Shown piece by piece: positions 1 through 64,000 of a DNA stretch of 64,000 bases (positions within the stretch are counted from its first letter, which is position 1; each line of letters opens with the position of its first letter). Made by a program: the position numbers and the translations under genes. The notes beneath the pieces are model-generated. The model was not told where the DNA came from and made no database searches. It saw only the letters and a program-made list of their open reading frames with translations. The DNA comes from Gamsiella multidivaricata (taxonomy: Eukaryota > Mortierellomycota > Mortierellomycetes > Mortierellales > Mortierellaceae). The DNA lies in assembly GCF_025024155.1 (NCBI RefSeq), contig NW_026251766.1, positions 186,001 to 250,000 on the forward strand. Reading direction: 5' to 3'.

Positions 1-64
1 CATCAGTCATTAGCATTCGCTTCATTATTAATTAAATAAACCCTTTGAAATCTGTACTATCCCT

Positions 65-3000
65 CTACTCTTCATACTGTCGACGAGTATTAGCCATATC
101 CTCAATCATCTTTTCATACTCCTCCAGCTTCTGCGCGGATGTCAACGTCGAGGGTGGCGATGACGATACCAGTGTTGAAGAAAGAAATTCCTTTGCTGCT
201 GCCACTGGTGCTGAGGAGACTGCTGTGGTGTCCGACCCAGTCATCTCGCCACCGTTGGTGCTCGCAGTCGTTCCAGAAGGATCTACTGTTGACGGTGCTG
301 CCGAAAGTGTTTCAGCTTCCGCACTGGCTGTACCATTGCCTCCCTCCGCTGCCGCTGCCGCTGCAGCTGTCATTATATCGCCTGGTCGATGGATAGTGCC
401 GTTCAACTGTGCTTGTCCCCAATTCGACCTCAACATTTCCAGCTCATTTGCAAGTGAATCCGCCGAGGATCGGTCCGTCAGGTTCGACCCATGCGACATT
501 GGTGTCAGATGCGACCGGCCTGTTGTCCCTGATAGCAAAATATGTTGCTGCTGCTGGTTAGCCTCCAACAAGCGGAGGATCAGATCATCACCTCCACTCA
601 AACTCGCTACACTGTTCCGCACAGAATCCGGGCCCTGGAAATTATCCAACAGGATCGAGATCTTGTTCTCGGACACCCGCAGTTGCTGTTCCAGATCCAG
701 ATTCTTGCCCAGTAGTTCTTGAATCGTCTTTTGTGCATTGTCAATCACCAGCTCCAAGTCTTCCTGATGCGCAGCATAGGCTGCTGCCCGCTTCTGTTCG
801 GCCTCTAATGCAGCCGCATCCCTCTTCTTCTCCTCTTCTAGATCGCGCTTGCAAGCCTGGCTTGCGGACACATCCTTGGCAGCCGCCACAGCTTCCTGTG
901 CATCCTTAAGTGCCACCAAAGCCTCGTCCAATTCCTTAGTCTTGCTCTTGCTTAATGCCTGTGCCTGCTCAAGTATTCGCTGAGATGCCTCTAGCTTTTG
1001 CTGAGTCTCTGCGAGGGAAGCTTGAGTCTCATGAACAGTTGTCTCGAGCTGTTCCAGCTTTGTTTGGTAGTTCTCAGCACTGATGGCACCCTGTTTCTTG
1101 TGCTCATGATGCTTCGCCTTGAGTGCCTTGAGTTCCGCTTGCGTCGTCTCTACAGCTGCCTCAGAGCCCTGTAGTACCCCTGTCATTTCCTCCATCTTTT
1201 GCTCGAGCTCCATGGATCGTCCCATGGCATCATGCAGCTGACGATGGAGGTCGGAGATCTCTTCTTGGAGCTGTAGTGTTGCAGCGGCGGCAGCGGCAGC
1301 GGCAGAGGCAGCCTCGCTAGCAGAGGCGCGGAGATCGCTGCATTGCGCATGTGCTGCCTCCAGTTCCTGGAACTTGGCCAGCGTAGCATCCTTCTCATTC
1401 TTGGCCGCCTGCGCTTCATCTCGGAGTCGTTGAAGCATACTCTCAGATCCCTGCACATAGTGCACAGCAGTCTGATAGTCCGCCTCGAGCTGCTGGATCC
1501 TCTCCTTCTGCTGATCCTTCAGCGCGTTCATCTCCTCCAGCTGCACTTCCGAGTCCTGGACACGTTTCTCCAAGTACTGGACCTTAGACTTGAGCCCCGT
1601 CATCGTGGTCGGGCTGGCCACCACAGGTTTGCCATCCGCGCCTTGGCTCAGAGCTTCCAAAATAAGGTCATCCGCTAAAAGACCATTCTCGCGCATCACA
1701 CCCCGGAGTACACCCAACTGGACCTCGTTGTTCTCCTGCTCCTTGGCCATCTCCTCGAGCGCCTCTTCCTTTTGACTCAATTGCGTCTCAAGAGCCGCGA
1801 CCTTATCCTCCGACGCTGTTAGTTGGCGCTGGGCAGTAGCGGCCTCTGCACGTGCTGTCATCGAGGTCTGCTCCAGTTGCGAGATCCTGACCATAGCCTC
1901 ACCCAGGTCCTTGTTCGCTTGGGCTGCAGCAGCTTGAGACTCCCGCAACAGATGCCTCAATGTCCCAAGCTCATGCTCTAGTTCTGCGACCCGAGACGCA
2001 GAGGTAATGGCCATGATACTATCGTGCTTGCGGCTGTTTGTTCCAGGAGTGTATGTAGATGCGTTCATGTCTTCCTCCAACAATGTCCGCATGGTCTCGT
2101 TCTCGTTCTTGGCCTTCTGCCAGAGCAAATCTGTGTCCTGGGCCTTGGCCTTCCAATGCTCAGCCTCGCGCTGGGCTCGCTCGAGATCTGCACGAACACT
2201 TGCAAATTCCAGATGCGTGTTATCAATCTCCTGACGCGCCTGAGTCCATAGGCGGTCTGCATGCTCTGCACGATCACTGGCAACAGAATAGGCCAGCTTG
2301 ACCTTCTCAAGCGACTTTTTCTGGTGGTCGACCGTGGTCTTGAGCGCCGAGATCTGAGAGAATAAAGCCGTTGACTGCTGCTGGTAGCTCGAGAGTCCAG
2401 CCTCGTTGGCCGCATTCTTGGCCTCGCATTCTCTCAGGCTGGCCTCAGCCTTAGAGGCGCGCTCATGTAGCGTCGCTAGCTCTACAAGCGAGCGGGTGTG
2501 TGACAACTCCGCCTCTTCTGCACGCGCTGTCGTCTGCCGTTCTCGCTCAAAGGCAGTCTCCCGTGCATGTCGTTCCCGTTCCAGAGTCGCATCGTGCTGT
2601 GCCGATTGCGATTGCAGCTTGTCAACCAGTGCCAAGGCTACCGTCAGTCTTTTTTCCAGGTCCACTGCTCGCACAGTCTCAGTCATGACTAAGCTTGATG
2701 CCTCGCCAGACTGAAGAGCCGAAACCTTTGCCTTGAGGTATGCTGCTTCCTGCAGGGCAGCCGTACGGACTCGCTCGGCCTCACGCAGCTTGTTCGACAC
2801 GACTTGGGCTTGGGTCACGATCGAGGTCTTAGACCGCTCGAGTTCTGCCTTAACACTAAGAAGTGCCTGCATAATCTGATACTTTTCGCTGTCCCGGTCC
2901 GCATTGAAGGCTCCCATATCCTCCTTGAGCGCTACCATCATATTAAGGGCCCCCTCGCCCATCTTCTTGCGTGCCATGGCAACCTCGGCAAGAAGCCATT

Positions 3001-3230
3001 GCTCTCGCTGCTTCAGCTCCCTGATTTCGATATCCTTGGAACTGAATTGGGGATCGGAGGAGTCTTGTTGTGCTGTGTTCTGCGAGGATGGGGTGCCGGT
3101 GGGAACGACAGCGGTCCCGGTTTGATCTATTGAGGTACGTAGTGGCATCAAGGGTACCTGAGTATAGGTCCCACGGCTGCGGTTGTCCAAAGATTGCCTG
3201 CGGATCAAATCCTGTTGCTGTTGATGTTGA

Positions 3231-3262
<32 letters not shown>

Positions 3263-5829
3263 ACTCGCTGGATACACACCGTTGTCAAGCTGCATAGGTC
3301 GCTGACCTTGTGCGTAGTGGTCGTTTTCAAGCATGCCGGGTCGGCGTGTCTCGTCAATCGACTGCGTTGTGCGGGGTTCTATCTCATGCACGACGTAGTT
3401 GCTAGACTTGCCCGCCATCCTCCTGCGAGACGCTGAGTTTAAGTCTGGGCCGTCAAGGCTCCTACGCATCTGGGAATGGGCTCCAGTGTTAGGCTCATCC
3501 AAAAACCGGGGCGAGTGTATCGCAGAGTGGTTGGAATAATGGTCATGAGCCTCCGGGTGCTGCTGCTGCGATTGCTGTTGTAGCTGGAAGGCACGGCGGG
3601 TGTCGTAGTTAAGGTCATTATGCTGTCGGTTTGAATTGAGGGATGGCGTCGGCCGTTGGGAGGATGGATTGGAATCATCCTGGATACCATCCACGCGTAG
3701 CGTACTATCGTTGTCATAAGCTGGTCGCTGGGATCCTATCAATGACGGCTCGTGGTATTTAATTTTGGCTATGAAACAAGAATGACGCCCAGGGCGCACC
3801 CAAACGCAAGACGGAGTATGTTAGTACTGAGTCCAATAAAAATGCACACTTCTCTAAAAACTGAGGATGGCAGCACCATGAGCATACTCGTGTCAAGGAT
3901 ATAAACGGATCCTGCGTCATCATCGGCGTTCGGTTCCAGCTGTCCGCCCAGAATGTAAATCTTGTCGCCAACGGTGCACATTGCATGTTCGGCCCTTGGG
4001 GACGGCGACTCTACAGTGTCAGGGAATGTAAGCCAGCGGCGGTCTGTTGCACAAGAAGCGCTGAATATGTTAAAAACGCGAGAAACATTGACGACTAGCG
4101 AACAGCGATACATGCACGGAGCCTGAGCTGTACCATAAAACTTAAAGGCGGAAAGGTCGCCCAAGAGCTGATCCTCATGATTAACACCTCCATAGATATA
4201 CATGGTATCATCCACCACGCTGGCTGCGTGGCCTTGCCGACTCGTAGGAAGGACCCCGAACGCTGGCACTGCCTCCCATTTGTTTGTCTGTGGATCGTAG
4301 CACCAAATATCGTTGTAAAAGAACTGCTCATCTGCACCACCGAAACTATAGGATGAAGTAATCAAAGATGGCAACACATGATTTTCAGATGAGTGGCTAA
4401 AGTGTTAAAACCGTACATCTGATACCAGAATTACTTGAAAGAAAACACAAAGAACAAGTTTGCACGCGATCTTAAATGCCCTTTCTTACATATAGATCTT
4501 GCCGTCGTGTGCTGCCGCGCAGTGTCCAGCACGTGCAGGGGGCAGTTCTGACGAGGGCTCCAGGCGATTCCACTTAGGGCTTGCAGTGTTTACTACAGTA
4601 AAGAGAGTGTGTGTCAGGGCATGGCTCTGATTGCAGGAAAAACTACCGGGTCAAGGAATGGAAAGAGACATGCTCATACGGGTCTTCATGTCGAAGGAGG
4701 CGATGTCATTAAGATAGTAGCCGTTGAATTGTCCGCCAAAGATATACATGGTCGTCCCGATAACACAGGCCGCATGCGAATGACGAGGTGCGGGCAATAG
4801 TCCGTGGATGATTGGCCGATTCCATTCCTTGCGGACAGTGTGGAGAACATAAAGTGCATCACTGCATTTGTTTTTTGCGTCCTTGCCACCGAAATCTGTA
4901 CAGAGAAGCAAGACGGATCGAACCGATTTTAGTATGATTATGATTCTTTTGAATCAGCGTTGCTAGTGAGCTTCGCGCAAACTGCGAAAGACCTACACAT
5001 GATGTACTGGCCAAGAATCACGGCTGTATGGCCCGTCGTCGGTGGTGGGCTGTCGGCGCCAACAGCAGGTAATACCTGGCAACGCAACGATTCTATATAG
5101 TTGCGCAATCAACCAGAGATGAGTACTCAGCCTACAAAGTTCATGCAAAATAAAGATGCCCGATAATTGCGACATACGGAAGTCAATAACGTGCAGATCC
5201 TTTTGAGCTGAGTCTTTGACAATGCCTCCAAAGATATAGATATCGGTGCCAGTTTGGACATAAGATGCCGTATGCGAAAAGCGTGGAAAGGGATTGACGG
5301 ACATGACCTGGACCGAGAGCCATGGTCCGTTTGAGTTTGCAAAGGAGTTGTGGGTCGAGATAGACGAGGCAGAGACGACGTTATTGAGGCCCTGGTGCTG
5401 CTGTTGAAGATGATACACCCGCGCCTTGTCATTGTCAAAAGACGACTTGCTCGAGGACGCCTGCATTCCATACTGCTGCTGCTGTTGTTGTTGAAGTTGT
5501 GGCTGCTGTTGCTGCTGTTGCTGCTGGTGCTGAGTCGCGTATTCTAAGGCTGAGGCTGAGGCTGAAATTGAGTTGTCACGCATATGTGCCCCTGACATAG
5601 TTGTGGTTGTTGCACCCGGCTTGGTGCCTGAGGGGGGGTTCGAGGTGGAGGATGCAATGGAGCCGGTCGAGCCAGGAGGACCTATCGATGAGATATTGGA
5701 GGTCGACGCCGGGACTCCAGGGACGGAGGAGATGGAGGTGGCATTGATGGCACTAGCGGCAGCAGCGTTCTTGGCAGCGGTCTTTTCTTCCTTTTCCTTT
5801 TTGGATTTTTTTGAAAACAGACCAGCCAT
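65..5829 (-). CDS. Tea1/Kel1-like kelch-repeat and coiled-coil cell-polarity protein
   Basis: Seven exons join in phase: 5829-5178, 5092-4997, 4895-4680, 4592-4490, 4345-4134, 4043-3888 and 3768-65 (1712 residues). The N-terminus is basic (MAGLFSKKSKKEKEEK), followed by a Ser/Thr/Gly-rich stretch and poly-Gln near residues 100-125. About six kelch blades follow at roughly residues 170-470, each with the paired-Gly signature (IYIFGG, MYIFGG, IYIYGG/MYIYGG, IYILGG) and a preceding PxPRxxHxA motif. Residues 470-720 are Gln/Asn-rich. The remainder, to about residue 1600, is heptad-rich coiled coil, then a Ser/Ala-rich tail and a short helix. Kelch propeller plus long coiled coil is the architecture of yeast Kel1/Kel2 and fission yeast Tea1, which mark growing cell ends and link microtubules to polarisome or formin machinery. 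The introns fall between kelch blades. A kelch/coiled-coil protein of other function is possible, but the family call is firm. Confidence 0.88.
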
Positions 5830-6196
5830 GGTCGGACTACTCTTGCTATTGTTTCAAACGCTTGAGGATAGAGAGGGAAGGATATGACGGGAGAGCGGAG
5901 ATTGAGAGGGGAAACACGATTGATTGTGTCCGGTGAGAGTAGAGCGCGTTCGGTTGAAGAGGTGGAGAAGGATAGAAGAGGTGGAGATCGAGCGTGGAGA
6001 GCGTGAGTGCGTGATTGATAGAGAAGAGAGCGGGAGAGTGAGAGAAAAAAAGAGATGAGTGATGAAGTGGGGACAGGATAGGGAAAATGGGATGAAGGGG
6101 AAGAGGGATGAGAGTGACTGGAGAGAATGAGGAAGGAGAAAGGAAGAGCGAGGAAGGGGGGAAGAGGATGGAAGAGGATGGAAGAAGGTGAATAGA

Positions 6197-6260
<64 letters not shown>

Positions 6261-6992
6261 TGATTGGCCTGCTTGAAACAGCCGAGCTTGTTCGTTTCAC
6301 TTTCATTTCTTCTCCAGTGCAGACTCAGACTCAGGCACAGACTCAGGCACAGGCACGAGCAACATACAGACCGGGCACACAATCGTTTTGCTGTCCACTT
6401 GGCCGGGCTCTCCTTTGCGAGGCATGGGTACGATGGAATTCATTTAAATAAACTTAATAAACCTTCACTCCTATTGTTTGGTGGCAAATCACCTTAGACT
6501 ACGTACCCTTGGCGATTTTGATGTCCATAGTAACAGCAACCTTGCACCTTATTCCTTCTGTCTTTCTTATACATCCTTTTGGTGCCTCAATCGCTTCCAT
6601 AAACCATATGTCCCTCCTTCTCTCGTCCACGCGTTACACATGCTGCTCTTCAACGGCTCATCTGCAGACGGCCCAAGATAATTATTTCATAAAATACATT
6701 ACTGCTGGTGAGCAGTGATACAAACAAAAGAAACCCGATACCATTCGCTTTCTATCTTTATTACATACCAGGAGAAAAAGAACAAAATGAAGAAGACGAA
6801 GAAGAAGATGAAGAAGAAGATGAAGAAGACGAAGAAAAAGAGGAATAAGAAGAAGAAGAAAAAGATAAAAGCTAGTCGCTTCTGGCTCCACGGAGACTCA
6901 TGGAGTTGTGTGTATACGCGTGTGCGCATTGGTGCATATGTGTATGCAGGTAGATGTACGTGTAGGTGCATTTATAGGCGCGAGTGCGTAGA
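5830..6992. other. Intergenic region between kelch gene 5' end and TM9SF 3' end
   Basis: The two genes point the same way (minus), so this stretch holds the kelch gene promoter and 5' leader and the downstream region of the nonaspanin gene. The first 350 bases upstream of the kelch start are strongly purine-rich on the plus strand (pyrimidine-rich on the coding strand), which is common in fungal leaders. A GAT microsatellite lies at 6197-6260. A second AAG/ATG-rich purine tract lies at about 6780-6870. No supported gene was seen. Confidence 0.6.
6197..6260. repeat. (GAT)n microsatellite, about 21 units
   Basis: An uninterrupted trinucleotide run of about 64 bases lies some 370 bases upstream of the kelch gene start codon. 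It reads as poly-Asp, poly-Met or terminator-containing frames depending on register. No splice signals or homology make it coding, so it is treated as a simple repeat in the 5' leader or promoter. Confidence 0.95.
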
Positions 6993-7708
6993 TTAATCAA
7001 TCTTGATGCTGCCGTAGATCTTTCGCACAAAGACAAACGTCGAAAAGAATCCAATCGCCCCACTGAGCACAAAGAACATCAGACTCATAATTGCCGTCCA
7101 TCCAAAGTACAGCACCATCGACGTAAACGACCCGATCTGCAGCGTTGAAAAGTAGTACATCACCGAATACAAAAAGATGTAAAATGCCGATGATCCTGAC
7201 GTAAAGAATGCTCTCCACCACCAGTGGTAGTCCTCCGCGCACAGATGGAAGTAACACATCAGAATCGTCACCTCTGCGCACGTCAAGATCAGGATCCCAA
7301 AGACCAGGAACAAAAACCCAAACACGTAGTAGATCCTGTGGAACCAGATTGAGTTCAGGATAAAGTACAGCTCAATAAAGATCGCCCCAAATGGCAGGAT
7401 GCCTCCAATCAGCATCGACGGAATAGGACGCAAGTAAAAGACCTGGTCTGGAATCTGGCGTGGAATCTGGTTGGCCCGGACGGGGTGCTCGACCTTAGGA
7501 CGCTGGAATCCGAGATACGATCCAATGACTGAAAGAGGTGTCGACACCAGGAACCAGAGAGCGACGATCCCAAGCATCGTCCCGAATGGGACAGCTCCTG
7601 ATGAGTTGGCACCGATCAAGAAAAAGTTGAGTGCCACAAACGCGCCAAAGACGATTCTTTTAAAGAAAAAAATTCAATAGCGTTTATGTTAAAATCATGT
7701 ACAAGTCG

Positions 7709-7743
<35 letters not shown>

Positions 7744-9408
7744 ATGCGGATCACACATCTCATGTGTCTTCGTCCGAAACGACTAAAAGGCGATACTTCT
7801 GGGTCCTGCCAACACTTACGAGGGAAATAAGAATGCGGTGCCAATAACGTTGCTCTTCCATGACTCGCCTCCCAACATCTTGTACATGCAGGCAGACACA
7901 AACCCGGCTACGACCCCAAAGAACATGTAAAAAACGATCATCATCGTCGCAAGAGATCCGCGGTTCGAGGGAGACAGGAAGCCGAGCGCTGCAAACACAA
8001 TCGTAACCGAAGCCATCAAAAACATCTGAGATCCGTTTCCGACGATAATAGACAGCAGCATCGGATAAGATGGCGTGCGGAAGACATCGCCATGGACAAG
8101 TTTCCATCCAAAATCCTCTTGGATGTCCTCCTGTGCTTCCAGCTGATTGTAGCGAGAAATGTCCTTGTGAAGGGCCCGCAAGAGAATCATTGCCACCATG
8201 CCCGTCAGGAACAATACGATGATGATCGAGTTGACCAAGCTGAACCAGTGAATTCGAGGCTCACCCACTAACAGATATTTGTCCCATCGAGTCGCCCAAG
8301 CAGTAGTCACTTCCTGATAGGCCAGTATTTCATGTATATACCAGCAAGAAGAAACAGGACACGAAAGCGTTAATGTGTGATAACATCCTGTGTAGCTTGC
8401 TTGATGATGGCGCTCAGAACTCTGCTATTTCAATGTTGTGTAGAATACCTTCCACTCGACAGAGTAAGTATAGACGACTGGAGTGATCCTATTTTCGGCC
8501 AAGTAAACCGGAGTCGATTGTTCTGCCTGCAAGGCACCGCATACAACTTCGCCGACCACGGGCTTGGCGATACTATATGGCAAGAGCGATAGATAATATC
8601 AGATATGGCGTACGTTTGCAGCGCTTGTGGACAAAACACAATGCACACAGATACTGCTCGCAATGATGTTGACACACGCATACCTCATGGGCTGGACTAC
8701 GATACCCACAACCCTCAGCGTGTCTTTTTGGATGTTGTGGTGATAGTCGATCGCAATCTCGTAATGGTTGTTCAGCTTGGGAGTAGCCATGCCATCCTCT
8801 TCTCCGAGAGGGAAACCGATGGAGTAAACCTCAGTGTTGAGTTCCCGTCCGGGACGCACATGTCCTGCAGGCAATCCATCGACCAGCCAGTTGACCGCGT
8901 AATTCTCCCGGATACGTGCATTGATGAATTGGGCCTGCTCTGGCGACACGTCCACGCTGCAAAGCTGCTTGCAGGTAACCCTGGTGTTCATGTGGATCTA
9001 GTGGGGCATAGAGATAGCATGAAGAAACGATGTTAGCGTTCAACCCAGGTCAGACCAAGGATAGCATAATCAAGACATATGCAATAGAGCAAAGCTGTCT
9101 ACCTCGTAAGGTGATGTCCAAATACGGTCGCCAAACAAGATACTGCCGAGGGATTCCGCCTGGGCTTTTTCTCCCTGGCTGGGTTCACAGAACCCAAAGT
9201 GTGGGTCGTAGTAGTCGAAGGGGATGACGGACTTGAGTTCGCTGTCGGATCCTGGGGTGAGGGCGTTGACCATGAGTGGCACTGCATCCCCATTCTCGTA
9301 CTCGTGTGGGGCTACGCCTGGGAGGTAGAAGGCATGGGCGAGATTCGATAGAAGAGAGGCGGAAGCCAGTCCGAGCAAGATCAGCCGGTAACTCGAGGAG
9401 CGCTTCAT
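6993..9408 (-). CDS. Transmembrane 9 superfamily (EMP70/nonaspanin) protein
   Basis: Five exons in phase: 9408-9103, 8997-8684, 8572-8449, 8313-7820 and 7656-6993 (633 residues). The start gives a signal peptide (MKRSSSYRLILLGLASASLL) ending in AHAFYLPGVAP, the usual mature N-terminus of the family. The lumenal domain contains the expected FCEP and GDRIWTSPYE segments and the conserved CKQLC. Nine membrane segments follow, with family blocks HGDVFRTP, GNGSQM, SSGAVPFGT and PRQIPDQ. The C-terminus is KIYGSIKID, matching the KxD/E COPI and Golgi-retention signal of TM9SF proteins. Members reside in Golgi and endosomes and affect membrane-protein sorting, adhesion and metal homeostasis. Length and architecture match the TM9SF2/TM9SF4/Tmn group. 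Intron 4 carries a 34-base homopolymer. Confidence 0.95.
7709..7742. repeat. Poly(A) tract inside TM9SF intron 4
   Basis: 34 consecutive A on the plus strand, so poly(T/U) in the pre-mRNA of the minus-strand gene. It lies between the donor at 7819 and the acceptor at 7657 of the last intron. Length is likely to be polymorphic or inaccurate in assembly. Confidence 0.9.
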
Positions 9409-9540
9409 GGTGAGGGGATGGGAAGAAAGGATGATGGGGATGGATGGCCAGTCTCCAAAACTGCAGTGAAGCCCACAGAGTAAGATATCCCTAGTATATC
9501 AAACGATCGCTCATTGGTCAGTCATCCCATCATAATGGCG

Positions 9541-10100
9541 GTCTAGACGCGTCGGGTTCAGGCACGCGTCTTGGCCCTTGTCGTCCTTGTCATCTTCCTT
9601 TTCGTCGTCTTCCTCTTCCTTCTCTTCTTCCTCTTCGCCTTCGCCGCTATCATTCCCTTCATGCCCGCCATTCTTGTTCGAGTCGTCATCGTTACTGTCC
9701 TCGTCATTGCTTCCGCTCCCATGATCTTAGTCTTTGTTGTCGTTGCTTCGGCCCCGACTGCCGTCATGGTCGTCTTCTGAGTCATTATCCTTGCTGCTGT
9801 CACTGGAATTTTCTCTATAATAATCACCGCTCTCGGACTTTGAGTCATCGGTGAACCAAAGGTATCGAGCCATAGCTCGGCCAGCGCTAAGCAGAGTCCT
9901 AAGACCCCTATCCAAGCTCCTCTCCTTGACCGCAGCAGCAGCAACAGAGGTAACAGTGGAACTGCTGTCTGACTTGAGACGTTTGGCCCGCTCCATCTCT
10001 GCTTCTGCATTCGCCTAAAGTTCCTCCGCCTCGTCTTCCAGATCGAGAGGTCCGCTCCTGACACCATCGAATCCCACAGACTAGGCATACGACAAGAGAA
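9541..10100 (-). pseudogene. Decayed acidic Ser/Asp/Glu-rich protein fragment
   Basis: One minus-strand frame keeps protein-like composition across two in-frame stops. It reads DLEDEAEEL, stop, ANAEAEMERAKRLKSDSS, a basic/alanine stretch, the segment MARYLWFTDDSKSESGDYY, then an Asp/Glu/Ser run, another stop (near 9727), and a further Asp/Glu/Lys run to about 9550. Composition resembles the acidic tail of a nuclear or nucleolar protein. The stops and the lack of a start or conserved domain argue for a relic. A longer continuous frame in the same region (9558-10106) is Thr/Arg-rich out-of-frame translation of the acidic repeat and is not preferred. Family is not recognised. Confidence 0.4.
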
Positions 10101-10234
10101 CATCAAAGACGGAGGCTGGTGGACAGCTGAGAGAGGAAGGGTGGAGAATTTTTACGTGCCTTGCCTGCCTTTCAACTTTGTATTTAGAATGACAGGATTC
10201 TACTATGAAAATACCACTTTCTCTCTCGGGACTG

Positions 10235-11080
10235 TCAACCCATCAATACTACTCCAACAGATGATCTTTCCTGAATTGAGAGCGCTTATGGCAGCGACAA
10301 TGAGGGCTGAAAGAGCGCGTGCCCGAACGAGATGAACGGAATCGGTCCGGATGTTGCGCCATTTATGGGAGAGAGTCCCTCATCAGGAGCTATACAGCAT
10401 GAGAAGCCTGCGTTCGACAAAGTCGCATACTCTGATGAGAATGTTGCTAGGACTGGCCTCTTGAGGCTGCTTGTGCGGCGCCAGGGAATTATACTTCAAT
10501 ATGCTGCGTATCGGCTGCGCCATGATCAAGACTGCATGGTTTTGCAGGACGATATCTTCAAATTGCCCATGTCCATGGATTTTCGGGCAGGGATGGATAT
10601 GGTTGCGGAAATCGATGAGGTGAATCCAATGTAGGAATATAAAGACATGCTCCATGTCTTAGCATATCAGTTGAGGGTCCAGTCCACGGTCATCCAGAGT
10701 CAACAGCATTGATCCAGTTGACCTATCAGGCTGTACAGGAGCATTGACGCAAATTCAGAGCGGGAATCAGGATACGAGTCAGCTCTTGCTCAAGTAACAA
10801 GCTCAGCAGACGAGGCAGCAACAGCAACAGCAGCAACAGATCCTGCAGCTGTGGTAACAGCAAATGAGTGGGCAGCCGTCATTCATGCCCCAACCTCAAG
10901 TGCCACTGATGCAACCTCTACTGCAACCTCAGTGGCCACAACTACAGAGCGCTTTTTTGACTGCATCAATTGCGCTTTCACCTATGTCACTACCCCGATC
11001 AACTTCGCCGCCGACGCGCTCATCTCCGGCGCGTAAGAAGCACAAATCCAGCACACGGATCCCTTATGTGCCAAAGGACT
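10235..11080 (+). pseudogene. Degenerate Ndc10/Crypton-type DNA-binding protein relic
   Basis: The frame at 10332-10634 reads through FDKVAYSDENVARTG and LLRLLVRRQGIILQYAAYRL to DDIFKLP and FRAGM. That order resembles the block after the DNA-binding core in fungal Ndc10-like, Crypton-derived proteins (Leu-rich RLLVRxRxxILQD, then a DxxIF segment). A stop is followed in the same frame by EYKDMLHVLAYQLRVQ. The reading then shifts frame near 10710, continuing as DPVDLSGCTGALTQIQSGN, a Gln-rich run broken by two TAA codons (near 10798 and 10855), and PQVPLMQP up to the nuclear-localisation-like PARKKHKSS before the stop at 11080. Two or more frameshifts and several stops show it is dead. Assignment to Ndc10/Crypton rests on my recollection of the motif order and is tentative. 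The decay itself is well supported. Confidence 0.4.
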
Positions 11081-11258
11081 GATTATTTATTCTCCAGTAA
11101 ATAGCTGAAGCGCAGATGTGTATAGACATAAGAGCGAACGAAAACAAAAGAAAGGGGGAAGGAGAGAGCCTAGGGCGTAGATAGCGACAGCATAGAACGA
11201 ATAATAAGAGATAGAAGAAAGACTAGAAAGACAACGCGAAGAGAATGCAAAGAAAGGA

Positions 11259-12445
11259 ATGGGGAATGGAAAGACTGCTAGGCGCGTGCGCTGGAAGAAA
11301 GAGCTAATAGGGAAGGAGGAAATGGAGGGGGAGAAGAGGGCAGGAATGGAAATGACGAAGAAGATGAGGAGAAAGACGAGGGGAAAGGAGGACGAGGAAG
11401 AAGATGGCGATGACAAGTCGATGCGGTCGAGCTCTTATCATACTGCCAGCGAGTTCGAGGATGAAGACGATCGGCTTGACGATGGCTCTTTGCCTAGTAG
11501 CCCTGTACCTGTCCTTGCCACTCCAAAGGGGAGGAAGGGCGAAAAGGCGATCAGCAGCGCGGGTACCAGCATTGAGGGCGACACCGGCGATTCCTCCAAC
11601 ATCTCCGAGAAGAGTTCTCGTATTAAAGCGATCCAGATAGCCAGAGCAGCGGCACAGGTAAGTGATGCTAGGCAGGAGGAAGGCAAAATCACAAATCCCG
11701 TCGAGCTGCAACTAAAAGACGCCGAAGATGAGCAATGGTCGAGGAATGGAATCGAGGGAAAACTGCTGCCGAGGTTAAATATATGCCTATAAAGGCTCAT
11801 GCCAATCAAGCGCGTCTAAAGTGGCTTTCTTTCTCCTATTGCATCTGACAAGGTTCCGCTATGTAAAGGACGCATTGTCCTCCTTGTTGCTCCTGTTCGT
11901 GATACTCGCTAATAATCGGGTCAATAAATTGTAAGTAACTGATTTTGGTGACAGCAAGGAGAAAGGAACATACCCCTCTCCAAATAAAGTTTGGGCTAAA
12001 GCATGGTGCATCGTCATTCATTCATTCATTCATATCTACCCCGGAAAAGATATGTACAGGATACCAATCGACTGTTACCGTCTCAGGATAGGGGACGTTT
12101 ACAAATTCGAGGGCAAAGCCGATAATGACACCATCTACGAAGAAGCTGCCACGGCTCACGATGGGTTCGTGCGCTTTCTGCGCTTCGCAGGGTCAAGGCC
12201 AGATTTGCTGCCGGGATAGTGGTCTCAGAGAAGGCGGTCGGACGTTTAAACATGGGGCATGATAGATAACTGGAGCTTTTTGGTGAGCAGACGAGAAGGC
12301 CGACTTGATGGAGCACTACCAGGACCCGCTGATGCCGATGCAGCTCAGGATGCTGAGCGAAAAGATGTATGGATGCGGACTCATAGGACAGAGTGGTGCG
12401 CCGGTGATTCCGTAACAGAGAAAGATATGTCAGAGGCTCATTGAC
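11259..12445 (+). pseudogene. Unidentified coding relic (charged, Ser-rich)
   Basis: An open plus frame of 177 codons (11259-11792) starts Lys/Arg/Glu-rich, then acidic (FEDEDDRLDDGS), then Ser/Thr-rich (SNISEKSSRIKAIQIARAAA). It has no recognised domain. Downstream, plus frames near 12080-12200 read RIGDVYKFEGKADNDTIYEE, and near 12300-12450 LMEHYQDPLMPMQLRMLSEK. Both have natural composition but lie in other frames with stops nearby. I read the stretch as fragments of one or two decayed genes. It could instead hold a small intact gene at 11259-11792, since no lesion is visible within that segment. Confidence 0.3.
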
Positions 12446-12871
12446 ATGAGCCCATTGTTACTCAGCGCGAAGGGCCTTTGAAGATAGAAAGCTACATCGT
12501 CAGGTCAATTCAGCCCAGTTCAGTCCAGCTTAGCTCACCTCGGCTGTTCCTTAGTTTGATATGGCTTGACATAGTGCATGGATTAATACTACAAAAAAAA
12601 GCCTTCTTACACTGTGGACAGCCCCGTCTGGGCTAAAGTGAGGACACTAACGATGGCAAATACAGTAGCTGCATGGCGTGTAGCCGTAGTCTTTTCATAG
12701 GTAAAACAGTCAGAAATGGGCTCCTACTCTATCTAATTTTCTTTCATCTCAGTTCCCACTCTCATTCCATCCTTCCATCCCACCTCCTTCATCCCGCTTA
12801 CTGTGCATCAAACCATACAACTCTTCCTGTCCAATACCTCATCTACGTTCATTTATATATTTTCCCTTGCC

Positions 12872-12915
<44 letters not shown>

Positions 12916-12919
12916 AACC
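12446..12919. other. Upstream region of the phosducin-like gene
   Basis: No gene seen. The 150 bases before the start codon are pyrimidine-rich (CT-rich leader) and end in a 41-base T run that stops seven bases before the ATG. Confidence 0.6.
12873..12913. repeat. Poly(T) tract abutting a start codon
   Basis: 41 consecutive T on the plus strand, followed by GCAACC and the ATG at 12920 of the phosducin-like gene. It would be transcribed as poly(U) in the 5' leader unless transcription starts inside or after it. Confidence 0.95.
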
Positions 12920-14465
12920 ATGGCCGCCGAGGAAGCCAAACTGATGGGGCTAGACTTGCTCCCAGACCCCGAAAGAAGCAGCAATGCATCAAGAGATCAT
13001 CAACTCCGAGACGGCACCAGGGCACAGTACCTCTACAACAACGACGACCCGGAAGACTGGGGCTCGACGGCTTCCGAGTCTGAATCCTTCGATGGAACAG
13101 ACATCCATGACAAGGAGCTCGCATACGACTCACTCGAGACTGGCGGACTGACTGATCGTGAGATTGACCGTCTAGACGGCAAGACCTCAAGTCGATTAGG
13201 ATCAATAATTAGCCACAGTACAGGAGCAGTGACAGGAGGAGGGACAGGAAGCAATAGGGCGCCAGGGTACCCCGAACGGGATACCGGCGCCAACACAGGG
13301 CCCAAGGGCGTGATCGCAGACCAGAAATACCATCATCGGCAGCAGCTGCAGGAACGGCTTTCGTTTCAACAAGCCCACAATGCACGTATGCTGGCAAGGG
13401 CACCAACAACGACGACTTACCTTCAAGACATGGAGCGAGAACGGCAAGAAAAAAAGGAAAAGGGTCTGTTGGACGAGGACGATGGAAACGATACCATCGT
13501 AGTAGATGCTGATGAAAAGGCAATTCTAGAAAGAATTCGAGGAAATCGGCTGCGAGATATGACCTGGGCTACAAAGACGGGTGTGGCAGGAAGCGCAGGA
13601 TTGGCCAGTAAGAAGGTGTTTGGGTCTTTAATGGAGATGAACGCAGCGCAGTATGTGAGTGCGATCGATACGGAAAAGAAGGACGTTACTGTGATTATCC
13701 ATATCTACAGTGAGGTATGCTATTTTTCTTTGCTTCTGGGTGCGACGGGCGGGTATTTCCGCCACGGTGCTGTCTTTGTATGCAGAATGCGTTTACTTCG
13801 AGGAGAGTCCTTACCAAACGCAATTGCTTTTCTTTTTGTGTTTATTGCATTAGCGCAATGCAGCATGCAAGAAGCTAGACGGATACTTAATTCAGCTAGC
13901 AGGACGGTACGCGACCACAAAGTTCATTCGAATCAAAGCTCCTGAGGTTGACTTTGACGAAGAGGTCTGCCCGACAGTGCTTGTTTACCGCGCAGGCGAC
14001 CTGATTGCTAATCTTGTCATGATCACTTACGAACTGAGCGAGGACTATGATGATGTCGAACTCGAGGAGCTGTTTACAAGGTACGCCGTGATCCTTCGCC
14101 GTTTACTCGTCTTTGCAGGCACTGGATAAGGGAGTGGGCATACTATCGCCTTCATTTAAAGTAATTCATTTTGTGTATCTAGATACAAGGTCCTATCGCC
14201 GCATGACCAATACCGGCGTGAGACCTCATTCTTAGAGCATTCACTATTGGACTCGTCCCTCAATACGGTGTCGTCCATGTCATCCCAGTTTGGAGAACTC
14301 AACATGATGAGTCTTGGGCTCAGCGTTGGAGGCGAGACTACAGAGACATCATTTGGCGGTAGTGGCGGTAGGCGAGGGATCCTAGGTGGAAACGTAAAAG
14401 AGTTTCGCTACCAGGACTATGAGGATGATGAGGATGAGGACAAGGAGGATAACCGCCGACACTGA
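12920..14465 (+). CDS. Phosducin-like protein (PhLP1 type)
   Basis: Three exons in phase: 12920-13714, 13854-14080 and 14183-14465 (434 residues). The ATG at 12920 is chosen because the longer upstream frame would translate the poly-T tract as poly-Phe. Residues 1-230 are polar and acidic with a helical N-terminal region. From about residue 245 the thioredoxin-like phosducin domain begins (QYVSAIDTEKKDVTVIIHIY). Across the first splice it continues ACKKLDGYLIQLAGRYATTK, FIRIKAPEVDFDEEVCPTVL, VYRAGDLIANLVMITYEL and the DVELEELF helix. The tail is Ser/Gly-rich and ends in an acidic run. Phosducin-like proteins act in the cytosol as co-chaperones of the CCT chaperonin in folding G-protein beta-gamma dimers. 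The extended C-terminal tail after the domain is longer than in animals. Confidence 0.9.
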
Positions 14466-14654
14466 GCAGAGGTGACTCTATCAAGACCGCTAGATGACTC
14501 GAAGGCTCAAGCCGTATTTACCGCTATAGTCCTACAGAACAAAATAACTATAGACCTGCAAGACAAAGAATGAATGCTACACAACCTGTTCTTTGTAGGT
14601 AATCTCAGGGTGGGTAGAACAAAAGACAAGGAGTGACTTGCTAGCTATATTGCT

Positions 14655-16951
14655 ATGCGCCGTTCGAATTGGCGCTTCTTGCCGGCTCAGTGCGTCGGGC
14701 CACTTAAAGCCCTTTACCTATTGAAGGGCTGCGTTAGCTATATTCTGGCCAGCGTTGTGGTCCCGACTGCGCTAGAGGCTAGCCTTGGGGTGCAACTTGT
14801 GTGCTGCGTCAAATGCTCCTCGACGCTCGGAATTTGTCGAGGCTGCATACCAGCATCCCTTCGTCGGTGGCCTACACACAGCGATATTCGTAGGAGTAGA
14901 ATGTCAAGAATATACGCATATCGTACCTTCCTTCATCGTTGCAAACAGAACGCTTCCTCAGTTTCCGCGTACCTAAATTTAGAGTCTTGATATAAACTTG
15001 TTCGACTTGACCAGTCCTCCGCTCCTGCCCTGAAGTCGCCGTCAATGATAACGACCATAACTCGTCGCTGACTCCTCGTGGCCCTCGTTCGGGCCGTCCT
15101 GAACATCCCATTGGTTGCACGTCCTACCTTGACCTTCTCCCCTTGCTCCTTGAGAGGACGAGCGGCCTTCAGACCCTTTGATCCGTAGAAGGCCCTCAAA
15201 TCTTTCTTGACCGTAAAGACTGAGTCTGCATCCCTAAGTTCCTCGAACTGCTAGGCCAATTAGACTCCTTGAGGGTCGGAACACCCAGCAAGCCGAATTC
15301 TTGCCTCAAGGTCGTTGATGCTCGCCATCCCCTCTGCAGCTTTGATTCATTTGTCTTTTTTGAGGCGCCTCAGCAGCTTTGCGTGTCGTTGGCTGTTCCA
15401 GCTATGGCACCCCTTGAGCAACGACAGTCTCCAGGACTTTTCAGATATGAGCAATTTCACGACTATGGCTGTTGCGGCATTCTTTATACCTGGGTCGATG
15501 GCAAGCACGATGTGGCTCAAGTTCTTCCTGCAGTGTATGGATCGTTTCGGTCAGGTGCTTCACCTTGGGGCTCGTGGATGCAGCCAAGGCCTTGCTGGCG
15601 CCTGCGACGTCCTGCTGATTATTCGCTTTCAGCGGCTATGTGGAGCAGGAGGCGGTGCTCTGGGAGGCGTTGCCGCCCTCGTCCTCGTCCTCGCCCTCGC
15701 CCTCGTCCTTCTTTCTACGCTGAGTAGGACAGACTGTAGGCGTGGATCTTAAGCTGGTGCCCATCGGTTCACAGAGTGCCAGGAAGCACGTACTTCCCTG
15801 CCTGGGTGGTGCTATTCATGGCCATGACATCGTCCTTGGCCTTTTCTACTCTGGTGTGGATGAAAGCTGAGTTGCCAGTGTGTTGAGCTGAGCTTGGCAA
15901 GGCAGAGAATCAAGATCGAGCACATGCGGCAAGAACTTGTTATCGGAGAACACCATACAGGCTTCTTGCCATGGAAAAACAGCTTTCGAGAAAGCTCTCC
16001 CGGGTGGGGCTGAGTCGTTTCATAGCTTCTACAGATCTTCCGAATATCCTGGTCAGTTTGCTCCTCTCTTCCTTATCTGGTCTTCTGGTCCATATGCAGC
16101 CAGCAATTGCTTTCGCTGATCAAGCAGAAGGTGTCCTTGTGCCCTGGCATCGGAAGGTGCGCGAAGTGATCTAAGGACGGCAACTTGGTATCGAGGATCT
16201 AAAACACGGACGCCGGGTCGTGGACTGAGGACTTGTCGTGGTCATCGGTCCTACTCATGAAAGCCGTCTCCCTGAATCACTGCCCATCTTGGGCTCCGGA
16301 AGTTGATCTGTGCAAAGACGAAGTATACTAGAAGTACTCAGGCTGCATGACAAAGTCGCGACAGTGGACAGAGATATAAACAGAACACTTGAATTTGGAA
16401 GCAAATATCCGGAGGTACCATCTGATCGGATTCCTCAGTAGTTGGTCAACTTGTTCCAGAAACGGAGACGGGGTCGCGTCATCGAGGTACCCCTTCACTC
16501 TCTGAATTCGGGCGCCCTTGATCCCAGGTACTATCTTAAACAACTCGAGTGTTGTTAGCGCCGAGTTAAACCTGACACCGCTGTCCTTCAGTCTGTCCCA
16601 GCGACGCATTCCTTTTACGAGCGTCTTGAAGATCCATGTTGAGCTTGACAGGGTCCTGGATAGCCGACCCGATACACCGACTCGCTTGAAGATAGCCACC
16701 GGTGCTGTAATTCTGCTGCAGTCCACGTTGAAGGGGCCGATCAATAGTTCCAACATTCCAACATTCATCGTTACCACCGCGAAATTACCGTTTATTACGT
16801 CTCCAACGCTTTTTTTTTTTTTTTTTGGGGGGGGGAGGTTGAGTTGGGTTGGGTGGGGTGGGTTGGGGGAGTTTCTGGATCCATTTCCGAAGCGGAATTG
16901 CTCAGAATTTTTCTTTGCGAGATTTCTGGGTCTTGAACTGATTCTTGTCAT
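14655..16951 (-). pseudogene. Fanzor relic A (RuvC nuclease, heavily decayed)
   Basis: Minus-strand fragments in shifting frames keep the order of Fanzor/TnpB motifs. RuvC-I is HIVLAIDPGIKNAATAIVVK (Asp codon 15494-15496). Next comes a helical linker VKKDLRAFYGSKGLKAARPL and the beta strand RVMVVIIDGDFRAG that occupies the RuvC-II region. RuvC-III is RDHNAGQNIANAALQ followed by VKGFKWPDAL (Asp codon 14760-14762). Stops interrupt the RuvC-III frame at 14772-14774 and 14718-14720. Upstream, an open minus frame of 207 codons (16328-16951) has protein-like composition (TMNVGMLELLIGPFNVDCS) and may be the N-terminal lobe, but this is uncertain. Fanzors are eukaryotic RNA-guided DNA nucleases spread by transposons. 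The motif set differs from relics B and C (DPGIK against DPGEV and DRGQA), so it is a different Fanzor lineage. Confidence 0.65.
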
Positions 16952-17615
16952 TCTTATCGACGTTCTTAGCTTGCCTTCCCCTTGGAGCTGGCTTTCCGCT
17001 TCATTCTAGTTGGCGCTGAAGACAGGCTGGATGAACTCCTTTGCCTTTTATTTATTGCCAGACGTGTGGTAACTTACTTATCTTATGAGGACCATCTTTG
17101 AGTTTATCCAGATCACCCTGAACTCCTCCAACGCTCTATCGTGCACGACTTCGGTATGCAGCGCGTTTCCTCGACATCTCTTCGTGAGAGAACTCACTCT
17201 CGAGTGCTCCCTCAGGAACCGAAATTAAAAGGACGTTCGCCGGTTCCCAGTATCTTCGAATAGCTCCCAAAGCTGAACCTCCTCCTGCGATTGTTACCAA
17301 TCTTCTTTTTCAGTGCGCTTCTCTTTTTGTTCTCGAGCTCTAGCTGCAAAGGAGGTAGCAAAATATCTGTAGCCTATCGTTCTTAAAACAACACTTGCAG
17401 CGATGTTTTATTCCACTCATCACAATTCCAATTGATAATCTGGGAATGGCGATTTTCAAAAGTGGGCCATGATGAATAGAACACGTTCGGCAACTACGAG
17501 TCGAAGGACTAGCCCTTGCCCACGTACATGTACTTAAATTCTGACTGCGTAAAAAAACCCTTTTCAGGTTCATCAACGAAACTTGCTCAACAACAAACAA
17601 CCGCACCAAGACTCA
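16952..17615. other. Intergenic region upstream of the IWR1 gene
   Basis: No supported gene. The poly-T/poly-G stretch at 16809-16870 lies inside the neighbouring relic. About 600 bases of AT-richer sequence precede the IWR1 start. Confidence 0.5.
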
Positions 17616-20032
17616 ATGACGTCCAGCTCAGCCGATTCCGAAAACATTCCAGGAGTAGATCAGCATGATCAGGTATTGCCTTGCATTCTACGCAACTCAA
17701 CCTTGGTCTCCGTGGTGTATTCATTAGTTTCCTGCACGAGGAACCCGTGCTTACCCGGAGTTACTCAACCATAGAGACATGAGCGTTTGTCCAGCTCAAC
17801 CAACCCAGATACAACTATGGCAAATAATCAGCAAACATGGGGGCAAGTCGATAAGACCAAGGCAAACTCGTTGGAAACGCCCTCGTCACCAGTGCCAACT
17901 CCGAAGTCTACAGAACCGCAACGGCCATCAATTTTCACGAAGAAAAAACCGACCGTCGCCTCCGTGGGCGACAGGCCACTTTTAAAGCCCTTCAACAACA
18001 AATTTATTGACTATAATAACCCAGGAAAGGATAATCTAGTTTCAGCGAAGCCGCGAAAGGGTGTTCCCATTCACTCTCCTGGGTTTGGACACACGCTATC
18101 GACTTCATCCAATAACCAGACTCATCAGAGCGGGATCCAAAGTGATGGTGGGGACTCTACAATAACTCAGCCTCAGACGACTAGCGAAACTGTAACAAGC
18201 ACCAACGCAGCAAGTGAGATTACTGAACACGATGTATACACCATTCTGAGAATCAAGCGCAAGCGCAATGAAGAACCCTTGGATACATTGGGTAAGGGTC
18301 GTTGGTGGACTTCGTTAGCTCCTCTAACTTGCGTGGTGGTGCGAGGGCTCACAGGTCTGCACAACTGTAAAGATGTTCTAATTACCTTTCGTCATTTAAT
18401 TTCCGACATCCTCAATGATATACAGTGGTCCAGGAACAGCTCGAGAAGTTAAATGGGAAAAGGCGAAAAAGGCGCGGCGATGAAGTGGATGGTGAGGGTG
18501 AGAAAGCAGAGCCGGATTTTCCAGCGCCAAGTAAGCAGCATGCTGTCATTCTGTTCGGCCCATGAAGCACATCAGGATACTGCGGGATTCTCAGCAAGTC
18601 TAACTTTTTTGCTATATCTTTGGAAAACAACATAGAGATATCTCCGGCAGTGTTCAGACTGGCTACAACAGTCAACAAGGAGAGCTTTAAGGATCCAACT
18701 CAGTCGATTGAGCTTAGAGTAACGATGAAGCCTTTGATTGAACATCTGATTCACCTGCGGTCAACAACTGAGGTGCCACTTTTGTACTGAAGCATCATCT
18801 TGGATTTGGATTCTAGGACAAGATTACACATCTAGCAGAGACAATGCGACCAAGGTCTCGTCTGTCAGATCGTCATATACCGGAGTTTGAAGATCGTATT
18901 CACGAGCGGAGGGGAGCTCTCGTGCAAGGGAAGAAGGAAGAGGTTCGGACTGCGCGCTACAGGGTGATTAATCAGAACAGGACGGGCCTAGGTAAACCGG
19001 AGCAGCTTCCGCCAGTAGTCAAGTATGAGGGCAGTAACTAATGATGAGGACCAATGCAGCATGCGAACGCGTATTGTTTAAATAGGCCACTTACAGCACA
19101 CCTACCTCATTCGGTATGACAACTTTAGGTCATCTGTAGAGGTGGAAGCTGAGGCGGCATTGGACATGTTTAAGATGTATGATGCTGTCAAAGAGGAGGA
19201 CTCTTCAAGCAAGAAGGAGCTGTAAGTATTCATGCCAAAAACGGATAGCGGATCAGCGATCGTCGCGCCCCCTGTACTAATATTAATCACATTCACTGTA
19301 CATCAACTTTCTAGGTTGCGTGAAGCAGAGGAGTCCGATATTATGTGCAACTTCCTACCCATGGTGCGCGAATACCTGACAAGTAAGTTTGCTTTGACTC
19401 AAGCTTGGCTCACCGCTGTGAAATGTATGACTGACCTAGACAAATGCTACTGCATATTCATCATCTTGATGTATCCTAGTTGCAGAGAACGTCCCGAATC
19501 CAAAGATCACAGTGGAGACATGCAAAAACGCCGGAAGCCAAGACTCAGAGGATGACTTCGTATATGATATCTACTATCGAGATTTGCATGCGGGCCATCA
19601 ACAAGAGTCGACGCATCGAGCTGTCGGAGCACTGTATGTATGCTTGATCACACTAGCTATTCGGAAGAAAAAAAGCATGTCGCTCTTATTTTTCTTATTG
19701 ATGACTGTATTCCGTTTTCGTTATTTCACGAATCTGTATAGACTGTGGTTCAGCGATGATGAAAACAATTTTATGAACGAGGATGATTCAAGTGAGGACG
19801 ACTATGAAGATTCTGACTCGAATGCTGAGGACTACTACCAGAATGACTATCCGGAGGACGAGCTCAGTGATGGGGACCATGACTGTAAGTTGAGTTTGGT
19901 GTTTGTTGTATACCTGCATTATGGAAACAGCCGGTGGAACTGGAACACGCTTCTGAGAGCTTTTATCCAATCTTATTTGGCCTATCAGTAGATGAGTTAT
20001 CAGGGACCGACGATGGATACTACGCGTATTAA
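17616..20032 (+). CDS. IWR1/SLC7A6OS-type RNA polymerase II nuclear import factor
   Basis: Ten short exons join in phase: 17616-17672, 17784-18291, 18426-18530, 18636-18772, 18817-19022, 19129-19221, 19315-19382, 19480-19633, 19742-19884 and 19992-20032 (503 residues). An in-frame ATG at 17583 would add 11 residues. The family's hallmark N-terminal block VYTILRIKRKRNEEPLDTL is present, running across an intron into VVQEQLEKLNGKRRKRR, a nuclear-localisation-type basic patch. The C-terminal Iwr1 motif DDFVYDIYYRD is followed by LLWFSDDENNFMNEDDSSE and a long acidic stretch. Yeast Iwr1 binds assembled RNA polymerase II in the cytoplasm and carries it to the nucleus through importin. An N-terminal Ser/Thr/Pro extension of about 150 residues before the KRKR block is unusual compared with the human protein. 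Confidence 0.88.
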
Positions 20033-20164
20033 AGTGTCAAGGGTCAGCGGTCTGATAGAGCAGTAGCAACATCCCAGAAAGACAATAAAGCAGCGCTCCA
20101 TCTGGTGGATATCACTGGCGTTCATGCTCAAATAAGGTTTACGCCGCAACCTTTTTTACGCTTA

Positions 20165-21199
20165 TTTTCCTGGTCTTGTACAAACAGAACCAAGGTCCTG
20201 TGCTGGCGACAAAAATGACACCTGCGGTCGATCATGAATCAGTTTGGCCGTGTTACTTTTGAAACCATACCGCCATGTACTTGGAGAGTAACCGGTTGAG
20301 CGCCTCTTCTCAGCTCTAAAGACCTCTAGTGTTGGATGAAAAATCGTCAACAAATGTTTTAAAGATCAGCCTATTGAACATGCAATACAATTTCTTGCGC
20401 GATATACCTAAAATGTTTGCTTGCCCATGAACTGGCTGGCTTCAAATGCCTTGATCGCAAGTAGGTGTCCTTACCCTGGTACTCTTCAAACACGAACCCT
20501 AGATCCCTGTTCGAAACCGTAGTCGGAAGCACATCGATCTAGTTGACCAGCACGACAGCACTCTGCATAGCGTCCACAGCTCTCTGTGCGCCAGACGGGA
20601 TCATCCTGTGACAGATATTGCCCAGGAGCATAACACGCCCGGCATACCAGGCGTCGAAAACCCATCCTTTTAGGACCCAATCATAAACATTCTTTCTGGT
20701 ACTATTTTCGTCACGGATCTGGAAGTCCCGCACAGTCTGACACATGGTCTCAACACCATTGGGACTCATTCGTTGTAGTCGACGCTCTCTTTTGTCGAGT
20801 ATTGTATGAGTATTGTGCCACACCTCAGCAAATGACATTCCATTTCATGGGAAAGACGATCCACTGAACAGAGAATATGGTGAAGAGGAAATGAATCAGC
20901 TTACGAAGTATGGCCTGCCTTTAGCTAAAGCGATTTGTGGATTGCTTACATTCGTGAGCAGTTCTGGGGATATTTCAGGATCCAGCTCTTTGGTTGTGCC
21001 CAAGTCATAGGTTCTACTAAGCGGCAGGGCTACTTAGGCACAGTCTGCCTGAAAGAGCCCCTCGCGAGTCACTTGCAACTCCCTGTGCATACATTGACGG
21101 ACGTGACCATGGGCGCTGTCGGCTCCAACGAGAACTTCACCCGAGTATGTGGGTCCATCCGCATAATTGACAGTAACCGAGGTTGCGGTTGGAGCTAAG
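20165..21199 (-). pseudogene. FAD-dependent monooxygenase relic, N-terminally truncated
   Basis: Minus-strand frames carry three diagnostic parts of group A flavoprotein hydroxylases. The first is VTVNYADGPTYSGEVLVGAD, the strand-turn before the ribose-binding GAD motif (near 21170-21100), interrupted by a TAA near 21030. The second is WYAGRVMLLGNICHRMIPSG with AVDAMQSA, the GD motif region (20539-20838; the normal GDACH is here GNICH). The third is a C-terminal piece ending RPQVSFLSPAQDLGSV (20162-20353). The N-terminal GxGxxG dinucleotide-binding segment is absent, several frames are used, and the GD motif Asp is Asn. This is a dead copy of a salicylate-hydroxylase-like monooxygenase. Such enzymes are multicopy in soil fungi. 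Confidence 0.7.
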
Positions 21200-23591
21200 A
21201 TGGACTAGTCGATGGATATCACTTTTGAACATGTGTATCTTTGAGGTAGGGACTTGGCGGAAGGAAGGTTGCAGAGCAGAATGTAGAGACAAAAAGATGA
21301 AGGGATGAGGGGATATGGAATATAAATATGGTAGCGACGATGATGTGAATCGTATGTGGTAATCCTTACGGATGAGTTATTCCTCATGTAATACAAGTGG
21401 ACACAGCGGCATGCATGGTCTATTTGTCGCCTCTCCAGTACTGGCAAGAGATCGACATGCGTGGTTTGCATAGATGTGCATGTGCACATGAAAACAGCTG
21501 TTGTTACGAACAGCACTTCTCTGCTTGGCAGGAGCAGGATGCGTACCTGAATCTGCCGCCAATTTTCTTGCAGGATCTAATAAGCAAATACCTATCCTTC
21601 GATATCTCCATCCCAATCCCTTCGCAATCACAATGGGGACAATGTGGACGGTGACGCTACATCAGATGCGGAATGTCCTTCTGGGTCCTGACTAACCGTG
21701 TAGCTTCGACGGAGATCATTCCATGGTTTGATTGTGCTCGGGCTCCACTAATCGCGGAGTCTACTCTAACCATCCGCCAACACACAAAGACTGGGCTATC
21801 CTATTTCTGCTCAGCTTACTTTGTTTTGTTTTGTGCTGCTTAAAAGTACTCTTGCCTCATACCAAAAAGTCTAGCATAGTATTACGTTGTCGCAGCAGCC
21901 GTCTATGATCATTCTGCTAATGGGATGGTCTGCCGCGCCGCAAAGCACACAACAACAACCACAACGGATATCTATCTGACGCGCTCCATATTGCGTATTG
22001 AGCCCATTCATACGCATCTTCCACAGGCGATTGATTAGCCTAGGAAGTTAGACTATGTAGGCAGTGATTCGATATGGAAGCAAAACCTTGTTCTGTCGTG
22101 AGCAGGAAAGGACATGTGGAGCTGTTTTGGAGAAGGCAGACCGCTTGAGCCCGCCTCTTTAGCTGTTTTTGCAGCACAAACCATTCTTTCGGCGGAATAG
22201 GCGAGTCCGCCAATCAACACCCATGTTTCCTCAATACGATTCGACACCTGCTTCCGTGCGGTCCAACGCCAATGCCACTCGTGTTCAAGTATATGATTTC
22301 AACAGCTGCTAGACTAGATATAGGCAACACCTGTCTATCTCGGTCGACCCGTAATCCGCATTTACCTTTTCTCGGTAACTGCTCTGAGAAAGGTTCTAGG
22401 AGTCTGTGAGGAGCAACTGTCGGTGATCGGCATTGAGACAGGACATGGAAACAAGACCGACATTAGAGTAACAGAATGGACTGGAACAGATTAGTAGAAT
22501 TAAGCAGCTAATGAGGGTCAATGCCTGCCATGTGTCGTAGACAACGGATTGGCGCCAACGAAAAACTAAATGAACCCCGCTTAACTTCACCTCAACAAAG
22601 AACAAAAGAAAACCTGTATGTGCACTGATCGTGCTTGGCTACTGAACAAAACAGAACAAACAAAATGAGCATACGGATGTTTGTGTATGAATGTGGAGGC
22701 AGTGGTGGTGGTGATCCACAACCGCAGCTCACAGAAAACTCAAACTCTGTTCCTTCCGCGAGTGACCAGAGCCTGGTATCCATGAACATTTACACTTTAG
22801 CCGGAAGGCTCAGTCGCGTAGCTTCCATCTTCCATTTATTGATGTATTAAGCTAAGTGGGCTACGATTTGAATATGAATAAGCGAGCATGCCGCGTGCTC
22901 AGCGCTGTCTGGAGAGTCGCGCAGGCCAGGTTCTTATAACCATTGCGCTCTAACAAATTGCAGCCACGCATGGAGTACTGGACATTGGACATTGGGCATT
23001 GGGCCTGGATATACAGAGCAGATAGAGCAGATAAGCACTTGTGGCCTCTTTTCTTTTATGCGCATACGTTTCACATGGAGCGAACATGGAGATCTACAGA
23101 GCATGCCATGGCCATGGACACAATCACACATGCAGACCGGGGTCAGCCAAAGGGAGGTCGAGACATGGGGGAGAGACGGAACGAGAGCAGCGTCAACAAC
23201 AGCGGCACAAACAAAACGGTCGTGTCTGGCATGCAAGGGCGGCATACACGGTGCTTTGTGTAACCAGCCAATAAACGATAGTCCGGCCAATAAGACAACG
23301 CGTAGCTGTTTGCCCATAGTGCCCATAGTCGGAACGCTGCCGTGCTGCCTGTGCCACCTACGCCGAACGTGTTAAAAGCATTTTCAGAAGGATCTTCAGA
23401 GGGCATGCCAGCCCTCTCTATAAAAGCCCACCGCTGTCCGGACTCTTTCCTTCCGTTGACCGCTTTCCCTCTCACTGCCTGTCGGCGTCCAATTAGCCCG
23501 TCCATCCTGCCCCACCCCGTCCCCCCCTCCTCCTCCTCCTCCTCCCTCCAGCCGTCGCCTGCGTCCCTTTCCCCCTCCAAGCGTCCTCACC
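21200..23591. other. Gene-poor interval upstream of the DUF3712 gene
   Basis: About 2.4 kb in which no frame on either strand shows sustained protein-like composition or recognised motifs. The last 150 bases before 23592 are CT-rich, a typical fungal core promoter and leader, with TATAAA-like sequence at about 23420. No repeat structure was seen. Confidence 0.5.
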
Positions 23592-26500
23592 ATGGCATTC
23601 AACATCTCTGACGAGGATGACCCCCACCACGACGAATTTGACGAGTATACGGATGCGAAGCAGCCTGCCCGTCCGAAGTTCTACCGTCGCCGCAAGTTCT
23701 GGATCTGCTGCATCCCCACAACCATCATCGCTGTCGTCGTCATCGTCGTCTTGGCCCTCTATGTGATCATGCCCAAGATTGCCCAGGGTCTGATGAACAA
23801 GGCCACCATCAGTTTCTCACAGATTGTAAGCCCTACAATATCAACATCAGAATCAGCACCAGCGCAAGCACCAGCATCAACAAAAAAAAAAAAAAAAAAA
23901 AACCCCTCGTCTGGATCGTCATTTCTTCGCTAACTCGCCTTTCTTTCTTCTTTTTTTCTTTCTTTCCTTTTGCAATCAACCAGGACATCGCGAACCCTTC
24001 ACCCACGTCTATGGACATTGTCTTACAGGGCGACATGCACAATACCGGTCCTTTCCATGCGGAAATCTCCTTCCCTGGCGCCGTTGCTGTCTCTTGGAAC
24101 AATCTCCAGCTGGGTACCACCGAAATTCCAGGCTCAAGCTCGGCTTCGTGAGTAAAAATATGCACTTTGCGTCCCTGGCACTGCTGTTAAACCATTATCG
24201 GCATTCTGACCAACCCATTACATCCAACTTTATTTCACTACTCCAATAATACCTACAGTGGTGGCCATGGTGCTTTGAACATGCAGAGCAGTTTCGTTAT
24301 CACCAACGCCACTGCCTTCTCAGAGTTCTCGAGCTATATGCTCAATGCCCAGTCATTTGTCTGGCACTTTGAAGGCAAGATTAACGTCAAGGCCCTGGGT
24401 CGCAGCGTCAAGGACCTCGTTCTGAAGAAGGATATCACCGTCAATGGTAAGCATCCGCACCACTGTGCTCTCTGGCTTCAAAAAGCATCACAATCACCTG
24501 CAATCGTACCCACCTCTTATCATTGCTTTGACTATTACCTCTCGTAGCATTCAACGGCCTGTCCGGCGTCACTATTCAAAAGTTCTCGCTCCCTGGCGAT
24601 GACCCCAACGGTAACGGTATCATCATCGAGATCGAATCCAGTGTCACCAATCCCTCAGCGATCCAGATGTACATGGGTGATCTAACATTGGCCATCTCGT
24701 ACAAGAACACTCTCATGGGCTATGTCACTGCCAGCAACCTGACTATGGTCCGCGGTCCCCAGATCTTGAGCATGAAGGGTGTTTTGATTCCGCAGAACGC
24801 CACTGAGGGTCTGGCCGATACGTCCGAAATGATGTCGCGCTACATCGGCAATGTCGTAACCGATACTATCGCCACTGGTTACGAGGTGAAGCCGGACGGC
24901 GTCAACCCGCTCGATTGGTTGTCTTCTGCGATCAAGAGCCTTAAGCTGACTATTCCCTTACAGAGTCCCCAGCCTTTGCAGCTCATCAAAGCACTGGACC
25001 TTGGCGCTCTGGGACTCGTCTTCACTCCTCCTACCGCCTACCAGCCTGCGACGACTTCAACAGGCGTTCTCGCCAACTACAGTCTTCCCGATGGCTTTGG
25101 TTTCAAAATTCAGTTCACTCAGGTCGCTAACGAGCTCACTTTGAGTCGTAACAACGTTACCATCGCCAATCTCAACTCGTCCTACAGCCCTTCGACTTCC
25201 GACGCGAATGCTGGCACTCTCAACTTCAACTTATTGGCTACTCCCCTGAATGTCCCTGAGGAATCCCACCAAGTGTTCCAAGAGTTCAACCGCGACTTGA
25301 CCATCGGTTCCAACCTTCCGTTCAATGTTGTCGGCAAGGCCTCGGTCTTTGCCAACACCTCGATTGGAACAATCAATCTCGTCAACATTCCATTTAATGC
25401 CTCTACTCAACTTGGTGGTCTCCAGGGCCTGGCCAATCCTGCGCCAACCATCACTTCCCTCCAGGTCGTGTCCAGCACGGCGAATGATCTGACCATGGCT
25501 ATCACCGTCGTGATTGTGAACCCCTCCTCAATCTCGTTAAACGCGGGTGACGTTGTGCTCGATCTCGTGTACAAAGGCGTCCGTCTCGGAACCGTAGCCA
25601 TGCCTAATCTAGCCATTGTCCCTGGTGCAAACACTGTCAATGCCTCGTCCACCATCGACCCTGCTGCCTCCCCTGAGGGACTTGAGCTCTTGAGCCTGTA
25701 CACCTCTGGTACCGGTGCTCCGGTCAACATTGTCGGGACTTCTGCGAGCACTGCTATTGACTCGCTGATCCTTGCATTTAGTACTCTGGACATTGGGTCT
25801 GAGGTGCCCGGTCTCCAATCCAAATTATTGGCCGGTGCCTCTTTGGTAGTTCTTGACACGACTCTCACCAATGGAATCGCCCAGACTACGGTCATGGTCA
25901 ACAACCCCTTCATCCCACCCATGGCCATCCTGTCTATCGACTGCAAGATCACCTACAATGGCGTCTCGTTGGGAACACTCGTCTCTACCTTCAGTAACCC
26001 ACCAGTGATCCCTGGAGTCGGCCAGGGTACGATCACCGCTGGCTTGGCCATGAACACCGACCCTACCGATCTCGTAACCCTGATCCGCGCTCAAGCCCAA
26101 AAGAACGGCATGGATACTGATGTCTTTGACGGTCTACTCTCGCTGAATCAGGGCGGTAACCCTCCCTCTAGCCTTTTTGACGGCTTCAACATCGCAGATT
26201 TCACGATCAAGGCTATGACCGGTCTCGCAGTCGACATCGCCATGACTACGACCGTCAAGTTGGGCGACTACCAAGTGACGATTCCTTACACTCAAACTGG
26301 CGTCGCCATTGCTACAGACCAGTCCATACTGAGACTGATTCCTATCGTCGGCACGCCCATTGCTCAAATATTGGTGGAGCGCGCGGTCCTTGCGTTCAAT
26401 TCCATCGATATCCTTGCTCCAGAGGAGACCGGCTTCCAAACCGACATTGTTGGAGCCATCACCGACACTGGTCCATTGGATGCGCAGATCCAATTCGTTA

Positions 26501-28740
26501 GTGCGGTGACTATTTCATACGCTGGCAAGGTGATCGGATCCATGATGATGCCGACTGTAAACGCGACTGCCAACAAGGGTGCTGAACTGAACCTGGCTGG
26601 CGTGGCCTTCACGGTGATAGACCTCGCAGCATTCACGGACTTCAACATCTTTGCATTGAACAACGCCAAGTTTGACTGGACCATATCTGCTGAGAATATT
26701 GTCGTGAACGCCCTGGGTGTCGCTCTTCCCGGTGTGACCATGACCAAGACGGTGACCCTAGACGGATTCGACAAATTGGCTAGCCTGCAGCTGTCAAGCT
26801 ACATCATTAACAGCATCGATGCTACAGGAATGCACATGGTCATCAGTGCCTCGATTTCTAACCCGTCGACCATCGGCATGACCATCCCGACCTCGATCTT
26901 CAACACAATTTTCCAGGGCAAGGTTCTCGGACCAGCCGTCGCCAAGGGACTTGCGCTTATTCCTCACGGCACCTCAAGCTTCGCCTTGAATGCGACCATC
27001 GCGACTGGCCTCGGCGACATGAGGCCCTACTTGACAGGCATCTTCCACAACGCTTTGAATAATGTATCGACTGAGCTCGACGCCCAGGGTGCGGGCGCCC
27101 CTGGAATCTCGTGGCTGGACGCGGCAGTCAAGACACTCAATCTCCATACTGCGTTGCCGCCTCTGTCGCTGCCGCCAATCGAATCCGTCACGATCGATGC
27201 CATGTCGATGGACTTTGCTTGTGATACCTGCGTCTGGACCCCTAACGTTGTCTCGGCCATCACTGCTAAAACTAACCTGCCTTTCAGCAACGGTGCACCC
27301 ATCATCCAGCTCAGCCAGCATATCCAGATTCTGGACAAGAATGGCCAGCTCGTGGGGACACTGAACACCCCTTATGCCCCCGCGAATGCCTCTAGCAGCA
27401 TGGTGTCGACTACGACTCCCTTGGCACCTTTGGTTATTGCTGATGGCTCGCATGAAATCTATGAGGCCTTTATTGGAGATTTGAACGCCGCCACGACGTA
27501 CGAATTAGGTTTGAGCGGAACGACTGATGCCATCCTTGACTTGGGAGAGCTCGGCCAGATCGAGATCCAGGGGATCAACCTTGACGTCAAGACTCCGCTT
27601 GATGGTCTTCAAGGACTGAAAGTCATCGAGTTCCTTAACCCACTCGGTATGGGTTCAGGCGAGCATAACGGCATCCCAACCATCGATATGACCGTACTCG
27701 TCAACATCCATAATCCCAGTAAGCTCACACTCAACATCGGAAACCTCGTGTTGAATGGCGGTGTAAATTACACGGAGGAAGGATATCTCGGTACCACATC
27801 AATCAATAACTTGCAGCTGGTACCAGGGGACAATCGATATGTTTCTCTGGCGTCGCTCAGCGTTCTTTCACCCAATATGGAGGATTTCCTCATGTCGGTC
27901 CTCATGAGCGGCAATGTTTCCACGCTGTATCTGCAAGGATTTTCTGATTCGTCGAGCAACCCTGCTCTTTCAGCTGGATTAAAGGATCTTCGAAGCGAGA
28001 TTGGTATTCCGCCAAACTTCAAAGTTCCAAATGCTGGTTATCCATACCTCAACAACACAGTCAAGATCAAGGTCCTGCCAACGACGGTGGACGACGGCTT
28101 GGTCGAGATGTCGATGGACTTCCGCAGTATGTACTATGGAGCCACGGTTCACTTTGATGACGCCGTTGTTGACCGGGATCGATTCGAAGCTCCTTTCAGC
28201 AACGTCGCCCTTGCTGCCACCACCGGAGCTCCAGTACCAGTGTTTGCTTTCATGAGCAACTTTCAGTTTTCCGTAGGCGGAAATGACATCAAGACCGTCA
28301 CTTTCAAGGTCAATTTTACCGATGCGATTGAACCTAGCAACCCTCTGAGTCGCGATAAGTTAGTGGGGATGGTAGAACGCTCTAAGTCGGGATATGTGAA
28401 CAGTTCCATCGACTTGTACCCGACTATCCACTTCAATAACGACCCGACACAAATGAATGTCGATTGGACCTCGGGTACATATTTCCCTGAGACCGGCGGA
28501 ATCATCCCTATTCAGACTGGCCCAGACTTTGCCTTGCTTCTCAACTGGTGGGACAAGAACCATCCAGAAGCGGCCGCGATTTTGGACCCAGTTTCATCCG
28601 TCACCACGACGGTAGCTGCCACCTCGCCGGCGACCGTCTCTCCGCTGCCTGTTGCGACGACCACAGCATCAAACCCCACCCAAACGACGGCTGCACCCAG
28701 TTTTACGCCCTCGCCAAGCACAGCTCCCATAACGCCATAA
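23592..28740 (+). CDS. Large single-pass membrane protein with repeated DUF3712/Tag1-like domains
   Basis: Four exons in phase: 23592-23825, 23984-24147, 24259-24446 and 24548-28740 (1592 residues). The acidic cytosolic N-terminus (MAFNISDEDDPHHDEFDEY) is followed by a basic stop-transfer patch RRRKFW and one membrane segment at about residues 38-60, so it is a type II protein with a long lumenal or extracellular part. The rest is made of recurring beta-rich units with the pattern V-N-P-S followed by L-G-x-V/T and IPG, for example SSVTNPSAIQMYMGD, VVIVNPSSISLNAGD and ASISNPSTIGMTIPT. This is characteristic of fungal DUF3712 (LEA-2-like) proteins, including the vacuolar-membrane protein Tag1. 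Many NxS/T sites are present, and the C-terminal 60 residues are a Thr/Pro/Ser/Ala linker. Tag1 has been linked to vacuole acidity and autophagy termination. That function is only an inference here, and a wall-facing protein is an alternative. Confidence 0.8.
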
Positions 28741-28889
28741 TATATTAGCAGTATCATCAAACGACTCTTTACAAATATATACGCATACTACGCGGTTAAG
28801 TCCCTCCTTTCTGTCCTCTACGTTCTCTCTATCTACCTACTCTTGCATCAGCAAACCATCGAATAACTAATTTTAATGACGAACTCAGC

Positions 28890-29385
28890 TCCTGTAATCA
28901 AGGTGTGCATATTGCTTCGCCGTAGTTTTATTGCAATGAAGGTAGATACTTTCATAGCAACATGAACCTACTTTCTTTGATCTGACTAGGTGGCAAAAAG
29001 GTTGCAGTCTTCCCCAATGAGGTTGCGAATCGCATAGCATTACCGTCCAGCGGCAGTAGGCTAATTTCATCGCGCCCAACCTCTGATCTATAGATGTAGA
29101 CTGATCAGTAGTATTCGCAGTTGGCAGTGCCGACGAGATCGTGCTCATGCCTCCCAACTTTTCTTCAAGGGCAAAAATTTAAGCTATGAGGGCGTCCTTA
29201 CGCTCGGAAGTCGCTAGCTCTGCCTCGAGAGCAGCGATTTTTGCTTTCAGTGGATCGACAGTTGCATTACTTGAGAGTTGTACTGTAGATGCAGCGTCAA
29301 GGAGTGCAGAGCCGAAAATTGCAAGTGACATTGCGGCATTGATCGTCACAGTATCTGTCTATCAAATTTTGAAAGAAGGTTCCGA
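28890..29385 (-). pseudogene. Short coding relic with coiled-coil segment
   Basis: A minus-strand frame reads DTVTINAAMSLAIFGSALLD, then LKAKIAALEAELATSERKDA, a TAA, then IFALEEKLGGMSTISSALP and onwards. The heptad-like LKAKIAALEAEL is coding-like, but an in-frame stop splits it. It has no recognised family. It lies directly beyond the 3' end of Fanzor relic B, and could be a fragment of the sequence into which that gene inserted. Confidence 0.3.
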
Positions 29386-29629
29386 CCCCCTATGATTATG
29401 CTGATGGCATGAACTTGGCAGGCCGGCACTGGTTCTGGATTTGCGACAGACACACGGTGGCAACGTTCTCAGAGCTGACAATATCACGATCAAAGTACAT
29501 TTGACAGCTTCGGCAGTACTTTGACCGCCTCTTGTCGGACTCCAAGAACGCCATACACTGGTCACGAGGGCACCGAGCACTGGTGTAGTACTAATGCACC
29601 CCGACCACAATGTATCCCATAGTCTTTGC

Positions 29630-29724
29630 CTAGCAGCAACGCCAAGGAACAAATAAACAGATGAGAAAAAGTTGCAGTGCGGATGAGAGATGGTATGCCA
29701 TACTTTCTTTTTTCTTCTTCTTAC
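29630..29724 (-). other. Intron in Fanzor relic B, position shared with relic C
   Basis: A 95-base GTAAGA...CTAG intron falls after a Lys codon and directly before AKTMGYIVVGV. The 94-base intron of relic C falls at the equivalent place, after Lys and before ARSLGYIVVGV, in the same phase. Confidence 0.75.
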
Positions 29725-31349
29725 CTTGCCGACAAATTTCTTCTCGGGCGAATTAAAAGAGCCCAATCCTATCGCAAACACCACTTTTACGCCATCCTGC
29801 GAGCTCAGCAGCTGACCAACAAAGTCCTTGCTAACGGCAAGGTCAAGCAAGACCGCAACTGCGTAGTCATACGTTGCCTGTTGAGCCTTTTGAAGATCCC
29901 AGCGCTTCCTTAGCATCCATTGACTGTGGTAAATGTCAAAAATGCGGACTCTTGTGGTGGTCGCGGCGGTGCCGTCCGTGCCAGGCGCCTCCAGATACGC
30001 TAGATATTCCTCGATCTTCTCCACGGTAAATGCGGGCAGTCTTGCCTCAAGAACATCAATGCGTGCCGCGGCCTTCTGCTTTTCTGGGAGGCGTTTGAAG
30101 AGCATGTAAGGCCTGTGGAGGAATGCCCTGCGGATTCGTGAAGACTCTCTTTTCGTAGGTAAGGCGGGATCGACTCTTGTCGCTGTCATTGTGTAAACCT
30201 CACCCGGGTCAATGCCGATGACCACAGTATCGCCTGGTGGGCAAGTACCAGGAGAGTTGAGGCGCACCTCCACGTTCTCTAGAATCTTTGAACCTCGCTT
30301 CCAGTTGATGGCGTTGCGTGTGACATCGATCGTATCTGCGCCTGATGTTGTACCAGATGAGGCTTCTGAATTGGATGAGGGCGAAGCAGCCACAGTAGGG
30401 TCTGCAGGTGGCAGTTGGTGTATCGACAGCCTCTGCCGCTTTGAACTTTCTGGCATCAAAGACGGGAGCGTGATGCGTTTCTTCTTGGCGGGTCCCGTCG
30501 CTGATGCGACCGGATCTGTACCAGGTTCGCCCCCTCTATTTTCAAGAAACGCGTCGTCGAGGTCATAGTCACCGTCAACATCGTGGAACAGGGTCAAATC
30601 CTCGTCGTCGTCGTCGTCGTCGTGTCCACCTTCATCGTCGTCATCACCCCTGATGCTTTGATGGGGTGCTCGGCGTCGCGTTGTCATTGTGTCATACGCA
30701 AGAAGATGCAACACCAGTCCGTTCGTGCAGATGACGCCCCGAAGCTTGAACCTTGTGTGGTGCTGTCTGTCACTCTGAAGCGAAGCCTTCTTGTAATACC
30801 CATCAAAGTGCGTCGCCGGATCCAGTCTGTATAGCAGCTTCTCGATGAGGATCCCTTTCTTGCCGACAACCTTGGCTTCCGCAGTGTAGGCTGCTGTATC
30901 GCTCAGCAATCGGGCTATAATCGACCGTGCCTTATCGCTTGTATAGAATAAATGGACAAGGTCCGCCTCTGACAAGAACATGAAGCCAGCTGCAAACTTT
31001 GCCTTGACAAAGTCTGCAAACATGCGCTTCTCGGTATTCTTTTCGAAGAAGTAGTCGATCGGATTTACATATTTGGGGCGCCCTTCATTCTCGGAAAACT
31101 ATTTAGGAGTGTTGAAAAGCTAATGGTTAACATTAGTGCTCCAAAAAGCAAGGACACAACGGCTACATTTTGCATACTCTTTAATATACCTTTGCGCCAT
31201 AGTAATGGACTCGCACTGCATTGTAGACTGCCGCAACAGCAAGCCTCCAGACCGTCAAAGGGAACATCTCTGGTTCTTGCTGGCAAAAGGGGACAAAGCC
31301 GGCGAGCGTCGTGTACGCATCAAAGACACGTCGGGCATGGGTGACTGTT

Positions 31350-31452
31350 GCTTGTGCTTGTGCTTGTGCTTGTGCTTGTGCTTGTGCTTGTGCTTGTGCT
31401 TGTGCTTGTGCTTGTGCTTGTGCTTGTGCTTGTGCTTGTGCTTGTGCTTGCG
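31350..31452. repeat. (TGTGCT)n hexanucleotide repeat, about 17 units
   Basis: Near-perfect CTTGTG/TGTGCT units. On the minus strand, in the phase of Fanzor relic B, the repeat encodes alternating Gln-Ala between the N-lobe and the segment HARRVFDAYTTLAG. The other frames give Ser-Thr/Lys-His or Cys-Leu, which explains the odd long frames seen here on both strands. Confidence 0.95.
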
Positions 31453-33261
31453 GTTGCGGGGCAGCAGGGACCAACGGCGTATTTCGAGTGCTTATTCTGA
31501 GCGCAGGGGCAATCGATACTCGAACAGCCTGGGAACCTCGTCCTTCTTGACCACTGCACAAGAGTGTGTTGAGTGCAAAGTAGAAGGCCTTGCTGTTGAT
31601 AATGTCTGCATGTCCTCCGTCCGCTGTGATACATCTGTCGCTATGTTTTTGGAACGAACAAGCCGCGCGATATCCAGTGCAATGACCTCGTACATATGCA
31701 TCTAGATCGCGTTAAGGATCGCAACCGCTGAACGTAGCCTGTCTGAAAGGAGCTTGCTTTCTGCAGCCGATATCCGATCCATTCGCTTTATGTTGGCCCG
31801 GATACTCCCCACAGTGAGTGCCTTGGTTATATGCAGCTTGCGGAGGCGGCGGTCCGCTGCAGTTGCAGAAGCGGGCCTTGGGTTCGATGGGTTGGCGAAG
31901 CCCGCCCCTTTCCGCTTCCTCAGCAGTGCCCCCTTCTTCCTCTTTTTCTTGTTCTTTTTCGCGACCGCCTTCTGAGTCTTAACGCGGGGCTTTGCTTTTG
32001 GCTGCAGGCGATCGTGAGATACGGCAGTCGAGAAGTCAATCGATTGTCGTGGTAGGATCGATTTCTTGTCAGAAAAGATCGGCCGGAACTGGTTGCGCTT
32101 TGATTTCCTCGCAACGTAGAAGGGAACCGCACTAGTAAGTACACACATGCATCGCCATGCAAAGGTGTTAGAGAACTTGTTGTCTGTACAACACGCGCGT
32201 GAATGAAGTGGTATCGCACTTAAATTACCTTCTACTCGCATGCTGATATGCAGTGACGGCAAATCGTTCCGCCTTAAAGTGCCGGAACTGCGGCGATGCA
32301 ATGTTAAAATCAAAGCCGAGCATGTCCTCATCGGCGGCCTCATCTCCTGGCTGCGATTGGAGCACTTTCTCCTCGAGACCCAAAAAGATGTCTTCCGATG
32401 GCTTGAATCGGGTCTGGTCGATATCCTCATGGGTTTTGATGGCTGCCGTGAACCTGTAAGCATCGAGCATCTGGCGGATATCGGGCGACTAGGGAAGAGC
32501 GCGGATGATTTCCAGGTTGCGAACTATTCCAAGGCCGGGAATGTTCTCGGTATAGTCGTTCTTGGACATGATGCCCAGCAGCGTCACATAGTCTGCGCTG
32601 GGAACCTGGAGTGCATTGGTAACACTCTCCTTGGTGTACAACGCATAGGCTAGGCCGAGGGAGATCGGCTGCAAACCCTTGGTGATCGACGGATATATCA
32701 ACAGACCGGAGTCGGCTGACACCACGAAGCGATCGGTTGCTAGGGCTAGTCTGCGTGCAATGCAGGTGTAGGCCTCGCTCCTGCAAGTGCAGACAGAAAA
32801 CCCCTTTTCTCGTAAGGGAGCGTCAGCTTGGCAACCGTATCAAATCTGTACACATCACGGAGGCCCTTCTTGATCTTCATTACCACGCTCTTCGAGGTCC
32901 ATTGGCCGCTCGACGACTTCGTGCTCATGACTTTCAAATTCGCCTGTAACTTCTCGAGGTCCGCTGTCAGTCTGTTCTTTCACCTGGTGTGCTCGTTCCG
33001 CTTCTGCTGGGATGGGGCGCCATCGATGTGAATCGTACATTGCGCAGGGGTAAAGTCCTCCGCCAAACGCACTGCCATCGTGAGACCGACAGTTCAGACC
33101 TTGCTTGGGTCGTAATCATCCGTGATCTGGCGAACGGGGAATCCATAAAACACACCGAAGAGGTCAACCCCAACAGCTTGGTTCTGGTAATTTTGAGGAT
33201 CCGCGGCATCTGGATCCAAACCGCGCTTCTTCAGAGTACTGTAAAAGCCTCTTATGCCCAT

Positions 33262-34424
33262 GCCATGATCACTATGGTGGGTTGACAGCTTAGCAGGGTT
33301 AGTGAAACCCTCTCATGACGCTGAAGATATGCAAGGATAGGCTTGGAGGGTACATTACCTTTTCTATAGGCGTATGGTATCTAGCGTGAAGGCGTATATG
33401 GATGGCGAACTACGGGCGAAGGGCGATGAGGAGAAAGGATGACGAATGAAAGGTAGGAAAATGTGCTGTTGTGGTGTCGCGAATAGACGAATGCTGCCGC
33501 TTGCGCTGAAAGAGTGAACGAAAAAGAAAGGAAAGATGGTTGTGGACTGTGTGGCAGGCTGAAAAGATGAAATAAAAGTATGGTGAAGAGATCTGCGAAG
33601 TGTGTGGCGGAATACTTCCAATAAAAAAGGCTTTGATAAAGAGTCATCACACTGATGGATGCCGGTCTCTTGACACGAAGCGCGATCAGTGTTTTACAAG
33701 TAGCTTTGCCACGGCCTGACACAGATGTTCACCCACATCGCCATCACCGCTGTTTCCAACGTACGCGGGGCAGGCGCAAATCCAGATAGGTCGCTAGGGA
33801 TGCAATTGAGGGTAGGAAATTAGTCAAGTAACGCGGTCAACCTTCAAAGTTTGGTAAACTTGAATTATTTGGCTGGTCTCGTAAAACTGATAATAAATTA
33901 CGAGGAAGAGCATCGCCCCAGAAAAAAGAATAAACCGTCTGATTCCTGAACCAGAGTCTCTTCTTCACATATATATCTTGTACCGCATTTTGCATTCATC
34001 CAGATTGTCCGGATAACACCGCATCATCGGCAGACACTGACTACCGTCGTCAGCAACCGACGCAACGAGATACAATCAACAGGGAATGCCAAGCCTGATC
34101 ATTCGCCACCTTTGCACCGTCAATCGCAACGTTTCCCCAATCTCCGATCGTCTCATTGAGCATCCATCATTGGCGCCCATCATCAGACGGCGTTATAAAG
34201 GTACAATAGAGGTCTGATCAGCGAACATTGCCATACAACGACTCCAGAGGGGTGGACTCGATTGTCACTTCATCGGACATCATATGCGAACACCTTGCAA
34301 CTACCCCAGTCATTCTCAATGGAACATAGTCCTCGCTCGAACCATTTAGCTAAACAACCCCCCACATTTATTTCCTTCCATTTCCGTCTCGTCTATTTTA
34401 CCTTTGTTCATTGCATTTCGATTA
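33262..34424. other. Spacer between Fanzor relics B and C
   Basis: About 1.15 kb with no supported gene. The first 400 bases are the likely promoter side of relic B, purine-rich on the plus strand. The two relics are divergently oriented across this spacer and the MITE that follows. Confidence 0.5.
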
Positions 34425-34639
34425 GTGATTCTCGCCGGTGAAAAAATATTCACCAGTGATTATCACTGGTGAACAAAGAATCGGTCTCGTGTATTTTAGT
34501 TCAACGGTGAGCGGTGGAATCCGGAAACTCGGTAGAGCTCAGTGATATAGAAGTACTATTACCATATGTGGAATTCACCAGTGAAAAAATCACAAAAAAA
34601 GTTGTTCACCGCGGTTAACCGTTTACCGGTGAGAATCAC
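34425..34639. mobile_element. 215-bp MITE with TA target duplication
   Basis: The left end GTGATTCTCGCCGGTGAA and the right end TTTACCGGTGAGAATCAC form an imperfect terminal inverted repeat. Both ends are flanked by TA (34423-34424 and 34640-34641), the target duplication of Tc1/mariner-type elements. The interior is full of further CACCAGTGA/TCACTGGTG half-sites, including a near-perfect palindrome at about 34451-34471. No coding capacity. It sits between the two divergent Fanzor relics. Confidence 0.7.
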
Positions 34640-34659
34640 TAGAAGAGACCATACCTCTA

Positions 34660-37140
34660 AACTGTGGAAAACCTCAAGATCAACTTGAAATGGAGAGTCC
34701 TCAAGGCTGCCGTTGAAGCCACAAACAAGGCCAACCAATTGCTCACACGAACCGTATCCACTTCGACAGTCCGGCTGCGTCTTCGAGAAACCGATCTGAT
34801 AGCGAAGAGGCGTGTAAAGCAGCCAGCTCTAAAAAAAACAGCATAGGGTTACTCGAGACTATCTGAAGTCAATGAATGTGACTGAAGGCTTCTCTACTGG
34901 CCTGTACAGTCGCCTGACCATACCCCAATCGAGCACATGTGGTAGTACCTCGAGATTCGGCTGGAAAAGTATCCTACTCCTCCAGGAAGCTGTCAGGAAC
35001 TATAGGACTAAATATCTGTTGAATGGTACAAGATCTCAGTGGAATACTGCCGTGAACTCGTCAGGAGCATACCGAGGAGGCTTAAAGCGGTTCACAGAGA
35101 AAAGGGCATGCATACAAAGTATTAGTCTATCTCATGGCCTCTGGAGATGTACGGCAGATATGTTTTCTGCAAGGCACACAGTAATCCAACGAGGGGCCGT
35201 GCGGGAAACGGAACATTGTAGCAGTTTTCGATGGCACCGTATTAGATGTGGGAGCATTGAGCTCGGGAAAAGCCACAGTAAACGTTTCTAGCTATACATG
35301 TGGGAACTACTGAAGACACTAGAAGGAACTACAACACTAACGTCGACGGCATGTTCATAATGTTCATAATGTTCATAATAGCTGCAAGCCAAAAAGGCGA
35401 AGGGCCTAGTAGCAGAAGGATCTCGTACCGAAGTTGACCCGAGTCTTCCAGCGATTGAGAATTTCATGCTCTTGAACCACTCTAGCCAGAGCTACCGCAA
35501 GACGGCTCCACTTGCGGGGCCAGAAAAGTCTCTCATGTCTTTTTCCGAGAGAGAACTCTGCATTTTGTTCTGGCGGAACATAATTCTGCAGACATATCTT
35601 CGAGAATTGATACAGGAGGATTCACAAGCACAAACACGTCTTTGTCCCAGTCGGATATAATTTTGTGGCTTCAGTCAAAGCCTGCCGGCGCCATCATTAC
35701 AAAACTACTCTCGAACGTCGGCGGGTCAGAACCACGCAAAGGGCCCAGGAGTTTCAAGGACTCAGATTCCATGATGGACTTGGACGATGCGAGAGCACAT
35801 TCAATCCTTTCGGCAGGCCAACTTTGATCTAAGGGATTACACCGAACGCGGCTATGCCCATCGAGGCTCCATTCGTACAGATGGATTCCGCCTGCAGCTG
35901 CTAGTTTCAAGGTGAAGGAACTGTATTCAGTCAAATACAGACGTCTTCCGGAGAATGTCGATTGGCCGCTACACTTGGTGGGGTGGACTGTTTCTTGACC
36001 GAGATCCGAAACATTGTGAAGAGTAAGCAGGATGTCATCGACCTTTGGAGTTGTGCGCCCGATCAGGTCAGGGTTCTGGGTATCGATAGGGGCCAAGCGT
36101 GTGTCGTGGGTGCCAGCGTGTTGCTGACCGGAAACCATGATTCCGGCAGCGCGGTGACGGTGACTGGAGAAAAATGCGAAAATGCGATGATGTGGATATG
36201 GCCAGCACTTCCGAAGACACCTCTCAGTCTTAGGTTCCCGTTACTTTTCGCAATCTCGCAGTTAAGCAAAAGGCCGTCTACCAGCCTACATTCAAGCATC
36301 GAAGATGGATGGAAGAGCAGAAGAATATCGTGCCAGGCGATGGAATTAAATCCATTAGCTGCGTTGAGACAAGGCTTCCACCGCTGCGCGGTCAGGGTGC
36401 CAGCTTCACGAACCATGTCGTAGAGATGGAGAAAGTGAAAGAGCGACTACATAAGTTTTACAGCGACAACAATCGCTTCAAGAAGCATAAGTGGGACGCA
36501 AGAAGAGCGCGAGATGCCGAATACAGACTCATTACAGAGAGTCTTCCCAGGGCAGTTGGAGGAAACATCGGCAGGAAAAGGGATGAGACCAACAAGGTTG
36601 TCATTGGAGTCGGTCTAGGCTTCCCTCATTGCACAAGTCCTTCCATATTGCACGAGTCCTTCCAGTCCTACTTTGTTCAAAAAGTAACGCATCATCAAAC
36701 AGGTATGCAGATCTGTATCATGTTTGGATATTGTGCTGGCGTTATTGATGCTTTTTTTTTTATTAACGCCCACATAGGCCAGGTCACTTGGATACATCGT
36801 GGTTGGAGTGAACGAATACTACACGTCCAAGAAGTGTCCAACCTGCGAGCAATTTGTCGGGGAGGCAGAGATCCGTAGGTTGTATTGTAAGACTTGTAAG
36901 ACTTTCAAGACATACATGCACCGCGATGTGATGTCTGGTCATAACATCTGCAATGTTATTCGTGGGTATTTGCTCCATCAACGGCGACCAGCATATCTCC
37001 AACCAGTGGATGACAGCGGGAACTACCCTTGGGAGCAAGCTGCGAAGTCGCAGACAAATACTAGCACCAGCACCAGCACCAGCATGAGTCCTATCAATAG
37101 TGTTAGCAATTCGAGCATTAGTAGCATGGCTTCTGGATAA
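34660..37140 (+). pseudogene. Fanzor relic C (C-terminal nuclease half well preserved)
   Basis: From about 35960 the reading is clear: EIRNIVKSKQDVIDLWSCAP, then RuvC-I RVLGIDRGQACVVGASVLL (Asp 36085-36087). A frameshift and a TAG (36231-36233) follow. Next come NLAVKQKAVYQPTFKHRRWM, RFKKHKWDARRARDAEYRL, VVIGVGLGFP and SYFVQK. A 94-base intron (36684-36777) leads to ARSLGYIVVGVNEYYTSKKC. The Glu codon 36814-36816 corresponds to the relocated catalytic Glu. The zinc ribbon is CPTC...CKTC, followed by RuvC-III MHRDVMSGHNICNVI (Asp 36925-36927) and a Ser/Thr-rich tail to the stop at 37138-37140. The 5' half (34660-35950) is frame-shifted and full of stops. Short pieces such as TERGYAHRGSIRTDGFRLQL remain readable. 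Fanzors are RNA-guided DNA nucleases related to TnpB. Any guide-RNA region would be expected near the 3' end. Confidence 0.75.
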
Positions 37141-37869
37141 CAAGGAACTCGAGCGCGCAAGCGAGTAGCCTCTATGGAAGGGCTGCCACCCGCCGTGCAC
37201 TTAGGCGAGCATAGCTGCCCCAATATCATCACTAAGTGTGTCCGCAAACACACTAAACATGAGCGTTACATTGAGATGATGCACTGACAACAGATACTAA
37301 CCATTCATTTTTAAATACGTAGTTACTGCCTATATAGGCCGATAACGATAGAAAATACACGCACGCAGAGTCGTTCGCCACTTTTAAATGGTATATCCTC
37401 CTACCCCACCGCAGCAAAGACCGCTCATTAACTGTTCCTTGTTGGCAATTGTAAGTGCCAAATAGCGGAGCCGAAATAAAGCGACATGTCCGTACAAGAC
37501 GCGCTGCAGGCATCTTTCAATGACAGATCATTTGCACTACACAACATACTAACTTTTTTGGGGCGTGCAATCAAATGAAACATCCAGGACCCCCGGAGCA
37601 AGCAAATACTCAATGGCAAGAAGGGGCGTGTAAATTAAATTGTCGCTCTTCATTTGACCACTTTTATTACTGTTGAGTGCTTTTGGGCTCTATCGTTATT
37701 TCGCTTATTTTCATTTTCATGTCATGTCGTGTCGTGTTGCGTCGTCGTTGCTGTATAATCATCTATACCATGATCGGTACTTGATTCGGAACAACAGGAC
37801 TGTAGGGACAGAGTGTCGTGCGTCGACCGCTAAGTGCCAGCTCGGCTGCTCCTTTCACACATTACCATC
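37141..37869. other. Intergenic region between Fanzor relic C and EDE1-like gene
   Basis: About 730 bases without a supported gene. It contains the 3' flank of relic C, where a Fanzor guide RNA would be encoded if one survives, and the 3' side of the converging EDE1-like gene. Confidence 0.5.
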
Positions 37870-40800
37870 TTATTGTCCGCCCTCTAACAAAAAGTTGGCT
37901 GCGCGCTCAACATTGTCGTACCGTAAAAGCGCGTCCTCCGCCTGCTGTCGTGTAAAGCCCATGTTGATCAACTCATCCACGCCTGCCATGGGGACTTGCG
38001 GGGGTACCGGTGCGGATGTTGCCAATATATCAATCGCGCTGGATATCGGCTTCGGAGTCGCTGGAGCAGGTCTATGAGAAGGAACCGCTAATGCTACCGG
38101 TGTTGTTACTGCTGCCGCTGTCACTGCAGAGGATGTAGGACGCGAATTGGATGGCGAAAATTCTGCCTCAAAGTCATCGAATTTATGTTCAAATGCGCTT
38201 GATCCAGTGCCCCCAGCCGCAGGTGCGGGAGCAGAGTTCGACGCAGTAAATCCTCCAAATGCTTCATCCAGATCAATAGTTCCGAATGCGCCGGAGGCAG
38301 GCAATGTGCTGGACGTTGTTTTCACTACTGGTGCTTGAGAGTTGCTCCCAGGCGGCGATGATGATCCGAATGCATCATCGAACGATGCATTGAAGTCGAA
38401 ACCATCGTCAAATCCTGCCATGTTGCCGACAGCACCACTGCTCACTTTAGGCGCAGCCAATTCGATTCCCTTGAAGGCAGAATCAAGGTCGTCGCTCGAT
38501 CCTCTGAATGATGATTCAAACTCACTGAAATCGGCTGCCTTCAACTTTTTGGTCCTTGTCGATGGAGAGCCGGTCGAGACTGGAGCAACAATGGGAGCAG
38601 ATGGCTCCTTCTTGGACTCTAATGCTGCTGCAGACTGAGAAACAGTCAGAAATGCAGTTGACGATTCATCTTCAACTTGACGTGGAACGAGCGTCAGGGA
38701 TGCACTTACAGCGGTAGCCTCAATTGGTGTAGGGATGGGCAATGGTTCTGGAGACACAATAGAGCTCTTGGTCTGCTCGAACGTGTCTGCAATATCGTCG
38801 TTCGACTCATCATCGCTTGAATCATCATCTGGATGGGACATTTCAACAATGGGTGGGAACTCGTAATCCCCCTTGCTCTTTTCCAGACTTTGGTTGAATG
38901 GAGATGGTCCGCTAAAATCATCCTCGAACCCAAAGGCACTCACGCGCCTGGACTTGTCTCCATCTGCGCCAATGTCCGGGAAGGCCTCCGCAAAGGCCTC
39001 CGCCGACTTAACGCCATCCATGCCACCGCTCTGCGAGGGCTTGGAGGTCGCAAAATCTTGAAAGGCAGAGTCAAAATCCATCTTGGTTACAGGAGGCGTG
39101 TCCATCGCGGGGAAGGATATTGATCCAAACGGATCCTGCGAAATAGGAGGCGACATAGGAAGCGCCTGTCTGGCCGCAAGGGCAAGCATAGAGTCCTGCT
39201 GAGGAAATTGAGGAGTCTCAGGATCTGGGGACATGGTGACTTCAGGCTGCCCAACCGTCTTTGCTTGGCCAGCATGAGTCATTGGTGACCAGAGTTCATT
39301 CTCACCCACATTTGAGATCGAAGACGCCTTGGTACTCATACCTGTACCCTGGAGAGCGATCGGTTCAAATGGAGATGAGCCTGTTCCCTGTCTCGATATC
39401 GTCTCGAAAGGAGACGAGCCGGTGCCCTGTCGAGGGATTGCCTCAAATGGGGACGATCCTGTCGATTGGCGGCTGATAGTGACGGGTGCGCCCATCCTTG
39501 ATGAAGGAATGCTGTGGAAGCTGCCTGTAGGACTACGGAGGGCCTCTGGAATACCAAACGCTTCCTCTTCCTCGGCTGACACGCATGAAGCAGTAGGGGC
39601 AGCAGTGCCGCGGCTGGCTGGCGGAGGCGGGGGTTCCTTTCTAGAGCCACGGGGGGCAGGCGGCGGTGGTATGGCTGATGGTAAGGATAACGCTGGAGAG
39701 GTGAAAGAAGCAGGGGTAGCTTCCAAAGCTAGAGATTGGATATCCTTAGCTACCTGAGCTGCTTGCTCGGACTCGTGCGCAATATCATTGGTCAGCTTTT
39801 GCTTGTCAGCTTCGCTGGTAGCGAGCTGACTGCGCGCAATCTGGAGCAATCCCTTCTGGCGACTGGTTTCGGCCTTCTTGGCCTCCAGGTCCTTTCTCAG
39901 CTTGGCGACCTCTTCATTGTTCTGACGAAGTCGCGTTCGGATCTGATTGTTCTCCTCCTGATCCTTGGCCAATGACAGCAGGTATTCATCCTTGTCAGCG
40001 CGAGCGGTAGCAAGTTCCCTCTCCGAAGCCGACAGTTCGTCACGCAACTTCATCACCTGTGGCTGGATCGATGTGAGGGCGTTCTCGAGGTCCTTAATCG
40101 ACTTTGATTCGCTTTCGTGTAGCGTCTTAATCTGGTTAAGACGGATGCTGATGTCCTGTTTCTGAGCAGAAAGCGCCGAGAGGTTATTTTCGAGGACGGC
40201 GCGCTTGGCCTGCAAGTCGCCTGTGACCTTGCTGAGATTGTTGATTTGATTCTGCATCGAGGCCAATTCGCCAGTTTCTGATGTAATTTTGCTTGTCAAG
40301 TCCTCTGCGCCTATCAGATCCTTATCCATCTGTGGCACACTCGTACCACTAATGGAAGTTGTCAACATGGGGCCATCACCCAAGAGATCGAATGACTGGC
40401 GCCTGAATTGCTGTGAGGAAGAGTTTGATGGCAAAGTCATGTCTGGAGCACGAACGTATGTGTACAGCGTAAGATTAGAACGGCAAGTTATAGCTTGGCT
40501 TTAGCACTGACATTTGCAACGCCTTCTCTCATAAACATACTACGCAAAGGTTCCTGGGATGGGAAAGATAGAGACGAGGGGATTCGATTGCGCAATGACG
40601 GTGGGACAAGAGACTGGGGCAGGGTCTTGGGGATTGGAGCACCGGTCGCGTTTTTCCTGTTAATGAGAAGCATGGCAACAGCAAACTCATCTTTGGACAG
40701 ACTGCCGGATCCTGTGATGTCGGCGAGATCCCAGATTTGCGCCAAGACCGATTCCGGCAGTCTCGAATTCAAGAAGAACTTGCCTGCTTCTTCGCCTATT

Positions 40801-42841
40801 ATTGTATATCATCATATCGTATGTAATGACGGGTTAGTAGCTGTGACAAAATCATCACTATGCGCTCAGGCCCATGTCTACATCAAGAGTCGGCATGTTT
40901 GCTTACCTCCAACAACACCTGTGCCGCTCTTATCCAATTGATCGAAGAAGCGGTCGAATTTGACCTTCTCCTCTGGAGTGATATCCCACGGCACGTCTGT
41001 CGATGAAGACCCCCCGAACAAATTATTTGCGCCCCCAGTATTCTGTTTTGCGAGGGGACTTGATGTCAGGCTAACAGACCCAGTCATTTGTCTGGCGATG
41101 GCAGGATTGTGGATCGCCATGTTGTTGCCCGTTACTTGACGCGATAGCGTTTGTGCACTCAGGACGGGAGAGGAAATCGATCCGACTCCGGTAGAAACCC
41201 CAGTGCATGCTTTCAAAATGGATGGTGAAAGAGTGGTGGGTAGTGTCTTGATAGACCCATCCATGGTGTGTTGAATGTAGTACATGGCAATTGTAAAGTC
41301 GCCGATATCCAATGATCCTCGCGATTTCGTGTCAGCAAGAGACCTGTAATGCCATACCATAACATGCCAGAAGTAGAGAAAAAAGGGCAATAGTTGGTTA
41401 TTGTCGTCCAGCTGGTTCCATGGGATCCTGCAGCAATAACTATTAATAAACCAACATCCACGTACCAAATTTGGCTAAGCTTGTCGACAGGCAACTTGGA
41501 CCTGAGAAACACTTCGCGTGCCTTGTCGCCATCAAGTAGGCCTCCGATCGGCCCACAGCCCATGAACATGCCGGCATATTTAGCTCTATCCTCGTTCGTG
41601 AGTGATGGCTCCGTTCCAGTGATCTGTGCAGCAACTGGAGCCGTGATCAACCCTGTGGCAGGCGAGTCACCAGTCTTGGCTGGAGTTATACCCTCAAAAT
41701 GCGGAAGGGGGGCATCTATATGTGAATGATGTGGGTTAGCTTGATGCCTGGAAAAGAAGGAGGGCTTTTTTTATCTCGCGGCTCTCAGGCCTGCTTCACA
41801 AGCGGCACTTGAGAGCTGGCTACGGAAGGCGTTATGTTGAGCACTCCTACACTCTTGGCTGTTTACTTCCTTACCTGTATTGACCAACGCAGGCGATGGG
41901 GTCTTCCCGTTCTGCGCGTGCGCAATCAGCTTGACCGCGATGCTGAACCCCTGCTGTCCTAGGACGCCCTTGTTGTCGGAGTCGGCGAGTACCCAAATCT
42001 GTACGGTGTGCAGATGACATTACGCAAGGTTCAGTATTAATGATCAAACGGTAATAAATCTTACTGAGAGCCAGATAGGAGGCCGTAGACAGAGCAAAAA
42101 TGAGCGCATTCATGTTTCCGACAGCTGGAAAGGGCGATGGGCCGATTTTCCAGAGCGGTAGGTCCTTTGCGGTTCACGGTAGCCCTCCCCAATTCATGCC
42201 TCTTCCGTGGCTCTGTATTTGAAACGCGGGGACCATCTCAAGCTGTCTTTTTGTCCCGCCATAGTGTGACGTTACCTGTCCTAGAATCTGTGGTGACAGC
42301 CCACTCTTAGCGAAGAAGGGCACTGCGTCGGCACCAGTGATGAATCCGCTGCTGTCCTTGTCTGCTGCAGCCCATAGCTGACCGTACAGCTGCTTTTCGC
42401 GCGTTGAAAGAGTGACTTCTATCAAAGGAGAACGGGGACAACAAAATGGCGATGGGATATACGTCAAGAGGGATGCTGCAAACGCAAGGCTGGAGCAAGT
42501 TCTTGTAGGAGAGAGACAAGACAGTGAGTGGTGTACAGGCTATGGATGCCGTCAATTGCGCTGGTTGCGTGTCAGGTCGACATAGTAGAGCAATAGAACG
42601 AGAAAGAGAACTCTGGTATACTGCTGCACACTCTCACTCCACTCCGTGTTATTTGATGATGAGAGGTCATTCACATGCATAATTAGGTGGGTGAGGATGG
42701 GACGAGGGTAGGAATGATGATAACGAGATGATGAGTACAAGCTCTGGTGTGAGAGAGTGTGTGTGAGTGAGAGGACCATTTACCTCGACGACGGACTGTG
42801 CCGGTGGAGTCTCGAGCGATGGGACCTCCGAAAGAAGCCAT
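37870..42841 (-). CDS. EH-domain endocytic scaffold (Ede1/EPS15-like)
   Basis: Seven exons in phase: 42841-42784, 42418-42276, 41998-41875, 41715-41466, 41343-40907, 40795-40544 and 40442-37870 (1278 residues). The start MASFGGPIARDSTG lies on a tiny 19-codon exon. Three EH domains follow: EH1 at about residues 20-100 (LYGQLWAAADKDSSGFITG; WVLADSDNKGVLG), EH2 at about 130-230 (YAGMFMGCGPIGGLLDGD; LADTKSRGSLDIGDF) and EH3 at about 295-400 (FDRFFDQLDKSGTGVVGG; IWDLADITGSGSLSKDEF). Then come a Pro-rich linker, a coiled coil at about 450-610, a Ser/Pro region with repeated TGSSPFE units, and a C-terminal UBA (INMGFTRQQAEDALLRYDN). EH domains bind NPF motifs and the UBA binds ubiquitin. Ede1/EPS15 act early at clathrin endocytic sites. 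The order EH-EH-EH, coiled coil, UBA matches yeast Ede1. Confidence 0.95.
39320..39500 (-). repeat. Four degenerate TGSSPFE-type protein repeats in the EDE1-like gene
   Basis: Within the last EDE1-like exon, units reading ISRQSTGSSPFEAIPRQGTG, then SSPFETISRQGTG and SSPFEPIALQGTG recur about every 45 bases. They look like a recently expanded 15-residue repeat in the disordered linker. Such SPF-like triplets resemble, but are not, NPF ligands of EH domains. Confidence 0.7.
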
Positions 42842-43565
42842 GGCTATGTGTGTGTCAATGAGAAGAATGAAGTGAAGAAGTAAGAAGCCTCTGAACCCGC
42901 GTAACGTGTAGCGTAGATGGGAGTGGATATCGGTAAGGAGAGAGTGAGGGGAGAAGCAGTTGATGTGGGGATGGAAGGAACAAAAGGTATGAGAAAGGGG
43001 GACGTCTCTTTTTTCGGCAATCGGACGGCCTTGGCGGTCCGACGCGCCTTATATAAGCTACTCTACTTTTCCTTCCCACTTCCGTTGGTCTCCTCTACAT
43101 TGAATGTTTGATTCTTCCAAAGCAGCATTCTGCTCCAGCCCGCTTGATGACGCCCGAATTCAGCATCTTCTTAATTGCACTGGTACTGAGTATGACTGAT
43201 GAACGCTTGAAGTTTTTCTTGGTCGCAACTTGTTGACGCGTCCCTGCTCACACTATTAAAAAAGAGGGCTGCACATTCTCTCAAGGGTAGCTGGATTGTG
43301 TATGCGGCTCATGGCCGAAGGCCTTATCGGTCCCTTGTTCATATAAGTTTCGCGAATATCTTTTTGTTCGTGCTTCTTTTCTTCGCGGCCAATGGACTAC
43401 TGCCTCCTGTCGTTATAACTAATGTAGTTTTCTTGATTGCATTCCGGGCTTTTTTTCTTCCCACTTTATCCTACCCATCCTTTGACCCTCTTCCCACTCT
43501 ACTTGCTCCCTCAAACACATTTACTCAATCATTGGCATCCAGTAGCGCCTTCTAAGCTTTAAATC
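42842..43565. other. Upstream region of the EDE1-like gene
   Basis: About 720 bases without a supported gene. The 120 bases nearest the EDE1-like start are pyrimidine-rich on its coding strand, as in other leaders of this window. Confidence 0.5.
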
Positions 43566-44235
43566 TTGCACAAAGATCAAATTCGTCCCAGACATCCCTC
43601 TGTTCTCTTCCTCCAACAACAGCTCCGTACGGGAATGCCGAAGTTGGCGCCATTTCCAAGGGTTGATCAGAAATTGCAAACAGCATTTTCCCGGATATGG
43701 CGGTATGTGAACAAGTTATCACAACTTCAGCATGAAAATATGGAATTGAGGATGGCGATGTGGCATCTGGAACGGCAACTAAAAGCTTAAGTTGAAGCGT
43801 TTTCATCACCCTCATTGCTCTCTTCTTCACGTTTGCCGTCATTGCTCGATATGGATGTCAAGTGGCGATTCAATGGAAGCAAATGACGGCAAACGGAATT
43901 TTTTCCGACCGGTTCTAGTTCGGAGAATCAGCAGTCAGTACCAGGCCACAATACCGAGAGGACGAGAGGCAATCAATTCGCGATTAGAGGCATGCAGGAT
44001 ACAATAATATCCACAGCAGTACTTGTCGCCGCGCAGGAGATGCAGCCCAGCGATTGTCTCTGCTCAGGAAACACAGCAGCAGCAGCCTATCAGTGCAAGT
44101 GTTAGCGTAGAAAAAGTCGAGGAAGACGAGGATGAGATGTTACAACCATGGCCGCATCAAAACGGCCCCAGAGTATTGACACTTGAGAAAAAGGTAAAGA
44201 TAAACCGCCAGCAATCCGGAGTGAGCTCAAGATGA
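43566..44235 (+). pseudogene. Unidentified plus-strand coding relic
   Basis: A 74-codon plus frame ends in a helical, heptad-like stretch (KLSQLQHENMELRMAMWHLE, then RQLKA and a stop). Later plus frames include VSVEKVEEDEDEMLQPWPHQ up to 44235. The leucine/methionine spacing suggests a short coiled coil or bZIP-like zipper, but no basic region precedes it. Frames change and no splice solution was found. Treated as a relic of unknown family. Confidence 0.25.
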
Positions 44236-44359
44236 GATGAGTGATGGTTGACAAGATTTTGCGACAGAGAGGTACCCCACGCCGCCGTGAGTTCGTAACT
44301 ATCAACAAATAAAGACACGTAATTTGCAGGCCACGGCTGAATACAATCGTCGTTATAGT

Positions 44360-45200
44360 CACCATCCTGGAAAATCGACGTGAGTGGTACGAACAAAATG
44401 AATGAATATCTGTAGCAACAATCGTTTCGACGATGATGAAGGGAGATCGAGCTTTCTTCTTGCGGTGTAATCATTTAATAAAGGAATACAGGGATTAGCT
44501 CTAGTCACGAACCGATTAACGTCTGCATTGATACGGATCCACGAGTGCTGGCGGTGAGGCCTCCCCGACGCCATGAATTGCGAGTCCATAAGATGCACGA
44601 ACTGTCTTTGAAGGTGCTGTCAGTCTTGGCTACATCAACATGAACCACCGAATTTTTCTGCCAGCCGTGTTTAACGCTGGTGAGATTGGCAAGGAAGCTC
44701 GCTTTAGCGCAATTGAAACGTAAAACAGCGGAGAACTTACGTGTTTAGGTGCGCATGCAGGTGTGGGAAGCACTGATTTGATAGGGCGTGAATGCTCCAA
44801 AGCCTGACATGCCATATTGCGCGTAGGCGGCCTATAGTCGCGCGCCCCATGTACCCAGCTGGATTGTAGTATCTCTCGACCTTCACCCAAAACGAGTGGA
44901 GACAGGAAGTTCCTGATCTTTTCTAACCGGCTATCGATGCCGATGGCGCGCTGGGAGGAACTCTTTCAGGAATAATGGGAGAACACATTTACGATTATAA
45001 ATCTGGAGTGCCGCCTCATCAAAAAAAGGTTTTCGATCAGGACCATCAACGACCACATCTGGGCGCAGCACCTATCATTCATTGACTCTACGCCCGTCTG
45101 AGATGCCAAGGACGGGCGTCTCCTTATTTTCCTCGACATGGTTACACAAGCGGGGAACCCGGTTTTGGCTTCAAGCTGAATATAAAGTATTTTCACGACT
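44360..45200 (-). pseudogene. Unidentified minus-strand coding relic with a probable intron
   Basis: One minus frame reads MRRHSRFIIVNVFSHYS, a TGA near 44966, and continues in the same frame as SSQRAIGIDSRLEKIRNFLS, PLVLGEGREILQSSWVHGAR and so on to APKH, where a GTAAGT donor (near 44740) begins an intron. A second minus frame farther on reads FVHLMDSQFMASGRPHRQHS and SSSSKRLLLQIFIHFVRTTH. Composition is natural over 250 codons with one clear stop, so this looks like a recently broken gene. Family not recognised. Confidence 0.35.
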
Positions 45201-46090
45201 CATTTCACTCAGCCTCGACTATCAAGCAGCAAACAGTAGCCTGATGCGTGTCAGCTGAAAGTCATTAGACGATAAATGTCAGCCGCCTTGGACGATGTCT
45301 GCGCTCATGGAAGTGGACTTGACTCAAAGAAGTGGGCTGGGAAAGAATGGGATACACAGCTCCCGCCAAACGAGGGCTAAACTGCAGAAGAGGACCAGAC
45401 AGGCTTGAACGCGTTATTTTCTATTTTATTTTGTGCGTGTGCGTGTGTCTGCATTGCTGTATCTAACGACTATATCGAATGAATCAAAGCTCGTGTAAAA
45501 CATGTCGTAGAAACAAGTAAACTACAAGGGATGCTCTCAGAAGCGACAGCATAGTGTGGCGGACTAATGGACTATCAAATCTGCAGCGTCAGTCCTGTCA
45601 GCTTTTGGACACTCGTAGTTTTTGAGCATATTCATTTAGCAATAAATCGGAAGTCGGCGCTCACTTTTTTTTATGTTTTTTATATTAAGCAGACGAGGAA
45701 GGAAGAGATATGTATAATACATAGAGATAAAAGGTAAACAGTAGGCGCTACCGGGGCTGGGGAAGATACAAGAAATAGAGGGAACATAGGCCCATCTCTA
45801 TAGGCATTCCCCACGCCCCTGTGTCCATTCTAATAAAAGTAAAGAATCAGCAAAGCGCAACATGTTGACCATATAAAAAGAGGAATTAGTGGGGAGACAA
45901 ATGAGACAAGCACTCCTCTCTTATTTAGGAGAGCTCGAAAGAAGGGAATAAAGACCGTTGTAAAGCTAGCGACCAAAAATAATAAACCCAGGCGACCAGC
46001 GAATCGAGGGTAACAACCAAATATTACGACAAGTCGATATGGCATGCCGTCAGCGATATGGTAAGGATTCTGAAGGTTCCTGTGCTCTTA
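45200..46090. other. Intergenic region at the 3' side of the C2H2 gene
   Basis: About 890 bases, AT-rich near 45660-45720, with no supported gene. Confidence 0.5.
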
Positions 46091-47605
46091 CTACTTCTCG
46101 TCCTCCTCTGGATCTGCACCGCAGCCTCGCTTGTCGTGGCGCTTCAGCTTATCCAAACGACCGAACCGTTCACCGCACCGACTGCAGGTGTAGCGCCCAA
46201 CCTCCTCATGTACATTGCGGACATGACGGACATAGTCGGTGCGGCGTTTGAAGGGCCTTCCGCAGATGCCGCAGAGGAAGGCAGGGACCTTGAGATGGCA
46301 GCGAGAGTGTGATGCCAACTCTCCCTTGGTCGGAAAGGCCTTCTCGCATTCATGGCATTGAAATCGTCTCGGAGCAGGAGTGGCTCCTGCCACCCCAAGT
46401 TCCGTCGACCTGGCAGCGCGGGGCTGGTAAGGGGTCTTTCGCGAGCGAGTCGAGGGCGTAGGTGTTGGTGGCGTCGAAGGTGAACCGAGGTAGCGGTTAT
46501 TGGGACGGGCACCAGCCGAGGACTGCTGCGATTGCAATGTAAAATAGTCGCCGTACACAGGCACTGAAGCGCCAGTATATCGACCGTCAGGCGTATGCGA
46601 GAATCCATAATGGGGTGTGGCTGGTGGTGTAGGTGTCAGCGAATTGTATCCTGGGGCACCCGCTGTGACATAGGCAGGAGGGTATGATCCGTTTGAAGTC
46701 GGGCTATGGGATCCAATGCTGTAAGGAGATGGCGCCTGGTGCTGTCCATGATAGAAGGATGATGGAGGAGAATCGGGGGCACCGTGGCCGTCCGAGTTCA
46801 TGCGCTGAGGGAACGCAGAGAGGACCGAGGGAGAGCCCGAGGGGTCGGGGCTGTGTTGATAGTGCTGGGCCTGAGGAGAGTAGCCCTGATTGGAGTCGGC
46901 ACCAAAGGTCGAGGGATCCATCGATTTAGCATTACCAGCATGCTTGAACGGATAGGCTTGGCTTTGATAAGGAGCGCCGCTGTATGAGTAGGGCATAACA
47001 TTGTCAAAAATGAGGTTGGGCTGACTCATGGTCGAAAACGAGGTCGAAGGCGAGGACATGGTAGCGAGTGTCGGGAGCGTAGCCACTGGCACAGCCATTG
47101 ATGAGGGGAATGTTGACACAGGCATGGCTCCAACTGAGGGATGGAATGATTGGAACTGCTGTTGCGGCTGCGAATTGTCCTGGTACGGATAGTTGCTATA
47201 CTGCTGCTCACCACTCTCTGGGTGCTGCTGAGTTTGCTGTTGCTGCTGCTGATATATGCCCTCCTCCGAAGATGAAGACGAAGAGCCGTTCAGAATCCTA
47301 TTGAGTCTCATCCGATCCCGCGGTTGCTTGACTCCAGGACCAGCTGGGTGTCTTTGAACACCGTCTATGCCACCCATGGGTTGGTCAACCATGTAGGTGC
47401 CGGTCTCTGAGGGAGCGAGATTTCTGTTGTTCTCGTCCACGTAAAAGTCTCTGGGGTCGGACTCAAGTTTTGGGGCCAAAAACATTTCCTCGGTGTAGGC
47501 GCTGCCGCTGCAGGTACGTTGATGAGAGCTCTGACGGGGTCCGTTGGCAAAGGCGATATCTCGGTCGATGGTAGTCGGAGTCAGATAGGTGGTGCCGAAG
47601 GACAT
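46091..47605 (-). CDS. C2H2 zinc-finger transcription regulator
   Basis: A single uninterrupted frame of 504 residues, unusual here because most neighbours have introns. Residues 1-400 are low-complexity, rich in Gln, Ser, Pro, Tyr and Gly with a poly-Gln run (about residues 118-126), typical of an activation or prion-like domain. The DNA-binding part is C-terminal (about residues 412-500) with three C2H2 fingers: FQCHECEKAFPTKGELASHS, FLCGICGRPFKRRTDYVRHV and YTCSRCGERFGRLDKLKRHD. The third finger ends RHDKRGC, so its last zinc ligand is Cys in place of His. A basic patch (TRSRKTPYQPRAARS) just before the fingers could be the nuclear signal. Target genes cannot be inferred. The long 5' gene-free region suggests elaborate regulation. 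Confidence 0.85.
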   Translation of the reverse strand: MSFGTTYLTPTTIDRDIAFANGPRQSSHQRTCSGSAYTEEMFLAPKLESDPRDFYVDENNRNLAPSETGTYMVDQPMGGIDGVQRHPAGPGVKQPRDRMRLNRILNGSSSSSSEEGIYQQQQQQTQQHPESGEQQYSNYPYQDNSQPQQQFQSFHPSVGAMPVSTFPSSMAVPVATLPTLATMSSPSTSFSTMSQPNLIFDNVMPYSYSGAPYQSQAYPFKHAGNAKSMDPSTFGADSNQGYSPQAQHYQHSPDPSGSPSVLSAFPQRMNSDGHGAPDSPPSSFYHGQHQAPSPYSIGSHSPTSNGSYPPAYVTAGAPGYNSLTPTPPATPHYGFSHTPDGRYTGASVPVYGDYFTLQSQQSSAGARPNNRYLGSPSTPPTPTPSTRSRKTPYQPRAARSTELGVAGATPAPRRFQCHECEKAFPTKGELASHSRCHLKVPAFLCGICGRPFKRRTDYVRHVRNVHEEVGRYTCSRCGERFGRLDKLKRHDKRGCGADPEEDEK

Positions 47606-50600
47606 TTGCTTGTAGAAAGACAGACTTTTTCGCTATTTGCTTTGCCTTGCTCCAGAAAAAAGAGAGGGTGTGTGGACGGTACTGTTGTCTTCTTATGAAA
47701 GGGCGAGGCAGGAAGACAAGAGGCTCTCTATAAGGTGAGGGATGAAAATAGACAATGGGGCCATTGGTTAGCTGCGAATACAAATATATCAATCAGGCAT
47801 ATGATATGGTGTGGACCAATACATGCATGGCACGAGCAGACATGCGGATGGAAATGAGAGGGTGTATAGTAAGGTAGACTATAGGACCAGGAGGGGGATC
47901 CTGATATGCATAGGCAGAAGTAGAGTTCAGGTACAGGTTCAGATTCAGGTACAGATTCAGGTAGAGTCCAGGTTCAGGAACAGGAACAGGAGTGGGTGAT
48001 ATTTAATACTGCTATTTTTAATGGCGATGGCCCCACACCGATGCCAGAAATGCAGCTGCATCCCTCTTTTACCATCTTCACACCACTTTCGGCACCAAGA
48101 ATAAGCACCACAGCGGGCATTATTTAAATGGTTATTGAATATGAAATGAATTGGTTGATAATTGGATGTAGACAAACGAAGCCTGTAAGTTGCATAGACT
48201 TGTCTGTTGTGTTCACAAATTTAAAATTCAAAGTACGATGGGGCAGTTGGATGGGTGGGATAGATGGATGTGGTGGAAAGCACAACAAGGCAGCTTGCAA
48301 AATAAATAAAAAACACGCTTCAACGGACAGATACACAAACACACAAATACGCATGCACAACAAACAACAACAACTGCCAAGCACACAGAAGGACAGACGG
48401 GGAGGGAAGAGACCAAAGAAAAGTAATAAAGTAAATACACAAGTACTGTGGCAAGAGAAGGACAGATATGGAGATAAATTAGATGGGCATGGGCAGGGAG
48501 GGAAGAGGAGGATGGGGATGTCTGATGTGGTCTACACGGCATAATATGCAGTCCATGTATGTAGCGGATAAAAATAAACATAAACATAAACATAAAAAAA
48601 AAGGCAGCAAATGGGATGCACCTTTCGACCCCGCCCTAATTTTTAAAATTAAAGAGGGAGGGCCAATTGAAATACGAGAAAAAAAAACACCACCGACGGC
48701 CGACCGAGAACCCAGCCTCTCCATACCAGGTGCATGGTGCATGTATTTGTTTATACACGCAACAACCGATCCATGTACCAACCACATCCCCCCTACAACT
48801 CTCGACACTCCAGCCAACAATATTTACAATATCGTTGACACCCCTCTCCATACATCGGGGTATCAGGACCATTTTTGACAGGAGTGACATTGAACAGACC
48901 CAAAAGAAAAGAAAGTGCAGGAAGTATAGCAACCAAAAAAAGAAAAATCAGGTACGGCTGAGACATGCCGTATCAGAAAATGGTGTGGAGTCGCGTCGCG
49001 AGGTTCTCAATTCTCAATAAATGTTTCGGCCTTTCCGCTCACGCTATTTGTGCTCAGAGGTAAGAAACATTAACAAGGTAATTAAAATAAAACAATAAAA
49101 CAGCATCACGGAGATGATGGAAGGAAGGAGGACAAGAAGTGGAGGGAAGAGAAAAGAGGGAGAGGCTCACAATTCAGATGGAACAATGGACATGCTCAGA
49201 TGAGGCCTTGAGAGGCGGATGACAGGGCTTTAACCACTTACCAGTCAGTGATGTATGTAGAAGAGACGAGGAAAGAGAGAGCACAGCGGATTTGTAACGG
49301 GTAATTGTGCGTTTAAGGAATAAAAAAGATGAGCGCTCGTCAGATTGATTAGAAGGAGGGTAGGGATGATGAGAAAAAGAAAAGAGATGAGCAAGAAAAG
49401 TCAAGAGGTCGGGTGGTGACTGCGAGTAGGTTCAGGTAGGGTAGGGTATGAGAAGGAGGGATGGGATAAACTAGGGCTGGATTGAGTTTTGATTTGTGGT
49501 CGTAAAAAAAAAATGTCGGGGCGGGGTTGTTGTGGGATTGAGTAAAAGGAGAGATAGTGAATGGACACTACAGGAGGATGGGAATGAGAGAAGTGAGAGA
49601 AAAAAGAGAAAACGAGAAGGCAAGAGAAGGAGTGAGAAAAAAAAAAGAAAAGACGAGAAGGCAAGAAAAGGAAAGGTTGGTGAAGGTCAGGGTGTGGGTG
49701 GTTGCTTTGTTTATAGGTATTGTTGTTGGCTGCAGTCGATGCAAGGTGAGGGGTTCGTTAAAAGTAAAGAGGAAGACGTTAGACTAGAACATAAAAAAAA
49801 TAATGTACGGGTACACGTTTTTTGGTCTATGGGTCGAGGGTCATGAACATGAAGAAAGAAAAAGGAATGAGGAAAGAAGGATGGGATGATGAGACGGAGA
49901 AGACGAAGGGGATTGATTGATTTATTAAAACAACAAGGTTTGGTGTTAAAAATACGCGAACACTAGCTGAGACGGCATGGCTGCTGTATGCAATCTGTCG
50001 ACAGCAACTACACCCATTACAATCACACTCAAAGCAGAGATTTACATCTTCAAACTGTCTGGACCGTACAATCCGAAAAAAAGAGAGTTGAAGTGAGAAT
50101 GTTAAAAGAACTGCCGGCACATCTTGATCTTGCCTTCTTCCGTCTATCCTACTCCATCCGCACCGTTGTATCTTCCCCCTACTCTGCCTTCGAGCACCGT
50201 CCTTGGACATTGCCACCATCGATTATTTGATCTTTTTACTAAAAGCGCTCATGTCACTGTTCTGTAGGCTCTTTTCCGCTGAGGAGTTATATAATATGTG
50301 TCTTTTCCGATGGCATACAGCACAGCAGCGTAGATTGCAGCTGGAGCATGGACCAGTCTATCATGATAGCCCATCAAGGTCTCCACTTTTTTTTTCAGGA
50401 CAATGTTCCCAGTTGGATTTCTACTATTAGGAGCTCGAGGCAATACCTCCGGCGGAACATACTAATAAAAACATACAGATATTTAGAAGACCTCGATGAT
50501 ATAACGGCATTGGCAAATGCAAGGGGTTTGCGGCAACGCACGTTTCAGCCAAAGGGCTCCCCTCAAAGTCCATGCCAGTTGGTATAGCGCACTAAGCGCG

Positions 50601-51867
50601 CTTCTAATTCGGCGACAAAGCTAGACGCTTACTCTTCACTCGCTGGGCGTAACGAGCACTAGCCCTTTAACCCATCAAAAACACGTCGACAAAATAAATG
50701 AAGAACGAGGCTATAAGAGGGTAGTTTTTCGGCGCCAGTAGTCTAGGCGACCATGATGTCCCTAAGTAGTTGTCGCATCCATATAGCAATCATCTACTAT
50801 CGAAAGTAACAATGACTCTGGCCGGATACTGTCGTAAAGGCAAACACGGTGCGTGATACTGGAAGTAAGAGGAGACTAGTCAGTTGGATAGAAGTACGTT
50901 CTTATGCGGCGGCATCGTTTAGGTTTCTTAATGCCAAAAGTCCCGCCAGTTTTATCTATTATTTATTTTGTGTATCGTATGCATAAATAGACTCTAACTG
51001 TCTTGTTGACTAGGGCAAACACAACGTCCAAGAAAGTGAATTATAGCGCTCTCCTTTTTTCTTTCTAGTGCATGGGCAAGGAGATCAAGAGCGAGCGAGA
51101 GGAAGAGCTCGCAAGAGAGATGGAGGGACAAGGTTTAATATTTTTGCGTCGTAAATATGAGCATGCAAGACAATTGGTGAGCACTAGATAAATGAGATCT
51201 TTAGGTATCCTTGACCTTGACCTTGACCTTAATTTTTTTTTCCTGGAGGGCCGATATTTTTAGTCCATCGAGCTACAGTATAAAACCCCATAATTAACGA
51301 AAAAAAAAAAACCTCAGTGCTATTGGAAAAGAAAAACAAGCTTAAGATTCAAAGATGCTCGCGCAATTGTGTATGCCGCATATAAGGAGTTCATGGACCT
51401 CTCATGTCGATGCAATGCATCCAGCATATTTTTGGTCTCGGTATTACTCTAGGATTATATTTTTATCTAATATTAATAGGACCAGTTCAGATCTGGGCGA
51501 GAGTCGTAGACGTTATTCGTCGGGAAGGTTCATCAGAAATAGAACTAGAAGCTAGTGCCGATATATGTCCATTGGAGTTGAATACTGCACCAAGTGGTCG
51601 GCGAGCATTGCACCTGGTATAGGTTTAGTTAGTCTACTATGGAATGCCTTCGCACAAACATCTCCTTCACATTCTTGACTGCCTCGCCCTCGCCAGCCTA
51701 ACGTAAGCTGATACTGTGAAGTAATCGATAGACTGGAGTTTGAATAATGGACTACAGCTACTGAAGAAAATTTTTAGTACGGAGCACTTTGTCATTCATT
51801 GACAGGTTCGTTTTCGAGCGAAATCCTGCAACGTACTCCAACGCAGCGATAGGTTGTAGATAAAATA
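47606..51867. other. 4.3-kb gene-poor region upstream of the C2H2 gene
   Basis: No frame on either strand shows recognised domains or convincing exon chains. The region holds a 12-base minisatellite (47925-47990), long A/G-rich tracts near 48540-48700 and 49480-49690, and short direct repeats of CCTTGA near 51210-51230. The 300 bases next to the C2H2 start probably contain its promoter and leader. A long non-coding RNA or an unrecognised short gene cannot be excluded. Confidence 0.5.
47925..47990. repeat. Degenerate 12-base minisatellite (TTCAGGTACAGA-like)
   Basis: Five to six imperfect tandem units alternating TTCAGGTACAG, TTCAGATTCAGG and TTCAGGAACAGG, in the gene-free region upstream of the C2H2 gene. 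Confidence 0.85.
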
Positions 51868-52397
51868 TTGTGCCTTTCAAATAAAATTGTAAAAATTTCA
51901 ATGCGCTATCGTCGAGATACGGTATTCGAGGTGCTCTCTAAACAAGATTTGATTTCACGCTATTCGAGTTCTCAGCTCCTTTTCATAATCTTGGGGTCGG
52001 TGTATCAAGATATGGTAGTTACTTATCGACCCAATTGGTGATACTAGATGTGGAGATGCCCAAGAGAGTTGAAACATCTTTGATATCCATGCCCATGATG
52101 CAGAAAAGGACTATGGCACGCCATCGAATATCCTCAGAATAGACCATCCTAGATTGTTCGAGGACCTCGATTATGGACCCCACCTGGAATAGAGGAGTGA
52201 GGATAGGGGTATTCCTTATGTTTTTGGTATTTTTTTTTTGCAAAAAGGTAAGGAATAGTGAAACCATGGGCTTAACGGGGATGTTATCTTAGTTGAGGAT
52301 CTCTACTAGAGATGAGTCATGTCGCTATTCGAGGCTCTCGTTCGTTGGTATCCTTAGATTAGCTCAGAAATTTTACAATTTTATTTGAAAGGCACAA
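51868..52397. mobile_element. 530-bp TIR element with TA target duplication, deletion derivative
   Basis: The left end TTGTGCCTTTCAAATAAAAT, continuing as TGTAAAA, is matched almost perfectly by the inverted right end finishing ATTTGAAAGGCACAA. TA flanks both ends (51866-51867 and 52398-52399). The inner flanks share CTATTCGAG/CGAGGTGCTCTC-like motifs. The element carries only a short transposase-like fragment on the minus strand (separate entry), so it is probably a non-autonomous internal-deletion derivative of a Tc1/mariner-type transposon. Confidence 0.75.
52019..52267 (-). pseudogene. Transposase N-terminal helix-turn-helix fragment
   Basis: The last 45 residues read YSEDIRWRAIVLFCIMGMDI, then KDVSTLLGISTSSITNWVDK and a stop. 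This is a homeodomain-like helix-turn-helix of the type found at the N-terminus of Tc1/mariner-class transposases in fungi (YS/TEDxRWRAIVL, then a recognition helix). The 37 residues before it look like random translation. No DDE/D catalytic part is present inside the element, so it cannot be an active transposase. Confidence 0.55.
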
Positions 52398-52920
52398 TAG
52401 TTGTTAACATCAAAAACATGGAACAGCTATCGCCGAATGCTGTGGCTAGTTTTTTTTTTACACTGCTACAACAACATTCGCAATATACGGATCCGACGAT
52501 ACATGTAGCATTCAATGAACCATTGTACAATGCACATAGATAATTCTGTCCGCACTCTCGAAGGCCTTCATTGCACCACGTTTCCCTCGCCGTAAGCAGC
52601 AACGTTCGAAAGCGTAGCCATATCTTGAGCGTGTAGATCCATTGATGTGAGCCAAAACAGGTGAGGTCAGCAAATACGATAAATTATTCAACTTTGGTGC
52701 TCTTCAGGGACGTGGTCTTCAATGACAGTTCGCAGTTGTTGGTTGCACATATGGGTGTTGAAGCATTTGGCACGAGGTTCCTCATGGAAGGATCCTTGGA
52801 GTAATGGTTAGACATCACAATAACTTAAGGGTATTAATACACAAGTGACCAATGCAGGTTGATGGTGTTCTTTCTCTTCCTCGTAAACCCCCCTCCTTCT
52901 TTTCCTTCACTTCTGGGCAA
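52398..52920. other. Promoter interval of the Mgr3-like gene
   Basis: About 520 bases without a supported gene. An in-frame upstream ATG at 52852 would give the Mgr3-like protein a 23-residue longer N-terminus. Confidence 0.5.
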
Positions 52921-54602
52921 ATGATCCGCACAGTAGGAATTGCCTCAACAGCACTTTTAAGACCTGCCGCGGCCGCCATCCGATCTACCAGGTCTATCCA
53001 CACCGGTGCCAGCAATGGAGTCACTAACCACCTGTCACACACAACACATTCAAAGATCTTGAAAGGAAGAGATCTTGCTGTTTTGTCACTCCCAGCTACC
53101 ATCCGCCCTTACTCGTCTTTCCCTCGTGCTGGACTCCGGAGTGTTCCTCTCGCAGCTGTAGCGCTTATTTTGGGCGGGTTGACACTTACAGTCATGGGAC
53201 TCTGGCAGTTCTACACCTCGGGCGTTAACGTCTTCCCAGAAGCCATCCGTAACGATCTTCGCAAGGCGCTTTATTATCAAAATTATGGCAACGATAGGGA
53301 AAAGGCTGTTGCTTTTTATCGTAGCGCACTTAACGCAGCTATGCATCATCCGGATCTGAGGGTCGACGGTCCAGAGGTGACGGGAATCATGATCCAGCTT
53401 GGCACGATGTTTCAGGACATGGGCCGCACGCACGAAGCTATCGACGTGCTTGTGATGACATTTGAATGCCTCGTCCATGGCCGGACCGTGGGTAGAGGAA
53501 ATGACTTCACTAAGACGGATATTGGTGTGAACGACAGCCAATTTATAGAGCAGGGGCAGCAGGATCACGGCATTGAAACACAGTTTGATCAACCTACGGA
53601 ACAACCGCAAGTGCAGCATGGGCTAAGGGTTATGGATGGGACTACACGACTCAAGGCAATTGGAGTCGCACAAAAGCTGGGTGATTTGTATCACTCTATC
53701 AAGAAGGATAAGCAAGCAGAGCAGTACTATCTTTGGTCTATCGAGCAGCTGATGAAGAAGCACTACGAGATCGAGAAGCACACTGGAGACAATTCCGGAG
53801 AAGAAGGCTTGCGGAACGCGAGGGATCAAGACGCCTTGCAGCAGCAATTCAACTTTGAAAAGCTACCAAGCTGGATGACCAAAATGGACTTGGGCGCCAG
53901 TTTAGAAGCTTTGGGTGGATTTTATACCAGTAAAGGCATCTACTCGTAAGTCATCATTTTGTTTCTGAGAAATGCTGTGATACTGTGTTATCGAAGATAT
54001 CCTGGCGCGAATTAAGTATTCATATCTGTTATGTTCATTTCAGGAATGCACTCCCGCTCTACATGCGTGCATTGTCTTTGGTTGATGAACGTTCGTGCCA
54101 CGCAGCCGTGTTAATGTAAGTATGGCCACTGCGGACTTTTTTTTTTGGATTATTGCTGATATGTTTACACTGGATTGACTATTTGCTGCGATATACTACT
54201 GTAGGTGCAACATTTCAGATGCGTTTGCGGGATTAGGCAATATTGAAGATGCAACAGGATGGGCTGAGCGAGGGCTTAAGGTCGGGACCAGCAGCAGTGG
54301 CCAGGAGTGCGATGAAGGCTGTGGAGTTCTATTGTACAATCTCGGGATGCTTCATGAGGTGCGAACGATTTTTCTGCACCTGCATTTCTTTTGTTTGCTC
54401 ATTCGTTCCCTCAATATACACTTACTGGAAATTGTTGTTGATTGTGCTGAAACCATAGATGAGGGGCGATATTCTGAGGGCACGGGATTACTATAGACAA
54501 TCCAAGCAGCATGGACTGAAGACGGGCTTTAACCAGTGCATTGTTGAATCGAACAAGGCCTTGGGGCGCATTAAGGAGGCCAACGAAGGCATGCAGCCAT
54601 AG
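52921..54602 (+). CDS. Mgr3-like mitochondrial inner-membrane TPR protein
   Basis: Four exons in phase: 52921-53945, 54044-54115, 54205-54358 and 54459-54602 (464 residues). The N-terminus (MIRTVGIASTALLRPAAAAI, then RSTRSIHT) is a good matrix-targeting presequence: basic, Ser/Ala-rich and without acidic residues. One membrane segment follows at about residues 78-100 (VPLAAVALILGGLTLTVMGL). The remainder is TPR-like helices beginning RKALYYQNYGNDREKAVAFY and ending MRGDILRARDYYRQSKQHGL. This layout matches yeast Mgr3, a TPR adaptor of the i-AAA protease Yme1 that faces the intermembrane space. The start at 52921 is preferred because it opens the presequence directly. A Gln/Asp-rich insertion at about residues 190-235 separates the TPR blocks. 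Confidence 0.8.
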
Positions 54603-54935
54603 AGGCTTATGGTGCCTGAAGGTGAAATTAGAAAGGCATTTCCGGCGTCCTGGGTATTTGTGTCTATCATAGGGAGGGATGACGGCTACCTCAAAAGTTG
54701 CTGTCTGAGTGATGTGTCAGAATGCTAAAATAAATTCGTGTTGAACGCTGGCCCTACGCGTGCAAAAAATCTTCATCCATTCTTTCAGCGACCTCCGTCT
54801 CGATCGCCTTTCCATTCCTCGTTTCTTTTCCTCGCTCTCGATTTTCTGTCTCATTCGCATTCCTTCTCAGCCCATTCCTCTCGCCTCCTCTCGCCTCCTC
54901 GTGCTCCTCCCTTCCTGCTTCTGATCTCGTAGAGA

Positions 54936-57900
54936 ATGACAACTTATACCGGCCGCCCAACCACCAAGGGTGGAAAGGCAGTGTTTATTCAAAGGTAATG
55001 ACCATCACTGTGTCCTCTTCCCAACCTCTTCAGGTCCAATTGCCCCTTCTTCAGTTGAGCTTAGGGATGGAAGACGTGTCAATGAGCACCTACAATCAAA
55101 TCTAGCCGATTGCAACCTGGAAAAGCAAAGAACCTCTCAACACAGCAAATCATAAACTAGATCGACAAGGAGACAGAGTGAAACTACGCGGTTGATGAGT
55201 CCAGCAGACGAAAAAGCGTCCTGCCAGCTGTGGCCTTGACTAGGACTCACAACAATCTCGCTCTTCAGTAGGGGCGGAAAGGCAAAGTGGGGTGCCCAAT
55301 CCCCTCCCACGACCACGCAGTCTGGCCACTCATCCAGCAGCAGCCCCGCACCACCATCCCCGAGCTCTGCGGCTAACAAGGAAATTATCCTCAGTGAAGC
55401 TGATTTGAAAAACATGCATGACCGTATGCTGTTCCTGCTGTCAAACATGATCGTAAGTGCACTCGGCACCGACACTCGCAACGGCGCCCCGAAGATAGAT
55501 TGTATTACTGTAGCTTTGTGCAAACACAAAGGCCTAACATGGTGAGCATGCGCTGATCATAATGGTACACTTCTAGGGCTTGAAAGTGGAAGTCGCTGTA
55601 AAGAACGGCTCGAAGTACCAAGGATTCTTCCACACGGCTTTCACGGAAGGAGATCTTGGAGTCGTTTTGCGACTAGCCAAGCCAGTTTCTGGCCAAGATA
55701 AGAAGAAAGACGTGCCCCTGACCAAACAGATCATTATCCTCGCCAAGGACTGCACAGCTATCAACGTCGTAGGTGTCGACTTTCTTCCTCAGGAGAGGCC
55801 TGGCCCTGAACGTGGCGAGCGCGAAGGTACTGCTCAGGCAATTACACTGGTATCGACCACCACGTACGGCAAGCTTCATTCATGTGGCTCACTACGTGTT
55901 CTCTTGTTCCTGAGCAGGTTTTAAAACGGATACGGACATCAGTCGGTCTGGTGACATCAGAGAGCGGGATCTTAAAAAGTGGGCTCCCGAGGAGCACACA
56001 GCCTTTCTTGATATCGAAGGTGACCTTGGTGATGGACATCATAATGGAAGGGCTGGTTGGGATCAGTTTGCCGCCAATGAACGACTCTTTGGGGTCAAGA
56101 CCGACTTCAACGAAGAGCTGTACACGACAAAACTGGACCGTTCAGGGGCAGATTTCAAAGCGCGCGAGCAGCAGGCCATTCAAATCGCAAATGAAATCCA
56201 GCAGAGCGTCTCGAACAACGTCCATTTGCGGGAAGAACGCGGCCTAACCGTAGATGATAGTGGTCTTGATGAAGAGGATCTCTATGGCGCTGTCGTTCGT
56301 GATCCCCTGCCTGCTTCTAACAAATATATGCCCCCAGCGATGCGGCGTCAGCAGGAACTCAGCCAGCAAAAACGACCATCTACACCCTCACAGCAGACAG
56401 GCCGTCCACTACCCGCACCTGCTCAGTCGACGTCTTCAATCCATACGGCGGCTCAGGTCAGTAGATCAGCACAGCAGTCGACCTCATTGGCTCAACTGAC
56501 CCAATCCTCGCAACCGCAAAAGTCATTTTCAACTGATCAAATGCCCTCTTCATCGACCGCTGCCGTCGAAGCTGCCGTTCCTGTTGCGAAGCCTGCCGAG
56601 GGCGCTTCTGTCGGTCGATCTAATTCAACGAAGGGCGGTAACCCACAGTTCAATCTGAACGACCTGCGCACGCACAACCCGGTTTCAACACTTTTGAATG
56701 CGGCTACCATCCAAGGATCAAAAAACCAGCAGATTCCTGAGCATGCCGTAGATTCGAAGCAGATCGAGGACAATCTTGCCAAGTTTGCAATGACGGCGCG
56801 TACCTTCGCGACAAATGATAAGGCTTTGGTAAATCAAACCAAAATTGGACTCACGCAGCGCAGGACGGAGTTGCTGCAAAAGGAGAAAGACGGCCTGGCT
56901 GCAGAATTAAAGCAGTTTGGCAAGGAGCTCACCGTAAGCTGCTGTGAACACGAACTTGTTCGCTATCTTGGGTTTTAATATACCATCTATACTTACACTT
57001 AGTGCTCATATTTCAATCTAGAAAAAACTCAATACGCCCGTACCAGATGACGTTAAGGAGATTTTTGGAAAGAAGAACGAGCAGTCTGCAACGGTTGAAA
57101 AGACCAAGGAGAGCTCTCCGGCAGAACTGTCGGAGAAGGATATGGACAGAAACAAGGACGAGGACAAGGGCAAAGAGGAAAAGGAGAAGGGGAAGGAAAA
57201 ATCCGATACAGAGACCAAGGACGCCAAAGCAGATTCTACAAATGCACCTACGACTAGCACTGCGACATCATCCTCTGCAGGAAAGCCTGTCGATGGGCGA
57301 ACCAACTCAGGCGGCTCGTTCAAGTTTAATGTCAAAGCCTCAGTGTTCAAGCCGAATGTCAATGCCGCACCCTTTACACCCTCCTTTGCTGTCGGAGATA
57401 AGAAGGCCGGTCCAGGCGGTCCAGGCATACCGGACAAGAATATGTTTTTTGGAAAAGTGGTAAAAAAAGGGGCTCTTCCTTTTCAGGATTCCATGTCGAG
57501 CCCCTTCAGGAAGGATCAGACTACGCCAAACCCTGTCACTATCACTCCAACGTGGCCATATGGGCAACGCCCCTTCCGTCACTTATTTCAGGTGACGAAC
57601 CGGTACGAAGAAGATATGATGTTCAGTCAGGGCATAGGACAGCACGGTGCAAATACCGTCGGCAGCTATTATGCAATGTCTGCTTACAACTACGGGCCGT
57701 CAGGCCAGTTCGGACCGCCGCCCATGACCATGGCTGGGCCCAATCATATGGTGCCGTTCATTGCCACCACCGGGCCAGTTCCCTTTTCACAGCCCACTCC
57801 ACCTCCAGGAATGCCTCACACCGGCACAGGGCCTGGCTTCCCTCAGATGGCACTGACCTCAGCACGTAAGCGATGCCGTCACCATCTGTCCTGCAAGTAT

Positions 57901-58445
57901 TCTGATAAAACTGTTCTTACGTACCCTATTTTGTTTGCTTCGTTTATCATAGCTCACTATACAACACAGGGATTCCCCCCCGGCCGGTCGGGCATGATTC
58001 CGCATATGGCCATGTACGCATACCCGCCAGCCGCTCATGGTAATTTTGCTTTGATGTTTGCAATCGAGAACGTATATTCCCTTGAACCGATGGCCGTTAA
58101 CACAATCTTTATCATCGCATTATCTTTTCAATCTAGGCGGGCATGTAATGATGCGGTATCCACCACCAGAAATGATGTCCCCTATGGGCCCCAACGGAAT
58201 GATGATGCACCCACGACCTTTAGGAATGGAACCTCAAATGATGCATTATCCGCCGAGTGGACGGGAACAAGCCGTTAACGAAGGTACGACCTCTTATTCT
58301 GGCGCGCATTCATGCTCACTGCCCCGGGCTGGCTGCAATCTTCCAGATTCGTTGTAAGCCAAGCTAACAGATACCCATATCTGTAATGCTGTAATAATAT
58401 TGCCTAATAATAGATGTTACGCCCGATACCACTTCCACTAACTGA
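54936..58445 (+). CDS. Ataxin-2/Pbp1-like stress-granule protein
   Basis: Eight exons in phase: 54936-54994, 55272-55452, 55577-55826, 55918-56933, 57022-57865, 57953-58039, 58137-58283 and 58414-58445 (871 residues). The Lsm-like ataxin-2 N domain starts DRMLFLLSNMIGLKVEVAVK and continues NGSKYQGFFHTAFTEGDLGV. The LsmAD domain follows at about residues 165-250 (TDTDISRSGDIRERDLKKWA; WDQFAANERLFGVKTDFNEE; KYMPPAMRR). Then come a Gln/Ser/Pro-rich region, a charged Lys/Glu stretch, and a PAM2-like motif FKPNVNAAPFTPSF that would bind the MLLE domain of poly(A)-binding protein. The C-terminus is Pro/Met/Gly-rich. Pbp1/ataxin-2 regulates poly(A) tail length, translation and stress-granule assembly in the cytoplasm. 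Domain order is canonical. Splicing of the last two short exons is the least certain part. Confidence 0.93.
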
Positions 58446-58885
58446 TCAAGCGCAGACGTCAAGAAAGAGAAGTCGTTGAACATCGAAAAAAAAGACTTCA
58501 ACAACCGCAGCCCTCGGATAACTCACTGTTCAGTCGTAACACCGACGCAAGTTTTCCTCTAAACAGCTTCAAATAAAAAGATTGTTGGTTAACTATCTTT
58601 GCCAGCGAATAGAATGTGGCTATCTACATCCCCATAAAAAGAAAATCAACCATGACCTCCTCTGGTAGCTCATACAGGCTTACCAGCTAATAGCCAGTTT
58701 GCGAACACATTTTTGGGTATGACAGAGTTCACGATTTAGGCACCTTTATCCCTTCGTTTGTTTTCCTAACTCTGGGGTGAGGAATTTTTAAAAAAACTAC
58801 ATAAATGAGAAATTCTCTAAAATGGGCTAGCTTACCCCCCTAATTGTTTATCTGAATCTGATTCAGATCGAAATTTCACGACAAT
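58446..58885. other. Spacer between ataxin-2 gene and Harbinger element
   Basis: About 440 bases of AT-rich sequence with no supported gene. It contains the 3' untranslated side of the ataxin-2 gene and, at its right end, a CGACAAT stretch that may be the outermost part of another element's terminal repeat. Confidence 0.5.
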
Positions 58886-58980
58886 AGCCGCCCTCAGTTC
58901 TAAAAATCGTGCACGATGTTGTCTGCGATGTTGTTCTCGATATTGTGTTAAGGGGGGGAGCGGACGCTGTTCGTGTAACA
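58886..58980 (+). repeat. Left terminal inverted repeat of Harbinger element
   Basis: 95 bases, matching the right end in inverted orientation with two mismatches (near 58942 and 58956). Confidence 0.92.
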
Positions 58981-59093
58981 GTAAAATCGGGTTGATCGTG
59001 GTGCACTCATTTCTTCTACAAGCAACATCGCCAAAAGAGCCATGCCACTCTTTTAAATTTGCCCTTCGCTTTCCTTAGCACTTTTTTTACACC

Positions 59094-60621
59094 ATGCCTC
59101 CATTTCGCGACTATTCTCGCCACCGAAAGACTCCGCGAGCACTGATACTTGAAGCATTGACACGCCTTGAATTCCAACTATTCCTTGACGCGTCCCAGAA
59201 AGAGATGTTTACAATCACTCCTCTGTTCCTGAAAGTGTTCATCACAAAGCATTTTTTTAAAACCAACAGATACCTCAATCCAAGGACACCAATCTTCAAG
59301 TCGTCGACCTACCGGGACAAAGTCCTTACCACGGACAATGGGACCCTCTTCCAAGATGCTCTACGGTTATCTCCCGAGCAGTTCGAGTACGTGCTCGAGA
59401 TCATTCGAGATCACTCGGTGTTTCAACGTCAGGGGAAGAAGCCCCAGATGGATGTCGCAATCCAGCTGAAAGTTGGCCTTCATCGCTTAGCACACGACGG
59501 ATCATTGGTTTCATACAAAGCAATCGGTCGAGTATTGGGCGTAACTGAAGGGACAGCCATCAAGTACTCCCAGCGGGTCATCGAAGCACTCTGTGCCCAT
59601 ATCTCGAGATTCGTTTCCTGGCCCGATGTCGAGGCGAAGGCTATCATCAAGGCGGTTTTCGCGAAAAAGGGTTTCAAAGACTTGCTTGGGGCCATTGACG
59701 GTACCTTATTTCCTTTATACCGTGTGCCTTCAATGGACAAGAACAGCTGGGCAACAAGGAAAGGCAACTTCGCAATGGGCGCGACTGGCGTCTGTGATCA
59801 TCGAGGAGTTTTCATCTTCTTTTCCACGGGATACCCGGGGAGCAGACATGACTCCGCAGCGTATAAGGACACCGAGCTCTATCGCTTCCAGAACCGGTAC
59901 TTCGAGGGAGACGAATACATGGTCGGTGATGCGGCGTATGGGCTGTCACCTACTCTCATGACAGCCTTCAAAGGCGCTCTTACGCCCTGTGGTGTTCCAA
60001 CCTGGTGTGGGGCTTGGGCACTATGTGCCTGAGTCGCACCTCCATTTTTATTTCTACGACGTATTAGCGAGTCTTCTGTGACTAGTAACTACAGGGACTA
60101 TAAAAGACCTGTTGGTACCTGTCATCAATAAAACCTTCTCTTGTTCTCGTTGACTTCAGTCCGATTGTTTAATTAGTAAGTTAACTCCTAGAGAATATCA
60201 CACGCCCAACAAGATCAAATTCAACAAAAAACTCAGTGGAACCCGGACGAAAGTGGAGCATGGCTTTGGTCTACTCAAAGGACGATTCAAATCCCTCCGC
60301 TGCCTTAGAATCCATATCAACAGCAACCAGAGCGTCTTTGAGGCAAGTAGGCATGTAGCGGCTTGCGTTGTCCTGCGCAATATTCTTTTGACGAGTGGGA
60401 TTCACAATCCGTATGAAAAAGAGACTGAGCGATGGATACAAGAGGAGGTCGAGGAAAGGAGGGCGAGGGGCACGATTGCAGAAAATGACAGTGGTAGCGA
60501 GGGTGGTAGTGACGACGATAACGACGATGAGTTGACTCCTGCTCAACAGAGACAGATGCGTGAGGAGGCATTAAACAAACGAATCACTATCATGGCCGCA
60601 GTTTTACAAAGAAGACGATGA
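59094..60621 (+). CDS. PIF/Harbinger DDE transposase
   Basis: Exon 1 starts at 59094 (MPPFRDYSRHRKTPRALILE). It contains an N-terminal helical DNA-binding region (SYKAIGRVLGVTEGTAIKYS) and the first two catalytic aspartates: GAIDGTLFPLYRVPS and, after GSRHDSAAYKDTEL, VGDAAYGLSPTL. Reading on unspliced meets a stop at 60032. The protein must continue after an intron of roughly 170-200 bases ending near 60180, with exon 2 carrying REYHTPNKIKFNKKLSGTRT, KVEHGFGLLKGRF (the third catalytic acid, Glu) and an acidic tail to 60621. The donor is not certain; a GGT|GTTCCA site near 59991 with an acceptor before TTAACTCCT keeps phase. The DDE_Tnp_4 fold and the spacing match Harbinger transposases, which cut and paste DNA together with the Myb-like partner. 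Confidence 0.85.
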
Positions 60622-60644
60622 GTAATAAAAAATATAGCAGTTCT

Positions 60645-62465
60645 TTAGTGATGATACTTGGATGAACTTCCACCGCCAGGACTTCTCTGCGGGCTAGGAC
60701 TACATCTCTGTGGACTTTGTGAAGATCTCTGTTGCGTTACTCCCGTGTACTGCGCTTTCGCCAATTCCGCCTCTGCTCTCTTCATCTCTGCGGCTGCCTT
60801 AATTTTTTCGATCTCCAACTTCATCCTTTCAGCCTCCATTTCGGACTTCAGCTTCAAGGTCTGCATCTCGATGAATCGTATCTGCGCTTCTTGATACCGG
60901 CGATTATCCTCGATTGCCCTCTCCTCGATAGCCAGTTTCTGTCGTTTGAGCTCGTGCGCTGTTTCAGATATGTCAGATAAGTTCTTGAGCATGGCGACGT
61001 AATCCGACCCTTCATTTCCACGCTTGTTGGATGTCTTGGCCGGTGTCGTTGAGCTCCGGTGTCCGCGTACAGCGCTGGTTTCTGGGAGTCTATTGGGAGA
61101 GTCCGGCGGTCCAGCTCCAGTGCCTTGCCCGTCGCTCTCGTCGCTAGTGATGTCGTTGTCGTCCGGAATAGGTCGGTTGAGGTTGCCGGTAAGCTGATAG
61201 GGCTCCCTTGGGTTCAAGGACCAAGACGCAGACCAGACCTCGACCAAGATGTAGTAGAAGTGACAAATTTGGATGACCTTCTCCTTCAATGACTTGTTGG
61301 GCAGGTCTCCATTGCCGGTCTTGTTGAGAGCCAGGTTAGCCCTCTTCCAGACTTTCTTCATGTTATCGATCTTGTTCTTGATCTGAAAGCCATCAAGGGT
61401 TACCGGCTTCTCCTCCGTGGAAAACTTGAGATTGACCTTCTTAGCAATGCCTTCACGAACCTCGGTCTTAGGCATGTGGTAGCTGTTTCTGTCACTTGGA
61501 CCGTCCAAAAGAGACCAAGTCTCTGGGTCCGCAAGCAGCTCTGCGATATACGTCTCCTGGTCCATTGTGAAAACATGTCCTTTCGACCTCCCCTTCGCCT
61601 CTGACTGAGTAGGCGCGGAAGGCCGTCGAGGCAGTTTTTTTGGGACTGCGGGGGAATTGGAGGATACGCTGCTGGCAGTTAAAGTCGGGGAAGGGAATGC
61701 TGCCGAAAGCAGAGGAGAACGTAGTGATGAGGCAACAGAGACCGGTGATGACATATGGTCTTGAGGCTGCGAAGGATACGTCAATTGAGAAACATCCAGG
61801 GGTCCCATGTTTGACGCAATACCAAGGGAGGCAGCGGTCGTTTGCAAAGGTCCATAGCGTGTGCCTGGCGCTGAATGGGTGGGGAACAAGGGATTATCGC
61901 AATGCTAGAAAAGAGACGCTTGTCACCATCTGCAACGAGGCTACAGTCTGACAAGAGAAAAGGTGTCGCGTGTTTTATTTACCTGACTCAGGGCCTGCAG
62001 CCGAAGAAGCTCCAAAGTAGAAAACTGCTGCTTTCGATGCAGTTGCTCTTGGTACTGTTGGTTCCTTGGGTACAGCTGATGCTGTTGATACTGTTGAGGC
62101 TGTTGAGGCTGCTGGTGTTGTTGAGGCTGTTGGTGTTGTGACTGTGGTGGTTGCCGTAGCTGGGACTGATGATGTAGAACGTCGCGAACAGGATCGTCAG
62201 AGAGTTGCTGCCGACTTTGCTGTTGTTGAGGTCGTCTGCTCATTCGAAAAAAGTCTTGGTTTGTTGCTCCATTCTGATGATAGAGACGACGAGATCGAAT
62301 GCTCGAGCGGGTCAATGGAGTTTCCTGCTCGGGGTCAGATTCTTCTGCCCTGCTGATGGTAGGCGCAGGTAAAACGTCGTACTCAGGTGGGCGGGGAGTG
62401 AGGGGAGGGGAAGAAGGAGAACTGGAGTCAACCTCATTGGTAACAGTACGTTGCTCTTGCGACAT
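60645..62465 (-). CDS. Harbinger-associated Myb/SANT-like DNA-binding protein
   Basis: Two exons in phase: 62465-61983 and 61904-60645 (about 580 residues). Exon 1 encodes a Ser/Pro-rich then Gln/His-rich segment (QQPQQHQQPQQPQQYQQ). Exon 2 carries a trihelix/Myb-like domain: FTMDQETYIAELLADPETWS, then VREGIAKKVNLKFS, QIKNKIDNMKKVWKRANLAL, and a Ser/Thr/Pro linker. A long helix rich in Glu, Arg and Lys (LKSEMEAERMKLEIEKIKAA) and a basic/Ser tail close the protein. Autonomous Harbingers need such a partner for nuclear entry of the transposase and for binding the element ends. It is convergent with the transposase gene, only 23 bases apart. The domain is normal length, with no lesion seen. Confidence 0.8.
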
Positions 62466-62617
62466 GGGTTGCGGGGATGGCGACGGGTGTGCGATGAATG
62501 AAGAACAGGAAGCGAAAACAGTGGGACGTTGAGCTTGACTAGGGTGTGAGAACCTGATGTCGACGATTTTGCCCTAAACATCGTCCTTTTTGGCGAGTCC
62601 ACGATGTCAACCGACGA

Positions 62618-62712
62618 TGTTACACGAACAGCGTCCGCTCCTCCCCTTAACACAACATCGAGAACAACATCGCAGACAACATCGTGCACGATTTTTAGAA
62701 CTGAGGGCGGCT
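62618..62712 (-). repeat. Right terminal inverted repeat of Harbinger element
   Basis: Inverted counterpart of 58886-58980. The Myb-like gene's promoter lies just inside it, within 150 bases of the start codon at 62465. Confidence 0.92.
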
Positions 62713-63343
62713 AATAATAAGTAACGCGCCATATATTTTTTCAAATTGATTGAATGATTTCCGTATTGGGACGTATGAGATATGGAGGTATGAGACTACT
62801 CACTGTCCCTAGTAGAGGTCGCTCTTCGCGACGTCGTAGCGAGCGAGTAGGAGTTCCATTGAGGCGAAGGTGCAGGTACCTGTCGGGAGATGCAGCTATA
62901 ACTCGAAGTGGCAAGCTGTTGGGCGGGCTATTTGCGGCAACAGCTCCGCTTGGAGGGGACTCAATATCACTTGAAGGAGACGCGACACCACTGAGATATT
63001 GAAAAGGGTCGTCACTTGGCACGGACAGGAAGTCAGTTGGGGACTCCACAGGGCTGGTGTCTTGGTCAGTGTCAGTACCAACGCCAGTAGGCATAGCACC
63101 AGGGGTAATGAGCGGGTTCTCCATTGAGTAGATAGTCGCAGTGAGTCTGTTGATGATGATGCTCTTCTTGCAATGTGCCCGTGGCTTCCGTTGCGCCCTC
63201 GGCATGCATGTGTGACCCTCACAATTGAGTGGAGAAATGGTATTGCTTGAAAATACGGGATGGCATGCCTTTTAGACGGGTCACCTCTCTGATGAATTGA
63301 AATTTTTATTTTAAAAAATATGTGGCGCGTTACTTATTGTCGA
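62713..63343. mobile_element. Second TIR element, left end interrupted by the Harbinger insertion
   Basis: Immediately right of the Harbinger the sequence AATAAGTAACGCGCCATATA, followed by more T-rich sequence, is matched by an inverted copy ending at 63340 (TATGTGGCGCGTTACTTATT). The right copy extends outward as GTCG, and CGAC also occurs just left of the Harbinger at 58879-58882. The terminal repeat therefore seems to have been CGACAATAAGTAACGCGCC, with the Harbinger inside it. The interior contains one open frame (separate entry) and no transposase. Confidence 0.6.
62741..63205 (-). CDS. Hypothetical protein inside the outer TIR element
   Basis: An open minus frame of 154 codons (MPRAQRKPRAHCKKSIIINR) reads on into a Pro/Ser/Asp-rich stretch (TDTDQDTSPVESPTDFLSVP) and a more ordered end (ASPDRYLHLRLNGTPTRSLR, RREERPLLGTV). 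It fills most of the roughly 630-base element between the inverted repeats. It has no recognised domain. It may be the N-terminal remainder of a larger element protein, or chance. An internal ATG at the MENPLITPG position (near 63123) is an equally good start. Confidence 0.35.
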   Translation of the reverse strand: MPRAQRKPRAHCKKSIIINRLTATIYSMENPLITPGAMPTGVGTDTDQDTSPVESPTDFLSVPSDDPFQYLSGVASPSSDIESPPSGAVAANSPPNSLPLRVIAASPDRYLHLRLNGTPTRSLRRREERPLLGTVSSLIPPYLIRPNTEIIQSI

Positions 63344-63470
63344 GGACTCTACGGGGGCCAGCTCCCATGAAACTGTTTCATTATGATTCCTGTCCTCGAA
63401 ATTGCAGATGAAAAGTGCCCTCCACCAACATTTGCGATTCTTTACCATTACCATCAAGCTAATTCTAGCC

Positions 63471-64000
63471 ATGAATCCCCCCAACAATCCTTCTTCGGGA
63501 ACACCTTCTGATCAGGCTCCATCTGGTGGCCAGGCTGCTAGTTTGAGGCAGGTGGCTGCCCTGTTATCCCAAGTAACAACCATCCTTGGCCAGACTGAGC
63601 CTTCTAGCCACGCTGCAGCTTTCGTAACACAAGCTGCAAACCTCATGCAACAGCTTGCTCCACTCTTTGACCAACCCGTGCCTGTGCCTGGTCAACCTGG
63701 GGCTCTGCCTAACCCAGCTACCCAGGGGCTTAACGCTTCTGTACCTGGATCCAGTCAGACTTCGTCTCATGCTCCAGTTATGCCCATCGCTGTCCAAGTT
63801 GCACCTGTAATCATCCACGGCACCTCACCCCTCGGACCAGTGATGCCTTTGACCATCCAGATCGCTCCTACCACCATCCAAACTGTGCCTGTCGCCACCC
63901 AAGACGCACCTCCACCTGCTGAAGGAGCCAGTGGAGCCGACTCAGGTGTAGAGGAGGGGCATTTGGCGACAATTGTTCGCTCCCGTCCACTCCTCAATGC
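63471..64000 (+). CDS. Partial hypothetical protein running off the window edge
   Basis: From ATG 63471 (MNPPNNPSSGTPSDQAPSGG) a plus frame stays open for 176 codons to the window end. It includes a hydrophobic/helical patch (LRQVAALLSQVTTILGQ), a second (AAFVTQAANLMQQLAPLFDQ), then Val/Pro/Ile-rich sequence (VMPIAVQVAPVIIHGTS) with loosely repeated V-Q-x-A-P units and an acidic end. Composition is consistent and codon usage is protein-like. No family is recognised. A structural protein of a retroelement (gag-like) or an ordinary low-complexity regulator are both possible. The 3' part lies outside the window. Confidence 0.5.
   Translation, partial: MNPPNNPSSGTPSDQAPSGGQAASLRQVAALLSQVTTILGQTEPSSHAAAFVTQAANLMQQLAPLFDQPVPVPGQPGALPNPATQGLNASVPGSSQTSSHAPVMPIAVQVAPVIIHGTSPLGPVMPLTIQIAPTTIQTVPVATQDAPPPAEGASGADSGVEEGHLATIVRSRPLLN

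Follow-up and report, generated by a model that had tools for sequence, protein, structure and literature searches.

A predicted XPG-Fanzor fusion protein in a repeated element of Mortierellaceae-like fungi

The FEN1/XPG (RAD2) family comprises cellular repair enzymes that cut 5' flaps, bubbles and junctions. The TnpB proteins of IS200/IS605 and IS607, which are bacterial and about 400 amino acids long, make cuts that help their elements persist via repair from a copy. To our knowledge, all TnpB, Fanzor and Cas12 proteins on record rely on a single RuvC site for cutting DNA, and the host deals with the resulting ends. According to the accessible text of PMC11423790, most Fz1 proteins have 600-700 amino acids, and PpFz1 from Parasitella parasitica carries a RuvC insertion (FRI) domain of about 100 amino acids that binds cyclophilin and is the closest published case of an added domain that was found. 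PpFz1 resembles the protein described below as a fungal Fanzor1 with an extra domain, but the addition here is a whole second nuclease of the XPG type, placed at the N-terminus together with a basic linker. No description of an XPG-Fanzor fusion was found in the accessible text of the open-licence PMC literature (including PMC3627910, PMC10432273, PMC10711439, PMC11423790, PMC11071296 and PMC12719977), nor did the papers there that pair Fanzor with a flap endonuclease or FEN1 report one, in agreement with an earlier note on this locus, whose author knew of no such publication.

The earlier note was made from the window, i.e. the whole stretch of 64,000 nucleotides that was analysed, and proposed that an XPG-type nuclease is joined in frame to a Fanzor across an intron. 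The motifs on which it relied are present on the minus strand between 33261 and 29396 in the order given. The reading starts with MGIRGFYSTLKKRG (from 33261) and continues through XPG-type acidic motifs, an H3TH-type motif (KNDYTEN, codon start 32563), an intron, a Lys-rich linker, RuvC-I (GIDPGEV, codon start 30216), a zinc ribbon and the RD motif of RuvC-III to a stop codon ending at 29396. This copy is badly damaged. Its in-frame stops number five or more, of which exon 1 carries three, exon 2 one and exon 4 one near its start; exons 1 and 2 each have a net frameshift, as judged from the exon lengths, and two XPG catalytic positions are altered. The comparison of the window's own pieces with Pfam stayed under the cut-off, at 12.4 bits for XPG_N (22 required) and 23.8 bits for TNB (26.3 required); in the genome search with PF07282 the same locus reached 29.5 bits and was above it. 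The window copy is a dead relic, left by the decay of a mobile element in a Mortierellaceae-like fungus, and the question of a fusion is undecidable from the window by itself.

Further copies came from the genome of 37.5 Mb, where overlapping loci were joined into 15 close copies, counting that of the window. The Fanzor piece and the XPG piece matched at the same genome positions, and both halves were found in 14 of the 15 copies, 13 having both parts and C25 having the XPG part with a remnant of the Fanzor end; only C50 consisted of the Fanzor part without XPG. All 15 were damaged, truncated or incomplete to some degree. Internal gaps or inserts occur in some of them, for example in C93. Outside these exceptions the similarity takes in the 5' non-coding part and both halves unbroken and breaks off sharply soon after the stop codon, and the halves have therefore spread as one block.

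Alignment of the copies gave a gene model with four exons, all on the minus strand of the window. Exon 1 (32229..33261, start codon at 33261, limits from comparison with the copies) encodes the FEN1/XPG-type nuclease half and is followed by the predicted intron 1 (32132..32228, 97 bp). Exon 2 (31190..32131) contains the Lys-rich linker and the start of the Fanzor N-lobe and was aligned to the database protein P0001 over the junction. Copy comparison placed a putative intron 2 of 91 bp at 31099..31189, before exon 3 (29725..31098) with the Fanzor N-lobe and RuvC-I, whose frame is open in the window copy, and a putative intron 3 of 95 bp at 29630..29724, before exon 4 (29396..29629) with the C4 zinc ribbon (TNB), the RD motif of RuvC-III and the terminal stop. 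The earlier note was thus right about the order from XPG to Fanzor and about an intron between the halves, but its limits of 32127-32229 for this intron were wrong, and it named neither the two further putative introns nor the stops and frameshifts in the window copy. The donor of intron 1 was GTAA in all 14 copies having the region and the acceptor AG in 12 of the 14, being lost in C126 and C142; its length was 97-99 bp in the nine copies measured. The donor of intron 2 in C139 was GATA and not GGTA.

With predicted splicing, copy C166 gave one frame of 1,174 codons (1,175 with the terminal stop) comprising XPG, linker and Fanzor with one internal stop. In each of the eight remaining copies that were spliced, 9 to 45 stops were counted, frameshifts being disregarded. 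The exon 1 frame was open in C139, C126, C115b and C175; the start motif was looked for in C115b and not found. The ratios pN/pS for exons 1-4, obtained from 28 pairs among eight copies, were 0.53, 0.55, 0.55 and 0.42, values near 0.5 that are moderate only; this measure blends past selection with decay. Shifted frames gave 0.58 to 1.03, the first shifted frame of exon 3 (0.60) being hardly different from the true one. The XPG and Fanzor halves were similar in pN/pS.

The same layout is frequent in this genome. A search with PF07282 (E<=0.001) gave 109 TNB matches, and the XPG matches paired with them were taken from two genome searches, both of which are lower bounds. An XPG match lay upstream on the same strand within 6.5 kb for 56 of the 109, at a distance of 2.7-3.4 kb in 43 of these 56, compared with 3/109 for XPG matches downstream and 5/109 on the opposite strand as controls. 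At least three diverged subfamilies have the layout in common: A, to which the window copy belongs, B (C98, C126b and C93 at 972 kb) and C (C24 and C44). Introns in subfamily B are at other places than in A. Copy C126b of subfamily B has an uninterrupted frame of 483 codons that leads from the XPG end across the linker and on into the Fanzor N-lobe, its correspondence to the alignment of 37 proteins described below being judged by eye. Two subfamily B copies are 99.3% identical across 2.3 kb, a sign of recent spread. Seven of the 53 TNB matches without an XPG match were inspected (C33, C106, C31, C10, C109, C107 and C145). In C33 and C10 the sequence ends at the contig end. The other five had no XPG within 3.5 kb, their similarity starting inside the Fanzor part or the linker, and may be either truncated or truly devoid of XPG, two cases that are indistinguishable here, above all for C107 and C145.

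Relatives were also found in the protein databases, where the entries are gene predictions and each search scored the approximately 8,000 candidates with most words in common. The read-through of C166 as query gave four proteins, P0001 to P0004 (P0004, from M. antarctica, is partial), and the first of them, a protein of 1186 amino acids from Mortierella alpina, matched 100% of the query with 40% identity. When P0001-P0004 were used as queries, P0005 (1121 amino acids, 69% identical to P0001 along its entire length) and P0006-P0008 were added; among these P0006 is an entry labelled partial, and P0007 and P0008 are short ones. A diverged subfamily B copy as query gave 30 further proteins, about a third of them marked partial, from organisms named Dissophora, Benniella, Linnemannia, Podila, Entomortierella, Haplosporangium, Gryganskiella, Actinomortierella and Mortierella. 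For three of these taxa membership of Mortierellaceae was confirmed, and the remaining ones presumably belong there as well. The source annotations call the proteins hypothetical, unnamed or TNB domain-containing. P0001 and others align unbroken through the XPG/Fanzor junction, and the single proteins with XPG, basic linker and Fanzor in this order that the earlier note had proposed to look for thus exist among the predictions, P0001 and P0005 included. The mark of independent genes named beforehand, a stop and a new start lying between about 32.2 and 31.8 kb in every intact relative, was not seen. An origin of the join by chance or as an artefact of one locus was ruled out by the 14 copies together with the database proteins. 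Relatives having both halves in a single protein are very probably distributed across Mortierellaceae, a family of soil fungi, judging from these sequences.

Of the 38 proteins 37 were aligned, P0008 being excluded. All ten catalytic residues, seven of the XPG/FEN1 type and three of RuvC, were present in 15 of the 37, with lengths of 1,121-1,502 amino acids, and the sole departure in the whole set that was not a gap was in P0003. The seven FEN1-type acidic columns were conserved in 22/22 to 30/30 proteins, depending on the number with a residue aligned. One of these columns is Asp in 26/26. FEN1 has Glu, its second, at this position. In the RuvC half the Asp of RuvC-I was kept in 35/36, the Glu before the TS motif in 30/30 and the last Asp in 26/26. 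The first Asp of P0017 lies in a badly aligned stretch and may be misplaced. The present protein is like the FEN1/XPG family in its seven acidic residues and H3TH-type motif, and unlike it in having Asp for the second Glu and in being part of the protein of a repeated mobile element.

One of eight proteins scanned against Pfam, P0012 from Benniella, was above the cut-offs (in brackets) for XPG_I with 26.2 (24.9), XPG_I_2 with 28.2 (24.2) and TNB with 45.5 (26.3), and the other seven were above the cut-off for TNB and below it for XPG. At E<=0.01, 28 of the 37 proteins matched TNB, 9 matched XPG_I and 7 matched XPG_I_2. At E<=0.1, guided_TnpB was matched in 28/37 and fen_arch in 23/37, so at least 14 of the 37 match both; the score of P0001 against guided_TnpB, 22.1 bits, is far under the cut-off of 100. 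The C166 read-through matched TNB (OrfB_Zn_ribbon) with 34.2 bits against a cut-off of 26.3, and P0001-P0004 were all above this cut-off. When the N-terminal part was used as a profile against the PDB, RAD2 was found with 2.6e-13, in addition to FEN1, XPG, EXO1 and GEN1; in that search the C-terminal part matched LaTranC only, with 0.0076. A profile of the RuvC half built from nine proteins matched TnpB-like L79 (1e-6), SpuFz1 (2.2e-5), TnpB and Cas12f. The nearest solved Fanzor is accordingly SpuFz1 of Spizellomyces punctatus (PDB 8gkh), which resembles the present protein in the C-terminal RuvC/TNB half and ranks after L79 through weak stretches, its value of 2.2e-5 being that of the whole sequence and its single stretches scoring 15.5 and 4.1 bits only.

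In the RuvC-half alignment residues 935 and 1000 of the SpuFz1 chain stand opposite the Glu and the final Asp. Both numbers are 394 above the catalytic residues E541 and D606 given in the accessible text of PMC10432273, a common offset that we infer to come from a tagged construct. The Fanzor1 motif as stated by Bao and Jurka in the accessible text of PMC3627910 is D-X(125,275)-[TS]-[TS]-X-X-C4 zinc finger-X(5,50)-RD, and P0001 has it as D948, T1124-S1125, C1128/C1133/C1148/C1151 and R1157-D1158. The C-terminal half is provisionally filed as Fanzor1 because it shows these features, which are testable at the level of the sequence. With TnpB the protein has the TNB zinc ribbon and the RuvC residues in common, but TnpB does not have the XPG half. 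Taken together, there is little doubt that the intact gene would encode one predicted protein of about 1,100-1,500 amino acids, in which a basic linker joins a FEN1/XPG-type 5' structure-specific nuclease at the N-terminus to a TnpB-like Fanzor1 at the C-terminus.

The element is sharply bounded on its right side. The right end TAGACA(G/T)ATAC(T/C)GT(A/G) was found in 13 of the 15 close copies and lies in the window at 29347..29363 (minus strand), differing by 1 mismatch from the motif seen elsewhere, with unshared sequence beyond it. The flank past this end differs among copies, except that C139 and C171 have it in common. The left end AC(T/A)GTGACGG was seen in C171, C139 and C142, and C25 was added by a DNA match; C166 begins 11 bases inside it and several copies begin further in. 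The 5' non-coding part common to other copies occupies 33262..34422 (minus strand) in the window, where the shared sequence ends at about 34422, and reaches further upstream in some other copies. Measured in four copies, the distance between the conserved left block and the right end is 6.1-6.3 kb. In appearance the ends are short and weakly inverted, the right one reading inward (T)ACAGTATCTGTC. No perfect terminal inverted repeat was found. A search with the right-end 17-mer at up to 1 mismatch gave 14 places, of which 12 were right ends of known copies and two lay in contig C99; the 12 inspected places gave no inverted partner at the left ends, and perfect terminal inverted repeats were rejected. 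The right ends finish in TA in 12/13 cases. No clear target duplication was found, as the left flanks of three copies were inconsistent, with TG, GT and TG before the shared ACTGT/ACAGT. A scan of two ORFs from the 5' part for a transposase or second gene showed no transposase and gave one weak Pfam match under the cut-off. The right-end region folded no better than shuffled sequences (z -0.21, -0.47, -1.56 and 0.11), so that a guide RNA is putative and suggested by the family.

The earlier note suggested that the flap nuclease could trim or process ends at the break and so aid insertion or copying of the element, which is plausible. The most likely way for the two nucleases to work together can be proposed as follows. 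A putative guide RNA would be made from the right end of the element and its flank, and with it the Fanzor half would open and cut a matching target, e.g. an empty site. The tethered XPG half could then cut the remaining 5' flaps, R-loop or bubble junctions, or 5' ends, which would hinder simple rejoining and favour a repair that copies the element from another chromosome. As a whole explanation, a fusion carried by a mobile element in which a guided cut is followed by XPG processing of ends or flaps in favour of copying may equally well prove right or wrong, and the division of labour in it, with the Fanzor half cutting the guided target and the XPG half processing what is left over, is put forward somewhat more tentatively.

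The same fusion could alternatively have an XPG half that acts on RNA and trims the guide RNA or the 3' part of the source mRNA, leaving the DNA to the Fanzor alone. The XPG superfamily does include relatives acting on RNA, the linker between the halves is highly basic, and XRN_N was weakly matched in P0028 (14.0 bits, under the cut-off). This role is nevertheless unlikely, since the closest solved relatives are the DNA nucleases RAD2, FEN1, XPG, EXO1 and GEN1, the seven acidic residues are kept and the fold test of the right end found no guide RNA whose ends could be judged. It is likewise rather doubtful that a TA-specific DNA transposase acting in trans moves the element, the XPG-Fanzor protein helping only in retention and the XPG half being an accessory repair enzyme. 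The short, weakly inverted ends and the TA at the right ends would suit such a transposase, and a precedent exists in the Fanzor1 proteins reported from Mariner-type elements with TA duplications in the accessible text of PMC3627910; the absence of a perfect inverted repeat and of a consistent duplication at the three left flanks argues against it. Very improbable is the case of two neighbour genes, in which the XPG frame would stop just inside 'intron 1', the Fanzor would start at an ATG there and the database fusions would be prediction errors: the unspliced frame does run into a TAA where exon 1 ends, and 12/14 copies have, just before the acceptor, an ATG that shares the frame of exon 2, so that intron retention could give separate halves, but the database proteins cross the junction without a break, the open frame of C126b in subfamily B spans it as well, the AG and the ATG frame are both absent in two copies, and the annotations of many genomes, though predictions, concur.

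The preferred reading is a single fused protein with a DNA-processing XPG half. A natural chimera with an added structure-specific 5' nuclease, and with both catalytic sets kept in diverged subfamilies, makes testable what Fanzors do for their elements, as the halves can be inactivated one by one, and it could serve as a model for building editing enzymes that govern how the cuts they make are processed. It is a bold and at present improbable extension that XPG-Fanzor elements are transposase-free, RNA-guided selfish genes, in which one protein would find and cut the target by means of RNA and its own flap nuclease would ready the ends for copying-in. If true, this would amount to RNA-guided homing in a eukaryote, and a single fungal genome would hold about a hundred Fanzor-type loci of the system.

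Many copies of the XPG-Fanzor element end at the same point on the right and begin at different points on the left, as was seen in the copies C93, C27, C1 and C115b, in the window copy, and also at the loci L067 and L068. The introns are nevertheless retained, which means that plain reverse transcription does not account for this pattern. The copies C139 and C171, assembled from the loci that overlap L051 and L062 respectively, share a right flank, with about 97% identity through the flank, but their left flanks differ. Contig C99 carries two further matches to the right end, at 364901-364917 and 392661-392735, beyond the 15 copies studied.

Inside exon 2 of the window copy, an expanded hexanucleotide repeat of the CACAAG type lies at about 31345-31455, and one of its frames codes for Ala-Gln repeats. 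The window copy adjoins a second Fanzor-type relic, which belongs to the diverged subfamily B and lies in the opposite orientation (35460-36948, plus strand). This relic has a RuvC-I-like sequence, GIDRGQACVVGA, and a match over the cut-off to TNB, the zinc-ribbon domain of TnpB/Fanzor; none of the XPG matches listed from the genome searches belongs to it.

Reading of the sequence also gave an uninterrupted plus-strand frame of 1,402 codons (24532-28740), with a Thr/Ser/Pro-rich C-terminal end, which terminates about 0.6 kb from the right end of the element. Farther away are a DDE_Tnp_4-type transposase gene (59079-60032, plus strand; 57.8 bits) and an adjoining divergent gene (60645-61904, minus strand) for which Pfam gave no domain at E<=0.01; neither has a link to the XPG-Fanzor finding.

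TNB/Fanzor-type loci were found at 109 places in this single 37.5-Mb fungal genome, with the Pfam cut-off for TNB marked as exceeded at 104 of them, which is a very large load.
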